DNA from: Anaerolineae bacterium
GTDB lineage: Bacteria > Chloroflexota > Anaerolineae > Aggregatilineales > Phototrophicaceae
Assembly: GCA_022841825.1 (NCBI GenBank)
Contig: JALHQT010000005.1
Location: 372,001 to 436,000 of the forward strand
Direction of reading: 5' to 3'
DNA: 64,000 bases
Part shown: positions 1 through 64,000 of the stretch, piece by piece
How the letters are laid out: each line of letters begins with the position of its first letter
Numbering within the stretch: the stretch's first letter is position 1
The notes under the pieces: model-generated
Told to the model about the DNA's origin: nothing
What the model saw: only the letters and a program-made list of their open reading frames with translations
Database searches by the model: none
Made by a program: the position numbers and the translations under genes

Positions 1-2
1 CC

Positions 3-587
3 CTCATCCTCCCTGGGGCGCTGCAAGCGATGGTGGCGTACCTCGATGCGCATCCCAATGTGGGCGGTGTGACAAGCAAAATGCTCTTCCCGGATGGCAA
101 GCTGCAAAAGAATTGTTCGCGGCTTGCCCAATTTCATGATCTGCTGCTGGATTACACCCTGCTCGGCGCACTGCTGCGCCCGCTGCGCAAAGGACGGCAA
201 GCCGTCATGTGGTATGCCGACTGGGATCGACTGAGCGATCATCCCGTCGAAGTCGCGCCAGACTCGAACCTGATGATGCGCCGGGTACTGGTGGAGCGCC
301 TGGGTGGATACGACGAGCGCTTGAAACTTTACTTTACCGAGGATGACATTTGTCGCCGCATCTGGCAGGCAGGCAGTGAAGTCCACTATGTAGCGGCAGC
401 CGAAATCATCCACGAAGAACATACCAGCGTGAGAAAAGTGCAGCGCATGGCAACGCGCGTGTACTTTGATGACCTGATGACTTACACGCGCATCTGGTGG
501 AGCGCGGGTCATGCGGCGCTGCTGTCCGGGCTGTCATTTCCGACCCGGGCGGCGATGGATGTTGCCCACCGCCTGCGAGGGCAGTAA
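3..587 (+). CDS. Glycosyltransferase family 2, C-terminal part (5' end outside window)
   Basis: Frame open from base 3 (LILPGALQAMVAYLDAHPNVGGVTSKMLFPDG...NLMMRRVLVERLGGYDERLKLYFTEDDICRRI), typical GT2 C-terminal motifs. Confidence 0.85.
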   Translation, partial: LILPGALQAMVAYLDAHPNVGGVTSKMLFPDGKLQKNCSRLAQFHDLLLDYTLLGALLRPLRKGRQAVMWYADWDRLSDHPVEVAPDSNLMMRRVLVERLGGYDERLKLYFTEDDICRRIWQAGSEVHYVAAAEIIHEEHTSVRKVQRMATRVYFDDLMTYTRIWWSAGHAALLSGLSFPTRAAMDVAHRLRGQ

Positions 588-686
588 CTCTGTAACGTCC
601 GGGCGCACCATTGCCTCATTCGCCGCGCATAACAACCTTCGCTATACTCTTCTGTATGTGCCCAACAGCCAGCAGGATGAGCGGAT

Positions 687-2513
687 ATGCCGAGCATCTA
701 CATTAGCAACAGCCCCGCCGACCGGGAATTCGCCCGACGTATCGCCCAAACGCTCGTCGCACTTGGTGCTGATGTCTGGGTGGATGTGGTAGACCTACCC
801 AACATCCGCTGGCACAACGATCTGACGACCGGCTTCGAGATGTCCGACGCGATGGTCGTCGTCCTCTCCCCCACTGCCGTTGCCGAGCGCAAGGTCATCA
901 GCGATTGGAACGCCTATTTCGAGCGGCGCAAGCCCGTCGTGCTGGTCACCGATCACGACGACGCCGAGATGGGGATGCAGTTGACCGCTGGGCAGTATGT
1001 CGATTTCTACAGTCAGACCGACGAAGTTGCCACGCGCACCCTGATCGAAACGCTGCGCTTCTACAACGTGCTGCCTGCGACCGCACCGACACTCAGCCCG
1101 CCTGTAGTCATTCCGACGGCGGTCAATCAGGGCGCGACCATCGCCAGCCCTGCCGTCAACCCACAGCCCGCCACCCAGCAGCCGCAGTCGCGCACGCTCG
1201 GCATTCCGGGACTGGGCGCACGCCGCGACGCGGGCATGACGCAGCCTACGGTTGCGCAGGAAACGGCGATGGCGATGAATGCCCAGCAGCGGGCAGCCTC
1301 CGGGCGTTCGCGCTGGCTTGTTCCCGCAATCCTCGGCGTCGTGCTCGCGCTGTTCGCCATCGGTGCGCTGGTCTTCCTCGTCCTGCTGCCACAGAACGAA
1401 CGCGCCAATGCCGAAGCCACCGCCGCCGCCATGAATACGCTCAACGCGCAGTACATCCAGCTCACGGCGGATGCCATCCAGGTCGCAGCCGCCAGCACGC
1501 GCGCCGCCGAGGATGCCGCGCTGTTCGCCACCCAACAGGCAGCAGCGAACGTCGGGGCGGATGCGACGGCGACCGCCAACGCGGTCTTTACGCTCGCCAC
1601 CCAGAACGCGCTCCAGGCGACCCAACAGGTGTTAAGCGTGGCAATGGCGGCGACCGCCACCGCCGATGCCTTCTTCCAGGATGCTGCGGAACTCGGCGCA
1701 CTGCAAGCAACGTTGAGCGCGCAGCAGGCGGCAGATCGCGGTGTGGCACCCGCCAACGCGCCGACCACCCATCGCTTCGCCAACCAGAGTCTGATCTTCA
1801 ACCTTCAGCGCGAGTGGTTCATCAACAACTATGTCGTCCGCCTGTGGCAGGACCCGACCGCGATGTATCAGGCGCTGACGATTGACCGCGCCGGTCAGCC
1901 CCGCATCCAGCTCGACAGCATGATCGGCGGGCGCGTGGACGACCTGACCAGCACAGACATCACGGGCGAGGGCAACCCGGATGTCATCTACGAGATCGCC
2001 TTCGCAGGCAGCGACCCACGCTGCTCAGTCATCGTCTACGACCTGGGGGCGCAGGCGGCGACTCGCATCGCCGAGACGCCCTCAGGCATGTGTGGCGCGC
2101 GCTTCTCAGACCTGGACAATGACAACACGCGCGAGCTGATCGTCAACGATCCGGCATTTGTCAATCAGTTCTGCGGCGTTGAAGTCTCGCCGCTGGTGGA
2201 AGTCGTGCTGGAATACAACCGGTCACAGCGCCGCTTCATCCCACAAAGTGCGCTTTTCCCCGATTACTACGAAGCGCAGGCGCAGAGCTACCTGGCGCGC
2301 GTCGATATGCCCGCGCTGCTGACGGCGCAGGCGCAGGCGAACGAACTGGGCAGCGCCAAATGTACGGTGCTGGGGGTGGTGCTGCCCTATCTGTACGGCG
2401 GAATGATCAACGAGGGATGGACGACGCTGCGGCAGTATTACACATTCGCGGATGTGGCGCAGTTCCAGGCGCGGGTGAACGAGATCTTCACGACCAGCCC
2501 GTTCTGTAAGTGA
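687..2513 (+). CDS. TIR domain protein with one TM helix, Ala/Thr-rich linker and FG-GAP-like C-terminus
   Basis: N-term PSIYISNSPADREFARRIAQTLVALGADVWVD (TIR); TM WLVPAILGVVLALFAIGALVFLVLL; C-term STDITGEGNPDVIYEI / SDLDNDNTRELIV. Confidence 0.8.
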   Translation: MPSIYISNSPADREFARRIAQTLVALGADVWVDVVDLPNIRWHNDLTTGFEMSDAMVVVLSPTAVAERKVISDWNAYFERRKPVVLVTDHDDAEMGMQLTAGQYVDFYSQTDEVATRTLIETLRFYNVLPATAPTLSPPVVIPTAVNQGATIASPAVNPQPATQQPQSRTLGIPGLGARRDAGMTQPTVAQETAMAMNAQQRAASGRSRWLVPAILGVVLALFAIGALVFLVLLPQNERANAEATAAAMNTLNAQYIQLTADAIQVAAASTRAAEDAALFATQQAAANVGADATATANAVFTLATQNALQATQQVLSVAMAATATADAFFQDAAELGALQATLSAQQAADRGVAPANAPTTHRFANQSLIFNLQREWFINNYVVRLWQDPTAMYQALTIDRAGQPRIQLDSMIGGRVDDLTSTDITGEGNPDVIYEIAFAGSDPRCSVIVYDLGAQAATRIAETPSGMCGARFSDLDNDNTRELIVNDPAFVNQFCGVEVSPLVEVVLEYNRSQRRFIPQSALFPDYYEAQAQSYLARVDMPALLTAQAQANELGSAKCTVLGVVLPYLYGGMINEGWTTLRQYYTFADVAQFQARVNEIFTTSPFCK

Positions 2514-3547
2514 AATACGATCGTATCCTCCTCTACCTCCCCTGCTGCATCGGCGATGTGGTGCTGGCGACGGCGACGCTCACCGCACTGCGCCGCGCCT
2601 ACCCGAATGCGCATATCACCTGGGCGGTCGGCGGCTGGTCGAAGGCGGCGGTCGAAGGACATCCCGCGCTCAACACACTCCTCGACACCGGCAGGAAGGC
2701 GCTGCCCGTCAAATCCGCACGCGGCTTCGCCGAAACGGTTCGTCTGCTGCGCGGTGGGCGCTATCACCTGCTCGTCTCGCTCGTGCGCTCGCCCCTCATG
2801 AGTGCCGCCGCGCTCCTCAGCGGCATCCCCACCCGCGCGGGCATCGACAGCGGCGGACGCGGCTTCGGCTACACCCACCGCGCGAAGATCGACCCCACCC
2901 ACCCGCGCCATGAAGCCGAGGTCTACCTCGATGTCGCGCGCGCCCTGGGAATCGATACCCAGGGCTGTTATGCCAATGTGCCTGTCCCGGACTCAGAGCG
3001 TGGCATCGCGGCGCGACACGGCGTGCAGGGGCGCTACCTGGTCGTCAACCCGACGGGCGGTCGCAACCCCGGCATGATCATGGACATCAAACGCTATCCG
3101 CCCACGCAGATGGCGGCGTTGGCGGAGCGCCTGGCGGCGCAGCTCGACGCGCAGATTGTCGTGCTGGGAGGACCGGGCGATGCCGAAATCGTGACACAGA
3201 TGGGGGCTGCGATTCGCCAGCCTGTGACCACGTTCGTGGGGGCGCTGAGTTTCGGGCAGATCGCGGCGCTGGCGGCGGAATCGGTGCTCTACCTGGGCAA
3301 TGACACCGGACTGACGCATTACGCGGCGGCGGCAGGCGCAAAAACCGTCATGATCCTGGGACCCAGCGATCCGGCACGCTACGCGCCATTCACGCCCAAC
3401 AGCCTCGCGCTCTGGAAGATGACGGCGCTCCCCGGCGGCGGCGTCGCGGGCGGCGCACCGCGCGGCTTCGATTGGGGGACAGACGGGATTACGGTGGATG
3501 AGGCGGAAGCGGAAATCACTCGCTTCCTGCGCCGCGTGAGCGGATGA
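2510..3547 (+). CDS. Glycosyltransferase family 9 (heptosyltransferase-like)
   Basis: RILLYLPCCIGDVVLATATLTALRRAYPNAHITWAVG...YLGNDTGLTHYAAAAGAKTVMILGPSDP; ATG overlaps the upstream stop. Confidence 0.88.
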   Translation: MKYDRILLYLPCCIGDVVLATATLTALRRAYPNAHITWAVGGWSKAAVEGHPALNTLLDTGRKALPVKSARGFAETVRLLRGGRYHLLVSLVRSPLMSAAALLSGIPTRAGIDSGGRGFGYTHRAKIDPTHPRHEAEVYLDVARALGIDTQGCYANVPVPDSERGIAARHGVQGRYLVVNPTGGRNPGMIMDIKRYPPTQMAALAERLAAQLDAQIVVLGGPGDAEIVTQMGAAIRQPVTTFVGALSFGQIAALAAESVLYLGNDTGLTHYAAAAGAKTVMILGPSDPARYAPFTPNSLALWKMTALPGGGVAGGAPRGFDWGTDGITVDEAEAEITRFLRRVSG

Positions 3548-3947
3548 TTTCGCTCAGGCGCTCGCGGATGGTCTGCGTGCGCGGTGCTTCCGTCAGGTCG
3601 GCGTTCACCGACTCTTCCAGCGAATTCAGCGCACGCTCTGCCTCATGCACTGCCTGTTCGCTGATCCTGGCGGATGCCCGCAGCAGCATCTCCAGGGCAT
3701 CGCGCAGGTTGCTGCCGCGAAACGCATCACGCACAGCGTCCGCCTTCGCTGCGATCAACCGTACGCGCGTCTTACCCGTCTCGCCGCTCAACACATACAC
3801 ATGCCCGATGTTCCCGCGCAGCACAATATGCACCGGCGCTTCGCGCAGACTGATGACTTGATCTTCCGGCAGCAGCCGACGTCGAATCGCCTCAGCCACT
3901 TCCGCGCGTGGAGCATCGACAATGGTGGATTGATCGAACATCAGCAT
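3516..3947 (-). CDS. Hypothetical protein
   Basis: 143 aa ORF, coherent composition; converges with the GT9 gene. Confidence 0.5.
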   Translation of the reverse strand: MLMFDQSTIVDAPRAEVAEAIRRRLLPEDQVISLREAPVHIVLRGNIGHVYVLSGETGKTRVRLIAAKADAVRDAFRGSNLRDALEMLLRASARISEQAVHEAERALNSLEESVNADLTEAPRTQTIRERLSEIIRSRGAGSE

Positions 3948-4061
3948 AAAGTTTTCCTAAAGACCACTACACCTTAGAGGATCAACTTTAATTTTACGCC
4001 AACGCACCTGGGGCTTCAGTAAGCCGTTATGAATATTTCCTGAACTTCACGTCGTCACACC

Positions 4062-5552
4062 CTACACATCCATCCACGACCGCAGCGCACGGAGCTGCGC
4101 ACGCTTCTTGATCTGATGCCCTTCCATGCGTCGCAGCACGTCATCCAGCAGCGTGACCGCATCAGCGATATAGTCGCCCTTGTTCAGCATCACGCAGTCG
4201 GCGCGCGCGCTCATCGCTGCATCTGTCACTTCGGCGCGGCTCGGTCGCCCCTTCTTGACTGCGCTCTCCAGAACCTGCGTCGCCCAGATGACGGGCACAT
4301 GCGCGGCTTCGCACACCCACAACAGTTCTTCCTGCATCTCCGCCATCCGCTCAAACCCGATCTCTACCGCTAGGTCGCCGCGTGCGATCATCAGCCCGAA
4401 CGGCTGTTTTCCCGCTGCCTGGATCAGGATCTCCGGGAGGTTGCGCACCGCGCGCTGGGTCTCGATCTTGGCGACTATCCCAAGCTCGCGCACTTTTTCC
4501 GGCGAAAGACGCTTCGCAAGTTCGCGCTGGAGCAGCGCCACATCTTCCCCCGCCTGCACAAACGAGTAGCCGATCAGGTCGGCATGATGAGCGACGAAAT
4601 CGAGCGCATCCAGGTCGTCGTCGGTCAGGGGATTGAGAGTCAAATCGCTGTCGGGGAAGTTCAGCCCCTTTTCACCGCGCAGTTTGAAGCCGTCCGGTTC
4701 CGCCTGGGTGACGCGCAGGACAATCCCCTCCGGCAGGATGCGTTCGACTTCTGTCCCCAGCTTGCCATCGTCGAACCACACGCGATGCCCCACCTTCACC
4801 TGGTCGAGGGCTTCAGTCAGCAGGCTGTGGACTTGCAGCGGAAAGTCACGATGCGGTGTCGGTGCTGCCCGCGTCAGCAGAATGGTCTCCCCTACTGTTA
4901 CACGATGCTTGTCGGGCACGATCAGCGCCCCGGTGCGCGCCTTCGGACCCCCAAGATCCATATGTATGCGGCAGCGAAAACCCGTCTCCTGTTCGGCGCG
5001 ACCGATGTGGTCAATCATCCGCTGCCACGCTTCCGGGCTATCATGCGCGCAGTTGATGCGTGCGACATCCATACCGCGCTCCACAAGGGTGCGAATGAGC
5101 GCGTAGTCGTCCGCCGCCTGCGCAGGCATCGTCACCATAATGCGCACGCGCCGACCCCGCCGGGTCTCGCCAAACAGGCGCTCAATCTGCCGACGCAGCG
5201 CGCGGTCGCCGCGCAGAAATCGGTTCATCGGTGGGTGCAGGGCACCCGTACTTTGCCCCACCAGAGCGCTAAGTGTGGCGATGACCGCGTCCAGGCTCGC
5301 CAACACATGAGACTCGCTGCGCCCTAACGAGGACAGCCCCCAGGGCGTCAGCGCCTGCTGAAGTTCGCGTACATCGCGCCGTCGCAGCGCCAGATATTGT
5401 GCAAGGTTGACCGCACTGGCGCAGAAATCGCGCCGTTCGATGCTGGGACGCCAGCGTTCAAAACGCTGCTGTCCTTCGCGCGTCACCTCCGCGCGCAACG
5501 CCTGCATTTTCGCCAGCAGCTCCGCCGCGTCTTCCCGACGTGTCTCTCGCAT
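4062..5552 (-). CDS. Pyruvate kinase-domain protein with N-terminal extension, apparently without the C-terminal PK domain
   Basis: RIMVTMPAQAADDYALIRTLVERGMDVARINCAHDSPEAW...DLGGPKARTG...GLMIARGDLAVEIGFERMAEMQEELLWVCEAAHVPVIWATQVLESAVKKGRPSRAEVTDAA. Confidence 0.85.
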   Translation of the reverse strand: MRETRREDAAELLAKMQALRAEVTREGQQRFERWRPSIERRDFCASAVNLAQYLALRRRDVRELQQALTPWGLSSLGRSESHVLASLDAVIATLSALVGQSTGALHPPMNRFLRGDRALRRQIERLFGETRRGRRVRIMVTMPAQAADDYALIRTLVERGMDVARINCAHDSPEAWQRMIDHIGRAEQETGFRCRIHMDLGGPKARTGALIVPDKHRVTVGETILLTRAAPTPHRDFPLQVHSLLTEALDQVKVGHRVWFDDGKLGTEVERILPEGIVLRVTQAEPDGFKLRGEKGLNFPDSDLTLNPLTDDDLDALDFVAHHADLIGYSFVQAGEDVALLQRELAKRLSPEKVRELGIVAKIETQRAVRNLPEILIQAAGKQPFGLMIARGDLAVEIGFERMAEMQEELLWVCEAAHVPVIWATQVLESAVKKGRPSRAEVTDAAMSARADCVMLNKGDYIADAVTLLDDVLRRMEGHQIKKRAQLRALRSWMDV

Positions 5553-5634
5553 AATTCATCATGCCCCTGAGTCGTTTGCAGGGGGGATTATAGCGCCAAT
5601 ATCAAGGTTGCGAGGGGGGTTAACAATCGCCGCG

Positions 5635-5967
5635 TTACAAACCGCGCAGGCGGCTGATCAGGCGCTGGACGATACCCTTGCGCTCCTGCACCTTTTCGGG
5701 GTTCATGCGCTTTTGCTGTACCTGTTGGCGCAGGAGGTGCTGCAACCGCCCAGTCTCCTGGATGATGATCGCCTGATGGACGATCTCATCATCAACGAGA
5801 TACCACCCGTTCCCCAGGTAGCGCATAGAAGGCTTGCGCAGGTAACAGGTGCGGTAAGACTCAACATAACTCTCGATGATGTCACGTGAGGTTATCGTTA
5901 GGGTCGGATCAAGCACACTCATCGGGCGCAATCTCTTGGTAAGCAGCTTCGTTGGTTTAATTATCAT
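5635..5967 (-). CDS. Hypothetical protein, paralogue of the next ORF
   Basis: YRTCYLRKPSMRYLGNGWYLVDDEIVHQAIIIQETGRLQ...VQRLISRLRGL matches the 6056-6325 protein. Confidence 0.65.
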   Translation of the reverse strand: MIIKPTKLLTKRLRPMSVLDPTLTITSRDIIESYVESYRTCYLRKPSMRYLGNGWYLVDDEIVHQAIIIQETGRLQHLLRQQVQQKRMNPEKVQERKGIVQRLISRLRGL

Positions 5968-6055
5968 CTGAGATCTACGCCAGAACTCTATGGGAATTGA
6001 GAGGTGTTATGAAAAATTCGTAAAGGGGGCGTGGCTGCCCCCACTGTCATGCGTG

Positions 6056-6325
6056 CTAGAGGTTACGCAAACGCGAGATCAGGCGGTGAATGACGCTCTT
6101 ATCCGCCTTCAGGAGGGTCTGCTTCTGTGCCATTTCGCGCAAGCGAGCGATTTCCTGGACGAGCACGTTGTGATGGACGGCTTCGTTATTGACGAAATAC
6201 CAGTAGTTGCCCGCGTAGCGCACGGAGGGTTCGCGCCCATTGACCGACTTATAGGCATGGCGATAGTTCTCGACCACATGGCGAGGAGGAAGAGCTGTTT
6301 CCTCACGTACCCGCTGTTGAATCAT
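6056..6325 (-). CDS. Hypothetical protein, paralogue of the previous ORF
   Basis: YRHAYKSVNGREPSVRYAGNYWYFVNNEAVHHNVLVQEIARLR...IHRLISRLRNL. Confidence 0.65.
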   Translation of the reverse strand: MIQQRVREETALPPRHVVENYRHAYKSVNGREPSVRYAGNYWYFVNNEAVHHNVLVQEIARLREMAQKQTLLKADKSVIHRLISRLRNL

Positions 6326-6597
6326 CGCAATACCCTCGTCGCTTTCAACGTCCGACGCTTACTTACAGCCTATGCCGTAAACACTTCGCGAAACCCGTAA
6401 AATGAAGTTGAGGTTTCTAGACAAAACATTTATCAATTTCAACAGAACACAATATACGTCAAACAGACTTCTAATCCGAGTAGGACAAAAGTCATCCCTA
6501 CCCCACGCCTCAACGCAAATCAAATGTTTTTCTAGCCAAGTAAACAACCCGCATGGTGTTATCATTGGCAGCGAGGGACTCATCAGAAGGTGGGCTT

Positions 6598-8436
6598 ATG
6601 TCTAAAGTATTCCTACAGCGCGTCATGTTCATCGCCATCGCGCTGGCAAGCGTCCTGATCATCCCGCAGCAACGCGCCTACGCGCAGACGGCTTCCATGA
6701 ACGTCAATCCTGGGTCGCAGACGGTCAACGTCGGCGACTCGTTCAGTGTGACGATTGGCGTCAACCCCGGCGGTGTGACCATCAACGGCGCGTCCATCGT
6801 GCTGGACTTCAACCCTGCGCATGTGCAGGTGACTGGCACGACGGTCGGCACAACCCTCCCCGTCCCCGTCGGACCGACGGTCAATAACACGACCGGCGTG
6901 CTCGATTATGCGGCAGCGCTCTTCAGCGGCTCCGTCAACACGCCATTCACGTTGATCACCATCAACTTCAGCGCTATTGCGCCTGCAACCAATTCGCCGC
7001 TGACCATCCGCCGATCAGGTTTCCCGATCAGCCAGGTCACACGCTTCCCGGACGCCGTTGACATCCTCGCGACCGTGAGCAGCGGCACCATCACCATCAC
7101 GGGACCGACGCCCACACCAACCAACACGCCCACCAACACGCCGGTGCCACCCACGCCCACCAATACCCCAGTGCCGCCGCCCACCAACACGCCTACTCCG
7201 GTGCCGCCGACCAATACGCCAACCAACACCCCGATCCCGCCCACGCCAACCAATACGCCGACCCAAACCCTAACGCCGACCCAGACCCTCACGCCAACGG
7301 CAACGCTCACCCCCACACCGACCAACACGGTCGGACCCGGCACGCCCACCAACACCCCGCTGCCGCCCACAGCAACGCCGACACTGACGCCGACCCCCAC
7401 CAATACATCGATGCCGACCAATACGCCTGTCCCCGGTGTACCCACCAACACTCCCGTGCCTGGTGTGCCCACCAATACGCCTGTCCCTGGTGTGCCCACC
7501 AATACTCCGGTGCCCGGCGTACCCACCAATACCCCGGTGCCAGGTGCGCCCACCAATACCCCCGCGCCGGGCGGCGGCAGCACGAGCGGAGGACTTCCAC
7601 CCTTCTGCCCCGACTTCAGCGGAACGACCAATACCGTCGTGCGCGCCTCCATCCCGCCCAACACCGCGACTTCACCGGGACGCACGGTCAATATCTACTG
7701 CCGCATTCTCAGCATTCCAGCCGAAATCTCTGTGCCCAACGAGACGATTCTTGCCGCGGTTGAGGTGTTCGCGCTTTCGACTGATGGTCAGGTATCCGTG
7801 ACGGTCTTCAATAACCCGATGCGCGTCTGCCTGCTGGGGACGGGCAGCATCCTCTTCCGCGATGCCAATGGCGCGCCGCGCATCACGCGCGAGCTGGGCG
7901 GCTTCCTGTCCAGCGGCTATACCTGCACGGACATCCCCAACGCGGGCACGGTCATCCTAGTCGCGCGCGCGGGTGTCGTCCAACCCACACCGACGCCGCC
8001 CAGCGCGTCAGGGCTGACGCATGTCGTCCAGCGCGGTGAAAACCTCTTCAGAATATCGCTGCGCTATGGCGTCTCGCTGAATGCACTGGCGGCGATCAAC
8101 GGCATACGTAACCCGGCGCTGATCTTTGTCGGGCAGGTGCTGGTCATTCCGACGGGCGGATCTGTCCCCGCACCCACGGCGACTCCAACCCGCATCACGC
8201 CGTCCGCAACGCCGACGCGCGCCGCAGCGACGGCGACGCCAACCCGCAGCGTGCCAGGTGCGACGGTGACGCCCACGCCCATCTTCCAGCGCACACACAT
8301 TGTGCAGCCCGGCGAGAATCTGTTCAGAATATCGCTGCGTTATGGCATAGATTGGCGTGTGGTGGCGGCGGCAAACAATATCGCCAACCCGCGTTTGATC
8401 TTCCCTGGTCAGGTGTTGATCATCCCGAACCCATAG
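6598..8436 (+). CDS. Secreted protein: cohesin-like domain, TNTP low-complexity linker, two LysM domains
   Basis: ATG at 6598 after AGAAGGTGG; signal peptide; SMNVNPGSQTVNVGDSFSVTIGVNPGG (cohesin-like); THVVQRGENLFRISLRYGVSLNALAAINGI and THIVQPGENLFRISLRYGIDWRVVAAANNI (LysM). Confidence 0.85.
   Translation: MSKVFLQRVMFIAIALASVLIIPQQRAYAQTASMNVNPGSQTVNVGDSFSVTIGVNPGGVTINGASIVLDFNPAHVQVTGTTVGTTLPVPVGPTVNNTTGVLDYAAALFSGSVNTPFTLITINFSAIAPATNSPLTIRRSGFPISQVTRFPDAVDILATVSSGTITITGPTPTPTNTPTNTPVPPTPTNTPVPPPTNTPTPVPPTNTPTNTPIPPTPTNTPTQTLTPTQTLTPTATLTPTPTNTVGPGTPTNTPLPPTATPTLTPTPTNTSMPTNTPVPGVPTNTPVPGVPTNTPVPGVPTNTPVPGVPTNTPVPGAPTNTPAPGGGSTSGGLPPFCPDFSGTTNTVVRASIPPNTATSPGRTVNIYCRILSIPAEISVPNETILAAVEVFALSTDGQVSVTVFNNPMRVCLLGTGSILFRDANGAPRITRELGGFLSSGYTCTDIPNAGTVILVARAGVVQPTPTPPSASGLTHVVQRGENLFRISLRYGVSLNALAAINGIRNPALIFVGQVLVIPTGGSVPAPTATPTRITPSATPTRAAATATPTRSVPGATVTPTPIFQRTHIVQPGENLFRISLRYGIDWRVVAAANNIANPRLIFPGQVLIIPNP
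7417..7575 (+). repeat. 27-bp tandem coding repeat (VPGVPTNTP units)
   Basis: Five to six consecutive copies of cccaccaatacnccngtnccnggtgt. Confidence 0.9.
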
Positions 8437-8460
8437 GGGCATAAGGGCGCGCGAATGGCT

Positions 8461-8997
8461 TCACGCCGTCACGCGCTCGACGAGTTCGGCTTGATAGGGT
8501 GCCAGTTCCTGGCGCAGGCGGTCGATCCGCTTGTCGGAATCGCGCAGTTGGAGGACGAGCGCCGCATGACCGGTTTGCAGGCGCTCGGTGAGCAGCGCGA
8601 TTTCCGACGAATTCAACTGGGTGTCGATCAGATTAGTGGCAATACGCCCGGTCGCACTGCCAATCAACCCGCCGAACAGCGCGCCAACCCCTATCGCGAC
8701 GATCGGTCCGACACCGGGGAGCGCCAGCGCGCCAAGCTGGACGACGCCGAGCGCAGCAAGCGCCGCGCCGAACGTGCCGCCCGCCGCGCCGCCTTCTTCG
8801 GGACCCAACTCGTCATCCACCATCACCAGTTCGCCCGTCGTCGCGCGGGTGAGCGCCAGCGCATGCTGAATGCGCAGTTCCGGCAGGGTCATCAGATGGT
8901 CAAGGGCTTTTCCCAGATGGGTGCGTGATGGGAAGAAAGCGACAATGAAATTGCGCTGGGTCATCGCGTATTCTCCACAGCCAAAATACGCACCCAT
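8461..8997 (-). CDS. DUF1269-like membrane protein
   Basis: FIVAFFPSRTHLGKALDHLMTLPE...GGAAGGTFGAALAALG...GVGALFGGLIGS glycine-zipper pattern. Confidence 0.65.
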   Translation of the reverse strand: MGAYFGCGEYAMTQRNFIVAFFPSRTHLGKALDHLMTLPELRIQHALALTRATTGELVMVDDELGPEEGGAAGGTFGAALAALGVVQLGALALPGVGPIVAIGVGALFGGLIGSATGRIATNLIDTQLNSSEIALLTERLQTGHAALVLQLRDSDKRIDRLRQELAPYQAELVERVTA

Positions 8998-9067
8998 TGT
9001 AGAGATATTCGAGACAGAAATACATTAACGTTCCAAAGCTTGCGAAGTTTTAACCTTCAGCCTCTCG

Positions 9068-10318
9068 TTAACCCACCCACTCCCAGCGCACAAACTGCCC
9101 GGCAAGATCCAACTGCCATGCCCATAACGCCAGCGCGATCACCAGCGCCAGCCAGGTGCGGCGCACCAGAAATGCGGCGATGATGAAGCACGGAAACAGC
9201 ATCACAGAATAGCGCATCACGCTGTTGAACTGCGCTTCGTTAGGGACATAACGCATCAAAAAGAGTAGGAATGGTGGCAGCGTATACAGCAGATAGACTC
9301 CCCAGGGCGGTCGCGCCACGGTGCCCTGCCCGGAGCGCGATCCTTCGCTGCGCCATGTCCGCCATCCCAACACCAGGATCGAGAGGAACATAAACAGCAC
9401 TGCTCCGGCGTCGCGGTTCTCATGCGGAAGGCTGATGCCTGTGCCGAGACGTTCGAAATACGCAGCGACCGTCACCCAGGGCGGCATGGTGATGGCGCGC
9501 CATTCGCTGCGCCACGCTTCATCCAGTGTGCCCAGCCCGTTGACGTTGAGGTACAGCAGATACAACCCGATGGACACGAACGGCGCGAGCAGCGCGGCAG
9601 CCATTGCCGGGCGCGCCCGCCCCGCCGCCCGCACCTGCTGGTACGCGATCCACGCCAACGGCAGCACGATCAGGAAGCCTTGGATGCGCGTTATGCCAAT
9701 CATCAGGGCGCAAAGTGCCGCCAACACCCAGCGCCGTGCCTCGGCAGCCGTCAGCGCGCCGAGCGCCAATGCCAGGAAGAGCGACTCGGTGTACCCTGCC
9801 AGCAAAAAGAATGCGGCGGGATAACTTGCGAACAGCAGCAAGCTGATACGCGCCAGGCGCACATCCCCGAAATGTCGTTCGACCAGCCTGTATAGCAGAA
9901 CAAAGACGGCAAGACACGCGGCGCTGCTGATGACGAGCGCCGCCAGCACCGCGCTGCCCACCAGCGGCGTGAGCGCTGCGATGAGCAGCGGGTAGCCGGG
10001 CGGGAAGACGATGGCGACGCTGCCCGGCGTGTAGCCTGTCAGCGCGACGTGCGTATACCAGGTGGTATCAAAGCGCCGCCAGGGTTCGACCCAGCTTGCG
10101 AGTGGCGATCCTGCGGGCAGCGACGCCTCATGGGAGACGCGCGAAGGCGTCTGATAGAGAAAGTAATCCGGGATGACTGGTGGTGTCGTTTGCACGACGG
10201 CCACCGCATGAACCGCGATGACGACGCGCCAGACGAGAAACAGTGTAATGGCGAACCAGGGCAGACGGGCAAGCTGCCCCCGCGAGGCAGGTAGTTTGGG
10301 GGTCAAGGGATCCTGCAA
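9068..10318 (-). CDS. PIG-V-like mannosyltransferase, integral membrane
   Basis: WVEPWRRFDTTWYTHVALTGYTPGSVAIVFPPGYPLLIAALTPLVG; polytopic. Confidence 0.7.
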   Translation of the reverse strand: MQDPLTPKLPASRGQLARLPWFAITLFLVWRVVIAVHAVAVVQTTPPVIPDYFLYQTPSRVSHEASLPAGSPLASWVEPWRRFDTTWYTHVALTGYTPGSVAIVFPPGYPLLIAALTPLVGSAVLAALVISSAACLAVFVLLYRLVERHFGDVRLARISLLLFASYPAAFFLLAGYTESLFLALALGALTAAEARRWVLAALCALMIGITRIQGFLIVLPLAWIAYQQVRAAGRARPAMAAALLAPFVSIGLYLLYLNVNGLGTLDEAWRSEWRAITMPPWVTVAAYFERLGTGISLPHENRDAGAVLFMFLSILVLGWRTWRSEGSRSGQGTVARPPWGVYLLYTLPPFLLFLMRYVPNEAQFNSVMRYSVMLFPCFIIAAFLVRRTWLALVIALALWAWQLDLAGQFVRWEWVG

Positions 10319-10359
10319 CCATCATCTTACCAATGCCGCCAGTATACGCGAAAACGCCG

Positions 10360-11487
10360 TTACTGGGCGGGCATCAGCTCGAACGCAGCCTCCGCCAGCC
10401 GCGCCCCATTGACCTGAAGCTCGACGCGGTGCAGCCCGCTGTACAGCGTGCGTGTCGTCACTGGGCGCAGCAGGTGGCGCTTGACGACCGTCCGCGTTTC
10501 GCCGGGCGGGAGCGTGAGCGCCGACCATTTGAAGACTTTCGCGCCGGTGCTGCCGTTGGCGCGCACAAAGTGGATGCAGTAATCGATGACCGCCTCGACA
10601 GCTTGATCACCCTGATTGCTCACAGTCGCCGTGAGGGTGAGCACACTCGGCACGGACACATGCGCAGGGCTGATCGCCAGCGTCGCCGCCACATGCTCCG
10701 ATGCCGCGTAGCCCAGGATTGCCAGCGCATTGGCATTGCCCGCCTTGACGAGCGTGCGCAACCCATGACGGACGATCCAGCGGCGGTGGTCGCCGCCGTC
10801 GGCATACCAGCGCGCGGCGGTTTCGATCACGCGCGCTGGATGATCCTTGGCGATGTCGTTGAGATGGTTGGCGACCGACTTGCGCACATAAACCGAGGGA
10901 TCGTCCTTGAGCTTTTCCAGCAGCGCCAGCGTCGGCGTGGGGTCGGCGATGAACATCTCCAGCCGCTTGCCCCAGGGCAGACGCGGGCGACTGCCTTCGC
11001 TGACGAGGCGGCGGACATGCGGATTCGGGTCGTCCGCCCAACGATGCAGGTGCGCCAGCATCGGCTCGGTGTAGCGCACGAGATACGGGCGGATGGCGAA
11101 CTCGGACGTGAAGCGCTTGGTCACCTCGTATAGACCGCGCACCGAGATGTCGAAATCGTCCAGCCCGTAGACCTCGACGAACGTCGCAATCGGGTAGACC
11201 CAGCTCCCCGCGTTGAACATGCCGCCCTCGTCGGGCAGCGGGTCGCCCAGGATGGCGATCAGGCGCTCCAGCGCTTCGGGATAGGCGGGCGGCAGATGGC
11301 TGCGCAGCCCCGCCGCGATCAGCCTGACGCGCCCGACCAGTTCGAGCGGTTCGATCTCTGGCGCGATCTCTGCGATGAACGACTCGGCGGCGAAATCGGG
11401 ATCGGCGGCGGAGAGCTTCGCCGCGTATTCCTGCGCCAGCGCGAGACCGTAGTAATTTTTGAACGGACCCGTGATCGGTTCGGACAT
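10360..11487 (-). CDS. DNA alkylation repair protein, AlkC-like (HEAT-like repeats plus C-terminal Ig-like domain)
   Basis: DDPNPHVRRLVSEGSRPRLPWGKRLEMFIADPTPTLALLEKLKDDPSVYVRKSVANHLNDIAKDHP; C-term ISPAHVSVPSVLTLTATVSNQGDQAVEAVIDY. Confidence 0.82.
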   Translation of the reverse strand: MSEPITGPFKNYYGLALAQEYAAKLSAADPDFAAESFIAEIAPEIEPLELVGRVRLIAAGLRSHLPPAYPEALERLIAILGDPLPDEGGMFNAGSWVYPIATFVEVYGLDDFDISVRGLYEVTKRFTSEFAIRPYLVRYTEPMLAHLHRWADDPNPHVRRLVSEGSRPRLPWGKRLEMFIADPTPTLALLEKLKDDPSVYVRKSVANHLNDIAKDHPARVIETAARWYADGGDHRRWIVRHGLRTLVKAGNANALAILGYAASEHVAATLAISPAHVSVPSVLTLTATVSNQGDQAVEAVIDYCIHFVRANGSTGAKVFKWSALTLPPGETRTVVKRHLLRPVTTRTLYSGLHRVELQVNGARLAEAAFELMPAQ

Positions 11488-11514
11488 GATTCACCACCCT
11501 CGAAAAACTTGTCT

Positions 11515-12864
11515 TCACTCCTGTGCAAGTCGAAACAATAGGATAGCGACCCCCGCCAGCACCATCATCCCGATCCCGCCGATCACGAACGGTGCCGCCG
11601 CGCCCCAGCCCTGGAACGCCAGCCCGCCGAGCAGCGGCGCAATCGCGTTCGCCGCGCTGACCGCCCCGGCGCTTAAGCCGAGCACCGCCCCGTAATCGGT
11701 CGCCGCCACGCGCTGCGTCATCAGGCTGTTCAGGCTGGGGCGAATTAAGCCTGCACCGAGTGAGATGACCGTCAGCGCAAAGAGCAGCCAGGCGATCCCG
11801 ACGAGGCTGCCGCCGACCTCCCGCGTCGGGATCTCGACCGCGATCTCGCCGATGACCGCCTCTGCCCCGCTCGGCGCAAGACGGGCGATCTCGTTTTCCA
11901 GGATCTGCCGCACGTAGAATGGATGCGGCTCGACAGGCGTCGCCGCCAGCAGCAGCAGCCCGACGCCGAGCAGGAGCAGCGCCGCCTTCGCCACCCACGC
12001 CTCGCCGTAGCGCGTCGTCAGCCGCCCAATCATGCGCACCTGGGCGAAGACCAGCACGATGCCGACGAAGACAAACACGAAGCCGATCCCCTGCCCCAGC
12101 AGCCCGATCCGGCTGAGAGCGAACAAGCCGAGCAGCGTCTCGAAACCATAGAAGATCACCTGCTGCGCAAACATCAATGCGATGAGAAAGGCGATCTGTG
12201 AACGGCGCAGCAGCGGCAGCCCGGTGAAGCTGCGCAGCCCGCGCGCCGAGCCGCGCTTGTCTGGCGGCAGCGTCTCCTCGAAGACGAACAGCGTCAGCAC
12301 GATGGACACCGCCGAGTAGGCTGCCGCGATCCAGGCGGGGATGGCGAGGCTGTCGGTGAATTCCAGCGTGATGGCGGAGATGGCGGGACCGAGCATGAAG
12401 CCCAAGCCGAACGCCGCACCCGTCAAGCCCAAGCCGCGCGCGCGGTTCTCCGCCGTCGTCACGTCGCTGATCGCGGCTTGCGCGGTCGAGAGGTTCGCGC
12501 CGAACAAGCCGTCGAAGACGCGCGAGAAGATCACCATCCACAGCGAGTTGGCGGTCGCCAGCATGATGAAGCTGATGCAGGTGGTGATTTGGCTGATGAG
12601 CAGCAGCGGCTTACGCCCGAAGCGGTCGCTGACTGCGCCCATGATCGGCACGCCGACGAGCTGTGCCAGCGGGAATGCCGCCGCCGTCAGCCCGATCTCC
12701 AGCGGCGACGCGCCGAAGGCGATGGCGTAAAGGTGCAGCAGCGGCAGGATCAGCGTCAAGCCGAGCACATCGACGAACGTCAGCGCGAAGATCGGCGCGA
12801 CGCGGCTGAATGAAAGCTGGGGAGGCGAGGATTGATCTGTCATGATCCTTGAGCTTGCCGACAT
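11515..12864 (-). CDS. MFS transporter
   Basis: VPIMGAVSDRFGRKPLLLISQ motif; about 12 hydrophobic segments. Confidence 0.88.
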   Translation of the reverse strand: MSASSRIMTDQSSPPQLSFSRVAPIFALTFVDVLGLTLILPLLHLYAIAFGASPLEIGLTAAAFPLAQLVGVPIMGAVSDRFGRKPLLLISQITTCISFIMLATANSLWMVIFSRVFDGLFGANLSTAQAAISDVTTAENRARGLGLTGAAFGLGFMLGPAISAITLEFTDSLAIPAWIAAAYSAVSIVLTLFVFEETLPPDKRGSARGLRSFTGLPLLRRSQIAFLIALMFAQQVIFYGFETLLGLFALSRIGLLGQGIGFVFVFVGIVLVFAQVRMIGRLTTRYGEAWVAKAALLLLGVGLLLLAATPVEPHPFYVRQILENEIARLAPSGAEAVIGEIAVEIPTREVGGSLVGIAWLLFALTVISLGAGLIRPSLNSLMTQRVAATDYGAVLGLSAGAVSAANAIAPLLGGLAFQGWGAAAPFVIGGIGMMVLAGVAILLFRLAQE

Positions 12865-12914
12865 TCAGTGGAAGAATGGGTTATAGTCTACCGCAAAGCA
12901 AAGGATGAGCAGCG

Positions 12915-13493
12915 ATGCTTCCCTTCCTCACCCATACACTTTTGCGCGGCGAACGTGTTTACCTGACCCCGGTACTGCGCAGCGATTGCGGCACGATGGC
13001 ACGCTGGACGGAAGACATGGAATATGCCCGCCTGCTGCGGCGCAACGAGGCATTCCCCAGCACGGCGGAGGACATGGAAAGCTGGATGTTCCGCGACAGA
13101 GGCTACGAAGAAGAATACTTCCTCGCCATCCGCCTGACCGACAGCGACAAGCTGATCGGCGTGCTGGGACTCAACCGCATCATGCGCCAGCCGCGCCACT
13201 GCATGTTCTGGATCGGCATCGGCGACCCGGAGAGCCGGGGACAGGGCTTGGGCAGCGATGCGCTCAAGCTGATGCTGCAATGGTGCTTCCTGGAGATGAA
13301 CCTCAACCGCGTCGGCTTAGAGGTGATGAGCTACAACACACGCGCTGTCGCAGCATACGAGCGGCTCGGCTTCCAGCATGAGGGGCGGCAGCAGCAGGCG
13401 GTCATCCGCGATGGCGTCTACTACGACATCGTCCTGATGAGCATCCTGCGCGATGAGTGGGCAGCGCTCCACCACCCGACGATGAAGGGCTAG
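12915..13493 (+). CDS. GNAT N-acetyltransferase (RimJ/RimL type)
   Basis: GIGDPESRGQGLGSDALKLMLQWCFLEMNLNRVGLEVMSYNTRAVAAYERLGF. Confidence 0.88.
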   Translation: MLPFLTHTLLRGERVYLTPVLRSDCGTMARWTEDMEYARLLRRNEAFPSTAEDMESWMFRDRGYEEEYFLAIRLTDSDKLIGVLGLNRIMRQPRHCMFWIGIGDPESRGQGLGSDALKLMLQWCFLEMNLNRVGLEVMSYNTRAVAAYERLGFQHEGRQQQAVIRDGVYYDIVLMSILRDEWAALHHPTMKG

Positions 13494-13544
13494 TGTCAGC
13501 AAAGAATCGACCGCATGAATAGAACATGGAGGCAGCTTGCAAGA

Positions 13545-13712
13545 CTCGTTTCTCAGCGATCTGAATACGTCGCCGCTCCATACGGACGCAAAGGAAATTC
13601 TGCGCCAGCGCCATCGCGGGCGACCGCGCCGAAAGCGTGATTTCAAGCCTGGCACGTCTACGGTCAACGACTCGTGCGCGCGCGCCAGATGATAGTAGAG
13701 CCAAAACCAGGA
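13545..13712 (-). pseudogene. Degenerate IS1-like transposase C-terminal fragment
   Basis: Minus strand WFWLYYHLARAHESLTVDVPGLKSRFRRGRPRW..., homologous to the fragment at 14344-14700 but frameshifted. Confidence 0.65.
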
Positions 13713-13718
13713 GATGAT

Positions 13719-14141
13719 ATGCCACACGCTTACATTGCCGGACCGCTCTTCAACGAAGGCGAACGATGGTTTGACGAGCAAATTGACCAAATCGCGCGCG
13801 AGGTCGGATTTACGACTTTCTTGCCGCACCGCGACGGCAAAGAAGCCAAAACCTATGAAGGGACTGAGCGCGTTCAACGCATATTTATCGAAGACGTGAA
13901 CGGTGTGGATCGCGCCGACATCGTGATTGCCAACTTGAATGGCATCACGACCGACGATGGCACAGCCTGGGAACTGGGTTACGCTTATGCCAAAGGCAAA
14001 CATCTGGTCGGCGTATATACTGACTGGCGACTGCAATTCAATCACCAAACCGTGAACCTGATGATTGAATGTTCCTTACACAAACTGGTTCGCTCACTCA
14101 ATGAATTGCGCGACTATCTAGCAGCATATAAAGCCGAATAA
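13719..14141 (+). CDS. Nucleoside 2-deoxyribosyltransferase family protein
   Basis: ATG at 13719 after AGGAG; AYIAGPLFNEGERWFDEQI...DIVIANLNGITTDDGTAWELGYAYAKGKHLVGVYTD. Confidence 0.85.
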   Translation: MPHAYIAGPLFNEGERWFDEQIDQIAREVGFTTFLPHRDGKEAKTYEGTERVQRIFIEDVNGVDRADIVIANLNGITTDDGTAWELGYAYAKGKHLVGVYTDWRLQFNHQTVNLMIECSLHKLVRSLNELRDYLAAYKAE

Positions 14142-14343
14142 ACTCTGGTCGTCCTGACCTAAATAACACCTACGACCTTCGACACACCAAAAGGGAACCG
14201 TCGATAATTCCGACTATACTGTTGCGCCCGCTCGGCGGCGATTTTCGCGCCGACCGACCCGAAATCCACGCCAATGGAGTCTGGCAGGTGAGTATTTACC
14301 TCAACACGCTGCATCGCAGCGGAGTGTTTCCGTTCGTGACAGC

Positions 14344-14700
14344 TCAAACAGCCTGCGGCACCGGGTGGTGCAGCAGATCTTGGACTGACCACAAGTGGTC
14401 TGTCAGGTGTAGCGCCATTGCGGGTGACCGCGCACGAAAGCGGCGCTTCATGCCCGGCACTTCAAGGACTAACGATTCATGGACGCGTATCAGGTGGTAG
14501 TACAGCCGGAACCACTCACAATGCAGTCGTCGGTATCGCCTTGCTCAGCGGGTCGAACACCAACCACAACCATGCTGCGATGCCGTCGCACGGACGCGCG
14601 TGTACAGCTCATCCCTCTGCGCCAGGGTCAAGATGAGGTTACGAAACAGCAGATTGTGCCAAGGCAACACATTGAGTAGGCTCGAGGCGTCAGAGATGGG
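14344..14700 (-). pseudogene. Degenerate IS1-like transposase remnant
   Basis: Pieces in shifting frames: LTLAQRDELYTRVRATASQH / WLVFDPLSKAIPT / WFRLYYHLIRVHESLVLEVPGMKRRFRARSPAMALHLTDHLWSVQDLLHHPVPQAV*. Confidence 0.7.
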
Positions 14701-14776
14701 CAGAGATACTCGAACATGGCAAGCGCCACATCCTACTTGCACGCCTAGTCCGGTCAAGTGCGAATTCTCAGAGGAC

Positions 14777-14905
14777 TCAGTCAATGATCTCATAACGTTT
14801 GTCGCCGCCATGCTCCAAATGCTCCCAGTCTTCGCGCGTCCAATCGCCCTGGCGTGGACCACGCACGGGAATGCTGTGTTCGGTTGGGATGGCGAATGTG
14901 ATCAT
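14777..14905 (-). pseudogene. Truncated Uma2-family (PD-(D/E)XK-like) N-terminal fragment
   Basis: MITFAIPTEHSIPVRGPRQGDWTREDWEHLEHGGDKRYEIID*; GxWTxEDWxxL...xRYEIID is the Uma2 N-terminal signature, ended by a stop. Confidence 0.6.
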
Positions 14906-14990
14906 GACCTACTGCCTGTGGGCTATCAACGCTTGCAGTATAGCACGACAACTGGCATAAACTCAGCACCTCCGAAAGGCGATAATATCT

Positions 14991-15944
14991 ATGGCTTTCC
15001 CATCGATCGGCGTCATCTTCCACCCTTCGTTCTCACCCACTCTGCTCGTCGAGTACGCCCGCAAAGCGGAGACAGCAGGGTTCGATGAACTGTGGTTGTG
15101 GGATGACTGCTTCTGGGCGGGCGCACTGACGTCTGCCGCCGTCGCCCTCGCCAGCACCGAACGTCTGCGGGTGGGCATCGGCATTCTCCCCGTCGCCGTG
15201 CGCCATCCGCTCTTCGTCGCGATGGAAATCACCACCTTAGCCTGCCTTTATCCGGGACGCATCCTCCCTGGATTCGGGCACGGAGTCGAGGCGTGGATGA
15301 AGCAGATTGGCGCAGCGGCGAAGTCTACGCTGACCAGGCTGGAGGAAGTTGTGACCGTCGTACGTCAACTCCTGGAGGGCGAAGAAGTCAGCTTCGCGGG
15401 GACGGAAGTCAGGATGGAGCGCGTTCAGATGCAGCGCGCCGCCCCACAAGTGCCCCCCCTGCTGATCGGCGCAATGCGCGAGAAGACGATTCAGCTTGCC
15501 GGGCGCGTGGGCGACGGCGTTATCCTGGCCGAGATGTCGTCCCCCGCTTACGTACGCCATGCACGCGGGCAGATGAACGCAACGGAGAAACAGACCGTCG
15601 TCTATGTGCAGGCACGCGTCAGCGCAGATGGAACCACCGCTCGACAAGCAATTCGACCAGGGCTGCTGGATGGACTGAGTTGGGCAGAACCACAGCTTCG
15701 CGCAGCCGGTCTGTATGAAGAAAGCCGCACGCTGCTCACGCTGGGTCCAACTGAGGCGGCGCGCAGCCTGCCGGATGAATGGCTGTCGATGCTGACCGTA
15801 TCCGGCACGCCGGAACAGGCAAGCGCGTCGGTCATGGCGCTGGCTGAGGCAGGTGCTACGTCGGTTGTGCTTCAGCCGCAAGCCAATCACCCTGAGTGTC
15901 TGGACGATTATATCCGCTACCTGATGCCCCTGCTCAGGGCATAG
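14991..15944 (+). CDS. LLM-class flavin/F420-dependent oxidoreductase
   Basis: YARKAETAGFDELWLWDDCFWAGALTSAAVALASTERLRVGIGILPVAVRHPLFVAMEITTLACLYPGRILPGFGHG. Confidence 0.88.
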   Translation: MAFPSIGVIFHPSFSPTLLVEYARKAETAGFDELWLWDDCFWAGALTSAAVALASTERLRVGIGILPVAVRHPLFVAMEITTLACLYPGRILPGFGHGVEAWMKQIGAAAKSTLTRLEEVVTVVRQLLEGEEVSFAGTEVRMERVQMQRAAPQVPPLLIGAMREKTIQLAGRVGDGVILAEMSSPAYVRHARGQMNATEKQTVVYVQARVSADGTTARQAIRPGLLDGLSWAEPQLRAAGLYEESRTLLTLGPTEAARSLPDEWLSMLTVSGTPEQASASVMALAEAGATSVVLQPQANHPECLDDYIRYLMPLLRA

Positions 15945-15955
15945 GCGACCTCAGG

Positions 15956-15982
15956 TGTCACAAACCATCCTTGTCATTCGTC
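15956..15982 (+). promoter_or_regulatory. Candidate ECF41-type promoter TGTCACA-N16-CGTC
   Basis: Exact TGTCACA (15956-15962), 16-bp spacer, CGTC (15979-15982), 34 bp upstream of the first gene of the cassette. Confidence 0.7.
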
Positions 15983-16015
15983 CTATCTTCGTGATGTTGT
16001 TTCACGAAAGGACGC

Positions 16016-16438
16016 ATGATCATGACTCTCTCGCAATCGAACCCGGCGCGGCTGAAGCTGCTCGCGCTCGTGCTGGTCGGCGCGCATCTGCTGGTGACGC
16101 TACTGCATGCCGCCGCCCACATCGGCGCGCCTGTGCCCAGCACCACCGGGCAGTACGTATTTGTCTTCACCATCATCTACATCGCGCCGCTCGCCGCCGT
16201 CTGGCTGCTGCTGCGTGGGCGGCGGGAAGGTGCGGCACTCCTGGCAACCAGCATGGGAGCGGCGTTCCTGTTCGGGCTGATCAACCATTTTATCGTCATC
16301 AGCCCCGACCATATCTCGCAGACGCCGCCGGGCATCTGGCAGGCAGCCTTCGCCTGGAGCGCCGCCATCACCGCCGCACTTCAGCTCGCCTCGGTCGCCG
16401 TCGGCGCTGCGCTGCTGCGCAGGAGGAACGGGCGATGA
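16016..16438 (+). CDS. Small integral membrane protein
   Basis: 140 aa with four hydrophobic segments; next ATG overlaps its stop. Confidence 0.7.
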   Translation: MIMTLSQSNPARLKLLALVLVGAHLLVTLLHAAAHIGAPVPSTTGQYVFVFTIIYIAPLAAVWLLLRGRREGAALLATSMGAAFLFGLINHFIVISPDHISQTPPGIWQAAFAWSAAITAALQLASVAVGAALLRRRNGR

Positions 16439-17418
16439 AGACGATCCTGATCACGGGCGGCACGGGCGGCTTGGGCAGCGCACTCGCCGACGAAGCGCGC
16501 GCAGCCGGGCATCGCATTCGCATCATGAGCCGCCGCCCCGCACCTGTGTCGCTACTGCCAAATACCGAGTGGGCGCAGGCGGATGTGCTGACCGGGCAAG
16601 GGCTGCGGTCAGCGCTCGATGGCGTCGATACCGTCATCCATGCTGCCACGTCGCCGTTCAACAAGGCGTGGGAGACGGAAGTCGAGGGGACGCGGAACAT
16701 GGCAGCGGCAGCGAAGGCAGCGCACACGCCGCACTTCATCTATGTCTCGATTGTCGGCATCGACCGCATCCCCTTAACAGGAGCCAACCGCGTGGTTCGG
16801 ATGAAGGCAGTCGCGCCGCCATTTGAAAAACAACCGCAAGGACACGAAGAACGCGAAGATAAAGACAGTTTGGTCGCGTCCTTTGCGTCTTTGCGGTTCA
16901 ATCCAGATTACGAAATCACGACGGACCCGGCGCGCGTGCCCTACTTCTACTACCGCGCCAAGCTGGCGGCGGAGCAGGTTGTCATGGCAAGCGGGATCGA
17001 CTACACGATCCAGCGCGCGACGCAGTTTCATTCGCTGCTCGATCTGTTCCTGGGCATGCTGCTGCGCTTCCCCCTTGCCCTGCTGCCGACCGACTTCCGC
17101 TCACAGCCCATCGCCACCCGTGACGCGGCGCGCGTCGTCGTCCGACTGGCGGACGGCGCGCCGCAGGGTCAGGTCGCGGACAGCGGCGGACCGGAAGTGC
17201 TGACCTGGGGTGAGATGGCGAGGATGTGGGTCCAGGCGCGCGGCATCCATCGGGCGTGGCTGCCGATGCATGTGCCGGGGCGTCTCGCGGCGGTCTTCCG
17301 CAGCGGCTATACTACCTGCCCGGAGGCGCGCGTGGGCACACAAACCTGGGGAGCGTGGCTGCGAGAACGTTATGCACGACGAAGCGATGACGCCCGACGC
17401 CCAGTTCGAGAGACATAA
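16435..17418 (+). CDS. NmrA-like NAD(P)-binding epimerase/oxidoreductase
   Basis: MKTILITGGTGGLGSALADEARAAGHRIRIMSRRP...GVDTVIHAATSPFNKAWETEVEGTRNMAAAAKAA; contains an in-frame repeat insertion. Confidence 0.82.
   Translation: MKTILITGGTGGLGSALADEARAAGHRIRIMSRRPAPVSLLPNTEWAQADVLTGQGLRSALDGVDTVIHAATSPFNKAWETEVEGTRNMAAAAKAAHTPHFIYVSIVGIDRIPLTGANRVVRMKAVAPPFEKQPQGHEEREDKDSLVASFASLRFNPDYEITTDPARVPYFYYRAKLAAEQVVMASGIDYTIQRATQFHSLLDLFLGMLLRFPLALLPTDFRSQPIATRDAARVVVRLADGAPQGQVADSGGPEVLTWGEMARMWVQARGIHRAWLPMHVPGRLAAVFRSGYTTCPEARVGTQTWGAWLRERYARRSDDARRPVRET
16832..16898. repeat. Dispersed palindromic repeat inside an ORF
   Basis: AACCGCAAGGACACGAAGAACGC (16832-16854) / GCGTCCTTTGCGTCTTTGCGGTT (16876-16898), 19/23 paired. 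Confidence 0.8.
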
Positions 17419-18235
17419 GCCGCTGCTCTTCTCGATTGCCTATCGCATGTTGGGCAGCGTGATGGATGCGGAGGATGTCGTGCAGGAAGCATACCTGCGC
17501 TGGCAGACCGCCGCATCCGCGCAGTCCATCGACGCGCCGAAGGCATATCTGGCGTCGATTGCCACTCGCCTGAGCATCGACCAGCTCAAGTCGGCGCGCC
17601 ATCAGCGTGAGGTGTACGTGGGCGAGTGGCTGCCGCAGCCGCTGATCGGCGAGCACGATGACCCTGCGAATGATCCGGATACGCTGTCCCTCGCCTTCCT
17701 CAAGGTGCTGGAGAGTCTGTCACCCATCGAACGTGCGGTATTGCTGCTGCATGATGTCTTCGAGTATGGCTTTGACGAGATTGCGCCTATTGTCGGCAAA
17801 TCGCGCGACAACTGCCGCCAGATATTGCATCGCGCTCGCAAAGCAGTCGAGGAACGCCGCCCACGCTACCAAGTCGATCAGGCGCAGCATGAGGCGCTGC
17901 TCGCTCGTTTCGTGCAGGCAGCAGGTGATGGCGACCTGGAGGGTTTGATGGCGCTGCTGACTGCGGACGCGGTGAGCTATTCCGACGGCGGCGGTAAAGT
18001 GCACGCCGCGCTGCGCCCGGTACACACGGCGGAGCATGTCGCGCGCTTCATGATTGGCCTGGCGGGGCGCATCGCCGCCGACCAGACCGCGCGCTTCGAG
18101 ACGATCAACGGGCGGTCGGCGCTCGTCATCTGCAACGCCGATGGCAGCCGCGCCAGCGTGACGGCGTTCGACACAACGGGCGACCGTATTCGCGGCATTT
18201 ACATTGTCGTCAATCCAGAGAAGTTAGGCGCTTAA
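17372..18235 (+). CDS. ECF41/SigJ-type sigma factor with C-terminal SnoaL-like extension
   Basis: FSIAYRMLGSVMDAEDVVQEAYLRW...VGEWLPQPLI...DGGGK motif in the extension. Confidence 0.88.
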   Translation: MHDEAMTPDAQFERHKPLLFSIAYRMLGSVMDAEDVVQEAYLRWQTAASAQSIDAPKAYLASIATRLSIDQLKSARHQREVYVGEWLPQPLIGEHDDPANDPDTLSLAFLKVLESLSPIERAVLLLHDVFEYGFDEIAPIVGKSRDNCRQILHRARKAVEERRPRYQVDQAQHEALLARFVQAAGDGDLEGLMALLTADAVSYSDGGGKVHAALRPVHTAEHVARFMIGLAGRIAADQTARFETINGRSALVICNADGSRASVTAFDTTGDRIRGIYIVVNPEKLGA

Positions 18236-18826
18236 TCCCGCCAAAATCGGCAGGATCATCTGCATCGCCCGCCCGCGATGGCTGATGGCGTGCTTCTGCT
18301 CCGGCGGCAGTTGGTCGAACGTCACGTCGTAGCCGTCCGGGATGAAGACCGGGTCGAAGCCGAAGCCGTGCGTGCCCGTCCCCGGCGCAAATGCGATCCG
18401 TCCCGCGCATTCGCCCCGCACCTGCTCCGTCGTCCCGTCGCGCCTGACGAGCGCGATCACACAGACGAAGCGCGCACCCCGCTCGCCTTCCGGCACGTTC
18501 GCCAGCTCGCCGAGCAGCTTCATGTAACGGTCGCGATCACTCGCGCCGTCGCCCGCGTAACGCGCGGTCAGCACGCCTGGTCGCCCATCCAGCGCATCGA
18601 CCATCAAGCCGCTGTCATCCGCCAATGTCGCCAGCCCGCTCGCCTGGGCATAGGCGCGCGCCTTGTGAATGGCGTTCTCCTCGAACGTGTCGAACGGTTC
18701 ATCGACCTTGAGCGTATGCAGATCAATATCACGCAGTCCGACAGTCTCGTAGGAAAGTGTGGCGAACATCTCGCCATATTCGCGGACTTTGCCCGCGTTG
18801 CTGGAAGCGATGAGTAACTTTGGCAT
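18224..18826 (-). CDS. rdgB: XTP/dITP diphosphatase (RdgB/HAM1)
   Basis: MPKLLIASSNAGKVREYGEMF...TFEENAIHKARAYAQASGLATLADDSGLMVDALDGRPGVLTARYAG. Confidence 0.92.
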   Translation of the reverse strand: MPKLLIASSNAGKVREYGEMFATLSYETVGLRDIDLHTLKVDEPFDTFEENAIHKARAYAQASGLATLADDSGLMVDALDGRPGVLTARYAGDGASDRDRYMKLLGELANVPEGERGARFVCVIALVRRDGTTEQVRGECAGRIAFAPGTGTHGFGFDPVFIPDGYDVTFDQLPPEQKHAISHRGRAMQMILPILAGLSA

Positions 18827-18940
18827 GTCAAGTCCTTCATTTCGCGGATTAGCTTCCTGGCTTTCTAGCTTGATAGCCCTTTTGCCGCGACTGCCATTCG
18901 ACACAAAGCTAATTTGCTATCAAGCTAATTCGCTCATTTG

Positions 18941-20545
18941 CTAGGGTGCCAGCCCCGGTATCACGCGCCACAAAAGCCACAGGTTGAGCGGGATGAGCAG
19001 CGCGATCACCCCCACCGCAACATAATCGCCGTAGGTGCGCCATTTTTGGCGTCCGCCCTCGCCCGCCTCGGAATTGCTGTAGGGACGAGGCGGTGCGAAG
19101 CCTCCCTGTGGGATGCCGCGTCCGTCCTTTCCACGCGCCGACAATCGCCCAACCGCCCAAGCCACCAGCCGATCCAGCCCGCCGCCCACCAGCAGCGCAA
19201 AGGGCAGCAGCCCGGTGTACAGATAGCGCCCCTGGAACTGCACAAACTCGGTGTTGTAGTAGACAAATTGCGCCACCGCCAGCACGAGCACCAGCCCCAG
19301 GACAACCGCCGTCTCCGCATCGACACGCATTTCCTTTGCGTCCTTCGTGTCTTTGCGGTTCGCCTCTGCATTGGAACCGCCAGGACGCCAGGAACGCCGC
19401 GAAAGCAGCCACCCTGCCAGCGCCGCCACCAACAGCACACCCATCGCCCAGTATGCCCAGGTCGGCAGTGGCAGCGACATCCAGCCCAGTTGCCCAAAGA
19501 AACTCTGGTAGGTGGTCGTCAGCGCGCGCGACAGGTACTCGCCCGCGCCAAGGTCGGAGATCAGCGTCTCGGTGCGGAGCTGCCCGACGACCACGCGATC
19601 ATGCGCCGCCAAGCCCAGGAAGTCGGGCGCGCCATAGGTGGCAAGGTTGCGCACCCACCACACGCCCGCCAGCACGAGCGCGGGGACGAGGAAGGCGGCG
19701 AGACGCAGGGCAACCGCCTGGGGTTGAAAACCCCAGGCTACAGCTTGCGGCGGGAAGCCGCTTGAAAGCGGCTCTGACCCGCCGCGACTCGCCTTCGCCG
19801 GAGGGTGAGATGGGTCTTCAGACCCTTTCCCGCCGGATTGTTGTAGCCGTGGGGCTTTCAGCCCCCGACGAAGCGCCCTGATCACAATCGCCACTGGGAC
19901 GACGCCGAGCAGGAAGATCGCGCTCACCTTGGTCAACAGCGCCAACCCGACCAGCACGCCCAGTACCATCTCCGTGCGCAGGTCGCGTGCCTCGGCGCGC
20001 AAATACGTCACCACGCCGATCAGCGTCAGCCCGATCAGCGACCAGGAGAGCGCGTCATTATTGACCGATGCGCTGATGCCGAGGAACTGCGGCAGGAAGC
20101 CAACGAACGCCGCCGCCGCCAGTGCCGCGCCCGGACGCCGGGGAAGCACGAGCCAGGTCAGGATGTAGGCATAGATGACGACCGTCATCCCAAAGAAGAC
20201 CGTCGCCAGCCGAAGCGCGAGCAGGCTGCCCCCTGTGACAGGATAGATCCCTGAGAGCAGCAGGTAGTAAAGTGGCGGCTGATGGTCTTCGTACTGGATG
20301 GACGGCAGTTCGTCGAGCAGGGTGGGCGCGAAGTTGTTCGCCTTAAGCTGATCGAGATACGCCGAGTCCCAATCACCCTCCGCGATGATCGGGCAGCAGC
20401 CGCCATTCGCAAGCTGGGCGATGTAGTTGTAATGCGCAGGCTCGTCCGGTGCCTGCCAGGCGGGCGTGCGGATGGCGAAGAGCGCGCCGAGCAGCAGATA
20501 GCCGAGGCAAATGGCGAGCAGCGGAAACGGCGACGTGCGGTACAT
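18941..20545 (-). CDS. Polytopic membrane glycosyltransferase-like protein (DUF2142/GT39-like)
   Basis: APDEPAHYNYIAQLANGG...YEDHQPPLYYLLLSGIYPVTGG; about 10 TM; two in-frame repeat insertions. Confidence 0.75.
   Translation of the reverse strand: MYRTSPFPLLAICLGYLLLGALFAIRTPAWQAPDEPAHYNYIAQLANGGCCPIIAEGDWDSAYLDQLKANNFAPTLLDELPSIQYEDHQPPLYYLLLSGIYPVTGGSLLALRLATVFFGMTVVIYAYILTWLVLPRRPGAALAAAAFVGFLPQFLGISASVNNDALSWSLIGLTLIGVVTYLRAEARDLRTEMVLGVLVGLALLTKVSAIFLLGVVPVAIVIRALRRGLKAPRLQQSGGKGSEDPSHPPAKASRGGSEPLSSGFPPQAVAWGFQPQAVALRLAAFLVPALVLAGVWWVRNLATYGAPDFLGLAAHDRVVVGQLRTETLISDLGAGEYLSRALTTTYQSFFGQLGWMSLPLPTWAYWAMGVLLVAALAGWLLSRRSWRPGGSNAEANRKDTKDAKEMRVDAETAVVLGLVLVLAVAQFVYYNTEFVQFQGRYLYTGLLPFALLVGGGLDRLVAWAVGRLSARGKDGRGIPQGGFAPPRPYSNSEAGEGGRQKWRTYGDYVAVGVIALLIPLNLWLLWRVIPGLAP
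19338..19397. repeat. Second locus of the AACCGCAAAGACACGAAGGACGC repeat
   Basis: GCGTCCTTCGTGTCTTTGCGGTT (19338-19360) and inverted AACCGCCAGGACGCCAGGAACGC (19375-19397); left arm matches the 16832 copy at 21/23. Confidence 0.78.
19717..19865. repeat. Array of four short palindromes inside an ORF
   Basis: CCTGGGGTTgaaAACCCCAGG; AGCCGCTTgaAAGCGGCT; GGGTCTtcAGACCC; GGGGCTttcAGCCCC. Confidence 0.85.
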
Positions 20546-20609
20546 AGGCAGCCTGTAGTGTGCGAACAGACCGCCGATTATACCTGCAAGTCACCCAGGC
20601 GCGGCAACG

Positions 20610-20828
20610 TTAAGCGGCACGCCGATGGCGCCGGACACTCTGGATCGACAGTGTACGCGGCTCGACGCGGCGGATGACGTGGTAGTGAGCGTGGTGGGCT
20701 GCCAAAGGCGGAGAATAGCGTTCCGTCGGTGGCGCGCTCCGTGCCACTTTCACCAGGCGCTGATACTCTGCTTCCCTGGCGAGTTCGCGAATTCTGATCG
20801 CGACGAGGAGGTGATTCAAAAGCGTCAT
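20610..20828 (-). CDS. Small hypothetical protein
   Basis: 72 aa; strong RBS GGAGGA upstream of ATG at 20828. Confidence 0.45.
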   Translation of the reverse strand: MTLLNHLLVAIRIRELAREAEYQRLVKVARSAPPTERYSPPLAAHHAHYHVIRRVEPRTLSIQSVRRHRRAA

Positions 20829-21131
20829 AGCTTGTCCTCCGTAGTTGCAAGCGGTCTCGCAGTCGAGACGCGCCATCAATAGCCACTGGCGGGCGATTCT
20901 GGCGCTGCACGACGCCAGACATCGCCGGAGAACTCATCTACATTATACGCCCGCTCGGTCAATCGCTCCTAGATGACGAAGATCACCCCCTTGGCTGCTC
21001 TCGCTGCCTGATTGGCGACTTGCCATCAGCAACACTTCCGTATGCACCTGCACCGGGGCTTTGACTCGCCCGCGCCCGCTGCGCAGGTTACACTCTGCTG
21101 CACTATTCGTCATCTTGTCGGAGAATGCACC

Positions 21132-22316
21132 ATGTCCCCCATCGAAACGCTTGAACGCGCGCGCAGTCTGGAAGCGATGACCATCGCCCTGCGCCGCGAC
21201 TTTCATATGAATCCTGAACTGAACTTCCGCGAGGTACGCACTGCCAACCGCGTCGCCGAGGAACTGCGCAAGCTGGGGATCGAATTCGAGACGGGGGTCG
21301 GCATCACGGGCGTGGTCGCGCATATTGGCGAGGGACGCCCCGCCATCGGCATTCGCGGCGACATGGACGCGCTGCCGATCCAGGAGCTGAATGACGTGCC
21401 GTACAAGTCGCAGGTGCCGGGCGTCATGCACGCCTGCGGGCACGACGCGCACACTGCTATCCTGCTGACCGTCGCCAAAATGCTGGTCGAGATGCCCGAC
21501 CGTCCGGCGGGCGAGTTCCGGCTGCTCTTCCAGCCGTCGGAAGAGGAATTCGGCAGCGATGGCAAGAGCGGTGCGGTCCGCATGATCGAGGATGGCGCGC
21601 TTGATAACCTGGATCATGTCATCGCGCTGCACGTCAACAGCGAAAAGCCTGCGGGCAAGATCGGCATTGTCGATGGCTACGCCTGCGCCGCCGTCGATTC
21701 GTTCCGCGCCAAAATCATCGGCGAGGGCTGTCACGGTGCCTACCCGCACACGGGCATCGACCCGATCTACATCGCGGCGCAGGTCATCAACGCGATCCAC
21801 GGCGTGCGCGCGCGGCGCATTAACCCGGTGCTGCCCGCGCTGATCTCGGTCGGCACGATTCACGCGGGCATCGCCGACAACGTCATCCCGGCGGAGGTCG
21901 AGCTGCGCGGCACGATCCGCTCCTACGACGCCGAGGTGCGCCAGCAGCTCGCGGTCGAGCTGGCGCGCGCATTCAGCGTGGCGCGCGCGCTGGGCGGCGA
22001 TTACGAGCTGAAGATCGTCAATGGCTATCCGTCGCTCTACAACAATCCGGACGTGACGAACGAGATCCGCGCCGTCGCCCGCGAGATGCGCGGCGACGAT
22101 GTCTTCTATCAGGATGAAGCGGGGATGGGTGCGGAGGACTTCAGCTACATGGCGCAGAAAGCGCCGGGCGCGATGTTCATGCTCGGCGCGAAGTTCGATG
22201 CGACGAATCGCCCGCACCACAGCCCGATCTTCGACATCGACGAATCGTCGTTCCACCTCGGCGCGGCGGTGTTGACCGAGACGGCTGTCCGACTGGCGCG
22301 GGCGCGGGGAGGATAG
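21132..22316 (+). CDS. M20-family amidohydrolase (hippurate/IAA-amino acid hydrolase type)
   Basis: GIRGDMDALPIQELNDVPYKSQVPGVMHACGHDAHTAILL...GMGAEDFSYMAQKAPGAMFMLG. Confidence 0.92.
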   Translation: MSPIETLERARSLEAMTIALRRDFHMNPELNFREVRTANRVAEELRKLGIEFETGVGITGVVAHIGEGRPAIGIRGDMDALPIQELNDVPYKSQVPGVMHACGHDAHTAILLTVAKMLVEMPDRPAGEFRLLFQPSEEEFGSDGKSGAVRMIEDGALDNLDHVIALHVNSEKPAGKIGIVDGYACAAVDSFRAKIIGEGCHGAYPHTGIDPIYIAAQVINAIHGVRARRINPVLPALISVGTIHAGIADNVIPAEVELRGTIRSYDAEVRQQLAVELARAFSVARALGGDYELKIVNGYPSLYNNPDVTNEIRAVAREMRGDDVFYQDEAGMGAEDFSYMAQKAPGAMFMLGAKFDATNRPHHSPIFDIDESSFHLGAAVLTETAVRLARARGG

Positions 22317-22328
22317 CTCCCCCGCCCC

Positions 22329-23174
22329 TTAGCGCTCGCGGGGGTGGACGCGCGCTTCCAGCGCCTCGTGGAAAACCGTCAGCGCCCGCTCCATCGTGAT
22401 CTCGGGGCTGACTTTCCAGACATAATCGATGTCTTCCATCACCGTCCTGCCAAAGGCGCTGGCACTCGTCAGCGCCAGATGCGGTGCTTCGCTGGTCGTG
22501 TGGCGCGCCCAGAACGGCGCGAACAGGATGTTCTCATCGACGACGTAGCTCGCAAATGCCGGGGGAGCCTCGTAAAACCGCAGTTCGAAGGCAGGCTCCT
22601 CGTGGAGATGCCAATCCTGGATCGTGCGCGGCATGTCTTCCAGATAGGCGTAGAACGAGAACAAACTCACTTTTGTCGTCTCGTAGCGCATGTTCACTAG
22701 CGGCGAGTCCGGCTTGAGCAGGAGCATCCGAGCCTGCGCGCCCCGTTTGACCGCCGACACAAACTCCTCGGTGAACTTCATCGGGTAGAGCAGCCAGTTC
22801 TGCACAATCCAGATTTGGCTATCCGGCTTCGCAAGCGCGCACCACTCGCTGAATCGTCGGTCGTAAGCGTCCGAACCTATCAAGTCTTCCTGCTCCATGC
22901 TGCTGTGATACTTGCCGCTGCGCGCCATCTGGAATGCTTCCATGATGGGCGCTTTGGGAAAGTCTTCCCGCACACGCCCGACCGCATCCAGGAATGCCCT
23001 GATGCTGCCATCATTAGGCGTGTTGCTGCCGTCAATCCACCGTTGTAAGGTCTTGGTCGCTACCCCGAGGTCCTGATCGCCTTTTTCCCAGGCGGGGATG
23101 TATTCATGAAGTGCCTGTTGCAACCGGCTTTGAAACAACTGCTTTTGTGAATTTACGCCGTTCATCTTGATCAC
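22329..23174 (-). CDS. HTH-like regulator with C-terminal PLD/DUF5919-like sensor domain
   Basis: VATKTLQRWIDGSNTPNDGSIRAFLDAVG (HTH-like); SEWCALAKPDSQIWIVQNWLLYP...ARMLLLKPDSPLVNMRYETT. Confidence 0.5.
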   Translation of the reverse strand: MIKMNGVNSQKQLFQSRLQQALHEYIPAWEKGDQDLGVATKTLQRWIDGSNTPNDGSIRAFLDAVGRVREDFPKAPIMEAFQMARSGKYHSSMEQEDLIGSDAYDRRFSEWCALAKPDSQIWIVQNWLLYPMKFTEEFVSAVKRGAQARMLLLKPDSPLVNMRYETTKVSLFSFYAYLEDMPRTIQDWHLHEEPAFELRFYEAPPAFASYVVDENILFAPFWARHTTSEAPHLALTSASAFGRTVMEDIDYVWKVSPEITMERALTVFHEALEARVHPRER

Positions 23175-23272
23175 CCAGACCCACCCGATTTGATCTTTAA
23201 GGTAAGTATAAGGCAGCTTGAATCATACGGAATTGGGGTCGGATAGGAATTGTGTCCTAATCTGGAATATGT

Positions 23273-23332
23273 CATCCAGTTTGTCCGATCTGTCTTGTGA
23301 TTGCCAGCACTTGATCGGACAAACCTGGGATG
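23273..23332 (-). terminator. Hairpin abutting the UbiB stop codon (terminator or operator)
   Basis: Perfect 12-bp arms GTTTGTCCGATC (23279-23290)/GATCGGACAAAC (23313-23324), extended with bulges by CATCC/GGATG; no clear T-tract. Confidence 0.45.
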
Positions 23333-25270
23333 TCATTCGCCAAAGAGCGAGGTGAGCAGCGCGATCCCGCTGAAGACGTAGCCCGCGACCGCCGGGATGA
23401 GATCGCCATTGGTATAGAGCAGGGTCGAAGCCACGACTAACCCGCCGAAGATCACGGCGCGCGTTGTCCGCTTGCTCTGCTGCTCGATACGCCGAAGCTG
23501 CGCCTTGTAGCGAGCGTTTGGCTCCACCTGGATGCGCAGGTCGCCGCTTTCGAGGCGCTTGACAAGGTCGCCTGTGCCATTGCTGGCGGGCGCGCTGAGG
23601 AACTGCCCCACCTGCTGCCCAATCGTCATCAGTGCCTGCCCGGCGTTGCCGCTCAGGACGGCTTGCAGGATGGGCGAGTTGAATGGCGAACTGGTGGGCA
23701 GCCCGCCCTCGCGTACCGTTCGGAGCAGGAACTTCTGCGTGAACGGCTGGAGTTCGCTCCAGGGGTTGAAAGTCGGATCAATCGCCGTACACATGCCGCT
23801 CAGGATGCTGACGGTGCGCCCCAGGTAGATGAAATCCTGCGGCACCTGGAACGGCATGGCGAAGATCAGGTCGTTGAACTCTTTGCCCAGGTCGGCAGCA
23901 GCGCTGTAGCTGATGTTCGCCATCTCGTTCATGCTCAAGCCCCAGACCGTGTTGAAGACGGCGCGCGTAGCCTCTTCGATGCGGTCGAGGTCGGCTTCGG
24001 GCGTCAGGAAGCCGAGCTGCTGGTAGCTTTCGATCAAGCCGCGCGCGTCGCGTTGGACGACCGCCGTCAGTGTGCTGATCAAGCCGCCAGCGATCTGCGG
24101 GGTGAGCGTGCCCGTCATCCCGAAGTCGATGAAGATCAGGTAGAACGGGCGCTCGCCGTGCCTGCTGGGAGCATCCGGATCTTCCGGCAATGGATAGACG
24201 AACAGGTTGCCCGGATGCGGATCGGCATGGAAGAAGCGCTGCTCGAAGATCTGCGTCAGGTAGGTGTCCATCAGCCGCTTGGCGACTTCCTTGCGGCTGA
24301 TGCCCGCCGCTTCCAGCGCGGTGTAGTCGTTGACCTTGAGGGTGGTCACATCTTCGATGGTCAGCAGACGGTCGGTCGAGTGTTCCTGATAAACCGTCGG
24401 GATGTAGACGCCCATGTCATCCCGGAACATGTTGGTGAAGGTCTGGGCGTTGCGCAGTTCATGCTTGTACGACAGCTCTTCCAGCAGCACACGCCCGAAT
24501 TCGCGCGCGAGCGCCACCGCGTCGGCGCGCTTGCTGACGAAGCTGAAGTTCATGGCGAAACGCGCGACTGCGTTCAGTGCAGACAGGTCGGTGTGGCAGA
24601 TCTGGTCAATGCCGGGGCGCTGGATCTTGACGACGACGCGGTCGCCATTGAGCAGGCGCGCGCGGTAGACCTGCCCCAGCGAGGCGGCAGCCAGCGGCTC
24701 ATCGGCGAACCAGCTAAAGCGGGCGCTGATCGGACCCAGCTCGCGTTCGACGATCTGCATCATCGTCTTGTTGGGGATCGATGGCACGGTATCGCGCAGC
24801 GCCGCCAGCTCCTCGGTCACTTCCGGCGGCAGGATGTCCACGCGCGTCGAGATGAACTGCCCCGCCTTGATCATCACGCCGCCCGTCTCGATGGCGAAGT
24901 GTTTGAAGGCACGCGCATAGCGCGTCCAGCGGCGCAGGTTCGTCCGTTCGACATACTTCGGCGCGTAGTTGCTGACGAACATCTGCCAGAAGACGAGCCG
25001 CGCGAAGAGCTGCACCGCGAAAATAAAGATGCGCCAGAAACGCAGGCGCATCCTCAGTCCGCGCGGCGGGTTCGGCTCGGTCGGGATGACGACCTCGCCC
25101 TGCTGCTCCATGTCGATGGCGCGAAAGGCGGCGGGCAGCGCCCCCGCCCCATTCATGCCCGGCGCGGGCGCACGCCATGCAGGATCGTGTGCCCCATTGC
25201 CGTTACGCGCGCTGTTTGACGGTGTCGCGTGCGAAACGGATGGCGAGGGTGGATTGTTCAAATTTTGCAT
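23333..25270 (-). CDS. ABC1/UbiB/AarF-family atypical kinase
   Basis: GQFISTRVDILPPEVTEELAALRDTVPSIP...AAASLGQVYRARLLNGDRVVVKIQRPGI...FFHADPHPGNLFVYP...FIDFGMTG; start uncertain, overlaps the next CDS. Confidence 0.92.
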   Translation of the reverse strand: MQNLNNPPSPSVSHATPSNSARNGNGAHDPAWRAPAPGMNGAGALPAAFRAIDMEQQGEVVIPTEPNPPRGLRMRLRFWRIFIFAVQLFARLVFWQMFVSNYAPKYVERTNLRRWTRYARAFKHFAIETGGVMIKAGQFISTRVDILPPEVTEELAALRDTVPSIPNKTMMQIVERELGPISARFSWFADEPLAAASLGQVYRARLLNGDRVVVKIQRPGIDQICHTDLSALNAVARFAMNFSFVSKRADAVALAREFGRVLLEELSYKHELRNAQTFTNMFRDDMGVYIPTVYQEHSTDRLLTIEDVTTLKVNDYTALEAAGISRKEVAKRLMDTYLTQIFEQRFFHADPHPGNLFVYPLPEDPDAPSRHGERPFYLIFIDFGMTGTLTPQIAGGLISTLTAVVQRDARGLIESYQQLGFLTPEADLDRIEEATRAVFNTVWGLSMNEMANISYSAAADLGKEFNDLIFAMPFQVPQDFIYLGRTVSILSGMCTAIDPTFNPWSELQPFTQKFLLRTVREGGLPTSSPFNSPILQAVLSGNAGQALMTIGQQVGQFLSAPASNGTGDLVKRLESGDLRIQVEPNARYKAQLRRIEQQSKRTTRAVIFGGLVVASTLLYTNGDLIPAVAGYVFSGIALLTSLFGE

Positions 25271-26393
25271 CGGCAATCTCAAGTTCCCATAGAGCGAACG
25301 GGAGGACGATATTTCGTCGGTACGGTCCCACGCGCAGCGTCAGTTCGTCGCGCGAACGATAGATTTCCAGGTCTTCCTTGCTGGCAAAAGGCAGCGGCAC
25401 ATACAGCATCGTCTCGCCCTCGGCATTGGTCTCGATCCGATGCGGCTTGCCGTCGAACAGCTTCTGTGCAGGCTCTCGCTCGCTGTACAACGCATTGCCC
25501 AGCAGACGCAGACTGTCCAAACCGCCGACTTCGTTGCCGAACAGCGGTGCCTTGAGCAGCGGCAGTTCGCCGAACGCTTCGCCGATCAGCGTGAGGTTCT
25601 CCTTCTGCGTGCGCTTCCACATCTCGAAATACGGGTCGGTCACGCTGTCCGGGATAATGCGGTTGCAGAGGATGGCGTCGGTGGCGTAGCCATACAGATT
25701 GAGATAGGTGTAGGTGCGCTGCGTCTCTTTGATGACCATGCGCTCCGGGTTGACGACCAGGCGCACGCTGGAGATTTCGGGATCAGTCAGGATTTGCCGG
25801 ACTTTGTCGAGCGTGTCGAAGAGCGCGTTGACCTCATCCCAGGCGCTGGCTTCGGGAATCGCGTCGCCGCGCCCGATCAGCTTGCCAATCGGGCGAATGA
25901 TCTTCGACGCGCCGCGCGTCAGCGAGATGATCTTATCGAACCACCAGCGCGTCACGTCCGGCAGACTGAGCAGGCGCAGCGTCTCGGCGGTCGGCGCTGC
26001 ATCAACAATCAGCACATCGAACTCATTCTGTTGGACATACTGGTTGATCCAAAGGAGATGGGCACCTTCCTCCAAGCCCGGCAGGATTGTGACCTCTTCC
26101 GCGACGATGCTCTCGACCCCGGGGCGGCTGAACAACGCCGTCATGTAACGCTGAATCTTGCCCCAGTACTTATCCATCGAATAGCGCGTATCGACTTCCT
26201 GCGCCCAGAGATTGGGGTAGATTTCGGTGGGTTCGGGTCCGATGGTCTTGTCGAGGGAATCACCGAGGCTGTGGGCAGTGTCGGTGCTGATGACGATGGT
26301 CTTCAATCCCTGCTCGGCACAGCGCAGCGCTGTTGCAGCCGAGATACTCGTTTTACCAACCCCGCCTTTGCCCGTGTGGACGATGACACGCAT
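25203..26393 (-). CDS. ArsA/Get3-family ATPase
   Basis: VHTGKGGVGKTSISAATALRCAEQGLKTIVISTDTAHSLGDSLD. Confidence 0.92.
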   Translation of the reverse strand: MRVIVHTGKGGVGKTSISAATALRCAEQGLKTIVISTDTAHSLGDSLDKTIGPEPTEIYPNLWAQEVDTRYSMDKYWGKIQRYMTALFSRPGVESIVAEEVTILPGLEEGAHLLWINQYVQQNEFDVLIVDAAPTAETLRLLSLPDVTRWWFDKIISLTRGASKIIRPIGKLIGRGDAIPEASAWDEVNALFDTLDKVRQILTDPEISSVRLVVNPERMVIKETQRTYTYLNLYGYATDAILCNRIIPDSVTDPYFEMWKRTQKENLTLIGEAFGELPLLKAPLFGNEVGGLDSLRLLGNALYSEREPAQKLFDGKPHRIETNAEGETMLYVPLPFASKEDLEIYRSRDELTLRVGPYRRNIVLPFALWELEIADAKFEQSTLAIRFARDTVKQRA

Positions 26394-26407
26394 GTCTGTC
26401 TCTTTCG

Positions 26408-26423
26408 TTCAGATTGTTCTGAA
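26408..26423. promoter_or_regulatory. 6-4-6 inverted repeat upstream of the ArsA-like gene
   Basis: TTCAGA-ttgt-TCTGAA, exact. Confidence 0.4.
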
Positions 26424-26569
26424 TTGTACAATAGGATCGCAAGCCTGTTCCTTGCTTCTCATCCAACGTATACGAAGCAGCGGGGGTGCGGGTTGTGCAG
26501 CGCGGCGGTCAGAAGCGATGATCCATGCTTGACGCTGGGGGGAGACGCTGGTAGACTACCCTTTATTGT

Positions 26570-26642
26570 GGCCCTATCGTCCAGAGGCCTAGGACGTCAC
26601 CCTTTCAAGGTGAAGACCAGGGTTCGAATCCCTGTAGGGTCA
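26570..26642 (+). tRNA. tRNA-Glu(TTC)
   Basis: GGCCCTA...TAGGGTC acceptor, anticodon loop CTTTCAA, TpsiC GGTTCGAATCC; 3' CCA not encoded. Confidence 0.93.
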
Positions 26643-26685
26643 CTGCTTTACACAACCCTTGAAAGCGCCACACGGCGCATCCTCA

Positions 26686-26706
26686 CCCGCTTGTACGGGG
26701 GTTTTT
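26686..26706 (+). terminator. Short hairpin plus T5 after the tRNA
   Basis: CCCG-cttgta-CGGG-gg-TTTTT. Confidence 0.4.
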
Positions 26707-26717
26707 CGCTTCCCGAC

Positions 26718-26870
26718 ATGCCCATCACGAAGAAGCACATCTCCAAAGCCGAGCGCAACGCCGACATTATCGCGCGGCACCAAGCAGGCGAAAACCTGTC
26801 GGAAATCGCACGCGAGTACGGCATCAGCCCTCAGCGTGCGCACCAGATTGTGACGGGTAAGTCGAATTGA
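26718..26870 (+). CDS. Small (50 aa) HTH protein
   Basis: MPITKKHISKAERNADIIARHQAGENLSEIAREYGISPQRAHQIVTGKSN, sigma-region-4-like HTH. Confidence 0.6.
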   Translation: MPITKKHISKAERNADIIARHQAGENLSEIAREYGISPQRAHQIVTGKSN

Positions 26871-26949
26871 ACTTGCGGAGAAGCATAGCAGTACAGATTA
26901 GGTCGTCACAACAATGTCACCGTCCTGTCGAAATGACGGGCGGTGATCC

Positions 26950-28125
26950 CTGTATGGTGGAAAAACCTCATCCCTGGGGAGATTCAAGCTGCATCGCGAT
27001 AGTAATCGTGCAGAATGCCTCCGAGAACATCGCGGCATCGTATGGCTCCTTGCGGAGAACGGGGTATGGGAATGGGTGCTTGCTGATCGAGTCCCTGATG
27101 AGGACGAGCCACGTTGTAATAATCGATGTATTCCTTGAGCACACGCATGAGATGCCGCTGATTCAAAATCAGCAGGTGGTCAAGACACTCGTGGCGAACT
27201 GAACGCACCCAACGCTCAGCGACGGCATTCGCTCTCGGTGCTCGAAATGGCGTCCGCACAATTTCTATGCCTTCTGAGACGAAGACCCGGTCGAAGCTGG
27301 GCGTGAATTTGCTGTCCCGGTCATGAATGAGGAACCGCATCGGTGCTCCAGACTCGTCCAACTGCCAGACGAGTTGCCGCGCCTGCTGCGTGAGCCAAGT
27401 GTTGTCGGGGTTGGTCGTGCAACCCGCCAGACGGACGCGACGTGAACCCAGTTCGATGAAGAAAAGAACATACAGCGTTTGCAGATGCAGCGTTTCGACG
27501 GTGAAGAAATCGCACGCCAGCATCTGCTGTCGATAGTGTGTCAGAAACGTCCGCCACGTAGTCCGACCCCGTTGTGGCGCGGGCATGAGACGATGACGGC
27601 GCAGGACGTTCTTGACCGTCGTTGGATCGACAACGAAGCCAAGCTTCAACAGCTCGCTTTGGATTTTGTCGTACCCCATGCGCGGGTTCTCACCCGCGAT
27701 CCGCAGAATCAGCGCCTCGATCTCCCAGTCAAGCTTTGGCCGTCCTCCGTGGTTTGGTCGCCGAAAAGTCCATTTCCGACGCACCAGTTCTCGATGCCAC
27801 TTGAGCACGGTTTCCGGTTGGACGAGCAAAACAACGTCGCGCAGACGCTGCCGCCAGCGCCGCGTTTGCGCCTGCAACCGAGTTGTCAGGGTGACGAGCA
27901 TCAGCTTTTCGGGACGTGTGAGACGTGGTTTCGTCTTGGTGTTGCGTTCCAGCACGCGGATTTGCTGCCGGAGGAGGGCAATCTGGAAATCTTTCTCGTC
28001 CGGCGCAACACGGCAGGCTGAAAGCACGTCGAAGATCACCGCAAGCGTGCAGAGTAGAAGATGATAAACCATAGACCGGGAAACGGAGCCTCGATGGGGA
28101 AATGATCGCTTTTCAGCATACCACT
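26950..28125 (-). mobile_element. IS element, rve/DDE transposase, family 1 (approximate boundaries)
   Basis: Transposase plus left end CCCTGTATGGTGGAAAAACCTCATC related to the terminal repeat of the 41.85 kb IS; right end degenerate. Confidence 0.65.
26984..28072 (-). CDS. Transposase (rve integrase core, IS481/IS3-like)
   Basis: QQMLACDFFTVETLHLQTLYVLFFIELGSRRV...NAVAERWVRSVRHECLDHLLIL...YYNVARPHQGLDQ. Confidence 0.9.
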   Translation of the reverse strand: MVYHLLLCTLAVIFDVLSACRVAPDEKDFQIALLRQQIRVLERNTKTKPRLTRPEKLMLVTLTTRLQAQTRRWRQRLRDVVLLVQPETVLKWHRELVRRKWTFRRPNHGGRPKLDWEIEALILRIAGENPRMGYDKIQSELLKLGFVVDPTTVKNVLRRHRLMPAPQRGRTTWRTFLTHYRQQMLACDFFTVETLHLQTLYVLFFIELGSRRVRLAGCTTNPDNTWLTQQARQLVWQLDESGAPMRFLIHDRDSKFTPSFDRVFVSEGIEIVRTPFRAPRANAVAERWVRSVRHECLDHLLILNQRHLMRVLKEYIDYYNVARPHQGLDQQAPIPIPRSPQGAIRCRDVLGGILHDYYRDAA

Positions 28126-28156
28126 TTCTCCCACTGAGATTCAGTGTCGAGACTCC

Positions 28157-29227
28157 CTATGAGAAGCACCGGCGGCGTTTTTCCACCTTACAGGGTGGCA
28201 CAGGAATGCGATGCCCAATGCCTTGGTGCGGTCGAGCAGAGTTGAAATACGTCACGTACTCCTTCATCACTCGCTGCAACTGCCGTTCATTGACGATCCA
28301 CACGTGTTCGAGACACTCACGGTGGACACTTCCCAGAAAGCGTTCACATATGGCGTTTGCCTTTGGGGCACGAATTGGCGTTCTGAGGATCTCAATGCCG
28401 CTGGCAGCCCGGGCGAACGCTGCACCGTACTTGCTGTCGTTGTCACGGATCAAGAAGCGTGGCTGCACGTCAAACGGCGTCGCTTCGCGCAGTTGCCGAG
28501 CCACCCAGGCATCGCTCGGTGAGCGGGTGACAGCGAAGTGAACGACGCGACGAGAACCCAACTCGATGATAATGAAGACGAAGATGGCTCGAAACCACAG
28601 GTCGTATGTCTGCAGGAAATCGCACGCCCAGGTGTCAGGCGCGTGATTATTCAGAAAGGTTGTCCAGGTCTGACTCGGTTGTCGCGGGGAGGGCATCGGG
28701 CGTACCTGGCGGATGTACTTCGCGACTGTGCGCTTCGAGAGTCGATACCCCAGCTTCCCCAGTTCGTCGCGAATTCGCTTTGTGCCCCACAAGCGGTTCT
28801 CGCGCACCATCCTCTGGATGAGTGCGATGACTTCGGGAGCGACGCGCGGTGGCCGGTGTTTCGCTTTCGACTGATGTCGCCAGAACAAGCGAAAGCCCTG
28901 CCGATGCCAGTTGAGCAGCGTGTCGGGCTTGACGATCAGCAGCGCCTCTCGCCATGTCCGCAGCTGGCTGGCGAGGACGACCAGCAAACCTCGATCCGAT
29001 GGAGTCAATGCCGGGCGTTTCGTTTGACGCTGCAGAACAATCAGCTGTTGGCGCAAGAAAGCATTCTCAGCGACCAACTCGGATTTGCTGCGAGTCACGT
29101 CGGTGACTGCTCCCAGCAGGAGACCCGCGTTCTTGGGTTGTGCCCAGTGTTTCAAGCGTTGTTCAACGCGCTGAAGCATAATGGAGACTCCTTGACGGAG
29201 TACTTTCCGCAGGAATTGAAGCATCAT
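28157..29227 (-). CDS. Transposase (rve core), C-terminus truncated relative to the 47.3 kb copy
   Basis: TWACDFLQTYDLWFRAIFVFIIIELGSRRVVHFAV...ECLEHVWIVNERQLQRVMKEYVTYFNSARPHQGIGH; lacks VLGGLHxNYRR tail. Confidence 0.88.
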   Translation of the reverse strand: MMLQFLRKVLRQGVSIMLQRVEQRLKHWAQPKNAGLLLGAVTDVTRSKSELVAENAFLRQQLIVLQRQTKRPALTPSDRGLLVVLASQLRTWREALLIVKPDTLLNWHRQGFRLFWRHQSKAKHRPPRVAPEVIALIQRMVRENRLWGTKRIRDELGKLGYRLSKRTVAKYIRQVRPMPSPRQPSQTWTTFLNNHAPDTWACDFLQTYDLWFRAIFVFIIIELGSRRVVHFAVTRSPSDAWVARQLREATPFDVQPRFLIRDNDSKYGAAFARAASGIEILRTPIRAPKANAICERFLGSVHRECLEHVWIVNERQLQRVMKEYVTYFNSARPHQGIGHRIPVPPCKVEKRRRCFS

Positions 29228-29324
29228 TGAATGTTCTCATTGGGGATTGGATATCAAATGTGACCGCGGATTGTAGCTAGGTTTCGAGGCAAATCCAGCT
29301 CAGATGGCCTAAGTAGCCCCCACA
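28157..29324 (-). mobile_element. IS element, family 2, with the 3' (left) end lost
   Basis: Right terminal repeat AAGTAGCCCCCACA at 29311-29324; no matching TGTGGGGGCTACTT at the other end. Confidence 0.75.
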
Positions 29325-30370
29325 GGTGTAGAGGCGCTTTCGCGCACAGCTAATCTGGGTTGTAGCAGGATCTGTTCGACGGGTGCAGACGGCTGCTGGA
29401 GCGCGTTGATCAACATCGTCGCCGCCTGGTAGCCCATCGTATCGGTTGGGAAGTTGATCGCGGTCAGGGCAGGTGTGACGAGCTGGGCGATGCGCTCCGT
29501 CGCCAGCGCAACCACAGAGCAGTCATCCGGCACTAAGCGGTCACGGTCACGCAGTGCACGAATCGCGCCGGGTGAACTGGCACCATGCACGGTGAAGATG
29601 GCGGTCAGCTCAGGCGCTTCGTCCAGCAGTTCCAGCGTCGCTTCGTAGACGTCCGGGACGGTGAGCTTGACTTCACGGTAGAGCGGGGCAAGCCTGTATC
29701 GCTCCAATGCGCGCTGGTAGCCCGACATGATGCGCACCGATGGTCCGATCTGTTGTGCGCGGGCGCTGGCGGGGCGGGCGATGAAACCGATGCGCCGATG
29801 TCCCTGCTCAACCAGATACCCAATGGCTGTCTCGACCGCTGCATCAAAATCGAGGTCGATATAACGATAGTGCTGATTATCACTCGTGCGTCCGATCATG
29901 ACGAACGGATAGTCGTGGCGTGTGAGCAGTTCTGGCCGCCAGTCGTCCATGCGGATCTGCATCAGGATCACGCCATCAGTCTGCCCGGAGCGAAACAGAT
30001 TGAGCAGATGATCAGCGTCCATCGGCTCGGTCATCAGATTGAAGAATGTGTCATGTTTGCTGCACGAAGCGGCTGCGCCGATGAAAAAGTCCAGCTCAAG
30101 CTGTGTGAACTCGGCATGATCCATTGGGAACAGCAGCGTGATCACCCGGCTCTTGGCGACTGTGGCACCAGATGCCAGGCGCTGCGCGCTCACGTCGGGC
30201 GAGTAGCCTGTGTCATGAATGACTTTGAGGACGCGCTGACGGGTCACCTCGGCAACATCAGGTTTCCCGTTCAGGATGCGTGAGACGGTCGAAACCGACA
30301 CCTGTGCCAGCCGCGCGATGTCCGCAATCGTGAGCGATTCCGATGATTCAGAAGACTGTATCAAGAGCAA
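29309..30370 (-). CDS. LacI-family transcriptional regulator
   Basis: LTIADIARLAQVSVSTVSRILNGKPDVAEVTRQRVLKVIHDTGYSPDVSAQRLAS; last residues and stop come from the IS end. Confidence 0.92.
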   Translation of the reverse strand: MLLIQSSESSESLTIADIARLAQVSVSTVSRILNGKPDVAEVTRQRVLKVIHDTGYSPDVSAQRLASGATVAKSRVITLLFPMDHAEFTQLELDFFIGAAASCSKHDTFFNLMTEPMDADHLLNLFRSGQTDGVILMQIRMDDWRPELLTRHDYPFVMIGRTSDNQHYRYIDLDFDAAVETAIGYLVEQGHRRIGFIARPASARAQQIGPSVRIMSGYQRALERYRLAPLYREVKLTVPDVYEATLELLDEAPELTAIFTVHGASSPGAIRALRDRDRLVPDDCSVVALATERIAQLVTPALTAINFPTDTMGYQAATMLINALQQPSAPVEQILLQPRLAVRESASTPVGAT

Positions 30371-30411
30371 AATCCCGAATAAGAAACCATTTCAGAGCAA
30401 TCATTTGTGTT

Positions 30412-30439
30412 CCGGTAGCGTTACCGGTAACGCTACCGG
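30412..30439. promoter_or_regulatory. Perfect 28-bp palindrome, LacI-type operator
   Basis: CCGGTAGCGTTACCGGTAACGCTACCGG, self-complementary, 41 bp 5' of the LacI start codon. Confidence 0.85.
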
Positions 30440-30521
30440 GCTAGTGTAGCGTGTTTGTCTAGGTTGTCAACCGAGGAATCGCTAACTTCACTGAGTTATG
30501 AGCCGAATTATGTTAAACCCT

Positions 30522-30620
30522 TGTGGGGGCTACTTCGCATATCCAAGAGCAAAGTAACGTCTCAGGAGAATCGTCGATAGTTTGTGTGCAACCCGCCCAG
30601 CACCGGGATTACTTCGCTCG
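30522..30620 (-). mobile_element. Orphan 3' end of a family-2 IS
   Basis: TGTGGGGGCTACTT plus minus-strand YRVTSEVIPVLGGLHTNYRRFS* transposase tail. Confidence 0.8.
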
Positions 30621-30671
30621 TCACGCGATAGAGGACATGTCCTAGGGATCGCAGTCGCATTATCATTCGGC

Positions 30672-31160
30672 TCAATCCCCGACGAATTGACAGACTGCTA
30701 GCACCATAGTTGCGGAATCGCCATCGTTGGTAACAATTTGGAATCCAAGGCGCTGGTAGAGACGAAATGCCGGGTTGCCAACTTGCACGCTCAGGCTCAC
30801 CCGCTTGGCAACCGGTGTGAGCGCGACAAATAGCGCCTCTATCAAGCGTGTGCCGATACCCAACCCGCGATACTCAGGAAGAACCGCAATACTCATTTCA
30901 GGTGTCGCGTCATCCACAAAACCATAGCCGCGCATGAAGCGCGCCCAGGCTGCTCCAATAGGGCTTTCACCGTCGAGCGCCAGGACACCCCTATCGCCTG
31001 CGCGCGTCCCGAATCCCTCAATGTAGGTGACAAGTTCGGGAAGGTCGATGATCGTTCTGGGTGGCGGTTCGGCATCCGGCGGTACATAGATGGCGTGATA
31101 GAGCGCCTCGCGCAGAAAAGGCGCATCTGCAAGCGTCTGTGCACGAATATGGATTGTCAT
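30672..31160 (-). CDS. GNAT N-acetyltransferase
   Basis: MSIAVLPEYRGLGIGTRLIEALFVALTPVAKRVSLSVQVGNPAFRLYQRLGF. Confidence 0.85.
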   Translation of the reverse strand: MTIHIRAQTLADAPFLREALYHAIYVPPDAEPPPRTIIDLPELVTYIEGFGTRAGDRGVLALDGESPIGAAWARFMRGYGFVDDATPEMSIAVLPEYRGLGIGTRLIEALFVALTPVAKRVSLSVQVGNPAFRLYQRLGFQIVTNDGDSATMVLAVCQFVGD

Positions 31161-31171
31161 CCGCCGCCTCG

Positions 31172-32683
31172 TTATAGAGGTTCGATTTTGAGCAGACTCA
31201 GACCACCACCCGGCGTTTTGTCGCGTTTCACCTCCACACTGAGCTGATGAAGGTCTTCCGCGCTGACCTCCCACTGCGCATCTGTCCAGAGGTTGGTGAG
31301 GCGATAACGCGCATGACCTGCCAAGCCCAGAAGTTGCAGAGGTAACGTCACCATAGGGGTGACATCGCGCGAGATTTCCGGATTGCCTACCACGATGACC
31401 GCTTTACCTGTCACCCACCGCGCGTAAGGCTGCGGCAGCGGAACATCCGACTGGTAATCCAGCGAAATCAGATGCGGATCGCCATAGCTCGAAACCGCAC
31501 CGAGTACGTCCGCCTCGCACCTGCGCACGGCGAGCAGCCGCTTCACATCATCGAACATTGCACGATGCGCAGGTTTCTCCAACGCATTCCACTGAACGAC
31601 GCCTCCATACAGCCATTTGCCTTTGCCTGGCTCCGCACCACCGAAGAGATATGGCGAAAGCTCTGGCAGCGCCACAAAGGGCGAATCGAACTCCTCGCCC
31701 GACACCCAGATCGGCACCAGCCCGGAAAAGAGCGAGCCGTAGCCGAAGATGAATCGGCTGCCCTGCGCGACGTAGGGGTTGTCGAACTCGAAGCCCTCCC
31801 AGCCGTTGTCGTGCGAACTGATCTGCCCCGATGAGTAGGCGAACGACGGCACTTCGCTGACGGTGCTGCGATGCGTGATGCTGTGCAGCCAGGCGTCCCA
31901 TTCAGCTTTGCCCCAGGTGTTAGCGTAGCCGTGCTGACCGTTGATCTCGTCGGGGCGCTTGCGATGCGGGCTGAGCAATGTCGGCGGGTCACGCTGCACG
32001 AAGTCAATCGCCTTAAGGAACTCCTCGCGGGGAGGGATGCGCGTTAGCTCAGACTGCTCCGAAAACTCCAACGCGCCCTGGTAGTTCAATTCGTTGATGA
32101 AGATGATTTCTCGCCCGGCGCGGGCGGCGTTCTCGCGCACTTTCAGCCACAAATCGACACGGCGCATCCCCAGATCGATTCGATAGCCATCGACGCCGAA
32201 TTCGACGGCGTAGCGCGTCCACATATCGACCCACCATTGGTCGAGTTCGGGATCATGCAGATCGAAATCGTAATCGACCATGCCCCAGCTCTTGCCGCGG
32301 AACCAGTGCGGCTTGCGCTGCACAAGCGGGCTGTTCTCCATCACACCATGTTCGATCACATCAAGGAACACACGAATGCCGACCTCGTGTGCCGCCGCGA
32401 TCATATCCTTGAAGTCCTGCTCGCTGCCGAGCGCGGGATCGATTACGTCCGGCTCGATGCAGGCATACTGCGTCCAGATGTTATAAAAGTGCTTCGGGTC
32501 TGCCAGGGAATGCCCGGTGAGCCAAATGCCCGTGATGCCCAGTTCATGCAGATAGGGCAGCTTTTCGCGCAGGCTGTCGAAGGTGCCGCTGCCAGGTCCC
32601 TGCGGCGAGGTGAACGACTTGGTGGCGATCTCGTACACAATCAGGTCGCGTATCCAGCCGGGCGAACGAACGTAATCGACCAT
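31172..32683 (-). CDS. Alpha-amylase family (GH13-like) protein
   Basis: REKLPYLHELGITGIWLTG...GIRVFLDVIEHGVMENSPLVQ...VDGYRIDLGMRRVDLW. Confidence 0.82.
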   Translation of the reverse strand: MVDYVRSPGWIRDLIVYEIATKSFTSPQGPGSGTFDSLREKLPYLHELGITGIWLTGHSLADPKHFYNIWTQYACIEPDVIDPALGSEQDFKDMIAAAHEVGIRVFLDVIEHGVMENSPLVQRKPHWFRGKSWGMVDYDFDLHDPELDQWWVDMWTRYAVEFGVDGYRIDLGMRRVDLWLKVRENAARAGREIIFINELNYQGALEFSEQSELTRIPPREEFLKAIDFVQRDPPTLLSPHRKRPDEINGQHGYANTWGKAEWDAWLHSITHRSTVSEVPSFAYSSGQISSHDNGWEGFEFDNPYVAQGSRFIFGYGSLFSGLVPIWVSGEEFDSPFVALPELSPYLFGGAEPGKGKWLYGGVVQWNALEKPAHRAMFDDVKRLLAVRRCEADVLGAVSSYGDPHLISLDYQSDVPLPQPYARWVTGKAVIVVGNPEISRDVTPMVTLPLQLLGLAGHARYRLTNLWTDAQWEVSAEDLHQLSVEVKRDKTPGGGLSLLKIEPL

Positions 32684-32689
32684 TGAAAT

Positions 32690-33511
32690 CTACCCTTTGA
32701 CAGCGCCGAGCGTCAGCCCGCGCACAATGTACCGCTGCAGGAGCAGCGCCAGGATAATTGTCGGAATAATATACATTACGGCGGCAGATGCCATCAGATC
32801 CCAGCGCACGCCGTAAATCAGATTCATGTTCGAAATGCCGACGGGCATCGTCACCAGACGCGGCGTCGGGGCGAGGATGAGCGCGAGGTCGAGGTTATTC
32901 CAGCTGAGGAGATATGAGAAGATGGCACCGACTGCCAGCCCTGGTGTGACGATGGGCAGGACGATCCGATAGATCACATTGAAGCGGTTGCAGCCATCGA
33001 CCAACCCAGCCTGGATCAACTCTGTGGGCGTGTCCTCGAAGAAGCCCAGCATGATCCAGATCACCAGCGGAAGCTGGATGGCAGTGTGCGCCAGAATCAG
33101 CCCAGGCATGGTATTGGTCAGGCGTACCGACGAGAACAGATAGAACAAGGGAATACCGACAGCGACGCCGGGCAGCAGGCGCATCAGCAGTGTCATCAGC
33201 ATAATCGGCTGGCGCGCGCGGAAGCGGTAAAGCGAAAGGCTGTAGGCAGCCAGGGAGCCAGTCGTCAGCGAGATCAGAGTCGAGCCGACGGCGATGAGGA
33301 CGCTGTTGATGAAGTACTGCCCAACTGGGAAGGTCTCCAGCACCGTCTGGTAGTTCTCCAGGGTCAAGCGAGAGGGCAGCGCTACCGAAAGCACCTCGGA
33401 TGGCGGCTTGAACGACGTGATAAACAGCCAGACAATCGGAAAGAGAAAGAGGAAAGTTGCGGCGACGACGATCAGATACGAAAGCGCCATCACTCCGGGG
33501 CGTGTTTTCAT
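32690..33511 (-). CDS. Carbohydrate ABC transporter permease (MalG type)
   Basis: EAA-like loop IQAGLVDGCNRFNVIYRIVLPIVTPGLAVGAIF; overlaps the MalF-type stop. Confidence 0.9.
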   Translation of the reverse strand: MKTRPGVMALSYLIVVAATFLFLFPIVWLFITSFKPPSEVLSVALPSRLTLENYQTVLETFPVGQYFINSVLIAVGSTLISLTTGSLAAYSLSLYRFRARQPIMLMTLLMRLLPGVAVGIPLFYLFSSVRLTNTMPGLILAHTAIQLPLVIWIMLGFFEDTPTELIQAGLVDGCNRFNVIYRIVLPIVTPGLAVGAIFSYLLSWNNLDLALILAPTPRLVTMPVGISNMNLIYGVRWDLMASAAVMYIIPTIILALLLQRYIVRGLTLGAVKG

Positions 33512-34443
33512 GCTCGCCTCCGCATGAACCGGATCAGGATTAAGCCGCCTGTCAGCAGGATGATGCTGACGATCCACGCCCCGGCGCTGGCGAGACCGAA
33601 GTCACGGTCGGTAAATGCGGTGCGGAAGATATAGTACGACAGCACATCGGTGCGCAGCGCAGGTCCACCACCTGTAAGTACGTAGACCAGATCGAAGACG
33701 CGAAAGGCATCCATCCCGCGTATCAGGAGCGCGACCAGGATGACCGGCTGCAAAAGGGGCAGCGTGACATGGCGGAAGACCGCCCACGCCGAGCCGCCGT
33801 CGATGGCGGCAGCTTCATAGTATTCGCTGGGTATCGACAGCAAACCTGCCAGCAGCAGCAGCACAAAAATCGGTACGGTCGCCCAGATTTCGACGATGAT
33901 GATGCTGAACAATGCCAGCGGCGTATCCGTCAGCCAGAGCGGCGGACGGTTAACGCCCCATTCGCGCAGCAGGTGATTGATGATGCCCAGCTCGTCGTTG
34001 TACATGAACTTCCACATCAACGCCATGACGGCAGGCGCGAGCATCTGTGGGATGACGAGCAGCGTCCGGAACATACCGCGCCCGCGCGTGATCGTCGCCA
34101 ACGCCAGCGCCAGAATTAAGCCGATCGCGAATTCAATCGGCACCGCGACCAAGACATAGGTCAGCGTGTTGCCCAGCGCCCGCTGAAAGGCATCATCCTG
34201 CAGGATGGTCGCGTAGTTTTCAAACCAGATGAACCGCGTGCGATCCGGCCGGGTGATTTCGAAGCGATGCAGACTGGTGTAGGCGGAAAAGACCAGCGGA
34301 AAGACAAATACCGTCAGCATGATCAGCAGTGCGGGAACGGTGATGAGAAAGCCAAACCAGCCATCGCTCAGATGGAAGCGCGCCACAGGCTTTGGCGGAG
34401 GTTTTGCGTACACCAGCGGCGATGGATCTGCGCGTTCTGTCAT
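33508..34443 (-). CDS. Carbohydrate ABC transporter permease (MalF type)
   Basis: EAAAIDGGSAWAVFRHVTLPLLQPVILVALLIRGMDAFRVFDLVYVLTGGGP. Confidence 0.9.
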   Translation of the reverse strand: MTERADPSPLVYAKPPPKPVARFHLSDGWFGFLITVPALLIMLTVFVFPLVFSAYTSLHRFEITRPDRTRFIWFENYATILQDDAFQRALGNTLTYVLVAVPIEFAIGLILALALATITRGRGMFRTLLVIPQMLAPAVMALMWKFMYNDELGIINHLLREWGVNRPPLWLTDTPLALFSIIIVEIWATVPIFVLLLLAGLLSIPSEYYEAAAIDGGSAWAVFRHVTLPLLQPVILVALLIRGMDAFRVFDLVYVLTGGGPALRTDVLSYYIFRTAFTDRDFGLASAGAWIVSIILLTGGLILIRFMRRRA

Positions 34444-34552
34444 ATGCGACTGCTCTCAACACCATTTCAGCGGGCGGCATTCTTGCCGCCCCTACCAACA
34501 CAGTTTCGCACGGACGCCCGCCAAAAGGGGCGCCCACTCAAAGATATTTGCT

Positions 34553-35989
34553 TTAGCTTTCCCCGAGAAGCTGCGGCAGGATTTCGTCGTAGAACCCGTC
34601 GTCCTGCAAGATCGCTTCGATTTCTGCGCGGGCATCTGTCAGCGCCTCTTCAGGAGTTTTCGCACCGATCAACGCTTCCTGGATTGCCTGATGCTGCACC
34701 GCTTCAATGGACATCCACGACGGACCGGTCGCCAGCCAATCGACGCTGCGACCATCCGCCTGGTTGACGGCGATTGCCGCGGTCAGCACAGGGTCTTCTG
34801 CCGAAAGGATTTCGCCGACCGAGGCACGCACCGGCGCGCGACCCGCGCGTCCCCACGCCAGCGAGAAATCTGGGCTGCTCATGAACTTGGCGAATGCGGT
34901 CGCCAGTTCCGGTGTGTCGCTCATCGTAAAGACGTTCCACGACCAGCCACCGATGTTGCCGCCGTGTGTCTCCTGCCCAGGCTTGCGACCGACGTTCACC
35001 AGATCGACGACCTGAGACTGTTCGGGGTTCTGGATCAGCGACCACATATAGGGCCAGTTGATCGCCATCGCCATCTTGCCCTGAATGAACAGCGTGTGGA
35101 ACTCGGTGTAGTCGTAAGTCGTCGTATCGGCGGGATAGATGCCGTACTCACGGAAGTTATCAACCACCCACTGAAGCGATTCGACGGCTTCCGGAGAGTC
35201 GATGGTGACGTTAAACTCGTCGTCCATCAGGTCGCCGCCAAAGGCGTAGAGATAGTTGTACCATTCCCAACTGCTCGCCAGCCCAGAGACACCCTTGAAG
35301 CCCAGACCGTAGACCTCAATGTTGTTCGGGTCGAAGCCGTCTTCACCGGGGTGCAGCCCATTCACGTCGGTCGTCAGGCGGATGGCGTATTCGCGCAGCT
35401 CCTCATAGGTCTGCGGGGGGGTATCGGGGTCGAGACCCGCCGCTTCGAACAGGTCGGTGCGCCAGAAGAGAATATTGGTATCGGTGACCATCGGCAGCCC
35501 ATAGAGCGTGTCCGCCACCATGTACTGCTGCAAATCACCCTGGAAAAAGTCGTCCGCATCGGGCGGCATCGGCAGTGGCAGCAGGAAGCCGCTCAAGCCA
35601 TAGTCCTTCGCGCCGCCCGCGCCTGTGTGCATCATGTCGTAGGCGCCGGAATTGGTGGACATCTCCAGACGCACCTGGTCATACATCTGATTTTCCGGCA
35701 GGGGGATGTAGTTCACTGTCGCGCCGGTCGTCATCTCGAACATCGCCTTGCCTGTGTTGAGCACATCCGCGCTGGCGGGGTCGTTAAAGAAGCTCGCGTT
35801 GAGCACCACATCCAGCGACTGACCGGAATACTCACCCGGCATGTAGTATTCCTGCACCTCGGCGGTGGCGGCGTTCAGCATATCCAGTGGGATACTGGTC
35901 GCATCTTGTGCCAGCACGCTCCCGCCCAGGAGTCCCAGGCTTAATAGCGCGGCAAGCAGAATTCCGATAAGTCTATTTCGTCCAGCCAT
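34553..35989 (-). CDS. ABC transporter extracellular solute-binding protein
   Basis: Signal peptide AGRNRLIGILLAALLSLGLLGGSVLAQ; SBP family 1 fold motifs (GLPMVTDTNILFWRTDLFEAAGL). Confidence 0.9.
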   Translation of the reverse strand: MAGRNRLIGILLAALLSLGLLGGSVLAQDATSIPLDMLNAATAEVQEYYMPGEYSGQSLDVVLNASFFNDPASADVLNTGKAMFEMTTGATVNYIPLPENQMYDQVRLEMSTNSGAYDMMHTGAGGAKDYGLSGFLLPLPMPPDADDFFQGDLQQYMVADTLYGLPMVTDTNILFWRTDLFEAAGLDPDTPPQTYEELREYAIRLTTDVNGLHPGEDGFDPNNIEVYGLGFKGVSGLASSWEWYNYLYAFGGDLMDDEFNVTIDSPEAVESLQWVVDNFREYGIYPADTTTYDYTEFHTLFIQGKMAMAINWPYMWSLIQNPEQSQVVDLVNVGRKPGQETHGGNIGGWSWNVFTMSDTPELATAFAKFMSSPDFSLAWGRAGRAPVRASVGEILSAEDPVLTAAIAVNQADGRSVDWLATGPSWMSIEAVQHQAIQEALIGAKTPEEALTDARAEIEAILQDDGFYDEILPQLLGES

Positions 35990-36101
35990 AGTCTCTTTCC
36001 TCCCAAAGTAACCTGTGAATCGCACATTATTGCGGTCTGTCCGGAGCTTGCGGACACATCGCATCTTTCTCGACGGAGGATTATGTACAGCAGCTATCTA
36101 T

Positions 36102-36120
36102 CTGTCAACCTATTTGACAG
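36102..36120. promoter_or_regulatory. Inverted repeat between divergent SBP and GntR genes
   Basis: CTGTCAA-cctat-TTGACAG. Confidence 0.55.
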
Positions 36121-36210
36121 GTTGCCTATCACACGGTTTAATAGGAGGCATTGCGCCAACGATAACTTGTGTTGATAATTCACCATCATTTTGCTAGCTG
36201 GATACAAAAT

Positions 36211-36930
36211 ATGAGTACCGTCAAACTGAATCGCGCGACACTGGCAGAACAGGTCGCCGAGGCATTGATAGAGCGCATCGAGGCAGATGGATTGAAGCCC
36301 GGCGATCCCTTGCCTTCCATCAATCGGCTGGCGGATGAGTTCGGCGTCAGCAAGCCCATTATCCGCGAGGCGCTCAAAACGCTGGAAGGTCGCGAGATGA
36401 TCGAAACCTCGAATGGGCGCGCACCCATCGTGAAGCCGATCTCTGGCGAGGGTCTCCGCCTGTTTTTCGAGCGAGCCGTCATTGTGGATGGCGAGTCGAT
36501 GATCGAGCTGCTCGAAATCCGACGCGGATTGGAAATCCAGAGTGTGACACTGGCGGCACGCAAGCGCACCGACGGCGAAGTCGACGAAATGCGCGGCGTG
36601 GTCATGGAGATGCGCGACCATCTCTATGACCCGAATGAGTACACGGAACTTGATCTAAAGCTCCACTTTCTGATCGCGTCCGCGTCCCGCAATACGCTGA
36701 TGATCTATCTCATCCAATCGATCCGTGATGTCCTACGCAGCACCATCAAGGAGGGATTGCGCAGCCGCTTCAGTGAAGCACAGATCCGCAGAGTTCAGGA
36801 GCTGCACGAAGCTGTGGTCAATGCGGTCGCCGATCAGGATGCTGCCGCCGCAGGCAGCGCGATGGCGGCGCACTTTGACGATGCCATCGACGCCATCTAT
36901 CGCTCGATGCTCCAAAGCGCCGAGTCTTGA
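36211..36930 (+). CDS. FadR/GntR-family transcriptional regulator
   Basis: EQVAEALIERIEADGLKPGDPLPSINRLADEFGVSKPIIREALKTLEGREMIE. Confidence 0.92.
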   Translation: MSTVKLNRATLAEQVAEALIERIEADGLKPGDPLPSINRLADEFGVSKPIIREALKTLEGREMIETSNGRAPIVKPISGEGLRLFFERAVIVDGESMIELLEIRRGLEIQSVTLAARKRTDGEVDEMRGVVMEMRDHLYDPNEYTELDLKLHFLIASASRNTLMIYLIQSIRDVLRSTIKEGLRSRFSEAQIRRVQELHEAVVNAVADQDAAAAGSAMAAHFDDAIDAIYRSMLQSAES

Positions 36931-36956
36931 CCCTCACCTCACCAGGGAGATAGTGA

Positions 36957-37646
36957 ATGCCAATGTGGAAGACTGATGACGAGCTTTTTGCACTTGTGAA
37001 GCGGGAACTATTCACCGCCGTCGTCGGAGATGTGATGGACAAGCTCGGCGCAACCCACCAGTTCCTGCCTCAGTGCATTCAGCCGCTGCGTCAGGACATG
37101 GTGGTGATTGGGCGCGCGATGCCTGTGCTGGTCGCCGATTACTTCTCCGAGCGCGTCGAGGGACATAACGCCGTCGGTCCGAAGCCCTTCGGACTCCTGT
37201 TCGAGGCGCTGGATGATCTTAAGCCGAACGAAATCTATCTGGCGACGGGCGGATCACCCAGCTACGCGCTGTGGGGTGAATTGCTCTCGACACGAGCGCG
37301 TCAGCTTGGCGCAGCCGGGGCGGTGCTGGATGGCTTCTCGCGCGACACGAACGCTATCCTGCGCCTCAACTTCCCGGTCTTCTCGATGGGGCGTTATGCA
37401 CAGGATCAGGGGATGCGCGGCAAGATCGTCGATTACCGCATTCCCATCGAGATTGGGCAGGTGCGCATCCAGCCGGGCGATATCGTCTTTGGCGACCTGG
37501 ACGGAGTGTGTGTCGTACCGCAGCAGATGGCAGCAGCGGCGTTCACAGGCGCGCTCGAAAAGGTGCGCGGCGAAAACCAGGTGCGACAAGCGCTGGAAAA
37601 TGGCATGACGACCGTCGAGGCGTTCTCGAAATTTGGGATCATGTGA
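36957..37646 (+). CDS. RraA-like aldolase/regulator family
   Basis: AVVGDVMDKLGATHQFLPQ...LGAAGAVLDGFSRD...VFGDLDGVCVVPQQ. Confidence 0.9.
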   Translation: MPMWKTDDELFALVKRELFTAVVGDVMDKLGATHQFLPQCIQPLRQDMVVIGRAMPVLVADYFSERVEGHNAVGPKPFGLLFEALDDLKPNEIYLATGGSPSYALWGELLSTRARQLGAAGAVLDGFSRDTNAILRLNFPVFSMGRYAQDQGMRGKIVDYRIPIEIGQVRIQPGDIVFGDLDGVCVVPQQMAAAAFTGALEKVRGENQVRQALENGMTTVEAFSKFGIM

Positions 37647-37648
37647 CG

Positions 37649-38878
37649 ATGCCGAGAATCACGAAAGTCGCGACGGCGGTCGTTCAGGCAAACTTTCACT
37701 GGTCGTATGTGCGCATCTACACGGATGCCTCCGGCGGCAACTATGGCACCGGTGAGTGCTTCTTTGCACCGGGGCTAACACAGATCGTCGAAGAATTTGC
37801 GACCATCCTCGTCGGCGAGGAAGCGACCAACATCGAACGCCTGGTGGAAAAGATGCGCTGGGCGGCATCGGGCGCGGGATCGACGGGCGGCATCATCTGG
37901 AATGCCATTTCCGGTATCGAGGCGGCGCTCTGGGACGTGAAAGGCAAGCACTTTGGTCTGCCCGTGTGGCAACTTCTGGGCGGCAAGTTTCGCGACCGTG
38001 CACGCATCTACCTTGACTGTCACGCGGCGGGCGCGCTCGAATGCCTCTCGACGCTTCTACAGGAGACGCCCGTTACCTGGGAGATGACGCACAGCAGCGC
38101 CCCGCTCACCCGCGATGCGATCATCGATGGGTCGGCGGAACGAGCGCGGGAAATGGCGGCGCTGGGCTATACGGCACTCAAGTTCGATCTCGACCTGCCG
38201 GGCACGACCTTCGACTCACCTACAGGCTATGCGCTCGACGCTGCGGACATCGACTGGATGGTCAAGCTGACGCACTCTATTCGTGAGGCGGTGGGCAATA
38301 AAGTCGATTTGGCGATGGACGCACACTGGCGCTACCGCCCGAATGACATCCTCCAGGTCTCTAAGGAATTGGAGGCCTGTCGTTTGCTCTGGCTCGAAGA
38401 CCCCGTGCCACCCGATGACCGGAATTCACTGCGCTACCTGCGCCAGCACACGCTGACGCCCATCGGCACTGGCGAAAACCTTCAGCTTCGGCAAGGTTTC
38501 TGGGATCTAATCGTCGAAGATTTGTGCGATGTCATCACGCCAGACATTCAGAAAGCCGGCGGGCTGGCGGAAGGGCGCAAGATTGCCGATATGTGCGCGG
38601 CGGCAAACAAGCCGATTGCTTTCCACATGATCGGCAGCCCGCTGGCACTGATGACGAGCGCACATCTGGCGCTGACAGTGCCGAACTTCAACGTCTGCGA
38701 GTTCCATGCACACGATGTGCCATTTTTTCATGATCTGGTGCAGGGCGGTACAGGAGAATGGTTCGCGCCGGGCTGGGTGACACCCAGTGACGAGCCCGGC
38801 TACGGAATCGAACTGGACGATGCGGTTGGGAAACGCTGGCGGCTGCCTGGCACGCGCTGGTTTGACGAAGGAGTCTAG
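37649..38878 (+). CDS. Enolase-superfamily (mandelate racemase/muconate lactonizing) protein
   Basis: GIEAALWDVKGKHFGLPVWQLLGGKFRDRARIY...LAMDAHWRY...LWLEDPVPPDD...DVITPDIQKAGGLAEGRKIADMC. Confidence 0.92.
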   Translation: MPRITKVATAVVQANFHWSYVRIYTDASGGNYGTGECFFAPGLTQIVEEFATILVGEEATNIERLVEKMRWAASGAGSTGGIIWNAISGIEAALWDVKGKHFGLPVWQLLGGKFRDRARIYLDCHAAGALECLSTLLQETPVTWEMTHSSAPLTRDAIIDGSAERAREMAALGYTALKFDLDLPGTTFDSPTGYALDAADIDWMVKLTHSIREAVGNKVDLAMDAHWRYRPNDILQVSKELEACRLLWLEDPVPPDDRNSLRYLRQHTLTPIGTGENLQLRQGFWDLIVEDLCDVITPDIQKAGGLAEGRKIADMCAAANKPIAFHMIGSPLALMTSAHLALTVPNFNVCEFHAHDVPFFHDLVQGGTGEWFAPGWVTPSDEPGYGIELDDAVGKRWRLPGTRWFDEGV

Positions 38879-38881
38879 GTG

Positions 38882-39634
38882 ATGGGTGTGTTAGATGGCA
38901 AAGTTGCGCTCGTCACGGGCAGCACCAGCGGAATTGGCAAGGCACTTGCGCAGGGCTTTGCGGCGGCGGGCGCGCGCGTTTGGGTACATGGGCGCAACGA
39001 GGCGGCTGGCGAGGCGCTCGCAGAGCAGTTGGGCGCGCGGTTCGTGGCGGCAGACCTGGCGCATTCGGAGCAGGTCGAGCGTCTTGCAGAGACGATCCTC
39101 AACGAAGAGACTCAGCTCGATGTTTTGGTCAATAACGCGGGCGTCGAGATCATCATGCCGATTGAGAAAATGGACATGGATAAGCTCGACCAAATATGGC
39201 GTATCAACGTGCGCGCCCCCTTCCAGCTTACGCATCTGCTTCTGCCCCGCCTCAAGCAGGCGCGCGGTTCGGTCATCAATATTACCTCGATTCACGACAC
39301 CATGCCTTACCCGAACAATTCAGCATACTCAGCTTCGAAAGCGGCGCTGGCAATGTTCAGCAAGACCATTGCTGTTGAACTTGCACCGCATGGTGTGCGC
39401 GTCAATAACTTTGCGCCGGGAGCAGTCGAAACCGAGATCAACCGGGATGTCATTCACGAGATCGGTGAGGACAAGTTCCGCGAATGGATTCCGCTGGGGC
39501 GTGTCGCGCAGACGGAGGAGATGATTGGTCCAGCGCTCTTTCTCGCATCGGATGCCTCCAGCTACGTGACAGGGACGACTCTTTACGCGGATGGCGGCTA
39601 TCTGCAAAACCTTGTTCGCTATCGTCCAGACTAG
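38882..39634 (+). CDS. SDR-family oxidoreductase
   Basis: GKVALVTGSTSGIGKALAQGFAAAGA...NNAGVEI...YSASKAALAMFSKTIAVELAPHGVRVN. Confidence 0.92.
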   Translation: MGVLDGKVALVTGSTSGIGKALAQGFAAAGARVWVHGRNEAAGEALAEQLGARFVAADLAHSEQVERLAETILNEETQLDVLVNNAGVEIIMPIEKMDMDKLDQIWRINVRAPFQLTHLLLPRLKQARGSVINITSIHDTMPYPNNSAYSASKAALAMFSKTIAVELAPHGVRVNNFAPGAVETEINRDVIHEIGEDKFREWIPLGRVAQTEEMIGPALFLASDASSYVTGTTLYADGGYLQNLVRYRPD

Positions 39635-39645
39635 AGGACACCACG

Positions 39646-40404
39646 ATGCCCGATTTTGACGACAAAATCGCTGTAGTCACAGGAGCGGGTGGCGCAATCG
39701 GCTCGGCGGCAGCGCGGCTGCTGGTCGAACGCGGCGCGCGGGTGGCACTGCTTGACCTACCGACGAGCAGAGCGCATGAGCTTGCCACGCAGCTTAGCAA
39801 TGCTGTACGTTTCATCCCCACCGACGTGAAGGACGAAGGCAGTGTTCGTGAGGCAGTGGCGCAGACAGTCGAACATCTTGGGCTTCCGTCCCTGCTCGTC
39901 ACCGTCGCCGCGATTAACCTAACAGGTGCGGTCGAGACACTCTCCGTCGAAGACTGGGACATGATGATGGCGGTCAATGTCCGGGGCGTCTTTCTACCGA
40001 TCAAGCATGTTGTTCCACATATGAAGGTGCTGGATGCAGGTGCTATCGTCAATATGTGCTCGGTGTCCGCGTTCGTCGGCTCGACGGGTGGCTCACCCTA
40101 TCACACGACGAAAGGCGCTGTCCTCAGTATGACACGCTCGCTGGCGCAGGAATTGGCACCGCACAACATCCGCATCAATGCCGTCTGTCCCGGTTGGGTC
40201 GATACACCCTTCACCGACGCTTACATCAACGCGCAGCCCGAACCCGCCGCGCTGCGCGCATATGCCAACGGACTGCACGCGCTTGACCGCATGGCACGAC
40301 CCGACGAAGTAGCGGAAGCGGTCTGCTGGCTGCTTTCGGAGCGCGCCAGCTTCACGACCGGCAGCGAGCTGTTCGTCGATGGCGGCTACATGATCAAGCG
40401 ATAG
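39646..40404 (+). CDS. SDR-family oxidoreductase
   Basis: DKIAVVTGAGGAIGSAAARLLVERGARVALLDL...YHTTKGAVLSMTRSLAQELAPHNIRINAVCPGWV. Confidence 0.92.
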   Translation: MPDFDDKIAVVTGAGGAIGSAAARLLVERGARVALLDLPTSRAHELATQLSNAVRFIPTDVKDEGSVREAVAQTVEHLGLPSLLVTVAAINLTGAVETLSVEDWDMMMAVNVRGVFLPIKHVVPHMKVLDAGAIVNMCSVSAFVGSTGGSPYHTTKGAVLSMTRSLAQELAPHNIRINAVCPGWVDTPFTDAYINAQPEPAALRAYANGLHALDRMARPDEVAEAVCWLLSERASFTTGSELFVDGGYMIKR

Positions 40405-40423
40405 AACGATTCATGGCCAATCC

Positions 40424-40483
40424 TTGACAAGAAGCGCATTCGGCTATACATTAATCGCAAGTAAGTTCATTCACTGAATAAAC
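40424..40483 (+). promoter_or_regulatory. Sigma70 promoter plus near-palindromic ROK operator
   Basis: TTGACA (40424-40429), 17 bp, TACATT (40447-40452); GTTCATTCACTGAATAAAC (40465-40483) near-palindrome 4 bp before the ROK ATG. Confidence 0.65.
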
Positions 40484-40487
40484 GAAG

Positions 40488-41660
40488 ATGCCACCCAAGC
40501 ACTTTCTCAAAGCGACCAACCGCTCCATCATCCTCAACACGATCAAATCGCGAGGTCCCATCGCGCGTACCGATATTGCCCGCTATACGGGGCTTAGCCC
40601 GGCGGGCGTCACGGGCATCACGGCGGAGCTGATCGAAGAGGAACTGGTCTTCGAGAAGCAGGAAGGCGATTCGCGCGGCGGTCGCCGCCCGATCCTGCTG
40701 GCGCTCAACTCCGAAGGTGCCTACGTCGTCGGCATCAAGCTGGCGGAAGGCTCCGCCACCTTCGCGCTGACGGATCTCAACGCCTCTGTATTGCGACGCC
40801 ACAGCGCCGTCATCGACACCCGCCGGCCAGAACGCGTGGCAGCGCAACTTGCGGAGATCGTCTGTGAGATGACGGAAGCCGCCGGAATGCGCATCGACAG
40901 GCTGCTTGGCATCGGCATCGGGCTGCCGGACATCGTCGAAACGACAACCGGAATCTGCCGCGTCTCGCCGTTCGATGGCTGGCACGAAGTCGCATTCGCA
41001 CAACTCGTGGAAGACAAACTTGGCTTATCCGTCGTCATCGACAACGATGTGAACACGCTCACTGTCTATGAACGACTCTACGGCGCAGGACGCCACGTTG
41101 AAGATTTCCTGGTTGCCACCCTGGAACGTGGTGTCGGTTTGGGTATCGTCCTGGATGGGCAGATCTACCGAGGCGCGCGCGGCGGTGCGGGCGAATTCGG
41201 GCATACCAATGTCGATCCGCAGGGTCCGCTGTGCAACTGCGGCTGCCGCGGATGCCTGGAAACCTTCGTCGGCGATGCCTGGTTGCTGCGACACAGCGCG
41301 CTCAATGGCTTGAGCGTAGACTCGCCGGATGGGCTGGTGCAGGCGGCAAACGAGGGCAGCGCGATTGCGCTGCGCGTGCTCGCACAGGCGGGCGAGGTCT
41401 TTGGCAGATCGCTTGCCAATGTGATCAACCTGCTCAACCCGGCGCTGATCATCATCAGTGGCGAAGGCGTGCGCGCGGGTGAGCATTTGTTCGAGCCGAT
41501 GCGCAAGGCGATCCGCGCTTACGCCTTTCAACCGTTGGGCGATGATGTCGATATCCGCGTCGAGGCGCTGCACGACGACTCATGGGCGCGCGGCGCTGCC
41601 TGCCTGGTGCTGGATAACATTTTTGCGTCGCCAAATGTGCCCGTGCCGAATAGTCGCTAG
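40488..41660 (+). CDS. ROK-family transcriptional regulator
   Basis: HTH RGPIARTDIARYTGLSPAGVTGITAELIEEELV; ROK GARGGAGEFGHTNVDPQGPLCNCGCRGCLETFVG. Confidence 0.92.
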   Translation: MPPKHFLKATNRSIILNTIKSRGPIARTDIARYTGLSPAGVTGITAELIEEELVFEKQEGDSRGGRRPILLALNSEGAYVVGIKLAEGSATFALTDLNASVLRRHSAVIDTRRPERVAAQLAEIVCEMTEAAGMRIDRLLGIGIGLPDIVETTTGICRVSPFDGWHEVAFAQLVEDKLGLSVVIDNDVNTLTVYERLYGAGRHVEDFLVATLERGVGLGIVLDGQIYRGARGGAGEFGHTNVDPQGPLCNCGCRGCLETFVGDAWLLRHSALNGLSVDSPDGLVQAANEGSAIALRVLAQAGEVFGRSLANVINLLNPALIIISGEGVRAGEHLFEPMRKAIRAYAFQPLGDDVDIRVEALHDDSWARGAACLVLDNIFASPNVPVPNSR

Positions 41661-41704
41661 TTTTTTTGCCTGCACTTCGTTCATCGAGTGAAGGAAGATT
41701 GGTC

Positions 41705-41851
41705 ATGACCTGGAACAGAGGCATTCACAAATGGAAATGGGTGGCGCTTTTTCTCGCCCCCAGCCTCATCGGGTTGACGATCTTCATCCTCTATCCGATC
41801 CTGTCGTCCTTCTGGCTAGCATTCCAGGAGTGGAACCTGCTGTCACCGCCG
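41705..41851 (+). pseudogene. Sugar ABC permease truncated by IS after about 49 codons
   Basis: MTWNRGIHKWKWVALFLAPSLIGLTIFILYPILSSFWLAFQEWNLLSPPPY then IS sequence. Confidence 0.85.
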
Positions 41852-43080
41852 CCGTACCCCCAAAAAACCTCGTCTCAGCTGAAAGCGCATCATTATTCTG
41901 CCTGATTTATGGTCTAAAATAGTCTTTTGGCAACCTTAGAAATGGGCAGGTATGGTCTGGTTCATTCTCACGCAATTCCTTTCGATCGTGTTGGAACTCA
42001 TTTTTCTCACCAGACAAACCGACATCGAGAAGGATTTCGAAATTCTCCTGTTGCGACGGCAGTTGGGCATTCTGGAGCGCAAGTTGACCAAATCGTTGCC
42101 GGTGTCTCGTGTTGAGAAATGGACGCTGGCAGTGTTGTTGTTCCAATTGAAACGCCGAACCGGTCAGACGCTCCAGCGACTGCGCAATGTGATGCGGCTT
42201 TTTCAACCCGAGACCGTCCTCAAATGGCATCGCGACCTGGTACGGCGCAAGTGGACCTATCGTCGTCAACCGCACGGCGGACGACCCCGAACAGAGACGG
42301 AAATTGAACGGTTGGTGCTGCGACTGGCACGCGAGAATGGCTGGGGTTGCGGCAAGATCCAGGGTGAACTGTTGAAGTTAGGCTATCCCATCAGTGATGA
42401 GACGATCCGGCATATCTTAAGGCAGCAGGGCGTTCCGCCTTTAGATGTGCGGCGACCTTCTCCCGGCTGGCAGCATCTGATGAGCCACTACAAAGAGCAA
42501 CTGCTGGCGTGCGATTTCTTCACGCTTGAAACGCTGTTTCTACAGACCGTGTATGTGTTGTTCTTCATCGAACTGGGGACGCGCCGGGTTCACTTTGCGG
42601 GTTGTACCGCGCATCCCACTGGCACCTGGGTGACACAGCAAGGTCGCCAGATGGTTTGGAAGCTAGAGGAGAGTGAGCGACCCATGCGATTTCTCATCCA
42701 CGACAACGATCGTAAGTTCACATCGCATTTTGACGCGGTCTTTGCTTCGGAAAAAATGACCGTCATTCATACCCCCTATGCTGCCCCCAATGCGAATGCC
42801 TTTGCCGAACGCTGGGTGCGAACGGTGCGAGAGGAGTGTCTGGATAAAATCATTATTCTGAACGAAACCCATTTGCGACGGGTCATGCGTGAATATATTG
42901 AGTACTATAACACCGCACGACCCCATCAGGGGATCAAGCAGCAGATCCCGGTTCCGAAAACCGTTGCAACCACCGGAGGATCCATCCGATGTCGGAGCGT
43001 GTTGGGTGGCATTCTTCACGACTATCATCGTGTTGCATAGCTTTGAAAACTAGCGCAGATGAGGTTTTTTGGCAATACGG
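41852..43080 (+). mobile_element. IS element, family 1, apparently complete
   Basis: Terminal repeats CCGTACCCCCAAAAAACCTC / GAGGTTTTTTGGCAATACGG bracketing the transposase. Confidence 0.82.
41952..43040 (+). CDS. Transposase (rve core), homologue of the 26984-28072 protein
   Basis: QLLACDFFTLETLFLQTVYVLFFIELGTRRVHFAGC...NAFAERWVRTVREECLDKIIIL. Confidence 0.92.
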   Translation: MVWFILTQFLSIVLELIFLTRQTDIEKDFEILLLRRQLGILERKLTKSLPVSRVEKWTLAVLLFQLKRRTGQTLQRLRNVMRLFQPETVLKWHRDLVRRKWTYRRQPHGGRPRTETEIERLVLRLARENGWGCGKIQGELLKLGYPISDETIRHILRQQGVPPLDVRRPSPGWQHLMSHYKEQLLACDFFTLETLFLQTVYVLFFIELGTRRVHFAGCTAHPTGTWVTQQGRQMVWKLEESERPMRFLIHDNDRKFTSHFDAVFASEKMTVIHTPYAAPNANAFAERWVRTVREECLDKIIILNETHLRRVMREYIEYYNTARPHQGIKQQIPVPKTVATTGGSIRCRSVLGGILHDYHRVA

Positions 43081-43238
43081 GAGCATAAGAGGGGATTGCC
43101 CTGTGCAAGCACCGCGTCATAGGCTTGCGTATCTGCGTAATAACCTCTGAGATCGCTCAGATTGCGTTCGACAACTGTGCCGTTCGTTAATGTCGCCGTA
43201 TTTGGATCAAATGTTGAAAGTAGATTGGAAAAGGACAT
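43081..43238 (-). pseudogene. N-terminal fragment of cupin-type (archaeal-type) glucose-6-phosphate isomerase, cut by IS
   Basis: MSFSNLLSTFDPNTATLTNGTVVERNLSDLRGYYADTQAYDAVLAQGNPLL; VERxLSDLxGYxxD...GNPL pattern. Confidence 0.55.
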
Positions 43239-43252
43239 GAATTCTATCCACA

Positions 43253-43315
43253 ATATCATGATGATATGAGATAAGCATTAGTGTTATAAACCACAATTTA
43301 TATCATTTTATATCA
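43253..43315. promoter_or_regulatory. Candidate DeoR operator cluster
   Basis: ATATCATgATGATAT palindrome (43253-43267) and two 10-bp-phased TTTATATCA direct repeats (43297, 43307). Confidence 0.55.
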
Positions 43316-43392
43316 CATGTCAAGTACCCCGCACTGTCGATGTGCTGTAGTATAATGTCGAGATTAAAGCTACCTTCCAGAAGGACTGCTCT

Positions 43393-44194
43393 GTGGACGA
43401 CGTTCACCAGAACCATGGCAAACTCCTGACCGATCAACGCCGTAAACAGATTATTGAGATGATCCAGAAGCGGGACACAATTACCACCGATGATCTCATC
43501 AATCACTTCGCGGTGTCATCGATGACCATCTGGCGTGATCTGGCAGTACTGGAAGAGAACCGTCAGCTCAAGCGCATTCGCGGGGGGGGCGGTGCGTGTG
43601 GACGCTGCCGCATTTGTGGAGCCGCTCTTTTCTAACAAGCGACCGGTCAACCGCACGAAGAAATCGGTGATAGCGCGCTACACGGCAAACAACTTTGTCC
43701 ACGATAACGACATCATTATTCTCGAAGCAGGGACTACCGTGGCGATGATGGTGCGCCACCTCACCCAACGCAATCTGACGGTGATTACTCATGGGCTGGC
43801 AACGCTCAATGAGCTTGCGCCTAGGCTGCCAGACACGAATATCATGACGTGTGGCGGCATGCTGCGCGATGTTTCGCTTACGTTTGTGGGCCCGCAGGCG
43901 ATCCAGTACTTTGAGAATATCCGGGTGAATACATTCTTTGTCAGCGCGACAGGGATTACGCCAGAGGATGGACTTACTGACCCCAACCTACTGGAAATAC
44001 AGGTCAAGCAAGCGATGGCTTCCAGCGCTAGCCGGATTATCGCTTTGATGGACAGTACCAAATTCGGTGTCCGCTCTTTCTCGCAATTGCTGAAACCTGA
44101 TGCGATTGATGTGCTGGTGACCGACGCTGGGGCACCGCTGCCCGATGTTGAGCAATTACAGGCATCGGGGATTGAAGTGCACATTGTTCGTTGA
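43393..44194 (+). pseudogene. DeoR-family regulator split by frameshift at a G8 tract (or phase-variable gene)
   Basis: 43393-43635 gives the HTH (…WRDLAVLEENRQLKRIRGG), 43535-44194 the sugar-binding domain (GGAVRVDAAAFVEPLFSNKRPVNRTKKSVIARYTA…); join at cggggggggc. Confidence 0.8.
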
Positions 44195-44315
44195 ACCATC
44201 ATGCAGATTTGTATGGCTCCATAAACACAGAATGGCGACGAAAAAGCTCGTCACGCTGGTTGTGAGTCCTATGTGATTGCTTTGCTGCGCCTCCTTCACA
44301 TCTCAGTGGTGACCT

Positions 44316-46949
44316 ATGCCCAAGATTGAGACAATCTACCTCATCCATCACAGCCATACGGACGTGGGTTACACACACGACCAACCGATTGTCTGGGAGT
44401 TGCAAACGCGCTTCATTGATGAGGCGCTCGATTTGGCTGAATTTTATGCAGATCACAACAGCGACGGAGCGTTCCGATGGACAGTGGAAAACACGGCGGT
44501 GCTGAAACGCTGGTTGACGCGGGCTACCACCCGCGACATTCAGCGCTTCCAAAAGCTGGAGCAGGACGGACGCATCGAAGTCACGGGTATGTTTGCCAAC
44601 CTAACGCCTCTGCTCGACACGGATCAACTGATCGAGACCTTCCAGATTTTGCGCAGTCTGCGTGAGGATTACGGGCTCACGATAGAACACGCGATGAACT
44701 GTGACGTGAATGGAGAAAACTGGTCCCTGGCTGATGTACTGCTTGATCTGGGTATCAAAGGCTTCACGATGGCAATCAACACCCATTTTGGAGGAGCTGT
44801 GCGTCCAAGCCCGCTACCTTTCTTATGGGAATCCCCATCGGGGCGCACCCTGCCTGCTAACAACGGATGGAGATATGACAGAGGCTGGCATGAAGGCATT
44901 GGTCGCGACGCAAAGGAGTTCGAGCGTGTGCGCTTCCCTCGTCTGCAAAAATACCTGGACGAAATCGGCTATCCTCTGCCCATATTGCTGCTGCAAAGCA
45001 TTCATCCCTATGGCGACAATGGATCGGCATTCAGTTTTGCCTCGTTCATCGATGCATGGAACAACGCTGGGAAATCACCTCGTATCGTGCTGGCCACCCC
45101 GCGCATATGGTGGAAAGCACTGCAACCATACATGAAAACACTACCTGTGCTGCGAGGCGATTGGACAGATTACTGGAACTTCGGAAGCATCAGCAGCGCA
45201 CGGGAACAAACGATGAACCGCATGAGCCGTACCCGTCTGCGCACCGCCGATGCTATGTTCGCTCCCATCGCCGCTGCAAAGAAGCAGGCACGCTGGTCAC
45301 ACAGGACGTTTGACAGGTATCGTGAAGCCGCATGGGAAACGCTCACCCTATGGGATGAGCATACATGGGGCGCGGATTGTGCTATAAGGGCGCCCTACAG
45401 CGAAGACACGGTGACGCAGTGGCATCACAAAGCCAATTACGCTTATACGGCTCGCAGCCTCAGCCTGCTGTTGCAGCGCGATGCTGCAGCCGATTTTGCC
45501 CGAAGCGTGCAGCGCAAACAGAATGACGACCTGCTTGTTTTCAATCCACTGCCTTATGCGCGCACAGTGACCGGTAAAGTGCCGCACTTTGTGATGAATC
45601 CTCGTGGCACAAGCGATGACAGCACAGCCGGACGGCAGCACCAGGATAGAGACGATCTCAGCAGGTATCCGTTCGATGCTGCTTATCTCGCCCATACGCT
45701 CCCCCCAACAGAGATCCCAGCCTACGGGTATAAGGTGATCCAGCGCGCAAGCCTGGTAAAGCTCGTTTCTACAGCGAGTGAATCCGATGTGGTTGAAAAT
45801 CATCGTTATCGCATAACGTTTGACCGCAACCACGGCGGCATCATCTCGCTTTACGACAAACAGCTTGACTGGGAACTTGTCGACACCGGTTTTGAGTACC
45901 CCCTCAATGGCTATATCTCTGAACGAGTCGCCGATGAGACAGCGGAGTGGGCGCGTCACCACCTGTTTTTCCAGGAATCGGCCCCAGACTCCGCCGAAAT
46001 CCCGCCCGGATGGAAGAGCGGTTGGCGCGCAAAACGTTCCAGTGCAGCAGCGGTCATTAAGCACACCGTCCAAAAGAGTGATATTGGGATCACCGTTGTT
46101 CAAACGCTGAAAGCAGCGGGCGTCATTGGGCATCTTATGCAGATTGTCCATTTGCCACATTATGCTGATTACGTAGAAGTTGAGGGGTGTTGGACGATGG
46201 GCTTAGATAGCCATCCCGAAGCAGCCTACATAGCCTTCCCATTCGATTTGCCGAATGCGACAGCCCGGTATGATATTGGCTTCCAGTCGGTCATCGCGGG
46301 TGCAGAACAACTGCCGGGCGTGTGCCGTGACTACTTCACTGTGCAGGGCTGGGTTGATTTCTCGAATGGCGAACGGGGTGTCACCATTGCAACTCCCGAT
46401 AACCCAATGGTGCAGTTAGGCGGTATTCACTTTGGCGACTTTCAGCAGGATTTCAACCTGGAACGGTCGCTGTTGCTCGGTTGGGTGACGAATAATTACT
46501 GGGACACCAATTTCCGCGCCCACCAACCGGGACAGGTTTCATACAGGTACCGGATCATTCCCTATAGCGGAGCCTTTGATGAAGCCCGTGCTCACCGTTT
46601 TGGGCTTGAAGCCATGAACAATGTTCCGCTGTTTCAACATCTTGGTGAGGAAACGACATCAGGCGACTTATTGCCGGAAAGCGGTAGTCTGCTCATATTA
46701 CCGGACTTCCCGACCACTGTGCAGCGCATCAAGGCATCGCAGGACGGAAAAGGGATTATTGTCCGGTTATTGAACGCCAGCGATGCAAATCACACAGCGG
46801 TCATCCAATCCGGCTTGTTGACCATTACCAGCGCAAGCCGATGTGATCTGCTGGAAAAACCAATTGACACGATTCAAGTGAGTGATGAACAGATCCAGGT
46901 GACTATTGAGCCTCGACGTATCGCTGTCCTTCATCTGGAAGTCAGGTGA
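44316..46949 (+). CDS. GH38 alpha-mannosidase-like / DUF5054-type glycoside hydrolase
   Basis: IYLIHHSHTDVGYTHDQPIVWE...AMNCDVNGENWSLADVLLDLGIKGFTMAINTHFGG. Confidence 0.8.
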   Translation: MPKIETIYLIHHSHTDVGYTHDQPIVWELQTRFIDEALDLAEFYADHNSDGAFRWTVENTAVLKRWLTRATTRDIQRFQKLEQDGRIEVTGMFANLTPLLDTDQLIETFQILRSLREDYGLTIEHAMNCDVNGENWSLADVLLDLGIKGFTMAINTHFGGAVRPSPLPFLWESPSGRTLPANNGWRYDRGWHEGIGRDAKEFERVRFPRLQKYLDEIGYPLPILLLQSIHPYGDNGSAFSFASFIDAWNNAGKSPRIVLATPRIWWKALQPYMKTLPVLRGDWTDYWNFGSISSAREQTMNRMSRTRLRTADAMFAPIAAAKKQARWSHRTFDRYREAAWETLTLWDEHTWGADCAIRAPYSEDTVTQWHHKANYAYTARSLSLLLQRDAAADFARSVQRKQNDDLLVFNPLPYARTVTGKVPHFVMNPRGTSDDSTAGRQHQDRDDLSRYPFDAAYLAHTLPPTEIPAYGYKVIQRASLVKLVSTASESDVVENHRYRITFDRNHGGIISLYDKQLDWELVDTGFEYPLNGYISERVADETAEWARHHLFFQESAPDSAEIPPGWKSGWRAKRSSAAAVIKHTVQKSDIGITVVQTLKAAGVIGHLMQIVHLPHYADYVEVEGCWTMGLDSHPEAAYIAFPFDLPNATARYDIGFQSVIAGAEQLPGVCRDYFTVQGWVDFSNGERGVTIATPDNPMVQLGGIHFGDFQQDFNLERSLLLGWVTNNYWDTNFRAHQPGQVSYRYRIIPYSGAFDEARAHRFGLEAMNNVPLFQHLGEETTSGDLLPESGSLLILPDFPTTVQRIKASQDGKGIIVRLLNASDANHTAVIQSGLLTITSASRCDLLEKPIDTIQVSDEQIQVTIEPRRIAVLHLEVR

Positions 46950-47048
46950 TCTGTATATGCCTGGTTATTGAAGCTTGGACCTGACGGACTTTGAACGCTT
47001 TATTCCATAGATTGAGATCATTCGTCTGAACAACCTGCTTCAGCCACC

Positions 47049-47110
47049 TGTGGGGGCTACTTCGCGTATCCGAGCAAGAAATCGGACTTCGCGTCGCGCC
47101 ACAATAGTCT
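47049..47110 (-). mobile_element. Orphan terminal repeat/3' end of a family-2 IS
   Basis: CCTGTGGGGGCTACTTCGCGTATCCGAG identical to the end at 47287; degenerate LHQDY transposase tail. Confidence 0.6.
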
Positions 47111-47288
47111 TGATGCAGTCACCAAGCTCCCGTCGGAAGTCGACGCAATTCGCCCCGACTTCCCCCCTTTTCAGTGGTCAGTATGGCCAGTTTTAGCAGT
47201 CTGATCAGTTTTCTGGTGCGACCAAATCAATTTCGTAGCGCCGCATCATGTCCAGCACCTCCGCCCGCTTGATGCTGTACATCTGCCC

Positions 47289-48553
47289 TGTGGGGGCTAC
47301 TTCGCGTATCCGAGGGTAAAATGACGCCTCATGAGACTCGCCGATAGTTATGGTGCAGCCCACCCAGCACCGGAAAGGCAACGACCTGACCGTCTGAGAC
47401 TGCCTCCCCTTCCGATCGTCTCGATGCGATAGGAATGTGTCCCGACAGTCCTTGATGTGGACGAGCTGTATTGAAGTACACGACGTATTCCTTGACCACA
47501 CGCTGCAACTGTCGTTCGTTGAGCACCAGCATCTGGTCCAAACATTCCCGTCGCACACTCTCCAGGAACCGTTCGCACACTGCATTGGCTTTCGGTGCGC
47601 GGATGGGCGTCCGCAGCATCTCAATCCCACTCGCAACGCGTGCGAATTCCGCGCCATACTTCCGGTCGTTGTCACGCAGCAAGCAGCGCGGCCGCATATC
47701 AAAGGGCGTTGCTTCCCGCAGCTGCTGTGCCACCCACGCGTCGGTGGGGTGCGATGTCACCGCCCAGTGCACCACCCGGCGCGAGCCCACTTCAATGATG
47801 AAGAACACAAACAGCGTGCGAAACCAGAGGTCGTACGTTTGGAGAAAATCACATGCCCAAATGTCATGGGCATGGTTCTTCAGAAAGCTGCCCCACTTCT
47901 GACTCGGTTGTCCCTGCGGTGGCATCGGTCGGACCTGACGGATGTACTTGGCGACCGTGCGTTTCGAGAGGCGATAGCCCAGCTTCCCCAGTTCGTCGCG
48001 AATGCGTTTTGTGCCCCACAACCGGTTATCGCGTGCCATCGCCTGGATGAGACCGATCGCCTCTTCAGGGACACGCGGTTGCGCCGTCTTCGCTCGCGAT
48101 TTGTGACGCCAGAATAAGCGAAAACCCTGACGATGCCAGTGAAGCAGCGTCTCGGGTTTGACGATCAGCAGCGCCTCCCGCCATGTCCGCAGTTGGCTGG
48201 CGAGCATGACCAGCACACCGGGATCCAGGGGCGTGAGTACTGGGCGCTTTGTCTGGCGGTGGAGGATCAACAACTGCTGGCGCAAAAATGCGTTCTCAGC
48301 GATCAACTCGGACCGCTTGCGAGCCACATCGGCGAGCGTGCCGAGTACCAAAGTGGGTTGCGTCGGTCGGAAGCGTTTCTTGAGCTGCCGATCGAGTGTA
48401 GTGATCACAACAAGCAGCCACTGACGAATGACGGAACGGAGGCATTGCAGTCGCATGGAGTACCATTAGAGTCGGGCGTAGCGATGACGAATGGGCGAAT
48501 TGTAGCTGCGTTTCGACCCGACTCCAGCTCCGATAGCTCAAGTAGCCCTCACA
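47289..48553 (-). mobile_element. Complete family-2 IS element
   Basis: TIRs TGTGGGGGCTACTT (47289-47302) / AAGTAGCCCTCACA (48540-48553), 13/14. Confidence 0.88.
47329..48456 (-). CDS. Transposase (rve core), full-length relative of the 28157-29227 protein
   Basis: IWACDFLQTYDLWFRTLFVFFIIEVGSRRVVHWAV...VLGGLHHNYRRVS. Confidence 0.92.
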   Translation of the reverse strand: MRLQCLRSVIRQWLLVVITTLDRQLKKRFRPTQPTLVLGTLADVARKRSELIAENAFLRQQLLILHRQTKRPVLTPLDPGVLVMLASQLRTWREALLIVKPETLLHWHRQGFRLFWRHKSRAKTAQPRVPEEAIGLIQAMARDNRLWGTKRIRDELGKLGYRLSKRTVAKYIRQVRPMPPQGQPSQKWGSFLKNHAHDIWACDFLQTYDLWFRTLFVFFIIEVGSRRVVHWAVTSHPTDAWVAQQLREATPFDMRPRCLLRDNDRKYGAEFARVASGIEMLRTPIRAPKANAVCERFLESVRRECLDQMLVLNERQLQRVVKEYVVYFNTARPHQGLSGHIPIASRRSEGEAVSDGQVVAFPVLGGLHHNYRRVS

Positions 48554-48730
48554 ACGTCCCCATCAGGGGTTGGCGCAACTCACACCCATCGCACGCCCGC
48601 ATGTCCGACGGGTAAGGCGCGCCGCCGCGAGGTTTTGGATGGAGTCATGGGGACTCTACCGAGACACCGCCTGACCCGCGTGTGGATGGGATTCTTGTGC
48701 CTTACCGCCCATTTGGGCATCACGATTAAG

Positions 48731-49642
48731 TCATTCGAACGACAATTCTGCTTGCGCGAACGCTGTTTCCAACCATCCACGAATCTCGGCATACTTCGGG
48801 CTGCTCGCCTCAGGCAGCATCATCGGCTTACGGGGATAACCCGGCTCATACCCGCGTGCCGCCAGCGCCATGTGCGATGCGATCGTGCTGTCCGTGAAGT
48901 GCAGCTTGCCACTCAAGTCCATCATCAGCACATAAAGCGCTTCTGCACGCGCCATATCGCCGGAAGTGGTCGCTTGCACCAGCGCGGTGATAATTTCGGG
49001 AGCCCAGTTGCTCATGCCGCCAATCATGGCACGAATGCCCATCTGGTAGAACGGCAGCCAGCCTTTAGAAGTCCCCAGGATGAGCTGAAAGGGCTTGCCG
49101 CTGAGCTTGGTCTCATAGTAGACGCGGCTCACGAATCCCACATCCAGCGGGCTATCCTTCATGCCTGCCAGCCCCATCTCCTGAAGCTTACGAACGGTAC
49201 CGAGTGTGAATGAAAAGCGCGATGTCTCCGGATTGTTGTACGCAAAGACCGGAAGCCGCGTGGAGTCAATTAAGTCCTTGTAAAACTGAAGCACCAGGTC
49301 TTCTGCATGTTTGTAGTAGAAGGGGGGCACTGCACCCACAGCATCCATGCCAATGTCTTCTGCCGCGTGTGCCAGTGCGACGGTTGATGCGGTGTCGATG
49401 GCACCGACATGTGCGATCAGCGTCCGGTTCGAAAAAGCGCCTGCGACTTCTTTGGCGGTGCGGTACACGCTGACGCGCTCGTCGATCGTCATCATCGGTC
49501 CCGCGCCATAGGAACCCGTCAGGAAAAGTCCATCGACGCCGCGTTCGAACATCCAATGCATATGCCAGCGGGTCTTCTCCAGATCAAGCTGGCCATCGGC
49601 GGTGAAGAACGTGATATTGGGGACAAGCGAACCATGAATCAT
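48731..49642 (-). CDS. Dihydrodipicolinate synthase/N-acetylneuraminate lyase family protein
   Basis: GSLVPNITFFTADGQLDLEKTRWHMHWMFERGVDGLFLTGSYGAGPMMTIDERVSVYRTAKEV...PVFAYNNPE...GMKDSPLD. Confidence 0.88.
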   Translation of the reverse strand: MIHGSLVPNITFFTADGQLDLEKTRWHMHWMFERGVDGLFLTGSYGAGPMMTIDERVSVYRTAKEVAGAFSNRTLIAHVGAIDTASTVALAHAAEDIGMDAVGAVPPFYYKHAEDLVLQFYKDLIDSTRLPVFAYNNPETSRFSFTLGTVRKLQEMGLAGMKDSPLDVGFVSRVYYETKLSGKPFQLILGTSKGWLPFYQMGIRAMIGGMSNWAPEIITALVQATTSGDMARAEALYVLMMDLSGKLHFTDSTIASHMALAARGYEPGYPRKPMMLPEASSPKYAEIRGWLETAFAQAELSFE

Positions 49643-51144
49643 GCTGGATTCTCCTGAGATAGATTGAGCTTCTGGAGCTGTTGATTGAGAAGGCAGAAAG
49701 CCTTGTAACGCTTCTCGTACAGGGCGTGATGCAGATCATAGGGCACGATCTTCGTGCCGGGTTGGGCGAAGGACTCATAGCTTTCCGCAAGACCGAGCGT
49801 AAGCCATCCCAGGATTGCCGCGCCTCGACTCGAGGATTCGGGTGACGGCGGGACAATGACCGGTCTCCCAAGCACGTCTGCCAGTGTCGCCTGCATCAAG
49901 GGAGAGGCACTCAAGCCGCCGGTGACGAAGCTCGCGCGTGTTGCAGTGCCGTGCAGTGTTTCGACCCGGCGCACGATACGCAGCAAAGCGAATGCCAGCC
50001 CTTCCAGCGCAGCGCGGAAGACGTGACCGGTTTGGTGACGTAGAGTAAGACCATAGAGCAGCCCTTTCGCGGAGGGATTCCAATCTGGGCTTTGCTCACC
50101 GGACAAGTAGGGGATAAACAACAGGTCATCCGCGCCGGGTGCCACTGCTGAAGCAAGCCGCTCGGCGTCTTCGAATAACGTATCAGAGGCTTCGTCGGCT
50201 TTGTGTCCCAGCAGATCCTTCAGCAGCCAATCAATGACGATCCCACCGCTGCCCACGATGCCGCCAATCACCCAGCGATCGACATCCGCCACATAGGTCC
50301 AGAGGTGTCCCGCGGGGTCGGTCGCTGGCTGCGCGATCAATGCGCGAGCCGCCGCGCTGGTGCCGAGATTGATGGCGAGTGTCCCCGGCATCGTTGCGCC
50401 CGCCCCAATGTTTGCCAGCGGCGCATCCCCCGCACCAAGGATGAGCGGCAGGTGCTCCCGAATTCCGACGCTGGCACGAACATCGGCGCGCCACTCGCGC
50501 AGGATCGTGCGCGGCGAGGACAGCTCCGGGAGCGCGGACGTATTAATGCCAGCCAGCGTCAGCGCCTCGTCATCCCAGATCTTGCGTGTGATGTCAAGCA
50601 GCCCCGAAGCGGAAGCAGTGGACCAGTCTGTGATCCAGCGCCCTGTCAGGCGAAAGACGACATAATCTTTGATCGAGACATAACGCACCGTACCCGGCAG
50701 GTCGCCGTGCTGGCGCAGCCAATGAATCTTTGCGAGTGGGTAGATCGCCTGTGTCGGGCAACCGGTACGCGGCGCGAGCAAGGCGCTGGCACTCTGCCGC
50801 AGCGTGGCGGCACTCTCGGTCGCGCGCATATCCGCCCACGTCAGCACCGGCGTCAGCGGTTGACCCTCGGCGTCCACAGCCAGCAGGCTGTAGAGTTGTG
50901 TGCTCAGGACAACTGCTTCGAGCGATGCCTGCGCGGGTATCGCTGCTACGGCGCTGCGCAGCACCTTTGTGACGCTTGCCACGACGGCATCGGCGTCCAG
51001 CTCTGCCCAGCCTGGTTGGGGATAGCCAGTCGCAACCGAATCGCGCACCTGGAAGCCCGGCTGCGCGCGCTCGTCGAAGAGCAAGGCGCGCGCCCCGCTG
51101 GTGCCAATATCCACCGCCAGAATGAGCGGGGCGCGCATGCTCAT
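49639..51144 (-). CDS. FGGY-family carbohydrate kinase
   Basis: LAVDIGTSGARALLFDERAQPGFQVRD...GQPLTPVLTWADMRA...FVTGGLSASPLMQATLADVLGRPVIVPPSPESSSRGAAILG. Confidence 0.92.
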   Translation of the reverse strand: MSMRAPLILAVDIGTSGARALLFDERAQPGFQVRDSVATGYPQPGWAELDADAVVASVTKVLRSAVAAIPAQASLEAVVLSTQLYSLLAVDAEGQPLTPVLTWADMRATESAATLRQSASALLAPRTGCPTQAIYPLAKIHWLRQHGDLPGTVRYVSIKDYVVFRLTGRWITDWSTASASGLLDITRKIWDDEALTLAGINTSALPELSSPRTILREWRADVRASVGIREHLPLILGAGDAPLANIGAGATMPGTLAINLGTSAAARALIAQPATDPAGHLWTYVADVDRWVIGGIVGSGGIVIDWLLKDLLGHKADEASDTLFEDAERLASAVAPGADDLLFIPYLSGEQSPDWNPSAKGLLYGLTLRHQTGHVFRAALEGLAFALLRIVRRVETLHGTATRASFVTGGLSASPLMQATLADVLGRPVIVPPSPESSSRGAAILGWLTLGLAESYESFAQPGTKIVPYDLHHALYEKRYKAFCLLNQQLQKLNLSQENPA

Positions 51145-51153
51145 GATGCGCTG

Positions 51154-52299
51154 CTACCGCGCAGCCAAATACGAGCGCACGCCATCGCCCAGATATGCCT
51201 TCCAGACGACGAAGTTATGCGGGTGCTCCCAATCTAGATCGCCACCGAATAATTCGTGGAGGCGATTGCTGTTGAAAATCAGAGAGCCTTGATTGTCGAA
51301 GGTCATGCCATCAACCCAGATCATCCGGTCGTCGGTGATGAAGATCCGGTTTGTCCGAGTCGCTGGATCGTGAATGCCGATGCCTTTGCCTTCGAGCATG
51401 GTGTAGTAGATCAACCCCTTGTCGTCCGCGCCCATCCCATCCGTGTTGGTGCCCTTATCGCCAAGATCGATGACAGCGGCTTCGACGGCGCTCTCCGGAC
51501 TGCTGAAATCCCGCAGAACGCTCGTGTTGACGGCGTACAGATGGCGTGCAGTCAGGGCGCACCAATAGAGCATCTCTCGGTCAGCGGAGAGCGCAATGCC
51601 ATCCGCTCCGGTGCGCATCGGGCGATCTTTCCAGATCTTCTTGCCCGCGATCTCGAACCAGTAGCCAGGCACATCCTGCGTGCTGACATGTTGGTGAAGC
51701 ACGCGGCGCAGTTCTTTGCTGCGCATGTTGTAGATGATCAGTCCGCCTTCGAGCGGGTCCGTGAAGATGCCGGAGTCGGCGATGTAGACGAAGCCATTGG
51801 CGTTATCGACCACCAGGTCGTTCAGAAACGACGCTTGATAGGAAGCAATGTGATGCGGAATGGGGATCGACTCGACCAGCGTGTTGGTCGTCAGATCCCA
51901 GCAGACGATCTTTTGTGCCCCGTCAAGACAGGGCTGGCCTTCGATATGCCCCTGGTCGAGGAACCAGGCGCGGTTTAGCTCGTCGATTTCCCAGCCCAGC
52001 ACCGATTGCAGCGCATCCGGACGCCCGATCTCGTTCATCTCCCAACTGGGATAGGCGTTCAGCATCGGCTTGCCATCGACGACCTGGATACGATTGACGG
52101 TGGCGGGTATGCCGGGCGACCAGCGCGGCACCGAAAGGTAATAGTTCCCGTTGCGATCGACCTTGAAACCGGCAGGCATTGCGCCTTTCCAATACTCATT
52201 CTTCAAGAAGACTTCTTGGGCGGCGTCATCCGGAAACAGCCATTCCAGGCGACTCCAATGAAACAGGATTTCGTAGCTGCCGACGGCTGGAGTTTGCAT
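51154..52299 (-). CDS. Major royal jelly protein (MRJP/Yellow)-family protein
   Basis: AMPAGFKVDRNGNYYLSVPRW...FLNDLVVDNANGFVYIADSGIFTDPLEGGLIIYN...GADGIALSADREMLYWCALTARHLYAV. Confidence 0.8.
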   Translation of the reverse strand: MQTPAVGSYEILFHWSRLEWLFPDDAAQEVFLKNEYWKGAMPAGFKVDRNGNYYLSVPRWSPGIPATVNRIQVVDGKPMLNAYPSWEMNEIGRPDALQSVLGWEIDELNRAWFLDQGHIEGQPCLDGAQKIVCWDLTTNTLVESIPIPHHIASYQASFLNDLVVDNANGFVYIADSGIFTDPLEGGLIIYNMRSKELRRVLHQHVSTQDVPGYWFEIAGKKIWKDRPMRTGADGIALSADREMLYWCALTARHLYAVNTSVLRDFSSPESAVEAAVIDLGDKGTNTDGMGADDKGLIYYTMLEGKGIGIHDPATRTNRIFITDDRMIWVDGMTFDNQGSLIFNSNRLHELFGGDLDWEHPHNFVVWKAYLGDGVRSYLAAR

Positions 52300-52342
52300 G
52301 GGCGATAACCTCACAAGCGTGTCCGATAACGAAACAAGCCAT

Positions 52343-53323
52343 TTACTGTACTGCCGCGACGATTTTCCCGCGCACATGATGTCCGGCGAGTTCATTCAAG
52401 GCACTGGGGACTTCGGCAAGGTCAACAACTCGCGACAGCGTCGGGCGCAGCCTGCCGTCGTCGAGAAGCTTGCCAACCTCACGCGCGATCTCAGCCAGTT
52501 CGACCTGGGCTTTGCGGTCGCCGGAGAGATGCGCTACGCCCAGCGCAATTTCGTGCAGCGAAAGCGCTTTGGCGAAGGGACGGATTTTGCTGAGATCGGG
52601 GAGGCTGTCCACGCAGATCAGATGCCCGCCAAACGCTAACATCTCCAGGGCGGCGGTGGTCGTCTCCTGGCTCACGGCGTTCAGAATGACATCCGCGCCG
52701 CGCCCGCCGCTGATCTCTGAGATGCGTTGGGCGACATCTTCATTCTGGTAGTCGATGACGTGATCGGCACCCAACTGACGAACGTACTCATGATTGCGCG
52801 CGGATGCCGTCGTGACGACCTGCGCCCCCGCATATTTGCCAAGCTGAAGGGCATAACCTCCCACACCGCCTGCGCCGCCCTGAACGAGGAACAGCACATC
52901 GTTTCGCATCTGCACTTTGCGAAATATGCCCTGATACGCGGCGAAAGCAGAACATGGGACAGATGCAGCTTCTTCGAAGCTCAATGATGCAGGTTTGGGC
53001 GCGATGACATGGGCGGGGATGGTCGTGAGTTCGGCAAAACCGCCGCGACGGCTGAAATCCCCATGATAGTAAATGGCATCACCCGCTTTCCAGCCGGTGA
53101 CTTGCTCCCCAACAGCAGCGATGACTCCAGCGACATCCAGCCCCATGACGAATGGATACTGCCACTTGGGGTTGCCCCAGGCGGCTATCTTGTAATCGGC
53201 AGGGTTGAGACCGACCGCGTGGACGCGCACCAGCACCTCATCAGGCGCAGGAACAGGGGCGGGAAGGTTGGCGATGTACCAATCGCTGGGGTCGCCGGGG
53301 CGGTCGAGAACCAGTGCTTTCAT
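52343..53323 (-). CDS. Zinc-type alcohol dehydrogenase/quinone reductase family (MDR)
   Basis: APDEVLVRVHAVGLNPADYKIAAWG...VLFLVQGGAGGVGGYALQLGKYAGAQVVTTAS. Confidence 0.9.
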   Translation of the reverse strand: MKALVLDRPGDPSDWYIANLPAPVPAPDEVLVRVHAVGLNPADYKIAAWGNPKWQYPFVMGLDVAGVIAAVGEQVTGWKAGDAIYYHGDFSRRGGFAELTTIPAHVIAPKPASLSFEEAASVPCSAFAAYQGIFRKVQMRNDVLFLVQGGAGGVGGYALQLGKYAGAQVVTTASARNHEYVRQLGADHVIDYQNEDVAQRISEISGGRGADVILNAVSQETTTAALEMLAFGGHLICVDSLPDLSKIRPFAKALSLHEIALGVAHLSGDRKAQVELAEIAREVGKLLDDGRLRPTLSRVVDLAEVPSALNELAGHHVRGKIVAAVQ

Positions 53324-53363
53324 GAGCCGTATCCAGAAGCGCCAGTCAGTCTTGTCCAGTGAG

Positions 53364-53405
53364 ATTGTAACAACCAGGGTGATATGATGTCAACCTGTCA
53401 TGACA
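53364..53405 (-). promoter_or_regulatory. Operator copy 1 plus promoter of the leftward operon
   Basis: 20-bp TGTCATGACAGGTTGACATC (minus, 53386-53405) overlapping -35 TTGACA (53388-53393), 18-bp spacer, -10 TACAAT (53364-53369). Confidence 0.82.
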
Positions 53406-53458
53406 ATTTGTTTTGGTGCGACGAGGATGCCAGATGGCAGAGGTGAAGAGGTGGGAAA

Positions 53459-54202
53459 TTAGGGGACGCTGTGCTCGAACTGGAAGCGCGACTTGTCACC
53501 TCGCCGCCAAGCGGTGTAATACTCGATTGGAGCGCCGCTTTGTGTGTAAGCGGTGTTTTCGATGTACATGATCGGGAAGCCCGCTGGAATGCTGAGAAGC
53601 GCCGACACCGTCTCATTGGCGGCAATCGCTTCGATGACGCGCTTGACTCGTGACACAGGCGTCTTGTACACGTCCCGGAACGTCTGATAGAGCGAGCAGG
53701 TCCTGAAGTCGATTTCATTCAGGTTGGGAAACAAGCGGGCTGGTATGTAGGAATCGACGACCAGTATCGGCTGACTGTGGATGTAACGCAGGCGCTTGAG
53801 GAAAAAAATCTCATCCTGTGTTCGCAGGTCAAGCTCCTTACGCAGCGCGGGCGTTGGCGCGATGCGCGTCATCTCCATGACGCGCGTTTCGATGAGCAGC
53901 CCCTGCTTCGTCAGCGAGTCGCTGTAGCCGATGGCAGAGCCTGACCATGATTCCAGGTATTTGGGGTCTGCGACAAATGTCCCTCGTCCTTTTTCGCGGA
54001 GCAGCAGCCCTTCGTTGACCAGCGCATCCAGCGCCTCACGCACCGTGGTGCGGCTGAGTTGGTACATCTCACACAACTGATGTTCGCTGGGCAGTTGATC
54101 GCCCGCCCGCCACTGATCCAAACGAATTTCTTCGCGGATGATTTCGCGCAGTTGGTAGTGATAAGGCATCGGGCTTGATTTGTCGATCTGTCGGTTTTGC
54201 AC
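53459..54202 (-). CDS. GntR-family regulator with UTRA domain (HutC type)
   Basis: PMPYHYQLREIIREEIRLDQWRAGDQLPSEHQLCEMYQLSRTTVREALDALVNEGLLLREKGRGTFVADPK. Confidence 0.93.
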   Translation of the reverse strand: MQNRQIDKSSPMPYHYQLREIIREEIRLDQWRAGDQLPSEHQLCEMYQLSRTTVREALDALVNEGLLLREKGRGTFVADPKYLESWSGSAIGYSDSLTKQGLLIETRVMEMTRIAPTPALRKELDLRTQDEIFFLKRLRYIHSQPILVVDSYIPARLFPNLNEIDFRTCSLYQTFRDVYKTPVSRVKRVIEAIAANETVSALLSIPAGFPIMYIENTAYTQSGAPIEYYTAWRRGDKSRFQFEHSVP

Positions 54203-54392
54203 CGTCTACTGATCCTTCGTGAAGTGCCGCACCCTGTCAGCAGTGCCCCATTGTTCGTCACAACGAGTACATGAATACGTCTAACAGACTAATGCAGGTT
54301 CCTTGTGATGACAAGAGGACATATGCTGTGGGAGCGCTCTCCCAGGCGATATCGGGTAAATCAGGGGGATGTGTCATGTGTCGTCACCTAAA

Positions 54393-54441
54393 TGTCATGA
54401 CAGGTTGACATCTTGACAACATGACACAAGATGGCTATAGT
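54393..54441 (+). promoter_or_regulatory. Operator copy 2 plus promoter of the rightward operon
   Basis: Identical 20-mer TGTCATGACAGGTTGACATC (54393-54412) abutting -35 TTGACA (54413-54418), 17 bp, -10 TATAGT (54436-54441). Confidence 0.85.
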
Positions 54442-54524
54442 CTCAAAAATGGTGCAGAAGCGTGACACTTCGTGCTCCATAGACATTTCTTTCGTTGGTA
54501 AAGTGCGTTTAGGAATGAGCTGCT

Positions 54525-55256
54525 ATGTCTCTTAAAGTTGACCAGTGGCCTTACACCAACCCCCTTGTTTCCCCACTTTATGGCAAACCGCCGCTCGTCT
54601 GGCGCGATATGCGCGTGCAGTTGGTGGTTTACGAAACAGACATCGAAAACGTCGCCCGCGTAATTCCTGAGCCTCTTGAACCACGCTCCAACATCGTCAT
54701 CACCTGGGTCTCAGAGTTTCAACTCGGCACTACGCAGGGCGCGTTTGCTGAGTTCGCCGTTTATGTCCAGGTCAAGTACAAGGACTATGAAGGCGATTAC
54801 GAACCCTTCCTGTACGTCAACAACCATCTACCGCTGACGGGCGGGCGGGAAATCTGGGGCTATCAGAAGAAGATGGCGCAGATCAGCCTTCGGCATGAGC
54901 ACGAAGCCGTCATCGGGCGTGTTGATCGGCTGGATCACGCGATCTACAAAGGTCTGGTCGTCCCTGAGTACGAAGCGCAAATGAGCGAAGTACCCTGGAG
55001 TCCTCATGGCGTTTTCTCCCTCAAATACATCCCCGCGACCGAAGAAAACGGTACCCCTTTGCGTGAGCTGGTGCTGACGGAAGGCAAGTTCACCGCGCAG
55101 CCGGGCAAATTCTTCGGTGGGCGCGGCTCTGTCACCTATGAACGGTCTGAGATTGACCCCACCTACCTGCTGGAGCCGAAGCGCATCCTGGGGGGCTTCT
55201 TTGGTCAGGGCGATCTCTATCTGCCGCTCGGCAAAGTCGTCCACGACTATCGCTAG
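54525..55256 (+). CDS. Acetoacetate decarboxylase (ADC)-superfamily protein
   Basis: VQLVVYETDIENVARVIPEPLEPRSNIVITWVSEFQLGTTQGAFAEFAVYVQV...YVNNHLPLTGGREIWGYQKKMAQISL. Confidence 0.88.
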   Translation: MSLKVDQWPYTNPLVSPLYGKPPLVWRDMRVQLVVYETDIENVARVIPEPLEPRSNIVITWVSEFQLGTTQGAFAEFAVYVQVKYKDYEGDYEPFLYVNNHLPLTGGREIWGYQKKMAQISLRHEHEAVIGRVDRLDHAIYKGLVVPEYEAQMSEVPWSPHGVFSLKYIPATEENGTPLRELVLTEGKFTAQPGKFFGGRGSVTYERSEIDPTYLLEPKRILGGFFGQGDLYLPLGKVVHDYR

Positions 55257-55411
55257 AAAACTGGCACCTCTGCCAACCCGGCACGGGTGACCAGACAATA
55301 TCCCTCTGACAGAGTCGTTGTTACAGAAAGGAGATCGGCTTAAGAGGCGATATCGAAGCGCATCAAACAGTTTAGTTCTATTGTGCATTGTGTCTTGAGA
55401 GGAGATTGCGC

Positions 55412-56878
55412 ATGAACAGGATTCGGCTCTATGGGCTGATGCTGGTCCTCCTGATCGTATTTGTTTCTTTTGGTAGCGTCGCTGCGCAGGACGGGGTGAC
55501 TATCAACTGGGTCACCATCTCTGGTTTCTACACCGATTGGGCAGAGCAGGTTGCTGCCCGCTTTGAAGAAGATACGGGCATCAACGTAAACATCATTGAT
55601 GTGGACATCGGGCAGCTCTACGAAACACAGGTGCTCGAGTCGGTTGCTGATACCGGTGCCTATGACCTGCTGACGTACGATGCCGGACAGAAGGCGGAAT
55701 TTGCCGAAAGCGGCTACCTGCTTCAGATCGACGAGTACATCGCCGCGGCTGACCCGGAAGTGATTGCTTTTGAAGACATCGCTCCGGCACTGCGCGAGGT
55801 GACCAGTATGTGGCGGGGTGGCGTTTTCGGGCTGCCATACTACACCTTCACGATGGGTTACTTCTATCGCTGCGATCTGTTTGAAAACCCGGACGAAATG
55901 ACCGCGTTCGAAGCTGAATACGGTTATGCGCTGGGCATCCCCCAGAACTACGACCAGATGGCTGACATCGCCGAATTCTTCCGCCGCACGCCGGGCGAAA
56001 CACTTGCCGGGCAGGCGATTGAGCAGGACTTCTACGGTATTGGCGTGATGGCTGGGCGCTTCGACCAGGTGCAGGACGAAATCAACTCCATCGCATGGTC
56101 GAGCGGCGCGCAGGTCATCAACGACGACGGTACTCCTGGCGTCGATGATCCCGAATTCCTGGCTGCGGCTAATCTGTATGTCGACGAGCTGCTGCCGTTC
56201 GCCCCTCCGGGTGCACTCAGCTCTTCTTTTGACCAGATCGTCGCTCAAATGCAGCAGGGTCTGATCGCACAGACGGCGGCATTCTTCCTTGATCAGTATG
56301 CCAATATGGCGAAGACGGAAGACATGATCCCCGGAGCGCGCATCTGCACGGCTCCTGCTCCTGGCGTCCACTCATGGGTCGGCGCGTTTGGCGTCGGCGT
56401 ATCTTCGGACTCGACCCATCCGCAGGAAGCCTTCGACTTCCTGGCATGGATGGCGGGTGCAGAAGCGCAGCGCGAATTTGCGACTGGCGGCGGCACCACT
56501 TGCCGTACCAGCATTCTGACCGATACGGCGCTGATCTCCGAGAATCCACAGACGATGGGGCACTATCCGACGCTGGTCTCGGTGCTTGATCACACCGCAG
56601 CAGCCAACTTCTACCCCAACTATCTGTTCGTGCCGCAGGGTGGAAAGATCTATGATGAGATGACCACCTGGTATTCGACTGCGGCGGCAGGCGAAATGTC
56701 CGTGGAAGAAGCGATGGCGAACATGGCGACTGCCATTGAGCGTCAGTGCGGCGGTGCCTGCGAGATCGCCAACGAGGCACTCGGCGAGAATTATACGCCC
56801 GTCCCGATGCCGTTCGATTATGAAGCCTTTGTCGCCAGCCAGGCAAACGATATCGATGCCTGGATTGCGGCACAGTAA
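55412..56878 (+). CDS. ABC transporter extracellular solute-binding protein
   Basis: Signal peptide; VTINWVTISGFYTDWAEQVAARFEEDTGINVNIIDVDIGQLYETQVLESVA. Confidence 0.9.
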   Translation: MNRIRLYGLMLVLLIVFVSFGSVAAQDGVTINWVTISGFYTDWAEQVAARFEEDTGINVNIIDVDIGQLYETQVLESVADTGAYDLLTYDAGQKAEFAESGYLLQIDEYIAAADPEVIAFEDIAPALREVTSMWRGGVFGLPYYTFTMGYFYRCDLFENPDEMTAFEAEYGYALGIPQNYDQMADIAEFFRRTPGETLAGQAIEQDFYGIGVMAGRFDQVQDEINSIAWSSGAQVINDDGTPGVDDPEFLAAANLYVDELLPFAPPGALSSSFDQIVAQMQQGLIAQTAAFFLDQYANMAKTEDMIPGARICTAPAPGVHSWVGAFGVGVSSDSTHPQEAFDFLAWMAGAEAQREFATGGGTTCRTSILTDTALISENPQTMGHYPTLVSVLDHTAAANFYPNYLFVPQGGKIYDEMTTWYSTAAAGEMSVEEAMANMATAIERQCGGACEIANEALGENYTPVPMPFDYEAFVASQANDIDAWIAAQ

Positions 56879-56892
56879 CATTGCGCTGTCCG

Positions 56893-56915
56893 AGGGTGCA
56901 GCCGGGCTGCACCCT
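56893..56915 (+). other. Perfect 11-bp hairpin between SBP and permease genes
   Basis: AGGGTGCAGCC-g-GGCTGCACCCT. Confidence 0.8.
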
Positions 56916-56982
56916 CAACCTACACCTCATCGCCCGCCTGAACGAGGGGACAAACCTCGAAGGATCTAGAAGGAAAACTCCC

Positions 56983-57945
56983 ATGAGCACGGGTTCGGTG
57001 CCCTTACCAGACACATCAGTCAATGGCTCTACGGGTTCCAAGGCAAAACACAGGGCACTATCCGATACGCTGTACTCGGTGTTCCTCATCACCCCGGCGA
57101 TGATCCTGATCCTGATATTCGCCCTGGTTCCGTTGGCTTACGCAATTAATGTTTCATTCCGATTTGCCGACCTGACCAGCCCGCGCGGCGTCGCGGAGTG
57201 GGTCGGTCTCGAAAATTATCACTTTGCGCTGAACGATGCCTTCTTCTGGTCGTCTGTGCAGCGCACGCTCCATTTTGCAATCTTCGCGGTCGTCATCGAG
57301 ATGATCCTCGGCGTTGCGATTGCGTTTCTGCTAAACGATATTAAGTGGTTCAAAGGGCTGGCGCGCAGCCTCATCATCCTGCCGCTTGCCGCCTCGCCGT
57401 TCGCGGTCGGTTTGATCTGGCGCTACATGTACCATCCCGATTTCGGCGTCTTCAACTATCTGATTTCTCGCGTGGGCATTCCTGAACAGAACTGGCTTGG
57501 CAATTCCCAGATTGCGATGGGGAGCGTCATCGCCTTTGACGTGTGGCAGTGGACGCCATTTGTCGCCCTGATCGCGCTCGCCGGCTTGCAAGCGCTGCCA
57601 AAAGAGCCATTTGAGGCGGCTGCGCTGGATGGAGCATCTCGTTGGCGCGTGTTCCGCACGCTGACGTTCCCGATGCTGGCACCTGTCCTGACTTTGGTGC
57701 TGGTGCTGCGAACGGTTGACGCGGTGCGTTTATATGATGCCATTGTGTCGCTGACGGCGGGAGGTCCTGGCACTTCGACCGAAGTCCTGACGTTCTATCT
57801 CTACCGCCTGGGGATGCGCTTCTTCCGTCTGGATCAGGCAAGTGCGATGGCACTGCTGTTTCTCTATGCGACGGTGGTCTTCACCGGACTTCTGATGCGC
57901 CGCTTTATGCAGAACATGGCGGCACGCACGCGTGCCAAGCAGTAG
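56983..57945 (+). CDS. Carbohydrate ABC permease (MalF type)
   Basis: EAAALDGASRWRVFRTLTFPMLAPVLTLVLVLRTVDAVRLYDAIVSLTAGGPG. Confidence 0.92.
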   Translation: MSTGSVPLPDTSVNGSTGSKAKHRALSDTLYSVFLITPAMILILIFALVPLAYAINVSFRFADLTSPRGVAEWVGLENYHFALNDAFFWSSVQRTLHFAIFAVVIEMILGVAIAFLLNDIKWFKGLARSLIILPLAASPFAVGLIWRYMYHPDFGVFNYLISRVGIPEQNWLGNSQIAMGSVIAFDVWQWTPFVALIALAGLQALPKEPFEAAALDGASRWRVFRTLTFPMLAPVLTLVLVLRTVDAVRLYDAIVSLTAGGPGTSTEVLTFYLYRLGMRFFRLDQASAMALLFLYATVVFTGLLMRRFMQNMAARTRAKQ

Positions 57946-57956
57946 GAGAGTCAGAC

Positions 57957-58814
57957 ATGGAAACGCCCCGCATCACCGTCGGTATGGTCCTCCGTCACCT
58001 GCTTATGCTCTTCATCCTGCTGATCTTTCTGTTCCCCATCTTCTGGATGGTGTTGACTTCGTTCAAGCCTGCTGAAGAAGTTCTGACGCGACCACCGACG
58101 TTCATCTTCCAGCCGACCCTGGACAACTATCGCTATGCGTTTGAAGACGCGGATTTCTCGCTGTTCATCCGCAACACCATCGTCATCGCCGGGCTGTCCA
58201 CACTGTTGGTGGTAGTCTTCGGGTCGCTGGCATCGTACAGCTTCGCCCGCTACAACCCCGGCGACGGACACATCATGTTCTTCATCCTGACGACGCGCAT
58301 GATGCCGGGCATTGCCGTCGTCATGCCCTTCTTCCTGATCTTCCGCGACCTGGGAAAAACACCCTTTGGGCAAGCACTTGGATTGGGGTTGGATCAGGTT
58401 GGGTCGCTGGTGGTCGCTTACACGGTCTTTAATCTGCCGTTCGCGATCTGGCTGATGTTCTCCTTCTTCCAGGACATCCCGACCGAACTGGAGCACTCTG
58501 CGCGCCTGGATGGCTACAGCCGTCTGCAGGTGTTTTTGCGCGTGGTGCTGCCCCTTGCCGCGCCAGGTATCGCGGTGACAGCGATCTTCAGCCTGATGTT
58601 CGCGTGGAATGAGTTCCTGTTCGGGTACATCCTCACACGCGACGCCGCCCGCACCATCACGGTGGGCGTTTCGGGCTTTCAGACCCAACAGGGCATCTTA
58701 TGGGGACCGCTGGCGGCGGCGGCGGTGGTCTGCATCCTGCCCATGCTTGCAGTTGCCATGTTCTTGCAGCGATATATGGTGCGCGGACTGACGTTCGGCG
58801 CTGTGCGCGGATAG
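57957..58814 (+). CDS. Carbohydrate ABC permease (MalG type)
   Basis: LEHSARLDGYSRLQVFLRVVLPLAAPGIAVTAIFSLMFAWNEFLFG. Confidence 0.92.
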   Translation: METPRITVGMVLRHLLMLFILLIFLFPIFWMVLTSFKPAEEVLTRPPTFIFQPTLDNYRYAFEDADFSLFIRNTIVIAGLSTLLVVVFGSLASYSFARYNPGDGHIMFFILTTRMMPGIAVVMPFFLIFRDLGKTPFGQALGLGLDQVGSLVVAYTVFNLPFAIWLMFSFFQDIPTELEHSARLDGYSRLQVFLRVVLPLAAPGIAVTAIFSLMFAWNEFLFGYILTRDAARTITVGVSGFQTQQGILWGPLAAAAVVCILPMLAVAMFLQRYMVRGLTFGAVRG

Positions 58815-58829
58815 GAGACGGGAACTGTC

Positions 58830-59039
58830 ATGAACCTTTCACAAGCGTGGGATCGCATGTTCTGGGCGATCATGCTCACGATTTTCATCGGTTTAGTCTG
58901 GATGCGTTTCCTGCAGGATGTCGCGGCGTGTGAAGGTCCCGGGCTGCTCGTTGCGCTGACGGCTGGCGTTGTCTTCTTCGCGACCGGTTTCCGCCGCAAG
59001 TCATTGGCAGGTACTGCACACCAAGAGGAAGAAGCCTGA
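58830..59039 (+). CDS. Small two-TM protein in the transporter operon
   Basis: MNLSQAWDRMFWAIMLTIFIGLVWMRFLQDVAACEGPGLLVALTAGVVFFATGFRRK..., tightly packed between permease and ATPase. Confidence 0.65.
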   Translation: MNLSQAWDRMFWAIMLTIFIGLVWMRFLQDVAACEGPGLLVALTAGVVFFATGFRRKSLAGTAHQEEEA

Positions 59040-59042
59040 ATC

Positions 59043-60170
59043 ATGCTTGAGCTTCGCTCCGTCACCAAACGCTTTGGCAGCAAAACAGCCGTTCACCGAC
59101 TCAATCTGGAGTGCAAGCCCGGCGAGTTCGTGGTCATCTTCGGTCCTGCGGGCGCGGGAAAGAGTACGACCCTCAACCTGATCGCTGGGATCACTGATCC
59201 TACCGAGGGTGAAATCTGGTTGAATGGGCAGCCGCTCAACCGAGTGCCGCCGGAACACCGCAACATGACGATGGTGTTCGAGAACTACGCGCTCTATTCT
59301 CATTTGACGGTCTTTGACAACCTCGCGTTTCCGCTGCGGGCGCAGCGAATGCCTTCGGCAGAGATTGCGCGCCGTGTGGATGAGATGGCTGCAATCCTGC
59401 AGATCGGACCATTTCTCAAGCGTCGCCCTGGCTTCCTGAGCGGCGGGCAGCGCCAGCGTGTGGCACTTGGGCGTGCGCTCATCCGCGATGCCGACGTGTA
59501 TCTGCTCGACGAGCCGATCTCCCATCTGGATGCCAAACTGCGCCATCAGATGCGCGGCGAGCTGAAAGCGCTCTGCCAGCGCAAGCAGGCGACGGTCATT
59601 CATGTCACTCATGACTACCGCGAAGCGATGTCGCTCTCGCACCGGATGGTCGTCATCGATAAAGGGCATCTGATGCAGTTCGATACGCCGGATGCCATCT
59701 ACCACACGCCCGCCAATGAGTTCGTCGCCAGCTTTGTCGGCGAACCGCCCATGAGCTTCATCGATGTCAAGCTCACGACGCGCGACGGTGCGCCCTGCCT
59801 GCTGATCACGGGTACGGAAGCGCAGCCCGCCATCGTCAGCCTGGGGGATGCTGCCACAGCCGCGCTCGCGGAGAATGCGAACGCGCTGCGCATCGGAGTG
59901 CGTGCCAGCGATATTTCTCTTAGCACGACCGCCAGCGCGAGCCACGGGACCCGTGCTGAAGTCTACGTGGTGGAGACGCTGGGGCATCGGGACATTGTGA
60001 CGACCCAGATCGGCACGCACCTTGTCAAGGTGATTGCGCCTTCTGGTCTGGGATTGCAGGTTCGCGACACGGTATGGCTAAACATCGAACCCCACACCTA
60101 TCACCTGTTTCGTGACGAGCAGTCCATCTCGCATCCGACAGACGAGATGCGTATCGCGCAAGGAGTGTAA
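59043..60170 (+). CDS. ABC transporter ATPase (MalK/UgpC-like)
   Basis: IFGPAGAGKSTTLNLIAG...LSGGQRQRVALGRALIRDADVYLLDEPISHLD. Confidence 0.92.
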   Translation: MLELRSVTKRFGSKTAVHRLNLECKPGEFVVIFGPAGAGKSTTLNLIAGITDPTEGEIWLNGQPLNRVPPEHRNMTMVFENYALYSHLTVFDNLAFPLRAQRMPSAEIARRVDEMAAILQIGPFLKRRPGFLSGGQRQRVALGRALIRDADVYLLDEPISHLDAKLRHQMRGELKALCQRKQATVIHVTHDYREAMSLSHRMVVIDKGHLMQFDTPDAIYHTPANEFVASFVGEPPMSFIDVKLTTRDGAPCLLITGTEAQPAIVSLGDAATAALAENANALRIGVRASDISLSTTASASHGTRAEVYVVETLGHRDIVTTQIGTHLVKVIAPSGLGLQVRDTVWLNIEPHTYHLFRDEQSISHPTDEMRIAQGV

Positions 60171-60175
60171 GCCGC

Positions 60176-61273
60176 ATGGCTACCGTTCGTCTGCACCATC
60201 TCCATAAGAGCTATGATCGCGGCAAGACAATGGCAGTGAAAGATGTTTCACTGGAAATCGCCGATGGCGAATTCATGGCGCTGTTGGGTCCATCGGGCTG
60301 CGGCAAATCATCCACAATGCGCATGATCGCCGGGTTGGAAGAGTTGTCCGGGGGTGAAATCTGGTTCAACGATACGCTGATGAACCGCATTCCCCCCAAG
60401 GGTCGCAATGTCGCGATGGTGTTTGAGTCATACGCGCTTTACCCCACGTTGAGCGTCTACGAAAACCTGGCTTTTCCGCTGCGTTCGGCAGGGAAGCCCC
60501 TTGACGAGATTGAACGCCGCGTTCGCGAGATCGTCGGCATTTTGCAGTGCGAAGACCTGCTGCAACTGAAGCCTGCCAATCTGAGCAGCGGGCAGTCGCA
60601 GCTTGTAGGGCTAGGTCGCGCGCTCATGCGCCAGCCAAACGTGTTCATCATGGATGAACCGATCTCGCATTTGGATACGCGCCTGCGCAGCCGGATGCGT
60701 TCCTATATCAAGCGTCTGCACATCGAACTGGGCTACACGATGCTGTATGTCACGCACGATCAGGAAGAAGCGATGGCGCTTGCCGACCGGATCGCCATCA
60801 TGGATGTCGGTCAGGTGGTGCAGATCGGCACGCCGGGGGAAGTCTTTCACCAACCTGCCAGTCGCTACGTTGCGGGTTTCGTCGGCGAACCCCCGATGAA
60901 CTTCCTGGAATGCCAGACCGAGCAGAATGGCGGCAGCCCAAGCTTGTCATACAAGGGACATCCTATCCCTTGGGGAAGTTCTGAACATACGCGCGCGGCG
61001 GGACAAGTTCCGCGCGATGTCGTCGTCGGCATCCGACCCTTCTACGTAAGCCTTGCAGGCGAGCGCAGCGCTTCGCACAACGTACCCGCCGAGGTGTTCG
61101 TCGTGGAGCCAATGGGGGACACGACGGTCGTCACCGTCAAGGCGGAGGACACACGTATTCAGATTGTCGGCGAACAGAAGATGCGCGTGAACAGCGGAGA
61201 GGTCTTGTGGCTGGGCTTTGACCCGGCGCACCTGCTGCTGTTCGACAAAGATACAGGCTTACGCCTGGGATAA
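60176..61273 (+). CDS. ABC transporter ATPase (MalK/UgpC-like)
   Basis: LLGPSGCGKSSTMRMIAGLEELSGGEIW...LSSGQSQLVGLGRALMRQPNVFIMDEPISHLD. Confidence 0.92.
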   Translation: MATVRLHHLHKSYDRGKTMAVKDVSLEIADGEFMALLGPSGCGKSSTMRMIAGLEELSGGEIWFNDTLMNRIPPKGRNVAMVFESYALYPTLSVYENLAFPLRSAGKPLDEIERRVREIVGILQCEDLLQLKPANLSSGQSQLVGLGRALMRQPNVFIMDEPISHLDTRLRSRMRSYIKRLHIELGYTMLYVTHDQEEAMALADRIAIMDVGQVVQIGTPGEVFHQPASRYVAGFVGEPPMNFLECQTEQNGGSPSLSYKGHPIPWGSSEHTRAAGQVPRDVVVGIRPFYVSLAGERSASHNVPAEVFVVEPMGDTTVVTVKAEDTRIQIVGEQKMRVNSGEVLWLGFDPAHLLLFDKDTGLRLG

Positions 61274-61290
61274 TGATAAGGAAAGTCACG

Positions 61291-61992
61291 ATGGCTGAAC
61301 AGACGCTCTCCTCGCGCGAGATCGCCAGCATGATCGACATCAGCGCGGTACAGACGCCGCATGGCGAGGCGGAGATTCGGGAACTGGTCAATGTCGCATC
61401 TCAGTTTGGCATTGGCGCGGTTCATGTCCTGCCCGCGTGGGTGACGTTTGCGCGCACGCTCCTGGCAGACACGCCGCATATCGCGCTCGGCGCACCGGTC
61501 GGGTTCCCTTCCGGAGGCAATCATACCCGCATCAAGTATGAAGAAGCGCAGCAGGTCATCGCCGATGGCGTCAGCGAGTTCGACATGATGCTCAATGTCG
61601 GCAAGCTGCGCTCCGGCGACGACGATTATGTGCGGACAGAATTGCAGACGGTCATTCAGTCGGTGCGCGTCCCGGCAAAGGTCATCCTGGAAACGCATTA
61701 TCTGAACGATGACGAGATTCGCCGTGCTTGCCAGATGGGCATTGAAACGGGCGCTGCCTACATCAAGACATCGACCGGTTGGGCAGATACCGGGGCGACG
61801 TTTGAAAATGTCCGCCTGATCCGCGATTGTGTGCAGGATCGCATTGGCATTAAAGCTGCGGGCGGCATTCGTGACCTTGCGACGCTGGAGGCGATGTACG
61901 CGATGGGTGTCCGGCGTTTCGGCATTAATGTGCAGGCAGCGATTGCCATCATCCAGGCGGCTCGCCAGCGCGATGTGGAACACGGCTCATGA
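61291..61992 (+). CDS. deoC: Deoxyribose-phosphate aldolase (DeoC) family
   Basis: EFDMMLNVGKL...KVILETHYLNDDEI...GAAYIKTSTGWADTGAT...IKAAGGIRD, Schiff-base lysine context. Confidence 0.9.
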   Translation: MAEQTLSSREIASMIDISAVQTPHGEAEIRELVNVASQFGIGAVHVLPAWVTFARTLLADTPHIALGAPVGFPSGGNHTRIKYEEAQQVIADGVSEFDMMLNVGKLRSGDDDYVRTELQTVIQSVRVPAKVILETHYLNDDEIRRACQMGIETGAAYIKTSTGWADTGATFENVRLIRDCVQDRIGIKAAGGIRDLATLEAMYAMGVRRFGINVQAAIAIIQAARQRDVEHGS

Positions 61993-63518
61993 CAACGCTA
62001 ATCGCCTATGATCTCGGCACAGGAGGGTGCAAAGCGTCGCTCTATGATGCGGATGGGACTGCGCTCGCCTCGGTCTTCCGCGCCTATGATACGCTTTACC
62101 CGAATGCTGGCTGGCACGAGCAGCGTCCAACAGATTGGTGGGATGCCGTCGTCTCCAGCACGCGCGAGCTGCTCGCGAGCGGCTCTGCGGATGCGAGTTC
62201 GGTGCGCGCACTGGCGCTTTCCGGGCAAAGTCTCGCGGTCGTACCGCTGGACGGCGCGGGCAATCTGCTGCGGGATACAGTGCCCATCTGGTCGGATACC
62301 CGCCCGGTCGAACAGGTGCAGCGCTTCTTCCAGCAGGTGGATGCCGACGAGTGGTATCTGACGACGGGTAACGGGTTCTCGCAGCCCACCTACTCCGTAT
62401 TCAAGATCATGTGGTATCGCGAACAAGAACCCGACATGTTCTCGCAGCTCCACAAAATCGTCGGCTCCAAGGATTACATCAACTACCGGCTGACGGGGCA
62501 GATCGCTACTGATCATTCGTATGCATCCGGGAGCGGCACCTATAACCTGGCGACACGCGCCTATGACACACGCTATCTGGCAGCCAGCGGCTTGTCGATG
62601 TCTCTCTTCCCGGAAATTGTCGAATCTGCGACCTCGCTTGGCGGTCTGACGGCGGAAGCGGCGGCGGCGCTCGGACTGCCCACATCGGTCGAGGTCTTCT
62701 GCGGCGGTGTGGACAATTCGTGTATGGCGCTGGGTGCAGGCAATACGCGCACCGGGCGCATCTATCTCTCGTTAGGCTCGTCTGCGTGGCTGGCGGTCTC
62801 GTCAGAACAACCGGTGGTCGATCTTGCGATACGTCCGTTCGTCTTCGCGCATGTCATCCCGAATCTGACGACATCCGCAACCTCGATCTTTGCCGCAGGC
62901 AGTGCTTTTCGATGGGCGCGTGATGTCCTGTTTGCGCAGATGAAACAGCGAGCGCTGGAAAGCGAGCGCGATGTCTACGACCTGCTTGTTGACCTGGCGA
63001 TGCAGTCGCCGATTGGCGCCAACCGCTTGTTCTTCAATCCTAGCCTTGCGGGTGGATCTGCGGCGTATGCAAACCCGGATATTCGCGGCGCATTTCTGGG
63101 GCTGGATCTCCGCCACACCGCGTCCGATGTGCTGCGCGCGGTCCTTGAAGGAATCGCCTTCGACCTGTGCATCATGTATCGCAAGCTGGCGTGCCTGGTT
63201 GAGCTTGACGACACGATCCTGATCGTCGGCGGGGGCAGCAAGAGCCAACCATGGCGTCAGTTGTTTGCGAATGTCTTCGACAAACCCTTCGCGCGCGCCA
63301 GCAGCGGGCAGGACGCTGCCTCGCTTGGGGCGGCAGCGGTGGCAGCGGTGGGCAGCGGACTATGGAAGGATTACGAGCGAATCGAGCAGTTGGTGCAGTC
63401 CGATCAGGTCGAGGTGCCGGATGCGGCTTCATCGACACAGTACCGGTCGCTTCTGCGTGTCTATGAACAGACATGGTCTCATCTCTCCGAAATCGCCGAC
63501 CTGATGAAAACGCTTTAG
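61989..63518 (+). CDS. FGGY-family carbohydrate kinase
   Basis: LIAYDLGTGGCKASLYDADGTALASVFRAYDTLYPNAGWHEQRPTDWWDAVVSS...VGGGSKSQPWRQLFANVFDKPFARASSGQDAASLGAA. Confidence 0.93.
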   Translation: MTTLIAYDLGTGGCKASLYDADGTALASVFRAYDTLYPNAGWHEQRPTDWWDAVVSSTRELLASGSADASSVRALALSGQSLAVVPLDGAGNLLRDTVPIWSDTRPVEQVQRFFQQVDADEWYLTTGNGFSQPTYSVFKIMWYREQEPDMFSQLHKIVGSKDYINYRLTGQIATDHSYASGSGTYNLATRAYDTRYLAASGLSMSLFPEIVESATSLGGLTAEAAAALGLPTSVEVFCGGVDNSCMALGAGNTRTGRIYLSLGSSAWLAVSSEQPVVDLAIRPFVFAHVIPNLTTSATSIFAAGSAFRWARDVLFAQMKQRALESERDVYDLLVDLAMQSPIGANRLFFNPSLAGGSAAYANPDIRGAFLGLDLRHTASDVLRAVLEGIAFDLCIMYRKLACLVELDDTILIVGGGSKSQPWRQLFANVFDKPFARASSGQDAASLGAAAVAAVGSGLWKDYERIEQLVQSDQVEVPDAASSTQYRSLLRVYEQTWSHLSEIADLMKTL

Positions 63519-63567
63519 TCGTGCAGCGCCCGCGACAGCCTGCACGTCATTCTCAGGAGCAGACACG

Positions 63568-64000
63568 ATGTATGATTTGAAAGCCTGCCGTGTGCTTGTG
63601 ACTTCAACGTCCTATGGAATGAGTGATCCCTCGCTGAAGCGCGAGCTTGAGCAGACGGTGGGCGAAGTCCTCTACAATCCGACGGATCACCCGCTCACTT
63701 CTCTGGAACTCGCGCCGCTGGTCAAGGGCATTGACGGCATGATCGCCGGATTAGACGAAATCAGCGCGGAGGTCATTGAGAGCGCAGATCGACTGCGTGT
63801 CATCGCTCGCTACGGGGTTGGTTTGGACAGAGTCGATCTGAAGGCGGCACAGAGCAAGGGAATCGTCGTCACCAGCACGCCGGGCGCAAACGCGGTGTCG
63901 GTTGCAGAACTCGCTGTGGCATTGATGTTGGCACTGGGGCGCAACATTGTGATTGGGGACAGGCGCACCAAAGCCGGCGAATGGCCCCGCATGAAGGGAC
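63568..64000 (+). CDS. D-2-hydroxyacid dehydrogenase (3' end outside window)
   Basis: VLVTSTSYGMSDPSLKRELEQTVGEV...GMIAGLDEISAEVIESADRLRVIARYGVGLDRVDLKAAQSKGIVVTSTPGANAVSVAELAVALML. Confidence 0.9.
   Translation, partial: MYDLKACRVLVTSTSYGMSDPSLKRELEQTVGEVLYNPTDHPLTSLELAPLVKGIDGMIAGLDEISAEVIESADRLRVIARYGVGLDRVDLKAAQSKGIVVTSTPGANAVSVAELAVALMLALGRNIVIGDRRTKAGEWPRMKG

Follow-up and report, generated by a model that had tools for sequence, protein, structure and literature searches.

A likely HutC-type GntR/UTRA repressor of a divergent sugar-catabolic regulon in an Anaerolineae bacterium, predicted to act through a palindrome extended by phased half-sites

Among solved structures, the best match to the regulator described here is NagR (YvoA) of Bacillus subtilis, a GntR/HutC repressor of GlcNAc utilisation in which Arg38 reads G-5 and Arg48 reads G-4 of the operator (PMC4333415). 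A survey of the HutC subfamily that included no HutC regulator from Chloroflexi (Suvorova 2015, PMC4494728) describes GT-N4-AC palindromes, divergons in which double sites lie close to each operon, and a preference of HutC proteins for Arg-G pairing. For GntR families, it also reports weaker additional half-site boxes at 7-12 nt from the centre of the site, the function of which was left open. As cited in that survey, FarR and NagQ are HutC regulators that read direct repeats. Finally, looping between palindromes has been shown for Atu1419 of Agrobacterium fabrum, a tetrameric GntR repressor of the FadR type (PMC7797058).

The window analysed here (the whole 64,000-nt stretch of DNA) carries a GntR/UTRA gene between two divergent operons, with the following genes.

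48731-49642, minus strand: DHDPS/KDG-aldolase family protein, last gene of the left operon
49639-51144, minus strand: FGGY kinase, gluconokinase-like
51154-52395, minus strand: MRJP/SMP-30-like beta-propeller protein
52343-53323, minus strand: zinc-type alcohol dehydrogenase/quinone reductase family protein, first gene of the left operon
53459-54202, minus strand: GntR/UTRA (HutC-type) regulator of 247 aa (Pfam UTRA PF07702, 2e-34, and GntR PF00392, 8.4e-20, both above cutoffs)
54525-55256, plus strand: acetoacetate-decarboxylase-family protein, first gene of the right operon
55388-61273, plus strand: sugar ABC transporter (binding protein, two permeases and two MalK/UgpC-type ATPases)
61273-61992, plus strand: DeoC-family aldolase (above the NCBIfam cutoff)
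61989-63518, plus strand: FGGY kinase, xylulokinase-like
63568-64000, plus strand: start of a D-2-hydroxyacid dehydrogenase gene that continues past the window end

This gene content agrees with the original prediction made from the letters of the window, and the right operon extends beyond the window with the 2-hydroxyacid dehydrogenase and one more ORF. The latter, at the operon's end, encodes 343 aa without a Pfam match (L093:1559-2590, about 64559-65590 in window numbering). Directly after the left operon lies an integrase-core (rve) transposase-like gene (47329-48456), possibly the mark of a mobile or rearranged boundary. For most enzymes of both arms, the best NCBIfam matches fall below cutoff. 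A tentative pathway, drawn from family names only, would consist of oxidation, lactone opening, beta-keto-acid decarboxylation, kinase and aldolase steps, with the MRJP/SMP-30-like protein as a possible lactonase; this major-royal-jelly-protein family member is 75-81% conserved in the cluster across four relatives.

The regulator was correctly placed by the original prediction between the two copies of a shared 20-mer; its gene points left and lies between the promoters. The protein combines an N-terminal GntR winged helix with a C-terminal UTRA domain, as expected for the HutC subfamily, and the palindrome found at both operons, TGTCATGACA, reads T-GT-CATG-AC-A, with GT and AC 4 nt apart. The central TA of the HutC consensus (GTMTAKAC) is replaced by AT in both operators, which does not exclude HutC membership, since the central TA is a preference with reported exceptions (PMC4494728).

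Orthologs of the decarboxylase with 82-90% identity were found in four Anaerolineae/Chloroflexi MAGs (G002, G013, G024 and G096), and further relatives of this protein occur in other phyla. Most other genes of both arms co-occur in the same four genomes, even though G024 and G096 have their arms rearranged to lie on the same strand, and this supports one shared pathway. Orthologs of the GntR protein (67-70% identity) are present in G002, G013 and G024 only. In MAGs labelled Acidimicrobiia, Desulfobacterales, Lachnospiraceae and Eubacteriales (L066, L067, L069 and L070), a decarboxylase of 70-78% identity and parts of the gene set occur without the operator, which suggests that the gene set has spread horizontally under other regulators.

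A scan of the window returned the 20-mer, TGTCATGACAGGTTGACATC, in exactly the two opposite-strand copies that had been predicted, at 54393-54412 (plus strand) and 53386-53405 (minus strand). In a search of the whole genome (5,908,712 bases) at up to 3 mismatches, only these two copies were found, both at the cluster, so that the sequence is not frequent elsewhere; the chance expectation at the same threshold, from the shuffled window, was 0.01 matches, and the reversed 20-mer, as a control, gave 0 matches in the 5,908,712 bases. The two predicted promoters, TTGACA-N17-TATAGT (54413-54441, plus strand) and TTGACA-N18-TACAAT (53393-53364, minus strand), were likewise recovered, each agreeing with the sigma70 consensus at 11/12 positions. 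Two details required revision. The first copy had been described as overlapping and the second as abutting its -35, but the arrangement is the reverse, the plus-strand copy abutting and the minus-strand copy containing its -35. Moreover, the operator had been given as a 20-bp element, whereas the conserved unit is a 10-bp palindrome with 8-bp-phased TGACA half-sites. The elements are as follows.

53364-53369, minus strand: -10 of the left operon, TACAAT, spacer N18
53388-53393, minus strand: -35 of the left operon, TTGACA, the TGACA of which is also the +8 half-site of O1
53396-53405, minus strand: O1, core palindrome of the left operator, TGTCATGACA, with its centre at about -44 from the predicted start of the left operon; conserved in the relatives G002, G013 and G024
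54304-54313, minus strand: O2, putative autoregulatory operator before gntR, TTGTCATCACAA on the gene's strand, 1 mismatch to the palindrome
54393-54402, plus strand: O3, core palindrome of the right operator, TGTCATGACA, centred at about -51; conserved in G013 and G002, 1 mismatch in G024
54406-54426, plus strand: three further TGACA half-sites with an exact 8-bp period (54406, 54414 and 54422), the middle one within the -35 TTGACA (54413-54418)
54436-54441, plus strand: -10 of the right operon, TATAGT, spacer N17

O2, which reads TGTGATGACA at 54304-54313 and was absent from the original prediction, coincides in part with the -35 of a candidate promoter for gntR that consists of a -35-like TTGTCA, N17 and TAGTCT, with a weak -10. 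In 4/4 genomes, a palindrome overlaps the gntR -35, and each of the three relatives has it as TTGTNATNACA-N17-TAnnnT. Within 53280-54600, no structure resembling a terminator was detected, so that transcription of gntR may read through into the left operon.

The operator unit thus described comprises a 10-bp HutC-type palindrome (GT-N4-AC) followed by TGACA half-sites every 8 bp: the right half of the palindrome, then +8, +16 (within the -35) and, in three right arms only, +24. In seven of the eight arm promoters, the distance from the start of the palindrome to the -35 TTGACA is exactly 20 bp. The left arm of the window is the exception, having one 8-bp unit fewer and its -35 in the +8 slot. 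This slot is empty in two left arms, and the +8 unit of the right arm is kept in all four genomes; in 6/8 arm promoters, the +8 TGACA and the palindrome have their centres about 10.5 nt apart. The left copy of the 20-mer can be aligned to the relatives only with an 8-bp gap; the left operator's loss of one 8-bp unit relative to them is what lets the two copies in the window agree across 20 bp, and the TTGACATC parts of the 20-mer accordingly differ in role from one copy to the other. The 20-mer itself was ruled out as the operator unit, since the relatives retain the palindrome and phased half-sites without it. Recent duplication from one promoter to the other is unlikely, as the similarity stops at the end of the 20-mer and each arm is conserved separately.

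Compared with the operators of the HutC survey (PMC4494728), these share the GT-N4-AC palindrome, the double sites of a divergon and a first extra half-site at about 10.5 nt from the centre, within the 7-12 nt range, but differ in having AT rather than TA at the centre. They also go beyond the extra half-sites reported there, with up to three in a strict 8-bp register, one of them fused to the -35, and a change by one whole 8-bp unit between species. FarR and NagQ, as the survey cites them, similarly use direct repeats as recognition units; unlike theirs, the repeats here extend a perfect palindrome. As with Atu1419, identical 10-bp palindromes occur at several promoters of one catabolic regulon, the regulator's own included, although Atu1419 has an FCD effector domain and the protein here a UTRA domain. 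The switch protein is ordinary in kind, while the layout of its repeats is unusual and conserved.

That the TGACA units merely overlap -35 boxes or reflect chance duplication, with regulatory meaning limited to the palindrome, is a natural objection, given that TGACA makes up most of the -35 consensus TTGACA and one unit per promoter would be expected regardless. We examined this in a sister GntR clade (about 37% identity), in which 19 distinct TGTNATNACA palindromes near gntR were available. TNACA is found at +8 in 12/19 of these and at +16 in 5/19, and at any other offset at most once. Wherever an example was read in its entirety, a TATAAT-like -10 immediately precedes the array; no -35 is expected at that position, and the array is thus not produced by -35 boxes. 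Together with the near-empty other offsets and the right-arm +8 unit retained in all four genomes, this makes the objection unlikely to hold. We tentatively suggest, as a possibility on the doubtful side, that the array accommodates a cooperative row of GntR subunits on 8-bp-phased half-sites, nucleated by the palindrome, instead of a single dimer, with the -35 TTGACA as one rung and the number of rungs setting the strength of repression; the number of rungs does change by one whole 8-bp unit between species.

The combination TGTNATNACA-N3-TNACA gave 9 matches in four genomes, 7 of them in the regulon cluster. Extension of the regulon to the three other genomic TGTCATGACA sites, one inside an ORF, one preceding a sigma-factor gene and one preceding a TIR-domain gene, was rejected, as none has a +8 half-site. 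The second of these (L103:2808; C1:1298307 in the organism's own genome) lies without an array between a B12-binding/radical-SAM gene and the gene for a sigma-70-family factor. The third (L105:2780; C7:98779) lies just 5' of the gene for a TIR-domain protein, also without a half-site array, and probably arose there by chance. Literature titles searched for TGTCATGACA returned no paper on a GntR operator.

Based on this arrangement, we infer that the GntR protein binds these sites and represses the genes downstream. A dimer would occupy the palindrome, and further subunits or dimers may fill the 8-bp-spaced TGACA half-sites downstream into the promoter, where occupation of the half-site within the -35 TTGACA would block RNA polymerase; on the gntR -35, the imperfect O2 would provide autorepression. 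The constant position of the palindrome, 20 bp before the -35 in 7/8 promoters with its centre at about -51, could instead indicate that the protein acts from a fixed upstream position as an activator, or as activator and repressor both. We regard this as improbable. Perfect TTGACA hexamers at the -35 should function unaided, the half-sites extend past the -35 in the direction of the -10, the operators before gntR sit on the -35, and the sister-clade array follows the -10; in addition, NagR, the nearest characterised relative, is a repressor (PMC4333415). For these reasons, repression is the best-supported reading. The 8-bp displacement of the left operator of the window, less than a full helical turn, also argues against activation. 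Overall, we consider it likely that a HutC-type GntR/UTRA repressor governs this divergent sugar-catabolic regulon through a palindrome and half-site arrays.

Several lines of sequence comparison connect the site to this particular protein. The palindrome TGTCATGACA stands before both arms in G002, G013 and G024, with 1 mismatch at the right arm of G024. Right-arm identity is 70-80% over a block of 50 bp from the palindrome and 12-39% over the remaining intergenic DNA; in the left arm, the corresponding values are 62-64% for the 50-bp operator block and 29-32%. The comparison of both intergenic regions thus finds the site at both arms of the three relatives with GntR orthologs, amid diverged DNA, the orthologous regulator-site pair being confined to four genomes, three of them of one genus. 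In G024, the GntR gene lies on another contig and has CTTGTCATGACAAG in its own promoter (the form TTGTCATGACAAG is given for such a moved gene). The rearranged arms and relocated GntR gene of this genome (L043 and L042) each carry their own operator. Conversely, G096, which has the operons and no GntR ortholog, has no site upstream of the decarboxylase or transporter genes, nor does any of the other decarboxylase loci fetched, within the DNA examined.

Residues of the protein also vary with bases of the operator. Where NagR has Arg38, the window protein has His41 (its clade, His or Asn), and base -5 of the operator is T; the counterpart of Arg48 is the conserved Arg51, and G-4 is retained in the operator. 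Among de-duplicated GntR homologs with a clear upstream palindrome, position -5 is G in 6/6 with Arg and T in 22/22 with another residue (Fisher p=2.7e-6, an optimistic value as the homologs are related), in agreement with the Arg-G preference of HutC proteins (PMC4494728). Direct repeats could in principle be read by some other direct-repeat-binding factor with the GntR gene merely adjacent, but this is highly improbable given the site at the unlinked G024 ortholog, the joint absence of site and ortholog from G096, the covariation of recognition residue and -5 base, and the same palindrome and array at the gntR genes of the sister clade. The original prediction of a single regulon is thereby strengthened, the site being confined to the cluster genome-wide, and the GntR/UTRA protein very probably controls both operons and its own gene through the shared site.

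With respect to NagR, the protein shares the GntR and UTRA domains, the GT-N4-AC palindrome and the DNA contacts Arg48 and Gly69. The phosphate ligands T90, R133, R135, S165 and Y167 of NagR correspond to S94 (a conservative change), R137, R139, S170 and Y172. In contrast, V149 and R233 stand where NagR has its sugar contacts E145 and Y228. The GGTCTAGACC-like operator of NagR/DasR, with G at -5, is not found here, T standing at -5 and His41 in place of Arg38. Also unlike NagR, a perfect palindrome is joined to a direct half-site array, and the regulon belongs to a different sugar pathway. The window regulator is thus NagR-like in mechanism, but is not a NagR. Because the phosphate residues are kept and the sugar contacts E145/Y228 replaced, the protein probably responds to a phosphorylated sugar or sugar acid different from GlcNAc-6-P. 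We infer that this effector is made by the two FGGY kinases, and as the likely inducer, it would relieve repression.

These results predict which regulator and which DNA code govern a previously uncharacterised set of sugar-catabolic genes in the Chloroflexota. They also provide a clean example of covariation between residue and base, Arg with G and non-Arg with T at -5, and offer a testable explanation for the extra half-sites near many GntR operators.
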